From: Planctomycetota bacterium
GTDB taxonomy: Bacteria > Planctomycetota > Planctomycetia > Planctomycetales > Planctomycetaceae
Assembly (NCBI GenBank): GCA_017859815.1
Contig: JAFMMM010000013.1
Coordinates: forward strand, 1-35,943
Length of the DNA stretch: 35,943 nucleotides
Direction of reading: 5' to 3'
In this document: positions 1 through 35,943 of the stretch, piece by piece
Layout: the number at the start of each line of letters is the position of its first letter
Position numbering within the stretch: the first letter of the stretch is position 1
Notes under the pieces: model-generated
The model's database searches: none
Told to the model about the DNA's origin: nothing
What the model saw: the letters and a program-made list of their open reading frames with translations, nothing else
Translations under genes and position numbers: made by a program

Positions 1-1558
1 ATTGGAAGCAAAGTCGGGTTCCTTCAGGATTGCCGCCCAGAAACATCGTGTATTTACCGACTGCCCGCCCAACCAAACCAATATCCGGTGTGTAGGGGCG
101 GGCACAGCCATTGGGGCAACCGGTCATATGGATCGATAACTTATTTGCCAGCAACCCAAGGCGAGCCAGTTCCCCATCCAGGGTATCAATGATCCCCGGC
201 AACGCTCGTTCGGACTCGGTAATGGAAAGGCCGCACGTCGGGAAGGCCGGGCAGGCGATGGAATACCTGCGGGCCAGTGAGAGTTCTTCTGCCGCCCGAA
301 TCCCATACTCACGCATCATTTCCTCGATGACCGGCCGATCTTCCGGGTCGATATCGCACAGAATGAGACTTTGCAGCGCGGTCAGGCGGACCTCCATCCC
401 AAACCTGCTGATGATGGCTTTCAGGCCTGTCTTCATTCGCAGTGTGCCTGCGTCCTTGATGCGGCCATTTTCCACATTGATGCCAAGGAACAGGCGACCG
501 TCTCCCTGATCGTGCCAGCCAATGTGGTCTTCAACACCTGTCACATCAATCGGGCGTGGATCGTCCAGCCTGTGGCCGAGGTATTCTTCGACCTGGGCGC
601 GAAATTTTGGCATTCCCCAGTCAAAGATCAGGTACTTCAGGCGGGCTCGTTTGCGATCGCCGCGATTGCCAAAATCACGCTGGACGGCCACAACGGCTTC
701 GCATGTTTCGATCAATTTGTCCGGTGTGACGAACGCCAGCTTCTGTCCAATTGCCGGAAAGGTTTTTTCCGCTGATGGGGTGCGCCCCATGCCACCACCG
801 GCGATCAGATTGAATCCCACGATCTGATCGTTTTCGACAATCGCCAGGATTCCAAGATCCTGCGTGTAAATGTCCACACAGTTGTCTTCCGGCAGGGCAA
901 TGGCCATCTTGAATTTTCGAGGCAGGTAGTACTTGCCGTAGATTGGTTCGTCCACTGCCGTGAAGTCTGCCGCCGAGGTCTTGTTGCCTTCTTCATCTGT
1001 CAGCCAGATGTCGAAATAGGCTGTTGTTCGTGGACGAAAATGCAGCGCCAGTTGCAGTGCTGTTTCCTGAATCTGATCGCGCACCGAATTGTTGCGAATC
1101 GGGGCGGGGCAGGCCATCACATTACGGTTGACATCCCCACAGGCCGCAAATGTCGTCAGCTTGATTCGATTGATTTCACGGATTGACTCCCGCAGGTTGC
1201 TTTTCAGGACACCGTGCAACTGCAGCCCCTGTCGCGATGTGATTCGCAGCGTTCCATTGGCCAGTTGATCGCAAAGTTCCAATTCGGCGAGCATTTGTTC
1301 GGCCGAGACACGACCACCCGGGATACTGGTTCGCACCATACAACTGTACTGTTTACCCAGCGGACGTCCCTCAGCGTCCTTCGCCTTGCGAAGATCGCGA
1401 TCATCCTGCATGTAAGAGCCGTGATGTTTCAGCAATCCGCCCGCGTCTGCGGAAAAGTTGGGGTCGTCGTTGAGAAGCTCTTCCGCGATCGTACCGCGAA
1501 GCTGCTGCGATGATTCCTTGACGAGTTCCATTTTGCTGAGATCGTTTGCGTCTGCCAT
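1..1558 (-). CDS. cysI: Assimilatory sulfite reductase hemoprotein (beta) subunit, C-terminus cut by window edge
   Basis: This gene encodes the siroheme/[4Fe-4S] protein that reduces sulfite to sulfide in the cytoplasm for cysteine synthesis. At least 519 codons are present, read from the ATG at 1558; an AAGAGAT lies just upstream. The N-terminal half has the family pattern HGSYMQDDRDLR followed by MVRTSIPGG. The cofactor cysteines are visible near the window edge: ACPAFPTC (C-x5-C) at about 235-260 and TGCPNGCARPY (C-x3-C) at about 100-130. Family members are usually about 570-600 residues, so roughly 50-80 C-terminal residues lie outside the window. Ferredoxin-nitrite reductase is the main alternative because the fold and cluster motif are shared, but the N-terminal motifs favour sulfite reductase. 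The electron donor cannot be told from this sequence. Confidence 0.9.
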   Translation of the reverse strand, partial: MADANDLSKMELVKESSQQLRGTIAEELLNDDPNFSADAGGLLKHHGSYMQDDRDLRKAKDAEGRPLGKQYSCMVRTSIPGGRVSAEQMLAELELCDQLANGTLRITSRQGLQLHGVLKSNLRESIREINRIKLTTFAACGDVNRNVMACPAPIRNNSVRDQIQETALQLALHFRPRTTAYFDIWLTDEEGNKTSAADFTAVDEPIYGKYYLPRKFKMAIALPEDNCVDIYTQDLGILAIVENDQIVGFNLIAGGGMGRTPSAEKTFPAIGQKLAFVTPDKLIETCEAVVAVQRDFGNRGDRKRARLKYLIFDWGMPKFRAQVEEYLGHRLDDPRPIDVTGVEDHIGWHDQGDGRLFLGINVENGRIKDAGTLRMKTGLKAIISRFGMEVRLTALQSLILCDIDPEDRPVIEEMMREYGIRAAEELSLARRYSIACPAFPTCGLSITESERALPGIIDTLDGELARLGLLANKLSIHMTGCPNGCARPYTPDIGLVGRAVGKYTMFLGGNPEGTRLCFQ

Positions 1559-1675
1559 ATCTCTTTTGCTTTGTATCGCTGATTGTCCTGATGTGATTGC
1601 GGTCGTAAGCCGCGGAACCGCAGCCTGGGCCAGCCGGATCCGGTTGCGGGTCCCGGTCGACGGCCCAATGTCGCA

Positions 1676-1704
1676 AGTATAAGGACGCGTCAGAATCCTG
1701 AAAA
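1676..1704 (-). promoter_or_regulatory. Candidate sigma70-type promoter for the sulfite reductase gene
   Basis: On the minus strand, TTTTCA (1704-1699) and TATACT (1681-1676) are separated by 17 bases. The -10 matches consensus at 5 of 6 positions and the -35 at 4 of 6. Transcription would begin near 1669, leaving a leader of about 110 bases before the ATG at 1558. This is pattern matching only. Confidence 0.4.
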
Positions 1705-1778
1705 GCTGGTCTGTTGCAGTTCAGGCCGATTCACGAGCGATGTGTGAAGTCGGGAAGTAAACATCGCGGTTGTGATGG

Positions 1779-2876
1779 TCAGCGGAGAAAGTCAGCGGGC
1801 AGGGAAAGACTCCAGACTTCACTGCTGAGCGGTTGCGCGTGACCGGCCATGATCCAGAGTTTGTCCTCAAACACGAACATGCTGTGTTCGTGTCTTGCCT
1901 TCCATGTCGGCCTGGCCTGCAACTGTTTCCAGTCCCTGCCGTTTTTTGTGTACCAGACATCTCCGTGATTCTTTGATGGGTCGCCTGACCAGCCTCCGCA
2001 CACCCACAAATGTCCGCGCCACGACACGGCGGAAAACCACAGTCGCGGTGGCCATGGAGCTGGATCTGCCTCCAGTCTCCATTCGCGTCCGTCGGCAGAA
2101 CTCCAGACGTCGCTGCGGGCGTGATGCTCCGGAACGTAATTACCGCCCCCCAGAATCCACAACCGATCGTTGTGTGTCACCAGCTGGTGATAGGCCCGAG
2201 CAGCCCATGGGGCGGATGGCGTTTCTTGGGTCCACTGTTCCCCGTCCACTGTCGACCAGACGTCATTCTTCAGGCTGGATTCGTCGCCGAAGTAGTAGTT
2301 TTCCGTTCCTCCGGCGATCCACATTTTGCCCTGATGGACGGCAGCTCCGGCAGCCAGTCGAGGACTCCACCTCTGACCCGCTGCGGTTTGATGCCATTTT
2401 TTTCCATCTTCCGAATACCACACCTGATTACTGGCTGAATGTCCTTCGAGCCGACCATTGTACCAGCCCCCCATCAGCCACATCCGATCGTGGTGCACCA
2501 TGGTCATCGGCAAGTCACTGTGCACCCACGGGGCCTGCTGTGTGACCAGTTCCCAGGTCGTTCCATTGGTGGAAGACCAGACGTCCCGCGGAGGTGCTGA
2601 GTAAGAGTCGAACCAGCCCCCCATCAGCCACATGCGATCGCGAAATACGATCTCTCCGGCAGAGTCTCTTGGTTGCCATCCGGGGGTACTGGAGATCAGT
2701 TCCCAGCGGGGTTCCTGCGGCGCTGCTGGTCCTTCCGTCGATGTCTGTTGAAATTTCGCCTGGGAGGTAACCTGCCCTTGCAGTGAGTTCAGCAGGATTG
2801 ACTGTACTACGACCGGCAGGAAATACAGGAGTGTGCTTTGCCAGAACTTGAACTCAGTCGGTGTGAGCCGCCGCAT
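1779..2876 (-). CDS. Exported kelch-like beta-propeller protein
   Basis: The protein is 365 residues from the ATG at 2876. An earlier in-frame start would overlap the neighbouring protease gene, so it was not used. Residues 1-35 form a basic then hydrophobic signal-peptide-like segment. The rest is a repeat of about 50 residues: a strand such as RMWLMGGW, LWILGG or LWVCGG, then DVWSS..G..W, then a W about ten residues later. DVW-type units occur near residues 98, 151, 205, 256, 306 and 353, consistent with a closed propeller of about six blades. No catalytic residues are recognisable, so a binding or scaffolding role outside the cytoplasm is likely but inferred. It is the last gene of the minus-strand set that starts at 9608, 40 bases after the protease gene. 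Confidence 0.75.
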   Translation of the reverse strand: MRRLTPTEFKFWQSTLLYFLPVVVQSILLNSLQGQVTSQAKFQQTSTEGPAAPQEPRWELISSTPGWQPRDSAGEIVFRDRMWLMGGWFDSYSAPPRDVWSSTNGTTWELVTQQAPWVHSDLPMTMVHHDRMWLMGGWYNGRLEGHSASNQVWYSEDGKKWHQTAAGQRWSPRLAAGAAVHQGKMWIAGGTENYYFGDESSLKNDVWSTVDGEQWTQETPSAPWAARAYHQLVTHNDRLWILGGGNYVPEHHARSDVWSSADGREWRLEADPAPWPPRLWFSAVSWRGHLWVCGGWSGDPSKNHGDVWYTKNGRDWKQLQARPTWKARHEHSMFVFEDKLWIMAGHAQPLSSEVWSLSLPADFLR

Positions 2877-2916
2877 GGTATTCCTTTGCACTGAGGCGTG
2901 GCCGGACAGACTGGTC

Positions 2917-3897
2917 CTATTCGGCCGGCCTGGCAGGAGCAGGATCGGACTCACTGCTGCCAGGAGAACGCGGATTCTGTCGACCGGGCGGGAGTAAATA
3001 GTGATACCCGGTGTTGGGATTTGTCCTGTCGTATGCAAAAGCTTCTCGGTTGCGGAGGAAGTGACGCAGATAGGTCACCGGAATCGCAAAGCCAAGGCCT
3101 TCACCAAATTGCAGTTTCATATTGATTACCCCTGCGACCTGACCGCGATCATTAAATAACGGTCCCCCGCTGTTGCCCGGATTGATCTGAGTGGTTGTCT
3201 GGATATAGACAATCCCATTCATGTTTCGGTTCCGCGTGCTGATGATTCCCTCTGAAACAGATCGCTCCAGCCCCAGAGGACTGCCGATGGCGAATACCGC
3301 ATCGCCTTCTCGTTGTGCATCTTCATCAGCCAGCGCAACCGGACGGAATTCCAGATCGTCCTGCAGAGGAATCTCCAGCAGGGCAAGATCAAACCACGGG
3401 TTCAGCGCAAGAATCTTGACGTCACGAATCTGCCGGCGTTCAAAGTCGCCATTGCCGCTGCGATGGAAAATTGTCGCCGCCACACGAGTTTCCGTTTCCA
3501 CCACGTGGTAGTTGGTAACGCAGTAACCGCGCTGATTAATGATGAAACCGGAGCCGAGTCCACCCGGAGTCTGAATCAGAACAACACCTTCACCAAATTC
3601 CGTAACCAGTTCCTTGACCGTGCGCACGGGAAGGTCTGCGGTCATGAATAAGGCGTCGGTATCTTCCTGTTCCACCACAACCGGTTTGCTGCTTTGACGC
3701 TCTGCGATCTGATCGACCGGAATGCGAATGACGTCAACGCCAACATCGACGTAAATCCTGTCGGGTTGCACCTTCAGGACTTCTCCTTCCAGACGCTGGC
3801 CGGACTTCAGGATGATGACGTCGGCCTGTGTGTGGGTCTGTGGAAGCACCACACAGGTCAAAGCGAACAGCAGGATGCTGAGATGTGAGCGGCTCAT
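2917..3897 (-). CDS. Exported trypsin-like (HtrA-family) serine protease without a PDZ domain
   Basis: The protein is 326 residues from the ATG at 3897; a TTG two codons earlier is less likely. Residues 1-26 are a signal peptide, so it should act in the periplasm. Residues about 27-65 form a small beta-rich unit ([14 protein letters not shown]) of a type often seen in planctomycete exported proteins. The chymotrypsin-fold domain follows, with a complete triad: His131 in TNYHVVE, Asp170 in WFDLALLEI and Ser243 in [10 protein letters not shown]. The GLGSGFII start of the domain and the GFAIP segment are typical of HtrA/DegP proteases. There is no room for a PDZ domain: the tail after about residue 285 is short and Pro/Ser-rich. 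Only 36-42 bases separate it from the DUF1501 gene upstream and 40 from the kelch gene downstream, so cotranscription is likely. Confidence 0.85.
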
Positions 3898-3939
3898 ATG
3901 CAAAAACCCATTGTGTTGATGATTCGGTGGACAGGGATG

Positions 3940-5397
3940 TCATGACAACAAATTGTGAATCACTTTACCCGCCACGTCTGTCAGACGAAATCGCCGGCCA
4001 TTATAGCGATACGTCAACTGCTCGTGATCAAGTCCCAGTAAATGCAGGATCGTCGCGTGCAAATCGTTCAGATGCACCGGGTCTTCCGCAGACTTGTATC
4101 CAATCTCGTCAGAATTCCCCCAGGTCATGCCGCCACGGACACCGCCACCAGCAAGCCATGCGACCAAATGGTGTGGGTTGTGGTCGCGCCCCGGCTTGTT
4201 ACCTGTCTGCGCGATGGGGAGACGACCGAATTCTCCGCACCAGACAACCAGCGTATCTTCCAGCAATCCGCTTTCAGCGAGATCACCGAGTAATCCTGCA
4301 ACCGGCTTGTCTGTTTCTCCGGCAAATTGCCGGTGATTGCCCTCAATATCGCTGTGGCCGTCCCACGAACGTTGATTCTCCATGCCTCCGGAATAGATCT
4401 GAACAAATCGCACGCCCCGTTCGACCAGTCTTCTGGCTGTCAGACACTGCTTTGCAAAGTGATCACATTGAGCGTCACCAATTCCGTACAGGTCGTGAAT
4501 GTGTTGCGGCTCTTTGGTCAGGTCCAGTGCTTCCGGTGCCGCAGACTGCATCCGCCATGCCAGTTCAAAACTCTCGATGCGAGCTGCCAGTTCCGTGTCC
4601 TGCGGGTGCTGCTGAAGATGAATACCATTGAGTTCCCGCAGAAGGTCGAGACTGTTTCGCTGTGCCTTGTCAGTCTGCTGTGAAGGTCGTTGCAAATTGG
4701 AAATTGGAGGACCATCCGGCTTCAGCCACGTACCCTGATAGACTCCGGGCAGATATCCGGCGCTCCAGTTGGCGGCATGCCCTTTCGGAAGTCCGCGACC
4801 TTTGGGGTCGCTCATCACAACAAACGCCGGCAAGTTTTCTGACTCACTTCCGAGCCCGTAAGAGACCCACGATCCAACGCAGGGAAAGCCCATCCGTGGC
4901 ATCCCGGTGTTCATCGCGAAGAGTGCCGGAGAATGGTTGTTGGATTCCGTGTAACCGCTGCGAATGACAGCCATTCGGTCTGCATGACGACCGAGATGCG
5001 GGAAAATCTCCGGCACCATCAGTCCACATTCACCCTGCGGCTCAAACTGGAATGGGGACTGCATCAGATTGCCGACAGCATTGCGAAAGAAACCGGTCGT
5101 GTTTTCGAACGCCGTGTCAAATTCCTTAATGGATTTCCCGTTCCAGCGATCAAGTTCCGGACGGTAATTCCATGTGTCCACCGGGCTTGGGCCGCCGTTC
5201 ACGAAAATCCAGATCATCCTCTTCGCGCGGGCTGGAAAATGCGGCTGTTTTGCAGCAAGAGGATTCAGGTTCTTCGCTTCACTGTCCGCGGCAAGCAGGC
5301 CTTCGTCATGCAGCAGTCCTGCGAGACCAAGCAATCCTGCTCCACAGCCGGCGTGCTGCAGGGCATGGCGTCGATGAAGTCCGTTGATTGGAGGCAT
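3940..5397 (-). CDS. DUF1501 family exported protein (alkaline-phosphatase-like fold)
   Basis: The protein is 485 residues from the ATG at 5397, with GGAG eight bases upstream. The N-terminus (HRRHALQHAGCGAGLLGLAGLL) resembles a twin-arginine-type or related export signal. DUF1501 landmarks follow: IFVNGGPSPVDTW near residue 65, WCGEFGRLP, GRDHNPHH, and a C-terminal NDLHATILHLLGLDHEQLTYRYNGR segment. The family belongs to the sulfatase/alkaline phosphatase superfamily. Its members are commonly encoded beside DUF1549/DUF1553 cytochrome proteins in planctomycetes, but their substrate is unknown. The gene lies 55 bases after a second DUF1501 gene in the same direction, and both follow a DUF1553 gene, which supports one transcription unit. 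Confidence 0.85.
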   Translation of the reverse strand: MPPINGLHRRHALQHAGCGAGLLGLAGLLHDEGLLAADSEAKNLNPLAAKQPHFPARAKRMIWIFVNGGPSPVDTWNYRPELDRWNGKSIKEFDTAFENTTGFFRNAVGNLMQSPFQFEPQGECGLMVPEIFPHLGRHADRMAVIRSGYTESNNHSPALFAMNTGMPRMGFPCVGSWVSYGLGSESENLPAFVVMSDPKGRGLPKGHAANWSAGYLPGVYQGTWLKPDGPPISNLQRPSQQTDKAQRNSLDLLRELNGIHLQQHPQDTELAARIESFELAWRMQSAAPEALDLTKEPQHIHDLYGIGDAQCDHFAKQCLTARRLVERGVRFVQIYSGGMENQRSWDGHSDIEGNHRQFAGETDKPVAGLLGDLAESGLLEDTLVVWCGEFGRLPIAQTGNKPGRDHNPHHLVAWLAGGGVRGGMTWGNSDEIGYKSAEDPVHLNDLHATILHLLGLDHEQLTYRYNGRRFRLTDVAGKVIHNLLS

Positions 5398-5452
5398 GGG
5401 GAATTCTCCGCAGTTCTGTGCTGGTACTGGTTCAGCCGGGGATATCGATGAT

Positions 5453-6904
5453 TCAGCTTTCAGCAGTTTCGATCGCAGGCGGGCGCTGCAGCACTGCCGA
5501 GACCACCTTGCCGGGCTGACCGTCGATCAGACTGCTGTTTCCGCCGGGGCGTGTAAATGTGATCTGTTCTTCCGCGAGACCCAGAAGATACAGCAGCGTG
5601 GCGTGCCAGTCGTAGTGATTGACGATGTCTTCCACCGCATGATGGCCGATTTCATCCGTTGCTCCGTGGATACAGCCCCCCCGGAATCCGCCACCAGCAA
5701 CCCACTGGCTGAATCCATAGGTGTTATGGTCACGTCCGATATTCTTTTCATTCTGGATGACCGGGAGTCGTCCCATTTCGCCCCCCCAGTGGACAATTGT
5801 GCTGTCCAGCAGGCCTCGTTCTCTGAGATCGTTTACGAGAGCTGCCGCTGTTGGGATGGTGCGACGGCAGATGTTGGGAAGCGATTTCACAATCCCACCG
5901 TGATGGTCCCACTGCTGGTTGCCGGTGTGCAGCTGGACAAAACGTACGCCGCGTTCCACCAGACGACGAGCAATCAGGCAGCGAGTGCCGTATTCCCGCG
6001 TCGCATCATCTTCAAGTCCGTAACGTTTCTGTGTGGCCTGCGTCTCCTCACTGATGTTCAGTGCTTCACGGGCAGCGTGCTGCATGCCTTCTGCCAGTTC
6101 ATAACTTTGCATCCTGGCATTCAAGTCGGATTCGGCCGGGAACCGCTGCTGCAGGTCCTGGTTGAGTTCTCGCAGATATCCCAGCAGTCGTTTCTGTGGT
6201 TTACCAACCAGGGCTGGTGGTGGGTCCAGATTGAGGATTCGCGGTTCCTGAGAACGCACAACAGTTCCCTGGTAGACCGCCGGAAGCCAGCCGTTCTGCC
6301 AGTTTTCTACTCCCAGCACAGGCAGGCCGGACGGATCAATCAGAACCATGAATCCCGGCAGTCTCGGGTTGTAACTGCCAAGGCCGAAGGTCAACCACGC
6401 GCCAAGAGAAGGTCGCCCCGGTAACTGCCGACCTGTATTCATCGCTTTGATGGATTCACCGTGGTTATTGACGCCCGTGTGCATGGATCGCATCATGCAG
6501 ATCTCGTCAGCGACTGTTCCGAGTGCGGATGCCGGCTCACTGAGGTCCATCCCGCATTCGCCATAGCGGCGAAATCGCCACGGTGTGCCAAACAGTTTAC
6601 TGCTGGCTTCACCGGCGTTGTCGTACTTGATCTTGCCTCCGTAAGTCTGCATATGCAGTCGCGTCAATTCCGGCTTGGGATCAAACAGGTCAATGTGACT
6701 GGGACCTCCCTGCATAAACAGTGAGATCATTGCTCGAGCCTGTGGCTCCCCGGCTGGGCGTTTGGGCTTCATGTCCCAGACGGTGGGAATCAATTCGGGG
6801 CGCGGCGGTGCAGCAACGGTCTGCTGAGCTGACAGTGCTGCAGCGAGTCCGGAAAATCCGAAACAGGATTGCGCCAGCATGTGACGACGAACATAGTGGT
6901 TCAT
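5453..6904 (-). CDS. DUF1501 family exported protein, divergent copy
   Basis: The ATG at 6904 gives 483 residues starting with a Tat-like or Sec-type leader (RRHMLAQSCFGFSGLAAALSA). An earlier in-frame start at 7003 would overlap the upstream gene and put 33 residues before this leader. Family landmarks include LFMQGGPSHIDLFDPKPEL, HWGGEMGRLP, GRDHNTYGFSQWVAGGG and DWHATLLYLLGL. Compared with the other two DUF1501 proteins here, EFGR is replaced by EMGR and the usual NGR-(R/Q)FR-TDV ending is replaced by PGGNSSLIDGQPG, so its active site or partner may differ. It sits 76 bases after the DUF1553 gene and 55 bases before another DUF1501 gene. Confidence 0.85.
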   Translation of the reverse strand: MNHYVRRHMLAQSCFGFSGLAAALSAQQTVAAPPRPELIPTVWDMKPKRPAGEPQARAMISLFMQGGPSHIDLFDPKPELTRLHMQTYGGKIKYDNAGEASSKLFGTPWRFRRYGECGMDLSEPASALGTVADEICMMRSMHTGVNNHGESIKAMNTGRQLPGRPSLGAWLTFGLGSYNPRLPGFMVLIDPSGLPVLGVENWQNGWLPAVYQGTVVRSQEPRILNLDPPPALVGKPQKRLLGYLRELNQDLQQRFPAESDLNARMQSYELAEGMQHAAREALNISEETQATQKRYGLEDDATREYGTRCLIARRLVERGVRFVQLHTGNQQWDHHGGIVKSLPNICRRTIPTAAALVNDLRERGLLDSTIVHWGGEMGRLPVIQNEKNIGRDHNTYGFSQWVAGGGFRGGCIHGATDEIGHHAVEDIVNHYDWHATLLYLLGLAEEQITFTRPGGNSSLIDGQPGKVVSAVLQRPPAIETAES

Positions 6905-6980
6905 AGAGCTGCCTTTGTTATTTCCGGATGATTGACATGCCGTTGTGTCAGGTGATCCACTGATCGCCGGAATGAAATTC

Positions 6981-9608
6981 CTAGAGTACGTACAGGAATT
7001 CACTGGAGCACAGCAAAGCGTGGCACCAGAGCGTCATTGCACTCTCATCTGATTCCGGTGAATTGAGAAACTCGTTTGCTGATTCCTGTTCAGCAGCAGT
7101 CATCTGCCGACCAAAGACCAGTTTCCATCCCAGTTGCATCTGCTCCGACTGTTCTGTGGAATGAGCTTTCAGTCGTTCGGCAAGTAATGCGGCCTGCTGA
7201 GAAATGAACGGGTGATTCAGCATCAGCAGCGACTGAGGGGCCGTCGTCGACGAATCTCGCCGCTGACAGCTGGGCTCCATCCGAGGCAGATCGAACGGTT
7301 CGAGGACTCCCAACGGCATCGAACGTCGGACCTGGACATAAATACTGCGGCGGTTTTCTGACTCTCCAAGCGAGCCAATATTTCCTTTGGGACGCCCGGC
7401 TGAGTCCCGATTGTCCTTGCCAAGGACGATCTGACCCACGTCATCCGGGGCAACTGGAATCGGTTTGCCATACATTTCACGATTCAATGATCCGCTGAGG
7501 CTTAAGACAGCGTCTCGCACAACTTCTGCTTCCAGCCGCCTGATGTTCATTCGTGCCAGCAGCCTGTTTTCAGGGTCAGTCTGTTCCTGCTCTGCTGTGC
7601 GGATCGACTGCTGCTGCCAGACAGCAGATTTCAGAATCAGCCTGTGAATATGTTTCAGCGACCAGCCGTTCTCCATCAATTCCGACGCCAGCCAGTCCAG
7701 TAATTCCGGGTGGGATGGACGGTCTCCCTGTAACCCGAAGTCAGACGGCGTCCGTACAAGCCCCTGTCCGAAGTGATGCATCCAGATGCGATTGACAAGA
7801 ACGCGAGCCAGCAACGGATGGCTGCCTCCGGTCAGTCGCTTTGCCCAGGCGAGTCGACGACCACTAGTGGGCAAATCGGGATTGTCAGGGGCGATTTCAA
7901 AGCCATCGGGATTCAGCACGGTGGGTACACCGGGAGGGATCTGCTGACGCGGCTGCAGGTGATCCCCACGAGCGAACAGGTGAGTTGGAGGCACTTTGCC
8001 GGGAATTTCTGTCAGGCACATTACGTAGTCATCGGCGGGGAGCTTCGCTTTGACCTCCGCCGTAAGGTCGTCCCATTTCTTGTTAAATCCGCGCAGTCGA
8101 TCAGGCAGATAGAGATAGACAGATCCTCGGCTGACATTCAGAAACGGAAACTCGCGAATCAGCGCGAGCTGAGGTTCCGTCCGCTCTTTGGCTGGCGTCC
8201 GGCGAGCTTCCCGAGCAGCTTCGTGACGTTGCTCCGGCAGCTTCTTCAATTCTCGCTCGAATGTCTGCTCCACCAGATCATCCAGCTCGGAATTGCGTTG
8301 TTCGGTGACTACGGCCAGCTCCTTCTTCACGGAATCGGCGGTCGCCTTTGTTTCTGCAGACCACATGGAGATCAGCCGAGCATTGGGAGCACGCCATGCC
8401 TCGGTGTTCCATGCCGGTTCCATGATCGCTCGCAGCCGATAGTAGTCTTCCTGCGAGATGGGGTCATAACGATGTTCATGGCACTGAGCGCAGCCTACGG
8501 TGAGCCCCAGCAGCGATTCCGATGCGGTTCTGAGACTTGCCGAAATCGCGTCATTGCGAGCCAGCGGCTGGTCCGCAGCGCCATCGCCTGTGCCATCGGG
8601 GGTCATCCGCAGAAACCCGGTGGCAATCAACTGGTCAGCCTGTTCCGTGGTCAGATTCTGCAACGGTTGGGGCAGCAGTTCGTCCCCCGCGAGTTGTTCG
8701 GTGATGAATTGATCCAGTGGCTTGTCGGCATTAAGTGAGCGAATGATGTAGTCTCTGTACTTCCAGCTCCATGGGCGTTCCGGATCTTTCTGAGTATAGC
8801 CGTCGCTGTCTGCATAGCCGACGATGTCCAGCCAGTGGCGAGCCCAGCGTTCACCGTATGCCGGTGACTTCAGCAAGTCGTCGATCACGGTGTTCCATGC
8901 TTCCGGTGATTCGTCCGACAGAAAGCGATCGATCTCTTCCGGGGAAGGCGGCAGCCCGGCAAGGTCCAGCCACACCCGTCGAAGCAGCGTCGTTCGATCT
9001 GCTCGCGGACTGAATGACAGTCCCGCGTCGTCAAGACGGCGAGCAATAAACGCATCTACCGGCCCGCGTTGCTGGTGGCTGTCAGATGTCTCAGGAACCG
9101 GTGGCCGTTGAATCGGTCGAAAGGACCAGTGAAGTCGATCTGCGTCGGAAATCAGCAGACCAGGCTCCGCCGATTCCGGTTCGGTGGTCTGCGTTTTGGC
9201 ACCGGCGTTAATCCAGTCAGCGACAGCCTGCAGTTCTGCAGGTGATAAGTGGGAGTCACCGGGCGGCATTTCACCGTCCTGCATCCGCTGGTACAGCAGG
9301 CTTTCCTCATGGTTGCCGGGTTCAATTGCAGCCCCGGAATCGCCGCCGGTCAGCATCTGTCGAACAAGTCGCGTATCCAGATTCCCTCGCAAGTCGGCTT
9401 CTTCACCATGACAATGCCAGCAATGCTCCTTCAGGATTCCTCGAACACGGCTTTCGAAAAACAGCGGTGCCTCCGTGGCCGACTGCTGCTCAACCACCTG
9501 AGTTTCCTGCCCGTGAAGTGGAGCGGCGGGGAACAGGCTGATCAGGACCGACAGAAGCGAGGCGACCATGGTGGAATTCACGCTGTGACTGACAGGGAAA
9601 ACGGCCAT
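6981..9608 (-). CDS. Planctomycete cytochrome c / DUF1549 / DUF1553 (PSCyt1-PSCyt2-PSD1) exported protein
   Basis: The protein is 875 residues; the start at 9608 is favoured by AAGGA seven bases upstream. Residues 1-34 form a signal peptide. A planctomycete cytochrome c domain (PSCyt1) carries heme motif CWHCH at 63-67 and a likely axial Met114 in EMPPG. The DUF1549 domain follows from about residue 184 (DAFIARRLDDAGL) to about 400 and contains a second CXXCH, CAQCH at 373-377. DUF1553 (PSD1) occupies roughly residues 590-870 (LVNRIWMHHFGQGLVRTPSDFG). This architecture is characteristic of Planctomycetota and nearly always pairs with a DUF1501 gene, as it does here. A role in extracellular or periplasmic polymer breakdown has been suggested for such pairs, but no reaction is established. 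It is the first gene of the five-gene minus-strand set. Confidence 0.9.
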   Translation of the reverse strand: MAVFPVSHSVNSTMVASLLSVLISLFPAAPLHGQETQVVEQQSATEAPLFFESRVRGILKEHCWHCHGEEADLRGNLDTRLVRQMLTGGDSGAAIEPGNHEESLLYQRMQDGEMPPGDSHLSPAELQAVADWINAGAKTQTTEPESAEPGLLISDADRLHWSFRPIQRPPVPETSDSHQQRGPVDAFIARRLDDAGLSFSPRADRTTLLRRVWLDLAGLPPSPEEIDRFLSDESPEAWNTVIDDLLKSPAYGERWARHWLDIVGYADSDGYTQKDPERPWSWKYRDYIIRSLNADKPLDQFITEQLAGDELLPQPLQNLTTEQADQLIATGFLRMTPDGTGDGAADQPLARNDAISASLRTASESLLGLTVGCAQCHEHRYDPISQEDYYRLRAIMEPAWNTEAWRAPNARLISMWSAETKATADSVKKELAVVTEQRNSELDDLVEQTFERELKKLPEQRHEAAREARRTPAKERTEPQLALIREFPFLNVSRGSVYLYLPDRLRGFNKKWDDLTAEVKAKLPADDYVMCLTEIPGKVPPTHLFARGDHLQPRQQIPPGVPTVLNPDGFEIAPDNPDLPTSGRRLAWAKRLTGGSHPLLARVLVNRIWMHHFGQGLVRTPSDFGLQGDRPSHPELLDWLASELMENGWSLKHIHRLILKSAVWQQQSIRTAEQEQTDPENRLLARMNIRRLEAEVVRDAVLSLSGSLNREMYGKPIPVAPDDVGQIVLGKDNRDSAGRPKGNIGSLGESENRRSIYVQVRRSMPLGVLEPFDLPRMEPSCQRRDSSTTAPQSLLMLNHPFISQQAALLAERLKAHSTEQSEQMQLGWKLVFGRQMTAAEQESANEFLNSPESDESAMTLWCHALLCSSEFLYVL

Positions 9609-10004
9609 CAGATCATCCTTCTGGTGCTTGCAGCGGTGGATCGTGCCTGAGAATACACAGAGGATGTGGCAGGCAGATCACTGGTGTGGGATGTGGGCCG
9701 GTTGACGCGATGCTGAACAATGCCCGGTCACTGCGTCCAACCCAGTGTTTAATCTAATCGTCATACCGGTTTGGGAGAAGTCAGTTCCTGGAAAACAGTT
9801 GGGATGGCACCGGTATTTCGGAGTCTGCAAGGCTCCAATCTCGGTTCACAGGTGGCATTCCGTGCTTCCCTGAAGCCTGCACGGCGTGGTTGCGCCTGCT
9901 GGTCGATTAGAGAGCTGGCGGCGAAGTTCATGTTCTTCTGGAATAATCCCGGCTGGCTCGATATCCTGTCACCGGTCCGGACAATGGAGTCCCGCTGCGG
10001 ATGA
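9609..10004. other. Divergent intergenic region between the DUF1553 operon and a plus-strand DUF1501 gene
   Basis: These 396 bases separate two divergent genes and should hold promoters for both. I found no convincing -35/-10 pair. The one visible structure is a separated inverted repeat, ATACCGGT at 9763-9770 and ACCGGTAT at 9809-9816, which could be an operator shared by both directions. Short reading frames are present but none looks coding. Confidence 0.4.
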
Positions 10005-11522
10005 GTGCCCTGCCGAAGGTCGCTTCGCGTTCCTGGTCTGTTTCACGTTTTTTCAGCGATTGGTCTGACCGTGATCCCTCAACTCCCCACAGCATCAGTG
10101 ACCTCCGCGACACCCCTGCCGTGCTCCACTCGGCGAGATCTGCTGCGGACCGCCGGCTGCGGTTTCGCATCGCTGGCGATGGATGCACTGGCTGCAAAAG
10201 AAACATCCTTGCCGTCCGTTGCAGATGCAATGCGGCATGTTGTCCCCCGCGCGAAACGAATCATCTTTGTGTTCATGCAGGGGGGGCCCAGTCATGTTGA
10301 TTCCTTCGACTGGAAACCTGAACTTCACAAACGCCATGAGCAGACGATTGACTTTACTGGCGTCCGCTTTGGCACGTTTGGAAAAGTCTCGCAGCGAACG
10401 CTGATGAAGCCGTTGTGGAAGTTTCGGCCCGGAGGAGAATGCGGGCACTATGTTTCCGATCTGTTCCCGCACCTGCGCGAACTGACTGACGAAATGTGCG
10501 TGCTGCAGGGAATGCATACGGAGGGCGTTGCTCACGGACCGGCGACTCTGTTCCTGCATACCGGGTCCACGGTTCAGGTGCGGCCTTCTCTCGGTTCCTG
10601 GGTACTGTATGGGTTGGGATCCGAAAATCGGAATCTGCCAGGATTCATCTCGCTGCAACCATCGGATGCCAATGGAGGTCCGCGAAATTTTGGACAGGCC
10701 TTCCTGCCAGCTCGGTTTCAGGGAACTCCGGTCAGTCGAGCTTCGCAGCCGGCAAGCCGGATGAATATCCAGCACATCAGGAATTCAAAGCTTGCCGAAG
10801 ATGAGCTTGCCGAGCGATACGATCTGACCCGCAAACTGAACGAACTTCAGGCGTCACGTGCCGTGGCTACGAAAGACGCGGCCGATGCCGTGCTGAGATC
10901 TTATGAACTTGCCTGGCAGATGCAGTCAAAGGCTCCGCCGATCTTTGACCTGAGTCAGGAAACTGCCGCCACAGCGGACATGTACGGCATTGGTCAGGAT
11001 GAGACAGATGCGTTCGGCAGACAGTGCCTGCTGGCCCGCAGACTTTCCGAGTCCGGTGTTCGTTTCATTCAAGTGAATTACGCCGACAATTCTGCGAATC
11101 CACGCTGGGATCAGCATTCCAATATGCCTCGCCACAAACAACATGCTCAGGCGACAGACAAGCCTGTTGCAGGCTTAATTCGTGATCTGAAGCAGCGCGG
11201 CCTGCTGGAGGACACTTTGGTCTGGTGGGGCGGGGAATTCGGTCGCACCCCATTTTCGCAGAGCAATAATGGTCGGGATCACAACCCACGAGGGTTCTCT
11301 GTGTTTCTTGCCGGCGGTGGTGTCCGCCCCGGAATGACGTGGGGCAGTACTGACGAAATTGGTCACCATGCCGTCGAGGGGCGTGTTCATATGCATGATC
11401 TGCATGCGACAGTGCTGCATTTGCTGGGACTTGACCATGAACAGCTGACGTTCCAGCATGCCGGGCGACAGTTTCGCCCGACGGATGTTTATGGGCGAGT
11501 GGTCCATCAGATCCTGAGCTGA
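10005..11522 (+). CDS. DUF1501 family exported protein, Tat-type signal
   Basis: The open frame gives 505 residues from a GTG at 10005. GTG codons at 10071 and 10098 are alternatives; 10098 would place the leader only about ten residues in, as is usual for the family, but no start here has a good ribosome site. The leader has a twin-arginine motif, STRRDLLRTAG. DUF1501 landmarks are FVFMQGGPSHVDSFDWKPEL, WWGGEFGRTPFSQ, GRDHNPRGFSVFLAGGG, and HDLHATVLHLLGLDHEQLTF followed by AGRQFRPTDVYG. The protein should be exported folded, but its reaction is unknown. It is not followed by a DUF1553 gene, so any partner is probably the divergent operon ending at 9608. Confidence 0.85.
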   Translation: MPCRRSLRVPGLFHVFSAIGLTVIPQLPTASVTSATPLPCSTRRDLLRTAGCGFASLAMDALAAKETSLPSVADAMRHVVPRAKRIIFVFMQGGPSHVDSFDWKPELHKRHEQTIDFTGVRFGTFGKVSQRTLMKPLWKFRPGGECGHYVSDLFPHLRELTDEMCVLQGMHTEGVAHGPATLFLHTGSTVQVRPSLGSWVLYGLGSENRNLPGFISLQPSDANGGPRNFGQAFLPARFQGTPVSRASQPASRMNIQHIRNSKLAEDELAERYDLTRKLNELQASRAVATKDAADAVLRSYELAWQMQSKAPPIFDLSQETAATADMYGIGQDETDAFGRQCLLARRLSESGVRFIQVNYADNSANPRWDQHSNMPRHKQHAQATDKPVAGLIRDLKQRGLLEDTLVWWGGEFGRTPFSQSNNGRDHNPRGFSVFLAGGGVRPGMTWGSTDEIGHHAVEGRVHMHDLHATVLHLLGLDHEQLTFQHAGRQFRPTDVYGRVVHQILS

Positions 11523-11722
11523 GCCCCGGCGGCACTGACGACCAGCCCGAGCACCGCTGTCTGCGGCCAGTCTCAGCAAGCCGCCTCATTTGTAAGCCAT
11601 TCCGGCGGCCAATTCCCCGGTGATTACTGACAGTGGTGCTTGCTGAAAGATTGCTGGCGAGGCAGTCGGGCAGTCAGCGTCTGAGGGATGAAAACCGCTG
11701 CGGGTTTCGCATGACATCTTGC

Positions 11723-11748
11723 GGGTGACCGCGTCGATCCGGTCACCC
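11723..11748. terminator. Possible hairpin between convergent genes
   Basis: GGGTGACC (11723-11730) and GGTCACCC (11741-11748) form a perfect 8-bp stem with a 10-base loop, between the ends of the plus-strand DUF1501 gene and the minus-strand cyclophilin gene. There is no T-run on either side, so this is at best a weak or factor-dependent terminator. Confidence 0.25.
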
Positions 11749-11779
11749 CTCCCGGCTCGTGGATCGTGGGGCAGTCGGG

Positions 11780-12652
11780 TCACTCCGCTTCGATGGATTC
11801 CTGATCGCCTGCTGCGGTGTTCTCGGATGGAACACCAGCCCCGCTGTCTTCGTCTGCAGACGTTGCTTCGTCTGCAGACGTTTCTTCCGGCTCGCTCTCC
11901 GCCTCAGCTGGCTGGTCGTCCAGTATCAGGCGAGCCTTAGTGATGTAATCGAGATTTGGAAACGTCGGAATGAGATATCCATTTCCTTTGACCTCGATCA
12001 TCTGCTGATTGGGAGACTCTCCGTATTCCGGATTGATGGCATCGACATTCGGCATGCCCTCCACAATTCTGCCAAAGGGTGCAAACCCGCTGCTGTCAAG
12101 ATTTGGGTTGTCTGCGAAGTTGATGAAGAGCTGGCTGGTCCTTGTGCCTGGTCCTGCCGTGGCAAAGCTGACATAGCCTCGCTTATTGCTCTTCAGGACC
12201 GGGTCATCTTCAATATTGACGTCCCATTTTGCGTTTTGACTGGGTGAGCCGGCGATTCCAAACTGAACGACAAAGCCGGGAATCACGCGGAAGAATCGAC
12301 AGTCGTCGTAGAAGCGGTCTTTCACAAGTTCGTAGAACCGGTGAGCACCGATCGGCGCCCATTCGCGGTTCACTTCCATGACAAAATCACCCTTCGAGGA
12401 TTCGAACTTCACGCGAAAAATTCCTGTTGGCGGAACTTTGCTTTTTTTGAGCGGATTCTCGCCCAGAGCCAGTGGCAGATCTCCAACGGCGGGTTCGGAT
12501 GCGGAGGCCTGCGGCGGCGGCGTCTGTCGTTCGTAGATTGCCTGTTCGACAAGGCCTGCAGGAAGTCCCCCGGGTGCCTGCTGTTCTTCACAGCCAACAG
12601 CAAAGAACAGCAATTGAAGACCAAGCAGCAAAGTTGTGTACTTAGAGTTCAT
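11780..12652 (-). CDS. Cyclophilin-type peptidyl-prolyl cis-trans isomerase, lipoprotein
   Basis: The ATG at 12652 gives 290 residues and is preceded by AGAAAGAAAG; it places a clean lipoprotein signal (LLFFAVGC) with Cys21 as the lipid-bearing residue. A longer start nine codons upstream is less fitting. After a Pro/Ala-rich linker, the cyclophilin domain starts near residue 80 and contains the signature FFRVIPGFVVQFG with the catalytic Arg122, followed by the substrate-groove segments SFATAGPGTRTSQLFIN and FAPFGRIVEGM. The enzyme should catalyse proline isomerisation in folding proteins outside the inner membrane. The C-terminal 45 residues are a low-complexity acidic tail rich in Glu, Ser and Ala, with a short TSADEA duplication. 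Confidence 0.9.
   Translation of the reverse strand: MNSKYTTLLLGLQLLFFAVGCEEQQAPGGLPAGLVEQAIYERQTPPPQASASEPAVGDLPLALGENPLKKSKVPPTGIFRVKFESSKGDFVMEVNREWAPIGAHRFYELVKDRFYDDCRFFRVIPGFVVQFGIAGSPSQNAKWDVNIEDDPVLKSNKRGYVSFATAGPGTRTSQLFINFADNPNLDSSGFAPFGRIVEGMPNVDAINPEYGESPNQQMIEVKGNGYLIPTFPNLDYITKARLILDDQPAEAESEPEETSADEATSADEDSGAGVPSENTAAGDQESIEAE
11851..11880. repeat. Tandem pair of a 12-bp palindrome inside the cyclophilin tail
   Basis: CGTCTGCAGACG occurs at 11851-11862 and again at 11869-11880, a period of 18 bases. It encodes the duplicated TSADEA segment of the acidic tail. Slippage within the coding region explains it adequately. Confidence 0.6.
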
Positions 12653-12795
12653 CGAGCTTTCTTTCTGGTGAAAATACAAGAGGCGGGGATACCGTGAAGA
12701 GCACTACTGCAAACAATCATTGCAGGCTTACCAGAGGCATCGCGGAGCGATCGAAATATCGGGGTTCACAGAAACCGGAGCGATGTCGGACTGTA

Positions 12796-14121
12796 TCACT
12801 CCACCGGTATGATACATCGAGGACGCAGTCCGATGCCGTCGTAATGGAAGCCCATGTCAGCCATTCGTTGAGGTGAGTACAGATTGCGACCATCAAAAAT
12901 AACCGGTGCCCGTAATTTTGCTTTGAGATAATCGAAGTCGGGATTTCGAAATTCATTCCACTCCGTCAGGATGCAAACTGCGTCAGCGTTTTCGCAGGCG
13001 TCGTAGTGATGCGAATAGTAATTGATCCTGTCGCCAAAGACGGACTTTACGTTTTCTGCCGCAACCGGGTCATGGGCCTGAACATGACACCCACAGTCCA
13101 GTAACTGCTGGATTAGTGTCAGCGCAGGAGCTTCTCGAATGTCGTCTGTTCGCGGTTTGAATGCCAGTCCCCAGACTGCAATGGTTCTCCCCGCCAGACG
13201 ATCTCCGTAGTAGTCCTGCAGTTTGTTGAAGATGACGTTCTTCTGTCTTGTATTCACTTCATCGACTGTTCTCATCAGACCGGCGGGGACTCCATGCTGT
13301 TCGGCCAGCGATGCCAGTGCCCTGACGTCCTTCGGGAAACAGGAGCCCCCGTATCCCGCCCCGGGGAACAGAAATGAGAACCCAATTCGTGAATCATGGC
13401 CAATTCCCTTGCGGACATCATTGATGTCCGCCCCAACCATTTCGCAGACGTTGGCCATTTCATTGATGAAGCTGATCTTGGTCGCCAACATGCAGTTCGC
13501 AACGTATTTGATCATTTCAGCACTCTCGATCCCCACGGAAAGAAACGGTTTCTCCGTACGCAGAAACGGAGCGTAAAGCTCATGGAGACGCTCCGATGCA
13601 TGCTGATCGTCTACCCCGACCACGACTCTGTCCGGTCGGGTGAAATCGTCGATCGCGGCGCCCTCTTTGAGGAACTCCGGGTTTGAAGCGCTGTAGAACT
13701 GCGTGTCCGTGATCGCAGAGATGCAATCGGCAACCATTCGGTTGGTGCCCACAGGAACCGTACTTTTACAGACAACGATCGTTCCAGCAGACAGATACGG
13801 GGCCATATTCTCTGCTGCGGCTTGCACGTAAGCCAGATTGGCTGCGCCAGTTTCGTCCTGGGGAGTACCAACGCAGATAAAGACACAGGCAGCACCTGGA
13901 ATGGCCTGTTCGTACGAAGTGGTGAATGTCAGACGCCCGGCTTTGCGATTCCTCGCGACCAACTCTTCCAGCCCCGGTTCGTAAATGGGAATTTCACCGG
14001 CGTTCAGACGATCAACTTTTGCCTGGTCGATATCGAGGCAGATTACCTCGTTACCGCTGTCCGCAAAGCATGTTCCGGTTACGAGCCCGACGTAACCTGT
14101 TCCGATCATTACTGTTTTCAC
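12796..14121 (-). CDS. ugd: UDP-glucose 6-dehydrogenase
   Basis: This cytoplasmic enzyme oxidises UDP-glucose to UDP-glucuronate with two NAD+, supplying precursors for surface polysaccharides. The 441-residue length is typical. The N-terminal Rossmann motif is IGTGYVG (residues 6-12), with the nucleotide-binding acidic end near LDID. The central domain carries [15 protein letters not shown], and the conserved Lys205 and Asn209 lie in [10 protein letters not shown]. The catalytic nucleophile is Cys261 in [10 protein letters not shown]. The C-terminal UDP-binding domain includes [13 protein letters not shown]. The start is a GTG at 14121: the next ATG would cut into the Rossmann motif. The gene is followed after 143 bases by the cyclophilin gene in the same direction; no functional link is evident. 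Confidence 0.95.
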
Positions 14122-14186
14122 GGGGGATTCTTTGACTTTTTAACTGAGAAGTACTCGAAGTATCTCCATTGTCCGTGCACAGCCAT

Positions 14187-14220
14187 TGGAGGCACCTCCA
14201 CAGCGCCAGCTAGCAAGCTG
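14187..14220. repeat. Two adjacent short inverted repeats upstream of ugd
   Basis: TGGAGG-CA-CCTCCA (14187-14200) and CAGCT-AGCA-AGCTG (14207-14220) lie about 65-100 bases upstream of the ugd start. Each could be an operator half-site pair or a small hairpin in the ugd leader. There is no T-run. Confidence 0.25.
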
Positions 14221-14300
14221 TTTCCCAAAAATACAAGCCCTTGAGGTGATGTCAGCGAAGAAAGTTGTGAAGCGCTAAAATTCGAACAGATTGTCAAAAA

Positions 14301-15932
14301 CTACTCCGGAAACTCCAGCAAGTCAGCCTCTTCAGAGTCCAGCAACCCGTTTCGATCGTGATCGATTTTGTTGAATAACGCTTCGCTGCCAGGGAACTCG
14401 CGAGGGGAAACATCGCCGTCTCTGTTGCGGTCCATCGCCCGAAACCAGTCAGGTCCACGCAACTCACTCGCATCCGGAACAATCGCTTCACCGGGGCCGG
14501 ACATCGACATCATGCTTTCAGATGGCTGCTGCCGCCTTAATTCGCTGCGGCCAAGGCCAATTGTGACGACGTACTCGGTACCCATTTCCGCATCGGAAAT
14601 GACATTGTCCCCGTTTTCGTCAATCTTTTTCAGAGCCTTTGCTGCTGACTGGAGTTCTCTTCTGCTCAGACGAAAGTCGGGGTTCGTGTCCAGTAAGCCG
14701 AACAGCGTTCGCCCGCTTTGTTCGACACTGAATTCCAGACGTCCGGCAACCACGGCCATCTGGCGATCTGCGAATCCAAACAACTCGTTGCGAGAAATCT
14801 GCGTGTCTGCATCGGTATCGGCACTGCCGAATGATGCAGGCAAGCCGGCCCTGGTGAGTGCCCCCTGCATCGCTGCAAACTCAACCTGGTTGAGCGTTTG
14901 GCTGCGGTCGCCGTCATTCATCATGAATTCCTGACCCAGAAACCCGCGAGTGATCATGCGATTGTTCGAACCACCACCGCGAGCCTGCAATTGCAATTGC
15001 ATGCCGTCGGTTCGGAGCAACAGCACAGCATCAGACTCCGAGTCCGCGATTCTGCAGAACGCTGCTGCTGTCGGTCTGACTGTCGCAGTGACCGAACTGC
15101 GGGAAGCGAGGTCTGAAATTTGGATCTCAGCCTCAATGTGGGGGGGAATCGTCGCGAATCGCTCGGCCAGTTGTGCAGTGTTGAGGTCTCCATCATCAAC
15201 GTCCGGCGGCGGCATTCTGAAAACGGACGCGTCCACAGTCTTACCGTCGCCATATCGACTGACAATTCGCTTTGCAGCGTCACGCCGAGAGTCATGATCA
15301 ATCAAATGGTGGAACGGGAGATTCAACGCTTCCGGTGAAATCCGGTCTGCACTACTGAGTGGATCTCGGTAGGTTGAAAGTTCTGAGGCAGAGAATGTCT
15401 CGTCGTCATCCAGATCCCGAAAACGCAGACTGTAAGGGGCATTCTGCAATTCTTCCGGTGTCAGAGTTCCACTGAAATCAGCGTCGAGGATGGAAAACAA
15501 CTGTAACGACTGATCTGCTGTTTCCAACGGAGCAATCAACTGAGGAATCTGCGGAAGACTTTGCTGCAGCCGCTTTGCAAATTCGGCCCTCGCTATAATC
15601 CCGTCGCTCGTAACTTCGGTTTCCGGTGACAGCAGTACACGGATTTCATCCGGCAGCAACTTCTGCTCCGCTTCCGAAAGCTGATTATCCCGATCCTGAT
15701 CCAGAACACTGGCCAGATAGTCTGCTATCCAGAACCGCCAGGAAACACCGCTGACCTGAACATCGAGGTGCAGAATCACCGGACCGTTGGGGGCCATGAT
15801 CACCACCGGGACCAAATCCCGACTGGTGGAGGATTCCTCTGCAAAGGTTGGACTGACCCCGGGCTGCAGGTTCATGATTACCAGCAGCAGAAAGCCCCGC
15901 GCCACCGAGTTGCGCAGCTGATACGGTTTCAT
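14301..15932 (-). CDS. Exported protein with eight EF-hand-like calcium loops
   Basis: The protein is 543 residues with a signal peptide at residues 1-31. Eight 12-residue loops match the EF-hand pattern (Asp at position 1, acidic or Asn at 3 and 5, Glu at 12). They begin at residues 78, 150, 173, 372, 415, 438, 501 and 524, for example DENGDNVISDAE and DRNRDGDVSPRE. Calcium binding outside the cytoplasm is therefore likely. The segment around residues 200-360 lacks EF loops and matches nothing I recognise. The start codon overlaps the larB stop as ATGA, so translation is probably coupled to larB. Such EF-hand proteins are common in planctomycetes and their jobs are mostly unknown. Confidence 0.75.
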   Translation of the reverse strand: MKPYQLRNSVARGFLLLVIMNLQPGVSPTFAEESSTSRDLVPVVIMAPNGPVILHLDVQVSGVSWRFWIADYLASVLDQDRDNQLSEAEQKLLPDEIRVLLSPETEVTSDGIIARAEFAKRLQQSLPQIPQLIAPLETADQSLQLFSILDADFSGTLTPEELQNAPYSLRFRDLDDDETFSASELSTYRDPLSSADRISPEALNLPFHHLIDHDSRRDAAKRIVSRYGDGKTVDASVFRMPPPDVDDGDLNTAQLAERFATIPPHIEAEIQISDLASRSSVTATVRPTAAAFCRIADSESDAVLLLRTDGMQLQLQARGGGSNNRMITRGFLGQEFMMNDGDRSQTLNQVEFAAMQGALTRAGLPASFGSADTDADTQISRNELFGFADRQMAVVAGRLEFSVEQSGRTLFGLLDTNPDFRLSRRELQSAAKALKKIDENGDNVISDAEMGTEYVVTIGLGRSELRRQQPSESMMSMSGPGEAIVPDASELRGPDWFRAMDRNRDGDVSPREFPGSEALFNKIDHDRNGLLDSEEADLLEFPE

Positions 15933-16783
15933 GGTGCGGTTCCCTTGTGTTGTGTTCGGGACGCGATCAATCCGGCCGTGTAACCACCCTTGAAGCCAGC
16001 ATCAATGTTGACACACACCACATTCGAGGCACAGCAGGTGAGCATCGAAAGCATGGCTGTGATCCCACCCAGCGAGGCGCCATAACCAACAGATGTGGGA
16101 ACGCCAATAACCGGACAGGAGACATAGCCGCCCACAACCGATGGCAGAGCTGCCTCCATCCCCGCAACACAGACAATCGCGGCGGCGCTTTGCAGTTGAG
16201 GAAGATGCTGCTGCAGTCGATGGGGGCCGGCCACGCCAGCGTCCTGCAGCAGTACGCTGGGAACACGCATCCACCGCAGGGTTTCCAGTGATTCTGCCGC
16301 AACCGGCAGGTCAGTGCTTCCGGCGGTCAGAACGACAACCGTTCCGCAGTCACGCTGCTTTCGGTCGTTCTCTGCCATCAACCGGATTGTTCGACCTGCG
16401 TTGCTGTATTCCGCTTTCGGAAAGGTGCGCACAATCCTGTTGGCAGTATCCCTGTTGATTCGCGTTGCCAAAATGTCCTGGCCGGCAGTTTGCAATTGCT
16501 GCATGATACGCAGGATCTGTTCTGCGGATTTTCCCTCGCCGTAGATGACTTCGGCAAAGCCGCAACGATCACGCCGCAGCAGATCAACATCTGTGTCGGC
16601 GTTCCGAGCTGCGGCAACTGCTGTCGTCTTCTCCAGACCAAGTCCGCGCAGCCCGGCGATTGCTCGGGCGAGATCCCGAGGGTCGGGATAGGCCGAAGAA
16701 AGCAGAGCTTTCAGATCTGTCTCAGCGGGATGGGACACAAATGGACCTCTTGATTCCTGCTCTGTGAGCGGTATGGGGATCAT
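15929..16783 (-). CDS. larB: LarB-type pyridinium-3,5-biscarboxylic acid mononucleotide synthase
   Basis: LarB carboxylates nicotinic acid adenine dinucleotide and releases AMP, the first step toward the nickel-pincer cofactor of LarA-type racemases. The fold is shared with PurE (AIR carboxylase), and older annotations use that name. The sequence has the family core VCVAGMEAALPSVVGG, then PVIGVPTSVGYGASLGG, then MLTCCASNVVCVNIDAGF; a Cys in CCAS probably corresponds to the catalytic cysteine. The ATG at 16783 gives 284 residues. A GTG at 16843 would add 20 residues and overlap trpD, and neither start has a strong ribosome site. No larA, larC or larE is present in the window. It follows trpD by 35 bases and overlaps the EF-hand gene by four. 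Confidence 0.88.
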   Translation of the reverse strand: MIPIPLTEQESRGPFVSHPAETDLKALLSSAYPDPRDLARAIAGLRGLGLEKTTAVAAARNADTDVDLLRRDRCGFAEVIYGEGKSAEQILRIMQQLQTAGQDILATRINRDTANRIVRTFPKAEYSNAGRTIRLMAENDRKQRDCGTVVVLTAGSTDLPVAAESLETLRWMRVPSVLLQDAGVAGPHRLQQHLPQLQSAAAIVCVAGMEAALPSVVGGYVSCPVIGVPTSVGYGASLGGITAMLSMLTCCASNVVCVNIDAGFKGGYTAGLIASRTQHKGTAP

Positions 16784-16818
16784 GGGAAGGCAGGACGAGA
16801 CGCCCGAACCTGCGAATG

Positions 16819-17847
16819 CTACTTCGATACGGCCTGCGTCCACTCCGTCAGCCTCTGCAACTGCTTGAGCGCCGCACCCGATGAAATGGTGTTCGCTGCG
16901 ATTGCTGCTGCCTCTGCCGGTGAGCCCGCACGTCCGGCTGCAAGCAATCCGGCAGCGGCATTGGCTGTAACGATGCGAGCGGCAGGTCCCGCTTCGCCCT
17001 GCAGCACCGCTGTGATCCGTTCAGCACTCTCCTGCGGGCCACCGACCCGTAACTCCTCAGCCCGACAGCCTTCCAGCTCGAAACTTGCCGCGGACCAGGT
17101 TTGACGCTCAACATGTCCATGCTCTACTCTGAATACAGTGGTCTCACCCCACAGTGAAACCTCATCCAGTTCGTCGTTACCGCAGACGACGAGGCTGCGT
17201 TTTGTGGCCAGTTGAGAAAGTGCGTCAGCGAGCAGTGCTGCGCGTTTGCACGAAGACGCACCCAGGAGCTGGTAGCCCGCACCAGCAGGATTTGTCAGCG
17301 GTCCGAGGAGATTGAAGATCGTGGGGATTCCCAGCTGGCGACGGATGGGTGCAGCGTGCTTCATTGCACCGTGAAACAACGGCGCAAAACAGAATGCAAT
17401 TCCTGTAGCCTGCAGACAGTCTCCCGCCTGTTCGGCTGTCAATCCGATATGAACTCCCAGCGCTTCGAGAACATCGGCAGACCCACTGCTGCTGGACACA
17501 CTGCGATTACCATGCTTCGCTACGGGCATGCCACTTGCCGAACATACGATGGCGGCGGCCGTGCTGATATTGAATGTCTGCAGGCAGTCGCCACCGGTTC
17601 CGCAGGTGTCCAGTAACTCGCCGTTTGCGACAGGGATTCTGATTACTCGATCCCGCATCGCACGTGCAGCGCCAACCAGTTCCGCGGAGACTGCGCCACG
17701 TACAGCAATCGCTGTAAGAAACGAAGCGATATCCACCCCTTCGCACTCGCCGTCCATGATTGCACCAACGGCGCTGGCACTCTCATCAGCTGTCAGACTT
17801 CTGCCGTCGATCAGCTGAAGGACCGATTTTCGAATTATTTCGTGCAT
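16819..17847 (-). CDS. trpD: Anthranilate phosphoribosyltransferase
   Basis: TrpD transfers the phosphoribosyl group of PRPP to anthranilate, the second committed step of tryptophan synthesis, in the cytoplasm. The PRPP-binding motif DTCGTGGD is near residues 80-87, followed by FNIST and the KHGNRSVSSSSGSADVLE segment; PIRRQLGIPTIFNLLGPLTNPAGA and CGNDELDEVS are also family hallmarks. The ATG at 17847 gives 342 residues, the normal size, with AAAGGA six to seven bases upstream; a longer start at 17904 lacks this. Other trp genes are not in the window. larB follows in the same direction, so trpD probably leads a three-gene unit with larB and the EF-hand gene. Confidence 0.95.
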   Translation of the reverse strand: MHEIIRKSVLQLIDGRSLTADESASAVGAIMDGECEGVDIASFLTAIAVRGAVSAELVGAARAMRDRVIRIPVANGELLDTCGTGGDCLQTFNISTAAAIVCSASGMPVAKHGNRSVSSSSGSADVLEALGVHIGLTAEQAGDCLQATGIAFCFAPLFHGAMKHAAPIRRQLGIPTIFNLLGPLTNPAGAGYQLLGASSCKRAALLADALSQLATKRSLVVCGNDELDEVSLWGETTVFRVEHGHVERQTWSAASFELEGCRAEELRVGGPQESAERITAVLQGEAGPAARIVTANAAAGLLAAGRAGSPAEAAAIAANTISSGAALKQLQRLTEWTQAVSK

Positions 17848-18025
17848 TTCGTTCCTTTGGCTCGATGAATCATTCAGGGAGGGTCTGGCAATCTCAAATT
17901 CCATGGAAGACGAGATAGACGCGGAAGACGAGGCTGCACAGAATCAACTGCCTACTGGCTTCGATCGAATCTGTTGTATCGCAGCGACGGAGAGCGACAG
18001 AGAGTGCCCTACCCCGGATAATAGA

Positions 18026-18832
18026 ATGTTTGAGTCAGAGTTCACACTACAGCAGATCTCCGAACTCGAGGTTGAAGGGGATGATTCCCCATGCGCCTAT
18101 CTTCCGCAACAAACGAGTACCATGACTTACCGTGTTGCGAGGACTCTCACCGCAGAACGGTATGAATCCCTGCTTGAGCGGGGGTGGAGAAGGTTTGGAA
18201 GGACGCTGTTCCGCCCGGTCTGCAGAGGCTGCCAAAGCTGCCAGCCTCTGCGAGTCGAAATTGGGGCGTTCTCCCCATCAAAAAGCCAGCGCCGCTGCAG
18301 CAAACGCATTGCTGCTCGTGGTGACTTTGAGATCGACGTGCAGATGCCACGCGTCACTGAAGAGCACATTCAACTGTATGATGAATATCACGCCGATATG
18401 AATGCCAGAAAAGGATGGGCGTGGCAACCAATGACCCCGGAAGACTATCACAGTGGCTTTATTGCGGGAGAGTTTCCGTTTGCCCGACAGTTTGAGTATC
18501 GCCTGAATTCCAGCCTTGTTGGCGTTGGGCTGGTCGATGTGACCCCTAATGTCATGTCCAGCATCTACTTTTACTTCTCGCCGGAACTGCGCGCGGAAGG
18601 CTTTGGGACGTGGTCGATCCTGCAGGAATTGTGTCATGGTTCCGCCAACGGTCAAAAGTGGCTTTACCTCGGCTACTTCATTCGCGACTGCAGTTCGATG
18701 AGCTACAAGAATCGCTTTCGACCCTGTCAGGTACTGGATGCCTTTGTTGACGATTCAGATTCGCCGCGCTGGCGATCCATGACCGAAATGGAAACGAAAA
18801 AAGGGAGAGGTTCAGACCTCTCCCCGGCGTAA
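18026..18832 (+). CDS. bpt: Aspartate/glutamate leucyltransferase (bacterial arginyltransferase-like)
   Basis: This enzyme adds leucine from Leu-tRNA to proteins with N-terminal Asp or Glu, marking them for ClpS/ClpAP degradation by the N-degron pathway. The start at 18026 gives 268 residues, close to the usual 240-260; a start at 17903 would add 41 non-family residues and overlap the trpD upstream region. Near the N-terminus is PCAYLPQQTSTMTYRV (from about residue 22). GWRRFGRTLFRPVC with three closely spaced cysteines (CRGCQSC, about residues 66-72) follows, then the PLRV...F..S.SQRR segment. The C-terminal GNAT-like half contains IYFYFSPE and YLGYFIRDC. Its last codons form a hairpin that appears to be the terminator of the convergent respiratory cluster. 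Confidence 0.9.
   Translation: MFESEFTLQQISELEVEGDDSPCAYLPQQTSTMTYRVARTLTAERYESLLERGWRRFGRTLFRPVCRGCQSCQPLRVEIGAFSPSKSQRRCSKRIAARGDFEIDVQMPRVTEEHIQLYDEYHADMNARKGWAWQPMTPEDYHSGFIAGEFPFARQFEYRLNSSLVGVGLVDVTPNVMSSIYFYFSPELRAEGFGTWSILQELCHGSANGQKWLYLGYFIRDCSSMSYKNRFRPCQVLDAFVDDSDSPRWRSMTEMETKKGRGSDLSPA
18797..18824 (-). terminator. Intrinsic terminator of the respiratory cluster, inside the 3' end of bpt
   Basis: GGGAGAGGT (18803-18811) and ACCTCTCCC (18816-18824) form a perfect 9-bp stem with a TCAG loop. Six A residues at 18797-18802 become a U6 tract when read on the minus strand, directly after the stem. On the plus strand no T-run follows. The hairpin begins 34 bases past the oxidase subunit IV stop codon, so it should end the minus-strand transcript. 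Confidence 0.85.
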
Positions 18833-18857
18833 TGCGATTGATTTGGCAGGCCCTGTC

Positions 18858-19238
18858 TTAGTGCCCTTCGGTATGCTCCCCCTCCACACGCGAGTCGCGA
18901 TATTCCGCGACCTCGTCAGCCCACTCACCGACCTGCGGGGCCATGTTGATGTAGTAGGATGAGCCAATGTCCGGGAAGAGCGCGATTGGCAGCCCAATGG
19001 CAAGAATCGTCGTTGGTGCTAACAGCACGTACTTCCAGTTTCCCTCGAACTTCAGATGCATGAAGAACATCATGACGCACATGGCTTTCGCACAGGCTAC
19101 TGCCAGCACCAAAACCATCGTGACTGCTTTCGGCATGTCCACCAGGTCGAAGGCAACCGACAGTGCCGTGCATCCACAGAGCACGAAGAAGATGGTCAGA
19201 TAGTTGACATGGTGGGTATCGTGGTGCTCGTCAGACAT
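18858..19238 (-). CDS. ctaF: Cytochrome c oxidase subunit IV (prokaryotic type)
   Basis: The ATG at 19238 gives 126 residues; a TTG seven codons earlier is less likely. After a His-rich start (MSDEHHDTHH) come three predicted membrane helices at roughly residues 13-32, 38-58 and 72-90. The second runs into the conserved-looking KAMCVMMFFMHLKFEG loop that marks the caa3/CyoD-type subunit IV family. This small subunit stabilises heme-copper oxidases rather than carrying a cofactor. It is the last gene of the cluster, 74 bases after subunit III, and is followed by a strong terminator. The roughly 35-residue hydrophilic tail is longer than in minimal family members. Confidence 0.85.
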   Translation of the reverse strand: MSDEHHDTHHVNYLTIFFVLCGCTALSVAFDLVDMPKAVTMVLVLAVACAKAMCVMMFFMHLKFEGNWKYVLLAPTTILAIGLPIALFPDIGSSYYINMAPQVGEWADEVAEYRDSRVEGEHTEGH

Positions 19239-19312
19239 AGTCAATCGCCATACAGCCAAAACGGAGTGGGAAGGGCACAGGGACAGGTACCGGAAAACAG
19301 CGAAACCCGAAC

Positions 19313-20374
19313 CTAGATGATGTAGAGCATCGGGAACAAAAAGATCCAGACAAGGTCAACAAAGTGCCAGTACAGACCGCTGTTTTCGACAAAGTCTGTC
19401 CATTTCTCGTCGAGTGCTGAACCCTGCTTGAGCACAACGATGAACAGGATCATTCCAACAATCACGTGAATGGCGTGGAAGCCCGTCATGATAAAGTAGC
19501 AGGATGCAAAGATGTTTCCGAACACAATCGGATGCGGATCGAAAATGTTTGCATTGACCAGCGCGGACAGCTGATGTTCTTCGGCACGTAATCCATTGAG
19601 CCACTCCTGAACTTCATCAATTGTCAGTTCAGGCATCGCCTCGCCTTCGGACAGCTGTGCCCGTGATTCAAGGTAGCCGGCAGCGAGTGCGGGTTCTGAG
19701 AGGCTGACATTGGCAATCACATGCTGCCGCAGATTGATCCATTCCCTGTACAAGTCCGTGTCGACTTTTGCAGATTCCTGGAACACCGCAAACTCATCCG
19801 CAGTCATGCTGTCCGGTCGCTCAACATCACCTTCGCCTAACGCTGTGACATCAAGTGAAAGTGTGACGATGTCATCCGGTTGCTCTGTCTCAATCACACC
19901 TTCGTCGATGTAGACGGCAAAACGCTGTCGGACAACAGCCTCAAACTCGCGGTCGACCTTGCTGATTGCCTGAGTACTTGTCTCTGCAATGTGCCCCGGC
20001 AGGATGTCATGATCAATCTTGCCTTTGTATTCAGCGGCCTTGATCCCAAGGAACAGGACAGCCAGCAGCAGGGTGCCCGTCAGATATGTGCGAGCTCGTT
20101 TGAAGTCCTTCTTCGCCATCGCTTCATGAGCAACAACAACGAGGTAACTTGAGACGATCAGGACAAACGTATTTACACCACCAAACAGGACGTTGATGTG
20201 TGTGTCTTCAGGATCAGTCGGCCAGCCCGGTGAACCCAGACGCAGTACAATGTAGGACCCGATGAAGGCTGTGAAGAACATGATCTCCGTACCAAGGAAG
20301 AGCCACATTCCGAGTTTTGAGTTCGGAATTGGGATCCCCATTCTGAGGGCAGGAGTGTTTGAAGAGTCAGACAT
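19313..20374 (-). CDS. ctaE: Cytochrome c oxidase subunit III with a large internal insertion
   Basis: Subunit III is a cofactor-free membrane subunit of aa3 oxidases. The 353-residue protein has family segments at both ends: [15 protein letters not shown] (20-34) and GIKAAEY (110-116) in the first part, and [15 protein letters not shown] (294-308) and [15 protein letters not shown] (333-347) in the second. Between them, residues about 122-281 are a hydrophilic, acidic segment where related proteins have only a short loop. The insertion is in frame, and both flanks are intact, so this is not a frameshift. By topology it should sit on one face of the membrane next to the oxidase. It lies 44 bases after ctaB. 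Confidence 0.92.
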
Positions 20375-20418
20375 AATTCCACAACCGTTATTGGAAGAGT
20401 CCAGTCCGCTTGATGCGT

Positions 20419-21336
20419 TCAGGCAGTCAGGCGAAGGTAATCAAAGACGAGGCAAAAAAGCAGAACCGGCAGGCAAATTAATGAGCCCGCCATGAGCTTG
20501 CGAGCATTCCCGTCGGTGCGGGAACGCGAAAATCGCAATGTCAGCCAGAGATAACCGGTCGACAGAACAAAAGCAGCGATCGAATACCCATCCCCGGCAA
20601 GACCGCAGTAACGCGGCACCTGAGTCACCGGGATGAATGCAACCGCGTACAAGAGAGCCAGCATTCCGGCCCGAAAACCACCGTCTGAAAAGGACGGCAA
20701 CATCAGCAGGCCAGCCTGTTCGTAATCTCTCCTGTGCAACCAGCCAATCGCGAGGAAGTGAGGGAACTGCCAGACGAAGAAAATCGCAAAGAGTGCGAAA
20801 GCTTCCGTGCCGAGGGCACCGCCGGCTGCAAACCAGCCCAGCACTGCCGGCATTGCTCCCGGAACTGCTCCCGCCGTCGTGCAGAACACAGTCAGCCGTT
20901 TCAGCGGAGTATAGATCAGCACGTAAGAAAGCATCGTCAGAAGCGATGCAACAGCCGTCAGCTGGTTGACCTGTAGCCAGAGCACAATCGTGCCAGCCGT
21001 GGCAAGCAGTACTCCCAACAAGGAGCCCTCAACAGCGGAAATACGACCGCTCGCCAGCGGACGTGCCTCGGTTCGAGACATTTGTTGGTCGGAACTGGCT
21101 TCGATGACCTGATTCAGCACGCTCGAAGCCGCGACCAGACAACAGATTCCAAAGACCGCCTGCCCCAACAGCGCAAAGTTGACACTTACCTGAGATGCCA
21201 GCGTAAAACCAGCGGCCACAGCGACCGCAGACATCACGATAATTCGGAGTCGCAGCATCTGCCCGTAGTCGCTGAGTCGAACGGATAACGAGTACTGCGG
21301 GGTATCAACCACAACCTGCGGCGCTGCACTGCTCAT
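20419..21336 (-). CDS. ctaB: Heme O synthase (protoheme IX farnesyltransferase)
   Basis: CtaB attaches a farnesyl group to heme B, giving heme O for the oxidase. The protein is 305 residues from the ATG at 21336 and is almost entirely membrane helices. The prenyl-diphosphate site is clear: [20 protein letters not shown] near residues 74-93, and the second UbiA-family region [20 protein letters not shown] lies mid-protein. A much longer open frame starts at 22020 but its upstream part is only the shadow of ctaA. The start codon overlaps the ctaA stop as ATGA, implying translational coupling of the two heme-modifying enzymes. Confidence 0.92.
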
Positions 21337-22289
21337 GAAGCACCTCCCGGAATTGTGTCGACCGGCATTTCCAGGGATGTTGAGGCGATGAGTCCCCGAC
21401 GCGACAGCATCACCAGCCAGACGCAGCTGGAGACGGAGGACGCGACCAGAAAAATCCCCACGACAGTGTGCAGGCTGCAAAGGACGGCCTGTTCCAACGA
21501 ACCTGTCACCGATACATAACCCAGCTGCCGGAAACCAAACCGAGTCACGAGAGCGCCCAGCCCCAGTGAGAATTGCAGGAAGACGGCACCAACAACAGCA
21601 ACACCACATCGCCGCAATGCCGGATTTGATCCTCGGATCAGCGAAACCCCGGCCCAACAACACACCATCAATGTGACTATTGCACCGATTATGTGCTCGT
21701 TGCGAAGCATGTGCAGGTGCCGCAGCATTCCGCCAAGGAAGTACTGCAGCAGTACGATGGCTGGCATCACGCAGCCTGCGGCAAAGCCGACGGCCCCCAA
21801 ATGCCGCTCTCGCGTTGCAAGCCACTGAGCAGACTGCTCTGAAAGCAACATGCGGAATACCACACAGAACGAGAAGAACAACGCTCCTGTTATGCTGTGG
21901 GTCATCGCCAGTGTGCCGGCATCCAGCAAAACCCTTGCACCGCCGAGCAGTCCCTGCAAGATCACAGCGATCAGGATCCCCAGACCGAAGTTGCGGACCC
22001 AGCCTCGCATCGGCCAGCATTTGAATGCCAATGCAACTGCGGTTAAGCCAATGACCACACCAGCGAGGCGATGGCCGTGTTCCACAAACTTATCAGGCCG
22101 GGTGCTGAAATCCTTCAGAAACGGATAGAGCAGCATGTTCTGACCGTCTGATGATGGCCAGTCGGCAAACGCCATCCCCGCTTTCAGCGTCGTAACCAGC
22201 GCACCAAGGCCGATGGGCAACAAAGCAACAACGCATGTTGCTGTGGCCATCGTCCTGAGTGATTTCATGCTGGTGGGTGAGTATGCCAA
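21333..22289 (-). CDS. ctaA: Heme A synthase (CtaA/COX15 family)
   Basis: CtaA oxidises heme O to heme A in the membrane. The protein is 318 residues with about eight membrane helices in two similar halves. Likely heme-ligating or catalytic histidines are in VEHGHRLAG (71, 73), TLAMTHSITG (131), RNEHIIGA (199) and CSLHTVVG (274); Glu70 matches the conserved Glu before the first His. The start is uncertain: a TTG at 22289 has a good AAGGGGA upstream, whereas the ATG at 22268 has no ribosome site but is also plausible. The gene lies 36 bases after ctaD and overlaps ctaB by four bases. Confidence 0.9.
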   Translation of the reverse strand: MAYSPTSMKSLRTMATATCVVALLPIGLGALVTTLKAGMAFADWPSSDGQNMLLYPFLKDFSTRPDKFVEHGHRLAGVVIGLTAVALAFKCWPMRGWVRNFGLGILIAVILQGLLGGARVLLDAGTLAMTHSITGALFFSFCVVFRMLLSEQSAQWLATRERHLGAVGFAAGCVMPAIVLLQYFLGGMLRHLHMLRNEHIIGAIVTLMVCCWAGVSLIRGSNPALRRCGVAVVGAVFLQFSLGLGALVTRFGFRQLGYVSVTGSLEQAVLCSLHTVVGIFLVASSVSSCVWLVMLSRRGLIASTSLEMPVDTIPGGAS

Positions 22290-22325
22290 TCCAGTCCCCT
22301 TCGCCGAAGTTGAAGCCCTGTTGTA

Positions 22326-24182
22326 TCAGGCTGTTGCCGGTTCGGTAGTCGCAGCTCTTCGCGGTGGATCGGTCTGGAGAATGAAGTCCTGTCCCAGTGC
22401 TTCAGCCTCCGGAGATGAGTATTCGTATGGCCCGCGATAGCAGACCGGAGGAACATCAAAGTTGCCGTGTCCCGGAGGAGATGGAGCAGACCACTCCAAC
22501 CCGTTCGCGTTCCATGGGTTACGTCCTACTTTCCGACCATAAAACATGCTGTAAAAGAAGTTTCCAAGCAGCAGGAACTGGGAGAAGCCCATCAGGATCG
22601 CTGACATTGTCATCAGCTTGTTCATTGGCAACAGATGCTCGAGATATCCGTGCAGGTAAGGATCTGCATACCGACGTGGCATTCCCGCAATCCCCAGCAG
22701 GTGCATCGGGAAGAATGTGCCATTCATGCCGATAAAGGTCAAAACGAAGTGAATCTTCTGAACGCCGTCGTTCATCTCACGACCGAACATCTTCGGGAAC
22801 CAGAACTGGATTGCTGCGAACACGCCAAACAGAGTTGCACCGAAGAGAACGTAGTGGAAGTGAGCGACGATGAAGTACGTGTCGTGGAAGTAGATATCCA
22901 CGGGCACGGCAGCCATGAAGATCCCGCTTAAACCGCCAACGATAAACAAGGCGACGAAGGCGGCACAGTTCAGAAACACTCCGGTGAACTGAATGTCACC
23001 GTTCCAGATGGTCCCGATCCAGTTGAACACTTTGATTGCTGATGGCAATGCAATCATCATCGTTGAGGTCATAAAGGTCATGCCGAGAGCGGGGTTCATT
23101 CCACTGGTAAACATGTGGTGCCCCCAGACGATGAATCCAAGACCGGCAATGGCGGCCATGGAGTAGACCATGGGCTTGTAACCAAACACAGGCTTTCTGC
23201 ATGTGCACGCAAGCATATCTGAGACCATCCCCATCGCTGGCAGCAGCATGATGTAGACGGCTGGATGCGAATAGAACCAGAACAGGTGCTGCCACAGCAG
23301 TGGTTGCCCGCCACCCACCGTCGGGGCAGAGTTATTGACGATCAACCCGGCCGGTACAAAGAATACGGACTGGATGGAAGTCGGCAGCAGCAGGCCGAGG
23401 CGATCGAAGACGAGCATGAAGCCGGCAGCCGTCAGCACTGGGAGTGCAAAGGCCTGCAGAATCGCCGTGATGAACATCGACCAGATGGTGAGCGGCATGC
23501 GAAACAGAGTCATGCCAGGAGCACGCATGTTGATGATCGTGGTCATATAGTTGACCGAACCCATCATGGATGAAACACCCACGAGAGTCAGCCCGAATAA
23601 CCACCATGTCTGGGCGTTGCCTGAAGCGGGGGACGCTGACGCAATGTCCGACAGAACAGGATAACTGGTCCAGCCGTTTGCGGGACCCGCGGTAGCACCA
23701 CCTGCGACAAAGCTGTAACCAAAGCACGCAATCGCCGGCCACATGAACCAGTAACTCAACATGTTCAAAATAGGAAAGGCCATGTCATCCGCACCGATCT
23801 GGAGCGGAATCAGGAAGTTCCCAAACGCTCCGGCAAGTACCGGGATGATGACAAGGAAGATCATCACTGACGCATGCATCGTGAAAAGCATGGTGTAGAA
23901 CTCAGGGCTGATCTGTCCGCCTTCACCGGCAAACACCCCAAACAGCTTTCCTACGATCGGCATGCTTTCCCACGGAAACGCCAGTTGCCAGCGAACGGCA
24001 AGCGCCAGTGCTCCCCCAACCATCAACATCAGAATGGTTGTGATCAGAAACTGAATCCCAATCACCTTGTGGTCGGTTGAGAAGACATACTTCTGAATGA
24101 AGGTCTGCTCGTGATGTCCATGATCATGTCCGTGATCGTGGGCGTGATCCGCGGAATCAACTGCCGGTGTAATTGTTGCCAT
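22326..24182 (-). CDS. ctaD: Cytochrome c oxidase subunit I, A2-type
   Basis: Subunit I holds heme a and the heme a3-CuB site where oxygen is reduced and protons are pumped. All metal ligands are present: His103 (low-spin heme a), His306 with the cross-link Tyr310 in YSHPAVY (304-310), His355-His356 (CuB), and His441 and His443 in VAHFH. The YS pair in place of the usual G-H-P-E-V-Y glutamate indicates the A2 subtype, as in Rhodothermus. The N-terminus has a His-rich stretch at residues 13-24 (HAHDHGHDHGHH). The ATG at 24182 is preceded by GGAAG. The length of 618 residues exceeds the usual 530-560 because of this leader, an extended loop before the YSHP motif, and a soluble tail. Confidence 0.97.
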   Translation of the reverse strand: MATITPAVDSADHAHDHGHDHGHHEQTFIQKYVFSTDHKVIGIQFLITTILMLMVGGALALAVRWQLAFPWESMPIVGKLFGVFAGEGGQISPEFYTMLFTMHASVMIFLVIIPVLAGAFGNFLIPLQIGADDMAFPILNMLSYWFMWPAIACFGYSFVAGGATAGPANGWTSYPVLSDIASASPASGNAQTWWLFGLTLVGVSSMMGSVNYMTTIINMRAPGMTLFRMPLTIWSMFITAILQAFALPVLTAAGFMLVFDRLGLLLPTSIQSVFFVPAGLIVNNSAPTVGGGQPLLWQHLFWFYSHPAVYIMLLPAMGMVSDMLACTCRKPVFGYKPMVYSMAAIAGLGFIVWGHHMFTSGMNPALGMTFMTSTMMIALPSAIKVFNWIGTIWNGDIQFTGVFLNCAAFVALFIVGGLSGIFMAAVPVDIYFHDTYFIVAHFHYVLFGATLFGVFAAIQFWFPKMFGREMNDGVQKIHFVLTFIGMNGTFFPMHLLGIAGMPRRYADPYLHGYLEHLLPMNKLMTMSAILMGFSQFLLLGNFFYSMFYGRKVGRNPWNANGLEWSAPSPPGHGNFDVPPVCYRGPYEYSSPEAEALGQDFILQTDPPRRAATTEPATA

Positions 24183-24290
24183 AGTCTTCTTCCACCTGTT
24201 TTCGTATCGAAACAGTTTCCGGCCCTTACAAGCCGGCTTTCACTGTATTAAGTGTGCGTTCCTCAGCTCAGGAAGCCGATGCCGATCAGA

Positions 24291-25271
24291 TCACTCTTCG
24301 TCGGCGACTCCATCCTCTTCCTGGTCCGCCTGCAGGCCAGTCAGGTACTCGGAAACCTGTTGGGGGGTTTCTGCAATGATTCGGGCTTTCATCTTGTAGT
24401 GACCCCACCCACACAATTCCGTGCACAGCAGCTCGTACTCCCCGGCTTTCTCGGCGTCAAACCAGATGGGGATAATGAGCCCCGGAACTGCGTCCTGCTT
24501 CACACGCATGCGGGGTACAAAAAATGAATGCTGGACGTCCTGAGTTCGCAAATTCACCATGGTCGGGACCGTGGCTGCAATGTGAAGTTCGTTGACATAG
24601 TACAGGTCACCGGGTTGCGGAGTGGTCATCAATTCTGTACCCGGCTTGGGGTAGCGGATACGCCACTCAAACTGCCTCGCCATGACCTCTGCGACAGGAC
24701 CGCTCTGAACTTCGTCCGGAAAGCGATTCAATACTCGAATGTCGGCGACGACGTCCAACTGGGCCATTGAGATGAAGACCAGAATAAACGCAGGAACGAT
24801 TGTCCAGACGATTTCCAGTCGATGGCTGCCATGGGAGAACCAGACTTTGTCGTCCTTGCCACGCACGGCACTTTTCCAGAGTGCATAACCCAAAGCGAAT
24901 TCGGTTCCAATGAATGTCACTGCCACGATGATCAGGATCATATAGAACAGACCATCGATTTGATGTCCTGCTCGAGACAGCGGTTCGCTGGGAAACCACC
25001 AGTTGTTTCCTGGGGCAATCACGCAAGCCCACAGGGCAACCAACGGCCAGTACCAAAAGAACAAGGCCCAAAAGCGTTTCTCGCTACTGGCCCACGTTGT
25101 GACCGCGAAGATCAGCGCGAACCACTTTGTGCCTGCAACCTGATCAGACAGCAGCGGCAGAGAGACATCGGCCAGAACGCTGTTAACCAGCGGGCCAACA
25201 ACAAGCTCGTATAGCGCGAGACCGGTTGACAGCAGACGCAAGAACCAAATGAGAAGTGTTGAAAGATTCAT
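24291..25271 (-). CDS. ctaC: Cytochrome c oxidase subunit II (CuA) with extra N-terminal membrane segments
   Basis: Subunit II accepts electrons at its dinuclear CuA centre. The CuA ligands are complete: His248, Cys283, Glu285 (backbone), Cys287, His291 and Met294, in HSFFVP and CTELCGWGHYKM. MARQFEWRIRYP near residue 197 holds the aromatic electron-entry site. The two usual membrane helices are at roughly 105-130 and 150-172. Before them, residues 1-88 contain two or three additional hydrophobic segments that are not part of the standard subunit. There is no fused cytochrome c domain, so this is an aa3 rather than a caa3 oxidase, and it needs a separate donor. The gene lies 108 bases before ctaD and 71 after the diheme cytochrome gene. 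Confidence 0.95.
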   Translation of the reverse strand: MNLSTLLIWFLRLLSTGLALYELVVGPLVNSVLADVSLPLLSDQVAGTKWFALIFAVTTWASSEKRFWALFFWYWPLVALWACVIAPGNNWWFPSEPLSRAGHQIDGLFYMILIIVAVTFIGTEFALGYALWKSAVRGKDDKVWFSHGSHRLEIVWTIVPAFILVFISMAQLDVVADIRVLNRFPDEVQSGPVAEVMARQFEWRIRYPKPGTELMTTPQPGDLYYVNELHIAATVPTMVNLRTQDVQHSFFVPRMRVKQDAVPGLIIPIWFDAEKAGEYELLCTELCGWGHYKMKARIIAETPQQVSEYLTGLQADQEEDGVADEE

Positions 25272-25342
25272 CTGTTACTTTCTCTGAATTCCGATGAGCC
25301 CCGTATCAGGTGACCTGACTGGACAACGAAAGTGCAAAGGAC

Positions 25343-26842
25343 TCAATCACCGGCTTCTGCACCGCCCGCAACTTCTGAAGACGCAAGACTGCCTGTGGCG
25401 CCCGGGTCAGACTCGAACGGCAGACTGAGCACGTAGTTCACAATGTGCCAGATGTCTTCGTGCGGTGTATTCTTGAACGACGGCATCCGCGAACCCTTGA
25501 TGCCGGAATAAACGCGGCAGAAAATATCGATTGGTCTGCGCCCGCCACGAAAAATGCCAGCCTGCAGATTTCGAGGCTGATTCAAGTTGTCCCAAACATC
25601 ATGAAGGCCGGGCTCGTTGTACTTCTCGTTCGTAATCGGGTTCTTCTCAAACGCCATCGTTTGCGGTCCGTTACCCGCCCCGTCGATGCCGTGACAATCG
25701 GCGCAGTTCAGTGTCTTGCTCAGGTAAAGCTCGCGTCCACGGCGCCGCGATTCTGCAGTATCCGGAACGCGAGCCACGGTCGGGATCACGCGTGCCTCTT
25801 CGGTTTCGGCGGCTGTCCAGATTTCCTGCAGATCATTGCCGACGTAATCAACCGACTCCGGCATGTCCAATTCCAAAAACTCAGCAAGCTCCTCAACAAT
25901 CTCATCCCGTGTCTCGCCGCCCTCGATGCGACTTACCATCGCATCCTTGCTGTAGTCGGATGACAACTCAACAACCAGTTTTCGCTCAAACTCGCCACGC
26001 ATCGCGAGGAAGCGGACGTACTCCACAATCGCCTCAAGCTCGTCATCTTCCATCAGCAGGAAGGAAGGCATATAGGTACCGGGAATTCCATAACGCAGCA
26101 CCCGAGTCAGGTCATTTCGGCTGGCTCGAGACATGTCGTTGGTGGAGGTGAACTTGAACACTCCATGACGATAGTCACGGGGTCTCGGATTCAGGTACTG
26201 GGCAGTCGGACCATTGCCGTCGCCTGCTGTGCCGTGGCAGTGGCTGCAGTGACGCATGTAAAGCACACGCCCCTCCTGAAGCCCCTTGCCTGCATCCAGG
26301 GTGCACTGGTCACCCGCACTCAGAACCAGCTTTGTTGCAAGAATCGCTTCTCCGGTTGACGCGTCCCAGCTTGTCACAGCCACACTCTGACCGGCTGATT
26401 CGCCGGAAGAAACGAGCAGACTGCTGACAGTGTTCGGAAGAGAAATTGACTCGTCCGGAACCTGCAGTGTGACCTTGTTATCGCCGCTTTCCGGTGTCTC
26501 AGTAGCATCTGCAGTTTCAACCTCTGCCGACTCGCCAGAAGTTCCCGCATCCCCGTCTGAACCAACCGCAGCGACTGAAACCGAAGTTCCCCCCCAGTTC
26601 ACGGGCAGTTTTGTCCATGCCTTCAGAGACTGAGGGTTGCCGAATTTCTCTTCCGTCAGAGCGATCACTCCGGGTGATTCGCCGGTACCGTTTTGCGCCT
26701 CCGCCGCCAGCGAACGGGTGTTCTCACTGATTGAGAAGGATGCCTCAAAGTCTGAACATCCCACAGTCGCCAACATTGCAAGGCATAACCAGGCGGTTTG
26801 CTGTATGGAGCCGCTTGTCGCGAAGTCCTTCTTCGAGATCAT
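25343..26842 (-). CDS. Diheme cytochrome c lipoprotein
   Basis: The ATG at 26842 gives 499 residues, with AGGT upstream and a lipoprotein signal ending in ATVGC (Cys29). Two class-I cytochrome c domains are seen: CSHCH at 199-203 with probable axial Met258 (GTYMPSF), and CADCH at 380-384 with probable axial Met453 (GSRMPSF). Between the lipid anchor and the first heme lies a 160-residue low-complexity acidic, Ser/Glu-rich region. The protein should be tethered on the periplasmic side and is well placed to donate electrons to CuA of subunit II, encoded immediately downstream. Longer in-frame starts (ATG 26881, GTG 26902) would bury the signal peptide. Confidence 0.88.
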   Translation of the reverse strand: MISKKDFATSGSIQQTAWLCLAMLATVGCSDFEASFSISENTRSLAAEAQNGTGESPGVIALTEEKFGNPQSLKAWTKLPVNWGGTSVSVAAVGSDGDAGTSGESAEVETADATETPESGDNKVTLQVPDESISLPNTVSSLLVSSGESAGQSVAVTSWDASTGEAILATKLVLSAGDQCTLDAGKGLQEGRVLYMRHCSHCHGTAGDGNGPTAQYLNPRPRDYRHGVFKFTSTNDMSRASRNDLTRVLRYGIPGTYMPSFLLMEDDELEAIVEYVRFLAMRGEFERKLVVELSSDYSKDAMVSRIEGGETRDEIVEELAEFLELDMPESVDYVGNDLQEIWTAAETEEARVIPTVARVPDTAESRRRGRELYLSKTLNCADCHGIDGAGNGPQTMAFEKNPITNEKYNEPGLHDVWDNLNQPRNLQAGIFRGGRRPIDIFCRVYSGIKGSRMPSFKNTPHEDIWHIVNYVLSLPFESDPGATGSLASSEVAGGAEAGD

Positions 26843-27286
26843 GTGATACCTATTCAGGCTCTTCCGTATTTGGGTATTCATTGTCACGCTCTTCGTTGTC
26901 ACGATTTCAAGCCGCGAAATTCACCGCTTACCGAGATGCCTGCTGTTGGATCCCAGCGACAGGTATCAGCGGTGTTCAACAAAAGTCAACGTCTTCGTAT
27001 CAGGCAAGCACTGCAACGCAAGGAAGCATGGCACCGCAATCCTGACTTGTTCCAGGGTCTGTCTCGACAACTGTTCCGCCAAAGAAAAACGGCAGGAAAC
27101 CGTTCTCACCGAGGCTTCCGCTGCCGGCCCCTCTGAGAATTCTCCTCCGCGACACCGCAGTGTGAACAGCGAAGAATCGCATCAGAAAACGCGTCAAAAG
27201 GAGCTGACTCGCTACGGGTTGAACCGTTCGCAAAGCCGCACTCCAACGGAAAGTTCGGGAACCTCTCGCTGGAGTCTCAAAACCAA
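26843..27286. other. Longest untranslated gap inside the respiratory cluster
   Basis: These 444 bases lie between the cupredoxin gene and the diheme cytochrome gene, both on the minus strand. No reading frame here looks coding. It contains a promoter-like pair (see 26963-26989), so the diheme cytochrome and oxidase genes may be transcribed partly on their own. I see no intrinsic terminator after the cupredoxin gene. Confidence 0.5.
26963..26989 (-). promoter_or_regulatory. Candidate internal promoter for the diheme cytochrome and oxidase genes
   Basis: On the minus strand TTGACT (26989-26984) is followed after 15 bases by TGATAC (26968-26963), or after 17 bases by ATACCT. The -35 is close to consensus; the -10 is ambiguous. 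Transcription would begin about 110 bases upstream of the start at 26842. Confidence 0.3.
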
Positions 27287-28141
27287 TCACAGTTCCTGAA
27301 GGCTGGCAGCCGCAAAATCAATCTGCAGCTCCGTGGTCTCGCCCTCTTTAATCTCTACTTCCAGCTTTCGCTCCACAAAGTTACCCCTGGCCGCTTCGTG
27401 CCAGACGATGAAGCTGTGCGTTCCAACCGGAAGATCGGCAATCTCAAATTCACCGGCCTCGCTTGTCACTGCCCCGAACTGGTGATCCAGCGGCAAGTGC
27501 CATGCGTTCATCCAGGCGTGATAGTCACATTTCACGGCGAGCGGAACGGATTCCGACTTGCCGTAGACAATTTCCAGCTTGCCCTCGCGGTCATTCGGAG
27601 CAACCCCCGAGTTGACTGCATTGTTCTTCGATGGATACGTGTGCGTGTTGTGCGCCACCGCGTCCCCACTGAGTACTCGAACCGTCCGGTTGACAGGCAC
27701 GATCATGGTGTGAGGGTAGAAACGACAGTTCTTCTGGTCAAAAATCATCGTCTCACCGGCTGCCTCCGCAGGACGGCTGCCTTTGGGCTTCTTCGGCAGA
27801 TAGACAAACACATTCGAAACGCCGCCATTCGCGCCGACCATCAGACGCTCGTCGGGAACGTCGACGGCCGCACATACTTCAGCGTCTTTGATGGCTGCCC
27901 CGGATGACACCAGCAATGGCAACTGGGGCGCGTTTGTCATGACGACCCGACCACGCAGATTACCAACAGGCAGTATTGTGTCACCAGTGTCCGCCGCGCC
28001 GCTGGTCTCGGAACTTGCGTCGAGAATAAAGGTCACCTCAGGAACCGTAACCGCTCCACCGCCGTACTCAGAACAGCCAGTTGCTGCCACCAGTGACAGA
28101 GAAGCCGCAACCGCGGTCAATATCGCATTTTTCATCAACAT
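27287..28141 (-). CDS. Cupredoxin-like copper lipoprotein
   Basis: The ATG at 28141 is supported by a strong GGAGGAGAAG seven bases upstream, located in the last codons of the octaheme gene whose stop is only one base away. This gives 284 residues with a lipoprotein signal ending in AATGC (Cys23). The middle domain resembles plastocyanin-type cupredoxins: His164 in AHNTHTYP, then Cys205, His208 and Met211 or His215 in KCDYHAWMNAWH, a plausible type-1 copper set in a rearranged order. A C-terminal beta-sandwich (GEFEIADLPVGTHSFIVWHE) resembles carboxypeptidase-regulatory-like modules. It is probably a periplasmic, membrane-tethered electron carrier or copper protein of the respiratory chain. 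Copper binding is inferred from residues only. Confidence 0.75.
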   Translation of the reverse strand: MLMKNAILTAVAASLSLVAATGCSEYGGGAVTVPEVTFILDASSETSGAADTGDTILPVGNLRGRVVMTNAPQLPLLVSSGAAIKDAEVCAAVDVPDERLMVGANGGVSNVFVYLPKKPKGSRPAEAAGETMIFDQKNCRFYPHTMIVPVNRTVRVLSGDAVAHNTHTYPSKNNAVNSGVAPNDREGKLEIVYGKSESVPLAVKCDYHAWMNAWHLPLDHQFGAVTSEAGEFEIADLPVGTHSFIVWHEAARGNFVERKLEVEIKEGETTELQIDFAAASLQEL

Positions 28142-28142
28142 C

Positions 28143-31100
28143 TCAGTCTTCTCCTCCTGCTGCCGCCTCAGTTCCCTTTGCCGCTGGAGGCTCGTAGACA
28201 ACAGGTCCAACATCTTCCAGAAGTGTGGAATAATTCATGAGTGCATCACGAACTGCGATGACATGGGCATCCGGATCACCGGAGAACTTGTCCGGGAACT
28301 GTTCGGCGTTCTTCGCGAAGTTCACAGGCATTGAGGTGTACGGTGTGATCCATGATGGTCTGTACAGCCAAAGCTTCACCCAGTCCGAACGCAGACGATT
28401 CTGCACCTCGTTCAGGTTTGGTCCCTGAATGTCTTTCGCCGGGTCAGAAGCTTTGAACTTCCTCGAGCCAACTGAGTGACACTTGATGCAAAGGGGACCG
28501 TTCAACAACGCCCATGAGTCGCCGAGGTAGTCCTGCCCGGTCTGCATGTGCCCGGCAGATACAAGCTGCTGCTCACGCTCGGTCAGGTAATCCTTGTCCC
28601 GAGGCAGTTGTTCTTCGTAGGGGAATTCAGCACCATCCACTGCAGCAAAATAATTTGCCAGCGTCCGAGCCTCCTGAGGCGTCATGTTGAACCGCGGCAT
28701 TCTCAGCACAGTGGTGTATCGAATTTTTCCTGGCTCCAGCAGGAAGGAATACAACCAGTCCGGCTGAACCTTAATTCCCTCCTGGTAAAGCGGTGGCGGT
28801 GCGGCCTGCCATGCCAGTTTACGCTGATCAACCTTTCTCCAACTGAGCAGTTTGTCAACCAGCAGTTCAGCAAAGCGACCGCCGCGAGCATCCTGGTAGT
28901 CCAGCAATTGTGACTCAAGGAACGTCACCGGGGACCCCGGAAGCAGCAGGCGGCTTTGTTCGGCATCGCCGAACTCAACGGGTTCCCAAACTTCAAAACC
29001 ATACTCGCGGAATTCGGGATCTTCTTCCTCGGGATCGGGCTTCAGCGTCACCATTCCATGGAAGCTGGCAACGTCAAGATCCACCTTGTCACCGAAAAGT
29101 TCCATGCTGTGCGTTTGGCCGGTTCGCCCGTTACTCGGTGGACGAATCTTCAACAACTGCTCGAGGGCGACCTGGTGATCACCTGCTGTCAACGGAGTCG
29201 ACTCAAGCTCGGTCAAGTCACCAGCGAAGGTGATTTTCGGCAACTCGACAACATGGCAACCCGTACAGTTGTACTTTGCGAGGAGGAACTCGCCCTCGAT
29301 GCGCGTTTTCTCTCGCACATCCGGTTTGTAGACGTACTCCGTGGGTGGTGGCTCAGCAACCAGCCCAAGCACAAACGTGGCGATTGCCTCGATCTCGTCT
29401 TCCTGCAATGGGAACTTCGGCATTCGCAATCGGTCTGCATAACCCTTTGTATCAGCCTTTTTGTAGTCATAGCTGCGAGGTCCCCGAAGCTTCTGCCACA
29501 GGAATCCGGCTCGCCCATGCCGTTGCAGGCTGTCAAAGAAGTAGGAGGCAGACAGCTCGCTCTCAGCTTCGTTCTCGTCAAATTGTCCCTGTTCCAATCC
29601 GCCAGCCTTCGCCTTCTTGCGAGCAGTCAGGATCCGTTCATGCGTGGAATCGAATTCTGAGGAGGCAGGTTCACCATGGTGGTGCAGGTACTCTTCAATA
29701 TGTTCGAAACCCAGTTTGCTGGTGTCTTTTCGACCCCAGTCCTGAAGTGCCACGCCGATTGGTCGGGCATCTTCATAACCTGGAACTTCGTGGCAGGCGT
29801 AGCAGCCATATCGAGAGATTGTCTTCTTTCCTACGTACTGTAGCTTCATCTGCTTCCAGGCTTCCGCATCAGCAGGACTGCCATCTTCAGTGGCCAGTAC
29901 GATTTCATCGCCGATCACACTGTCCCGTGCCTGCGGAAAGTTGCCGGAAGCCGCGATTTCCTGAGCAGCTTCCAGTCCAAACCGGCCCTTGGAGAGATAC
30001 AGGACAACCAGTTCGTCAAGTTCCGAATCGGTGTACTGCGATGCCGGGAATGTTTCCGCATCACCCTGAGCCAACAGGAATGCCGTGATGTCGGCGGCGG
30101 GATCGATCATTGTTTCGCCGTCGGTGTCCGGATAGGCATCCAGGTACAGGTTCGGCATCCGAGTCTTTGTGTGGTATCGCTCCGGCTCGCGGAGCCATGT
30201 GTAAAGCCAGTCGCTGAACGACGGATCATCTGAGTTACGCTTCAGTTTGCGATGAATATCGCTGATGTTCGGGCCAAAGTCTGCTTTGGACTCCGGTACC
30301 GCGGAGTGCTGATGACAGGCCACGCAGCCACGCTCTGTGAAGAGCGTCTCGCCGCGCGAAACATCCGGGGCGTAGCCATCTGCCGGAACCAGCAGTTCCA
30401 TTTCCTCAGAACCCGTCATCAGTACGGTGGCAATACCAGCCAGCTCGGCAGCCTCTAACCCCGCGGTGTGGGATGCTTCAGCATCCGGGAGGTGATCATG
30501 CAGAGCAAAGAATTGAGGCATCTTTGTCGACGGACGATATCTCTGCGGAATCTCCGTCCAGTACTGGATGAATTCCGAAGTGGTTTTCTGAGCGATGTGA
30601 CGAAGACTTGGGCCCACCTTTCTCAACTTGCCTGCTACCTGGCTTGGGTCCGCCGCAACTGCAGCAGCTTCCTCAGCAGTCTGTGGCTCAACACGCAAAT
30701 CCGGCCCGATCGCTTCGCCGCCATCGTATCCGTGGATCTCATGACAGCCATAGCAGCCATACTTCTGGATCAACTGCCAGCCGCGTACGACTTTGGGAGC
30801 CGACGCCCCGTACTCGGGATGAACTCCCAGCTCCTGGACGCTGTGATGACACTTGATGCATCCTGACTCGATGAACCGCTCCGGCTGCATCGGGTACTCC
30901 CAGAAGTGGTTTGGGTGGAACCCATATTCGTGGTGCCATTCGTCTGCGATCTGAGGATCGTTTGGAGAGTGTTCGGCGTTTCCGAAACTGGTCCCTGAGC
31001 CCTGCCCATCATGGCAAATCGTACAGCCGAATTTGCCAACCGGGTGCGGGGAGGATGCTGAACAGTACAGATCGGTGTTGGGATGGGTGGAGAACGGCTG

Positions 31101-31988
31101 GGGAAACTCACCCGCCTTGACCCAGTCCTGCAGGTCCTCGGTTTCCGGATGTCCGGCCGGATATGCCGGGACCCCACCTGAAGCCGTCTTATCGATGTTC
31201 AAGTGGCAGGTGCGACACCTGTCAAAGCGAGCGATGGTTGCCATTCCAAGCGTGATATCAAGGCCTGGGACCCAGTCCTGAACCACTTTCAGGTGGGAGT
31301 TGAACCCATCGATAATTGGCAGTTCCATCAGCGAGCGTTTTAAGCTGCTGACCGTTGACGACGGGGCAATGTTTTCCAGTGAAGCCAGGACACGGTCTGC
31401 CTCAGCAGTGACTTTCGTCTTTTCTGCTTCAAGATCAGCGACTCGCGATGTCAGTTGCTTTACCTTCGTTTGCAATTCAGCAAGCTTGTCCTGCTCCATA
31501 TCGATCACGATTTGCTTGTCGTCGCAAATCTTCTGGCGTTCTTCGTACGCGAGTAGCGCACTCCGCAGCACTTCATCAGGCATGGCATCGCGAACTGCGA
31601 GGTCGTAGTTGGCTCGGGCTTCATCACGATCCGAGTTTTGGAATTTCAGTTCCAGTTCCAATCCCTCAACCAGCCGGATTTGGGAATCGAGCGACTCAAA
31701 CAGCCCTGCGTCGTCCAGTTTGGCTTCCGTCAGTTCGCTCTGAGCCTCGGCGAGTTCCGCGTCGAGCCTGTTGACCTCATTCTGATACTGCTTCGTTTGC
31801 AGATTCTCGAGATCCTGGGAGCGCATGCTGGCGTCAATGTCAAACGCGGTGCGTTGATAGGAACGCCACTCGTCATCCTGATCCTGTTTGAGCATCAGGA
31901 ACACAGACAACAGCATAATGAGGCTGCTGGCCGCGAAAACCGCGTGGAGTGACTTTTGATTCCAACGATAGTCGTCTGTTGCTGGCAT
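28143..31988 (-). CDS. Membrane-anchored coiled-coil octaheme cytochrome c of the quinol oxidation complex
   Basis: The protein is 1281 residues. Residues 14-33 form one membrane helix, and residues about 50-205 form a long heptad-like coiled coil. Eight CXXCH motifs follow: 258-262, 322-326, 377-381 and 412-416 (a compact group), then 555-559, 729-733, 908-912 and 1167-1171. Hemes 4 to 8 are each followed by a Met-Pro motif (Met490, 611, 856, 1097, 1220), the pattern of class-I cytochrome c modules with His/Met ligation. Hemes 1 to 3 lack this and are probably bis-His or high-spin. Its place between the cytochrome b genes and the lipoprotein carriers suggests it replaces cytochrome c1/f and conducts electrons toward the oxidase. 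It ends one base before the next start codon. I know no characterised protein with this exact layout. Confidence 0.85.
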   Translation of the reverse strand: MPATDDYRWNQKSLHAVFAASSLIMLLSVFLMLKQDQDDEWRSYQRTAFDIDASMRSQDLENLQTKQYQNEVNRLDAELAEAQSELTEAKLDDAGLFESLDSQIRLVEGLELELKFQNSDRDEARANYDLAVRDAMPDEVLRSALLAYEERQKICDDKQIVIDMEQDKLAELQTKVKQLTSRVADLEAEKTKVTAEADRVLASLENIAPSSTVSSLKRSLMELPIIDGFNSHLKVVQDWVPGLDITLGMATIARFDRCRTCHLNIDKTASGGVPAYPAGHPETEDLQDWVKAGEFPQPFSTHPNTDLYCSASSPHPVGKFGCTICHDGQGSGTSFGNAEHSPNDPQIADEWHHEYGFHPNHFWEYPMQPERFIESGCIKCHHSVQELGVHPEYGASAPKVVRGWQLIQKYGCYGCHEIHGYDGGEAIGPDLRVEPQTAEEAAAVAADPSQVAGKLRKVGPSLRHIAQKTTSEFIQYWTEIPQRYRPSTKMPQFFALHDHLPDAEASHTAGLEAAELAGIATVLMTGSEEMELLVPADGYAPDVSRGETLFTERGCVACHQHSAVPESKADFGPNISDIHRKLKRNSDDPSFSDWLYTWLREPERYHTKTRMPNLYLDAYPDTDGETMIDPAADITAFLLAQGDAETFPASQYTDSELDELVVLYLSKGRFGLEAAQEIAASGNFPQARDSVIGDEIVLATEDGSPADAEAWKQMKLQYVGKKTISRYGCYACHEVPGYEDARPIGVALQDWGRKDTSKLGFEHIEEYLHHHGEPASSEFDSTHERILTARKKAKAGGLEQGQFDENEAESELSASYFFDSLQRHGRAGFLWQKLRGPRSYDYKKADTKGYADRLRMPKFPLQEDEIEAIATFVLGLVAEPPPTEYVYKPDVREKTRIEGEFLLAKYNCTGCHVVELPKITFAGDLTELESTPLTAGDHQVALEQLLKIRPPSNGRTGQTHSMELFGDKVDLDVASFHGMVTLKPDPEEEDPEFREYGFEVWEPVEFGDAEQSRLLLPGSPVTFLESQLLDYQDARGGRFAELLVDKLLSWRKVDQRKLAWQAAPPPLYQEGIKVQPDWLYSFLLEPGKIRYTTVLRMPRFNMTPQEARTLANYFAAVDGAEFPYEEQLPRDKDYLTEREQQLVSAGHMQTGQDYLGDSWALLNGPLCIKCHSVGSRKFKASDPAKDIQGPNLNEVQNRLRSDWVKLWLYRPSWITPYTSMPVNFAKNAEQFPDKFSGDPDAHVIAVRDALMNYSTLLEDVGPVVYEPPAAKGTEAAAGGED

Positions 31989-32106
31989 AAGTCTGATTAA
32001 GCCCGAAGGCTGTCCTCAACGGTAGAAAGATTGAGAAACCTAACGACAACACCTGAGTGTTTAACCGAGCAGGGGGGGCAGGGATAACTGCCGACCTGTC
32101 TTTGTC

Positions 32107-33426
32107 TTAGATATTGAAAAACCACTCCGGGATACCCACGATGTACTTCAGTGAAAAAGCCCAGCGAAGCAGCATCTTGATCGGCAGGATCGCCATCCAG
32201 AGGATCAGATTGGAGAACACGAGGAACCTGATCAGCCCCATTCTTATGAAGTAGCTACGCAGAATCGTCAGTCCCATCAGGGGTGGCAGTACTGCGAAGT
32301 AACCAATGATCAGAATGATGCCGGGAGACTCCCGCAGCAAAATTGTCAGCAGGTCCGAGCCTTTGGGGATGCCCCCTAACCAATCCCAGAAGAATTCACT
32401 CAGGTTGACGTTGTTGGCCGCTTCGACCTTGTGGACATCCCAGTACTCGTAGATCCCGAAGAAGTTCCAGTTAGGACCACGCAGGAATGTCCCGAGAACG
32501 ATTAACGCAACCCACAGCGGCAGGAACCCGAAGAGGAAGGTTGAAACGGCAAAAGCTCGCTCTTTGAAGCAATAGTAACCGTTGCCGACTTTGTTGAAGT
32601 CAATGTAGGGAATGGCCATTAACCCCCCCAGAATGATGCTGGGCAGCACAACGCCGGCAAGCCATGGGTCGAAGTAAACCAGCATCTCCTGCAGTCCGAG
32701 GAAGTACCACGGTGCTTTTGATGGATTAGGAGTCTTCACAGCCGAGCCGGGCTCTTCCAGAGGCGCCTTCAGTGCGATTCCCCAGAAGATCAGCAGAGCA
32801 GTCAACAGAACCATGCAGATCAACTCGGTGTAGACGAGGTCTGGCCACACCAGAACCTTCTCGTTGTTCTCCTCTTCGAACAGCGGTCGCCCTTCAGCCA
32901 TACGACGGTCGTTGTCAACCGCACGGCGAAAGTAGATCCACGTGCAAAATGCAACGATAAAGAGCATTGCAACAATGGGGACATTGTCCGGCTTACCAAC
33001 AATCTGCCGGAAGTCGTAGTCTGTCATGCTCAGCCCCATGAATAACAGGGACAGGTTCAGCAGAACCCACGACACTTTGGGCTTGGTCCACCATTCACGC
33101 AGGGCAATCAAGGCCCAGAAACCAGCGATGGAAAGGGCGAAATACAAAACCGGGTTGGAAAAGTACCGGTCAAAATTCACCTTGAAGACTTCTGGCATGT
33201 AGATCAGGAAGCCGTCCGGCGGATACGTAAAGTGATAAAAACAGACCATTCCGAGGATGGATGAGTAGATCGCCCAGGGTGTTGCCCGAGGCAATCCGTT
33301 GGCGTACTCCCCATCATGATGAAAGGCCTGAACAGTCCAATACAGATTCATCAACAGCATGACGAGGTAGTACCAGCCGAGTCCGACAAGTACGCTCGCT
33401 GTGAGATCCGGGTGTGCATTCAGCAT
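32107..33426 (-). CDS. Cytochrome b C-terminal (subunit IV-like) protein with an extra N-terminal membrane domain
   Basis: The protein is 439 residues. Residues about 190-310 match the C-terminal domain of cytochrome b (subunit IV of b6f): VWPDLVYTEL, then NPSKAPWYFLGLQEMLVYFDPWLAGVVLP. The quinol-site PEWY motif is APWY here (238-241), so the usual Glu is absent. Before this, residues 1-170 contain about five hydrophobic segments (near 12-33, 48-66, 92-110, 118-133 and 150-167) that are not part of standard subunit IV. The last 75 residues add further helices. It should form the quinol oxidation site together with the b6-like protein encoded 160 bases upstream. A 118-base gap separates it from the octaheme gene. 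Confidence 0.85.
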   Translation of the reverse strand: MLNAHPDLTASVLVGLGWYYLVMLLMNLYWTVQAFHHDGEYANGLPRATPWAIYSSILGMVCFYHFTYPPDGFLIYMPEVFKVNFDRYFSNPVLYFALSIAGFWALIALREWWTKPKVSWVLLNLSLLFMGLSMTDYDFRQIVGKPDNVPIVAMLFIVAFCTWIYFRRAVDNDRRMAEGRPLFEEENNEKVLVWPDLVYTELICMVLLTALLIFWGIALKAPLEEPGSAVKTPNPSKAPWYFLGLQEMLVYFDPWLAGVVLPSIILGGLMAIPYIDFNKVGNGYYCFKERAFAVSTFLFGFLPLWVALIVLGTFLRGPNWNFFGIYEYWDVHKVEAANNVNLSEFFWDWLGGIPKGSDLLTILLRESPGIILIIGYFAVLPPLMGLTILRSYFIRMGLIRFLVFSNLILWMAILPIKMLLRWAFSLKYIVGIPEWFFNI

Positions 33427-33586
33427 GGACGGAAACCTGAGTTCTGATGTTATTCTGGAAGATTGAGTGACTGTCCGATTTTGTCTGTCGCCGGAACATC
33501 GTCCGGAAGTTCGGCTTCAGGACGACGAGGGCCCCGACGAATCACGCGGTCGAGTGTTCTTCAGCCACAACGGCCGGAGTGACGAA

Positions 33587-34360
33587 TCACAACGGCTGGC
33601 TGATACCACCATCCTTGCGAACTCTCCAGAAGTGGATCGCGATCAATCCGCTCACAACAACCGGGATTGCAACACAGTGCAGAATATAGAAACGGTTCAA
33701 AGTCGCTTCCCCAACGAACCGACCGCCAAGCAGAAGGAATTTTGCGTCAGAAGCGTTCGTGATCAGTTCGTATCCACTGGTGTTGAAGACCTGAAAACCG
33801 GGACCCTCTACACCAAGGAACGGTGTTGCCTTGGCCATGTTGGAGCCCACGGTGATGGCCCAGATCGCCAACTGGTCCCACGGGAGCAGATAGCCGGTAA
33901 ACGAAAGCAGTAAGGTGAGTACCAGAAGCAGAACCCCGATGACCCAGTTGAATTCCCGGGGCGGCTTGTAGCTGCCCGTCAGGAAGACACGGTACATATG
34001 CAACCAAACCGTGATCACCATCGCATGAGCACCCCAGCGGTGAATCTCACGCATAATTCCCAGCGTCTGGACATCGCGGAGTGCCTGAATGTCGTAAAAC
34101 GCCCACTCCAGAGTCGGGCGGTAGTAGAACATCAGCAGAATGCCTGTAATGGCTTCCACGAGGAACAGGAAGAACGTGATTCCACCCATGCACCACGTAT
34201 ATGACAGGGCGATACCCTGTTGTTTGATGGACACGGGATGAAGATGCAGGAAAAAGTTCGTCAGCATCACCACGACACGGTTTCGCCGGTCGGTAGGTGC
34301 TGGATGACGAAACACGCTTTTCCAGACTTGTGAGTTTCTGATGTAATCGCCGACTGACAC
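33587..34360 (-). CDS. petB: Cytochrome b6-like N-terminal subunit (two b hemes, possible covalent heme c)
   Basis: This 257-residue membrane protein carries the two b hemes of the quinol:cytochrome c reductase. The ligand pairs are His107/His121 in REIHRWGAHAMVITVWLHMYR and His228/His243 in FYILHCVAIP...IAIHFW; spacings of 14 and 15 residues are those of cytochrome b6 rather than bc1. Cys57 in YTWCMGGIT aligns with the b6 cysteine that binds heme c_i/c_n, and the flanking FYYRPT segment also matches b6. The start is a GTG at 34360 preceded by AGAGG. The symbol petB is used by similarity to b6f; the complex is not photosynthetic. It follows the Rieske gene by 75 bases. Confidence 0.92.
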   Translation of the reverse strand: MSVGDYIRNSQVWKSVFRHPAPTDRRNRVVVMLTNFFLHLHPVSIKQQGIALSYTWCMGGITFFLFLVEAITGILLMFYYRPTLEWAFYDIQALRDVQTLGIMREIHRWGAHAMVITVWLHMYRVFLTGSYKPPREFNWVIGVLLLVLTLLLSFTGYLLPWDQLAIWAITVGSNMAKATPFLGVEGPGFQVFNTSGYELITNASDAKFLLLGGRFVGEATLNRFYILHCVAIPVVVSGLIAIHFWRVRKDGGISQPL

Positions 34361-34435
34361 GGGAACCTCTCAGATGGTCGTGAGTTTGTGTAGTTTCAAT
34401 TCGGTGACATTTAGGTCCGGCGTAGCCCTCGGGCT

Positions 34436-35530
34436 TTAGCCAACACCCACAAAGCTTGATGGATTCGCCCACTGTCCAAGCTCACGCTGGAACTTGACGC
34501 TCTTGTCCACTTCCAGCATGCCGTCTTCAGAAAGCCTGAGACCAACACGTTCCAGCGGCCGTGGAGCAGGGCCCTCGAAGTTGATGCCGGTCTTGTAGAA
34601 ACCGGAGCCATGGCAAGGACATTTGAACTTCTGTTCGCCTTCCAGCCAGTTCGGTGTGCAGCCAAGGTGGGTGCAAACGGTGCTGAGTGCGTAGATGCAG
34701 CTGACGCCGTCCACGGTGTCGTTGACGACCCAGATGTTGAACTGGGCCTGCCACTTTGTGGATACCATGCCCGGGGCGTAGTCAGTAGGCGGCCCAATCT
34801 TGAATTTTGTGGGTGGTTCTACCAGGACATTCGGCATCATGAATCGTGCGAGTGCCAGCCCGGAAGCCGCAGCAGTGGCAGCGAATGATGTCCATGCGAT
34901 GATAATCGGCGTACAGATGGTTGCGGTGACAGCCGACAGAAATGATCGCCGTTGCACAGCAGCTTTTGGTGCTGCGGGTAACTTGCCAGGCAGGGGGCGT
35001 GATGGCAAAACCACCGCCGGTTTCGCAGCTGTGCCATCCTTCGCCGAGCGGGCAGCACGGATCATTTCGGCAGGCGACATCCCGGCGGCAGCAGTTGTGT
35101 CGGCCTTGGCTGCTGCCGCTGGGTTTCCCTTTGCTGCGGCCGGTTTGGCCGCTGCGGGCTTTGCGCCAGCTCCACCACCGCGAATCGACGCCAAAATGTC
35201 TGCGGTGCCGGCCGGTGCTGCGGCCGGCTTGGCCGCTGCGGGCTTTGCGCCAGCACCACCACCGCGAATCGACGCCAAAATGTCTGCGGTGCCACCCGGT
35301 GCTGCGGCCGGTTTGGCGGCTGCGGGCTTTGTGCCAGCACCACCACCGCGAATGGACGCGAGAATGTCTGCGGTGCCGGCGGGCGCTGGAGCGGCCGCTG
35401 GTGCAGCAGGCGTTTCCTCAGGAGCCGGTGCGGCTGCAGCAGGGGCTTCATCAGCGTCACCGGCGGCGGCAGCTTTTTGAGCACGAATCTTCGCGAGGAT
35501 TTCGTTTGTGGATGGCTTGGAATCGGACAT
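34436..35530 (-). CDS. petC: Rieske [2Fe-2S] protein with long repeat-bearing N-terminal extension
   Basis: The ATG at 35530 gives 364 residues; an in-frame ATG at 35644 would lie at or before the likely transcription start. The C-terminal domain has both cluster motifs, CTHLGC (Cys286, His288) and CPCHGSGF (Cys304... His307), plus the GPAPRPL proline loop. A twin-arginine motif, QRRSFLSAV (Arg194-Arg195), precedes the single membrane helix. The first 190 residues are unusual: Ala/Pro-rich, with three 28-residue tandem copies containing DILASIRGGGAG and related NEILAKIR and EMIRAARS units at either side. This part should remain cytoplasmic. The Rieske protein moves electrons from quinol to the c-type cytochrome of the complex, and the gene is first in the cluster. 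The symbol petC is by similarity. Confidence 0.92.
   Translation of the reverse strand: MSDSKPSTNEILAKIRAQKAAAAGDADEAPAAAAPAPEETPAAPAAAPAPAGTADILASIRGGGAGTKPAAAKPAAAPGGTADILASIRGGGAGAKPAAAKPAAAPAGTADILASIRGGGAGAKPAAAKPAAAKGNPAAAAKADTTAAAGMSPAEMIRAARSAKDGTAAKPAVVLPSRPLPGKLPAAPKAAVQRRSFLSAVTATICTPIIIAWTSFAATAAASGLALARFMMPNVLVEPPTKFKIGPPTDYAPGMVSTKWQAQFNIWVVNDTVDGVSCIYALSTVCTHLGCTPNWLEGEQKFKCPCHGSGFYKTGINFEGPAPRPLERVGLRLSEDGMLEVDKSVKFQRELGQWANPSSFVGVG
35126..35377. repeat. Three tandem 84-bp repeats in the Rieske gene
   Basis: A near-identical 84-base unit occurs three times in a row, for example GCGCCAGC.CCACCACCGCG at 35163, 35247 and, with one change, 35331. Each encodes 28 residues of the form GTADILASIRGGGAG.KP followed by Ala/Pro. 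The unit is a multiple of three, so copy number can change without a frameshift. Confidence 0.9.
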
Positions 35531-35647
35531 TCTGAACCTGCCAGCGATCTCGGGGATCAACTTTGCGAATTTTGTGCGGTCTGTCGGACGCCCAAAGACG
35601 AGTGAGGGCACGGGAAAATCCAGCAAAATCCGACATACGATCAAAGG

Positions 35648-35676
35648 ATTCTGTCTCTGGTGTTTCGGACTGACAA
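35648..35676 (-). promoter_or_regulatory. Candidate sigma70-type promoter of the respiratory cluster
   Basis: On the minus strand TTGTCA (35676-35671) and CAGAAT (35653-35648) are 17 bases apart, matching consensus at 5 of 6 and 4 of 6 positions. Transcription would begin near 35641, giving a leader of about 110 bases before the Rieske ATG at 35530. Confidence 0.4.
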
Positions 35677-35765
35677 GGTGGTGCCAGGACAGCCAAATCC
35701 TTTTCTCGAAGGCAGGAAGTGAGCGAGAGTTTTCTCAAGGCGTCGGAACCTGCGCGGATCGCTCA

Positions 35766-35792
35766 AACCGTTCTTCACGGTTGTCTTTTTTT
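35766..35792 (+). terminator. Candidate plus-strand intrinsic terminator upstream of the cluster
   Basis: AACCGT (35766-35771) and ACGGTT (35777-35782) form a 6-bp stem with a 5-base loop, followed by GTC and seven T residues (35786-35792). No plus-strand gene is seen just before it, so it might stop antisense or small-RNA transcription, or be chance. Confidence 0.35.
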
Positions 35793-35863
35793 GCGGAAAT
35801 TGGCCGGTTCTGGATCAGTCAGGGTGTTCTGGTTTGAACGTTTCGCCGGTTATGCTGGTCTGG

Positions 35864-35900
35864 CTCGTTTTTCTGAATCCCATTTCCGGGGAAAAACGAG
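35864..35900. repeat. Perfect 10-bp inverted repeat near the window end
   Basis: CTCGTTTTTC (35864-35873) and GAAAAACGAG (35891-35900) are perfect complements separated by 17 bases, so the arm centres are 27 bases apart. It could be an operator or a hairpin. No gene adjoins it within the window. Confidence 0.5.
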
Positions 35901-35943
35901 GGCTGCTGCGGAGGCCGGCCAGGTTTCAATTGCCGTGTTCTCG

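Follow-up and report, generated by a model that had tools for sequence, protein, structure and literature searches.

Repeated motifs on the N-terminal tail of a planctomycete Rieske protein suggest a docking code shared with an SH3/KOW-like protein

Extra folded subunits or fused cytochromes are the usual explanation for tethering within bacterial respiratory supercomplexes. Planctomycetes are known for an unusual cell organisation. Among the described systems closest to the one considered here is PetP, a subunit of SH3 type that the cyanobacterial cytochrome b6f complex carries on its cytoplasmic side (PMC9342900; PDB 7r0w, 2n5u). The three-helix Rieske protein of actinobacteria (Sco2149) has its Tat motif before the third helix (PMC5449189). 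PopZ of Caulobacter, which defines DUF2497, combines a client-binding N-terminal helix with a disordered linker and a C-terminal oligomerisation region (PMC9512792). Finally, microdomains within the disordered region of RNase E recruit other proteins (PMC4435900).

The window (the whole stretch of DNA analysed, 35,943 nucleotides) contains, near its end and on the minus strand, an operon for a bc-type complex. The Rieske gene comes first; behind it lie two genes that together encode a split cytochrome b, and one for a c-type cytochrome of 1281 residues. The relevant features are these:

28143..31988, minus strand: large c-type cytochrome subunit, 1281 aa (PF00034, E 1.5e-14)
32107..33426, minus strand: cytochrome b, C-terminal half, subunit IV-like (PF00032, E 4e-4)
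33587..34360, minus strand: cytochrome b, N-terminal half, b6-like (PF00033, E 2e-41)
34436..35530, minus strand: Rieske iron-sulphur protein gene, 364 aa (PF00355, E 4e-8; CTHLGC and CPCHGS motifs)
34439..34813, minus strand: Rieske domain, predicted outside the cytoplasm, residues 240-364 (Pfam, Foldseek)
34838..34942, minus strand: single membrane helix, residues 197-231 (AlphaFold helix)
34934..34957, minus strand: twin-arginine motif VQRRSFLS (R194-R195 invariant in 36 sequences)
34982..35008, minus strand: conserved LPxKPLPGK-type stretch preceding the Tat motif, residues 175-183 (conservation 0.86 across residues 174-184)
35048..35080, minus strand: motif 5, MSPAEMIRAAR, residues 151-161 (predicted helix 153-162; conservation 0.81)
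35126..35377, minus strand: 84-bp tandem array of three 28-residue units, GTADILASIRGGGAG plus Ala/Pro/Lys linker, residues 52-135 (TRF)
35180..35209, minus strand: motif 4, GTADILASIR, residues 108-117 (predicted helix 109-117; conservation 0.83)
35264..35293, minus strand: motif 3, GTADILASIR, residues 80-89 (predicted helix 81-90; conservation 0.64)
35348..35377, minus strand: motif 2, GTADILASIR, residues 52-61 (predicted helix 53-62; conservation 0.81)
35480..35512, minus strand: motif 1, STNEILAKIRA, residues 7-17 (predicted helix 8-25; column identity 0.91)

The protein is a Rieske subunit of a cytochrome bc/b6f complex. Its 2Fe-2S domain has both ligand motifs, scores above the PF00355 cut-off and finds its best structural match (Foldseek) in the Kuenenia Rieske protein kustd1480, at 52% identity; the assignment also agrees with the membrane anchor, its Tat motif and the adjoining cytochrome b genes. 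We compared the window genome (G000) with relatives that include Planctomycetaceae, Pirellulales, Isosphaeraceae and similar groups. Cytochrome b lies downstream of the Rieske gene in 58 of these relatives. A conserved partner gene was also sought upstream and none was found, the neighbours on that side being variable. The reading frame starts at the ATG at 35530 (N-terminus MSDSKPSTNEILAKIR...); an upstream TTG, which would extend the open frame to 402 aa, was discarded because this ATG is conserved in relatives. Long antisense frames across the repeat were read as a by-product of composition. Elsewhere in the window, a short 18-bp tandem repeat of 2.2 copies occupies 11848-11887.

The tail of the Rieske protein comprises residues 1-193, ahead of the twin-arginine pair, and contains five short motifs, three of them on the 84-bp repeats. 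TRF places the array at 35132-35388, with a period of 84, 3.1 copies, 91% matches and a score of 437. An initial annotation of the same DNA had placed three 28-residue copies at 35126-35377, which is correct to the base, and had noted NEILAKIR and EMIRAARS. The former lies at residues 9-16 and the latter, as AEMIRAARS, at residues 154-162, both indeed ahead of the twin-arginine pair and the membrane helix. The AlphaFold model, made with 36 aligned relatives, predicts tail helices at residues 8-25, 53-62, 81-90, 109-117 and 153-162, joined by linkers that are mostly at pLDDT < 50. These are followed by one membrane helix (197-231) and a confidently predicted Rieske fold. Bacterial Rieske proteins normally retain that membrane helix as an anchor, and the topology of a Tat-inserted single-helix Rieske protein is established. 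Since a Tat motif and a single membrane helix follow the tail, it would be retained in the cytoplasm. The repeated short helices of the model and the side expected from this topology support a cytoplasmic-side tail, as the annotation had proposed.

Motifs of this type far exceed chance expectation. The window tail has 4 core motifs, compared to 0.01 in shuffled tails. Across 64 Rieske tails, the seven-residue core occurs on average 3.2 times per tail, versus 0.017 in shuffles of the same composition (~190-fold). Motif-bearing tails, with 1-5 detected copies, are present in 64/79 of the Rieske proteins examined. Column identities within the genus are 0.91, 0.81, 0.64, 0.83 and 0.81 for motifs 1-5, motif 1 being the most conserved motif of the tail, and 0.49-0.57 for the linkers. 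Random decay of the motif in close relatives, which the annotation had named as evidence against its proposal, is thus not seen. Corresponding values are 0.66 for the membrane helix, which four of the five motifs exceed, and 0.94 for the Rieske part. Between the three DNA copies, all changes in the motif decapeptide are synonymous (L codon CTC/TTG, S codon TCC/TCG), and amino-acid changes are confined to the linkers.

Copy number varies in frame, as had been anticipated: the 17 Rieske sequences of the genus, including a truncated one, have 2-4 detected core motifs, and motif spacing differs in the 84%-identical sister. The outer motifs are fixed in position across the genus. The middle ones vary, reading DILAAAR, DILAxxK or DIMAxIR in many same-genus genomes, and are homogenised to DILASIR in the window. 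Recent local duplication thus acts on a motif that is apparently kept by selection. The motifs are maintained while the linkers drift.

A motif profile (A2) run against the window genome and its genus rose above background only in the Rieske tail. In other families, the same profile also matched a small protein consisting of a 70-residue domain and a C-terminal tail with 1-9 units. The window genome has this protein too (G000:C185:4509-5084, L285), and it is the only one besides the Rieske protein to carry the motif there, in variant copies (SPLDKIR). Its three units, of the form GGSPLDKIR, were confirmed by an SPLxxxR profile, which also touches Rieske motif 5; this motif is intermediate between the DILAxxR and SPLxxxR forms, and its match to the latter is weak (E 0.09). 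A narrow DNA pattern for the motif gave eight other matches in the window genome, all rejected as isolated singles; one of them starts a protein reading SREEILARVRKAL, which we take to be LutC-type.

The second carrier is conserved in planctomycetes (homologues L181-L210), with no Pfam family above cut-off. Weak but consistent matches to SH3_15 (best 2e-4) and KOW (0.08) were obtained in its 70-residue domain, each in 3/18 members, and a PDB search with this domain gave no match. We refer to it as SH3/KOW-like, or SH3-like for short. The tails of these proteins contain 202 units, compared to 0.6 in shuffles. One tail, in G084, has both SPLEQLR and DILAQLR units, and the Rieske tail at L010:4569-5765 has five GGSPLDQIRAGGGG-type repeats (SPLDQIR), an independent expansion of the other motif form. 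Given these two cases, a single module seems to occur in two forms, SPLxxxR and DILAxxR; the two profiles align with P 8e-5. Searched against the PDB, the motif profile returned only Bub1/Mad3 GLEBS-type peptides (E about 1 to 2), which were taken as chance. A search of the freely accessible literature for the motif letters returned nothing, and hence no prior description was found.

We then looked across the class. In a sample of 149 genomes, a close Rieske protein was detected in 70 and the SH3-like protein in 86. Both genes are present in 44 genomes, where about 40 would be expected, and at this chance level of co-occurrence the two genes are independent of one another. For the arrays the picture is different. 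In 15 families that possess both genes, arrays on the Rieske protein and multi-copy arrays on the second protein are present together in ten (f1, f5, f9-f16) and absent together in five, with tails short or motif-free (f3, f4, f6, f7, f8). For G056 and G140, the Rieske side of the pairing comes from profile matches. G038, G064, G116 and G147 have only one unit each on the second protein by the counting pattern, and the G138 variant SKLEQAR escaped that pattern. This pairing has a Fisher P of 3e-4 with kinship ignored, and it may trace to a single evolutionary event. Two f7 genomes form an exception, with a single SALExAR on the SH3-like protein and the Rieske motif absent.

Some genomes, in genera g34 and g17, keep the SH3-like array without this Rieske protein. 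Conversely, the Isosphaeraceae-type Rieske proteins of family f2 (L335-L337, L069, L070, L075) have a different repeated unit, GRPLTLKEKLAAAR, in genomes where the SH3-like protein was not detected. These cases argue that neither carrier needs the other everywhere. In genus g34, the tails of the SH3-like protein contain LSTAEKLALLR, similar in form to GRPLTLKEKLAAAR. At the search thresholds applied, neither gene was detected in ten sampled f1 genomes (genera g11 and g13), and an SPLxxxR search of four of them found no unit. In a sample of 199 genomes from the phylum, motif matches came only from the window's class. Judged from these sequences, such a tail is general within part of the Planctomycetia and no peculiarity of this locus. 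The initial annotation, whose interpretation is partly supported, had noticed neither this breadth nor the second carrier.

In single lineages the motif appears on further proteins, most of them redox enzymes. A 1371-residue protein of G153 (L279:1592-5704, minus strand) has eight KPNPQEMLAAMKAKK-type repeats between cyclic-nucleotide-binding and 4Fe-4S domains. We considered a conserved array on this 4Fe-4S/cNMP protein and rejected it: the repeats are present in G153 only, and the other 29 homologues read are without them. G026 encodes a protein (L239:364-3267) in which domains of a nitrite/sulphite reductase, a Rieske protein and an FAD/NAD reductase are fused; one STADILAAAR unit sits in the linker that separates its Rieske from its FAD domain. 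G018 has one unit, on a cytochrome c assembly protein. In G110 (L284:8891-9763) and G130 (L241), there is a protein composed almost wholly of PSVAAMLAAVRG units and ending in GGWFARLF; the G110 gene lies ~1.8 kb ahead of genes that we read as coxB, coxA and ctaA (cytochrome c oxidase subunits II and I, and haem A synthase). Single sporadic units could be due to chance; the arrays are not explained in this way.

One motif in many copies, with drifting linkers and several unrelated carriers, is probably the pattern of a docking motif that works through avidity. We propose that the Rieske tail serves multivalent docking in the cytoplasm and either has a receptor in common with the SH3-like protein or binds that protein directly, tying the bc complex to a cytoplasmic assembly, and we see the chances of this as about even. 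Upstream of the Tat motif and membrane helix, and retained in the cytoplasm, the tail would expose five short helices, of the form [ST]xx[DE][IM]LAxxR or related to it, separated by disordered linkers of Ala/Pro/Lys. Individually the helices would bind weakly, with repetition boosting avidity. It follows that selection would preserve the helix and its multiplicity, whereas linker sequence and the precise number of copies would drift and tandem repeats in the DNA would give way to new ones. As the module is common to the Rieske and SH3/KOW-like proteins, whose tails vary in step across families, a shared receptor or mutual binding seems most likely. The helices might be bound by a common receptor, by the SH3-like domain or by one another. 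Through a shared receptor or direct binding, the bc complex would be linked to a cytoplasmic assembly at the membrane, with possible effects on its placement or on electron transfer.

Other readings of the tail deserve consideration. Its Ala/Pro/Lys/Gly composition, tandem DNA repeats and variable length are what one would expect of a flexible spacer, a bristle or linker of low complexity that binds nothing specifically and has grown by slippage in GC-rich repeats. However, the motifs are far over shuffles, are kept across families, change only synonymously between the repeat copies and recur on unrelated proteins, and we regard a simple spacer as quite improbable. The hydrophobic moment bears on two further ideas. 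For seven motif variants it is indistinguishable from that of shuffled sequences and not above it, and the helices are short, Ala-rich and not clearly amphipathic. It is therefore very unlikely that these predicted helices, even with their Ile/Leu and Arg, are amphipathic membrane binders by which the tail would lie flat against the inner surface of the membrane. The same features weigh against homotypic clustering, in which motif helices would bind each other and gather bc complexes and the SH3-like protein into clusters or condensates without a separate receptor. This idea gains from the occurrence of the motif on both proteins, from the persistence of the SH3-like array where this Rieske protein is missing and from the architecture of a known condensate scaffold, also a helix with a disordered linker (PMC9512792); on balance we think it improbable.

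A comparably small probability attaches to a device for export or assembly, in which a chaperone of the cytoplasm or a factor for Fe-S/haem assembly would recognise the motifs and keep the Rieske protein back until cluster insertion, prior to Tat export. The tail directly precedes the Tat motif, and among the motif carriers of single lineages are further proteins that handle Fe-S or haem (4Fe-4S/cNMP protein, fused nitrite reductase, cytochrome c assembly protein), as such a device might predict. Yet sister-family Rieske proteins without such a tail are presumably exported, and no Tat signal or cofactor motif was seen in the main second carrier, the SH3/KOW-like protein. Extremely unlikely, finally, is membership of the pole-organising PopZ/DUF2497 family, with the tail putting the complex at the pole. 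The initial annotation had raised this kinship from a likeness of ILASIR to a short helix of PopZ, whose first helix has similar ILA.IR letters, and no search result supports the kinship. The DUF2497 profile matched 0/36 Rieske proteins at E up to 10, and a search of the window genome and 20 relatives gave no match while the Caulobacter control was positive. Nor was a PopZ-type C-terminal helical oligomerisation region found in the tail, after which the Tat helix and Rieske domain come next.

Returning to the docking tail, the presence of motif copies on the Rieske protein and on one uncharacterised protein suggests a docking code that has not been described before. More tentatively, and with distinctly lower probability than for the tail itself, part of the Planctomycetia may use a short helical docking code on the Rieske protein, a PetP-like SH3 protein and occasionally other redox proteins, gathering the bc complex and cytoplasmic electron carriers at the membrane. 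If true, such a code, built on an array of one short motif that is confined to a clade, faces the cytoplasm on the bc complex and recurs on an uncharacterised protein, would be a different way of arranging respiration. A ten-residue motif and two genes offer a concrete handle for a partner hunt, and the conserved planctomycete SH3/KOW-like protein gains a first testable role.

How does the tail compare with the known systems? The closest solved Rieske domain, Kuenenia kustd1480 (PDB 9rk3), was solved as a construct of the soluble domain. As in actinobacterial Rieske proteins, the Tat motif lies far from the N-terminus. The internal Tat signal pointed out in the initial annotation is real, and its principle is not new in view of that precedent (PMC5449189). 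The actinobacterial protein has two Sec-inserted N-terminal helices, whereas here a predicted soluble, disordered tail is followed by one membrane helix. Like PopZ, the tail would use a short helix beside a disordered linker as a docking unit; unlike PopZ, it repeats the unit several times, on a membrane redox protein, with neither an oligomerisation region nor a DUF2497 match. The parallel with RNase E lies in short segments spaced by disorder on a membrane-associated enzyme, binding being established there and putative here. RNase E recruits RhlB, enolase and PNPase, whereas our tail repeats one motif. For the second carrier, PetP is a suggestive precedent. Both are small proteins, of SH3 type in the case of PetP and putatively so in the planctomycete carrier; PetP is linked to b6f on the cytoplasmic side, and such a link is proposed for the planctomycete protein. 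A profile comparison, made post hoc, gave a weak likeness between them (score 18.2 versus at most 16.0 in 100 column shuffles; probability 7%). The planctomycete protein departs from PetP in its long tail of motifs and in being present also where this Rieske protein is missing.
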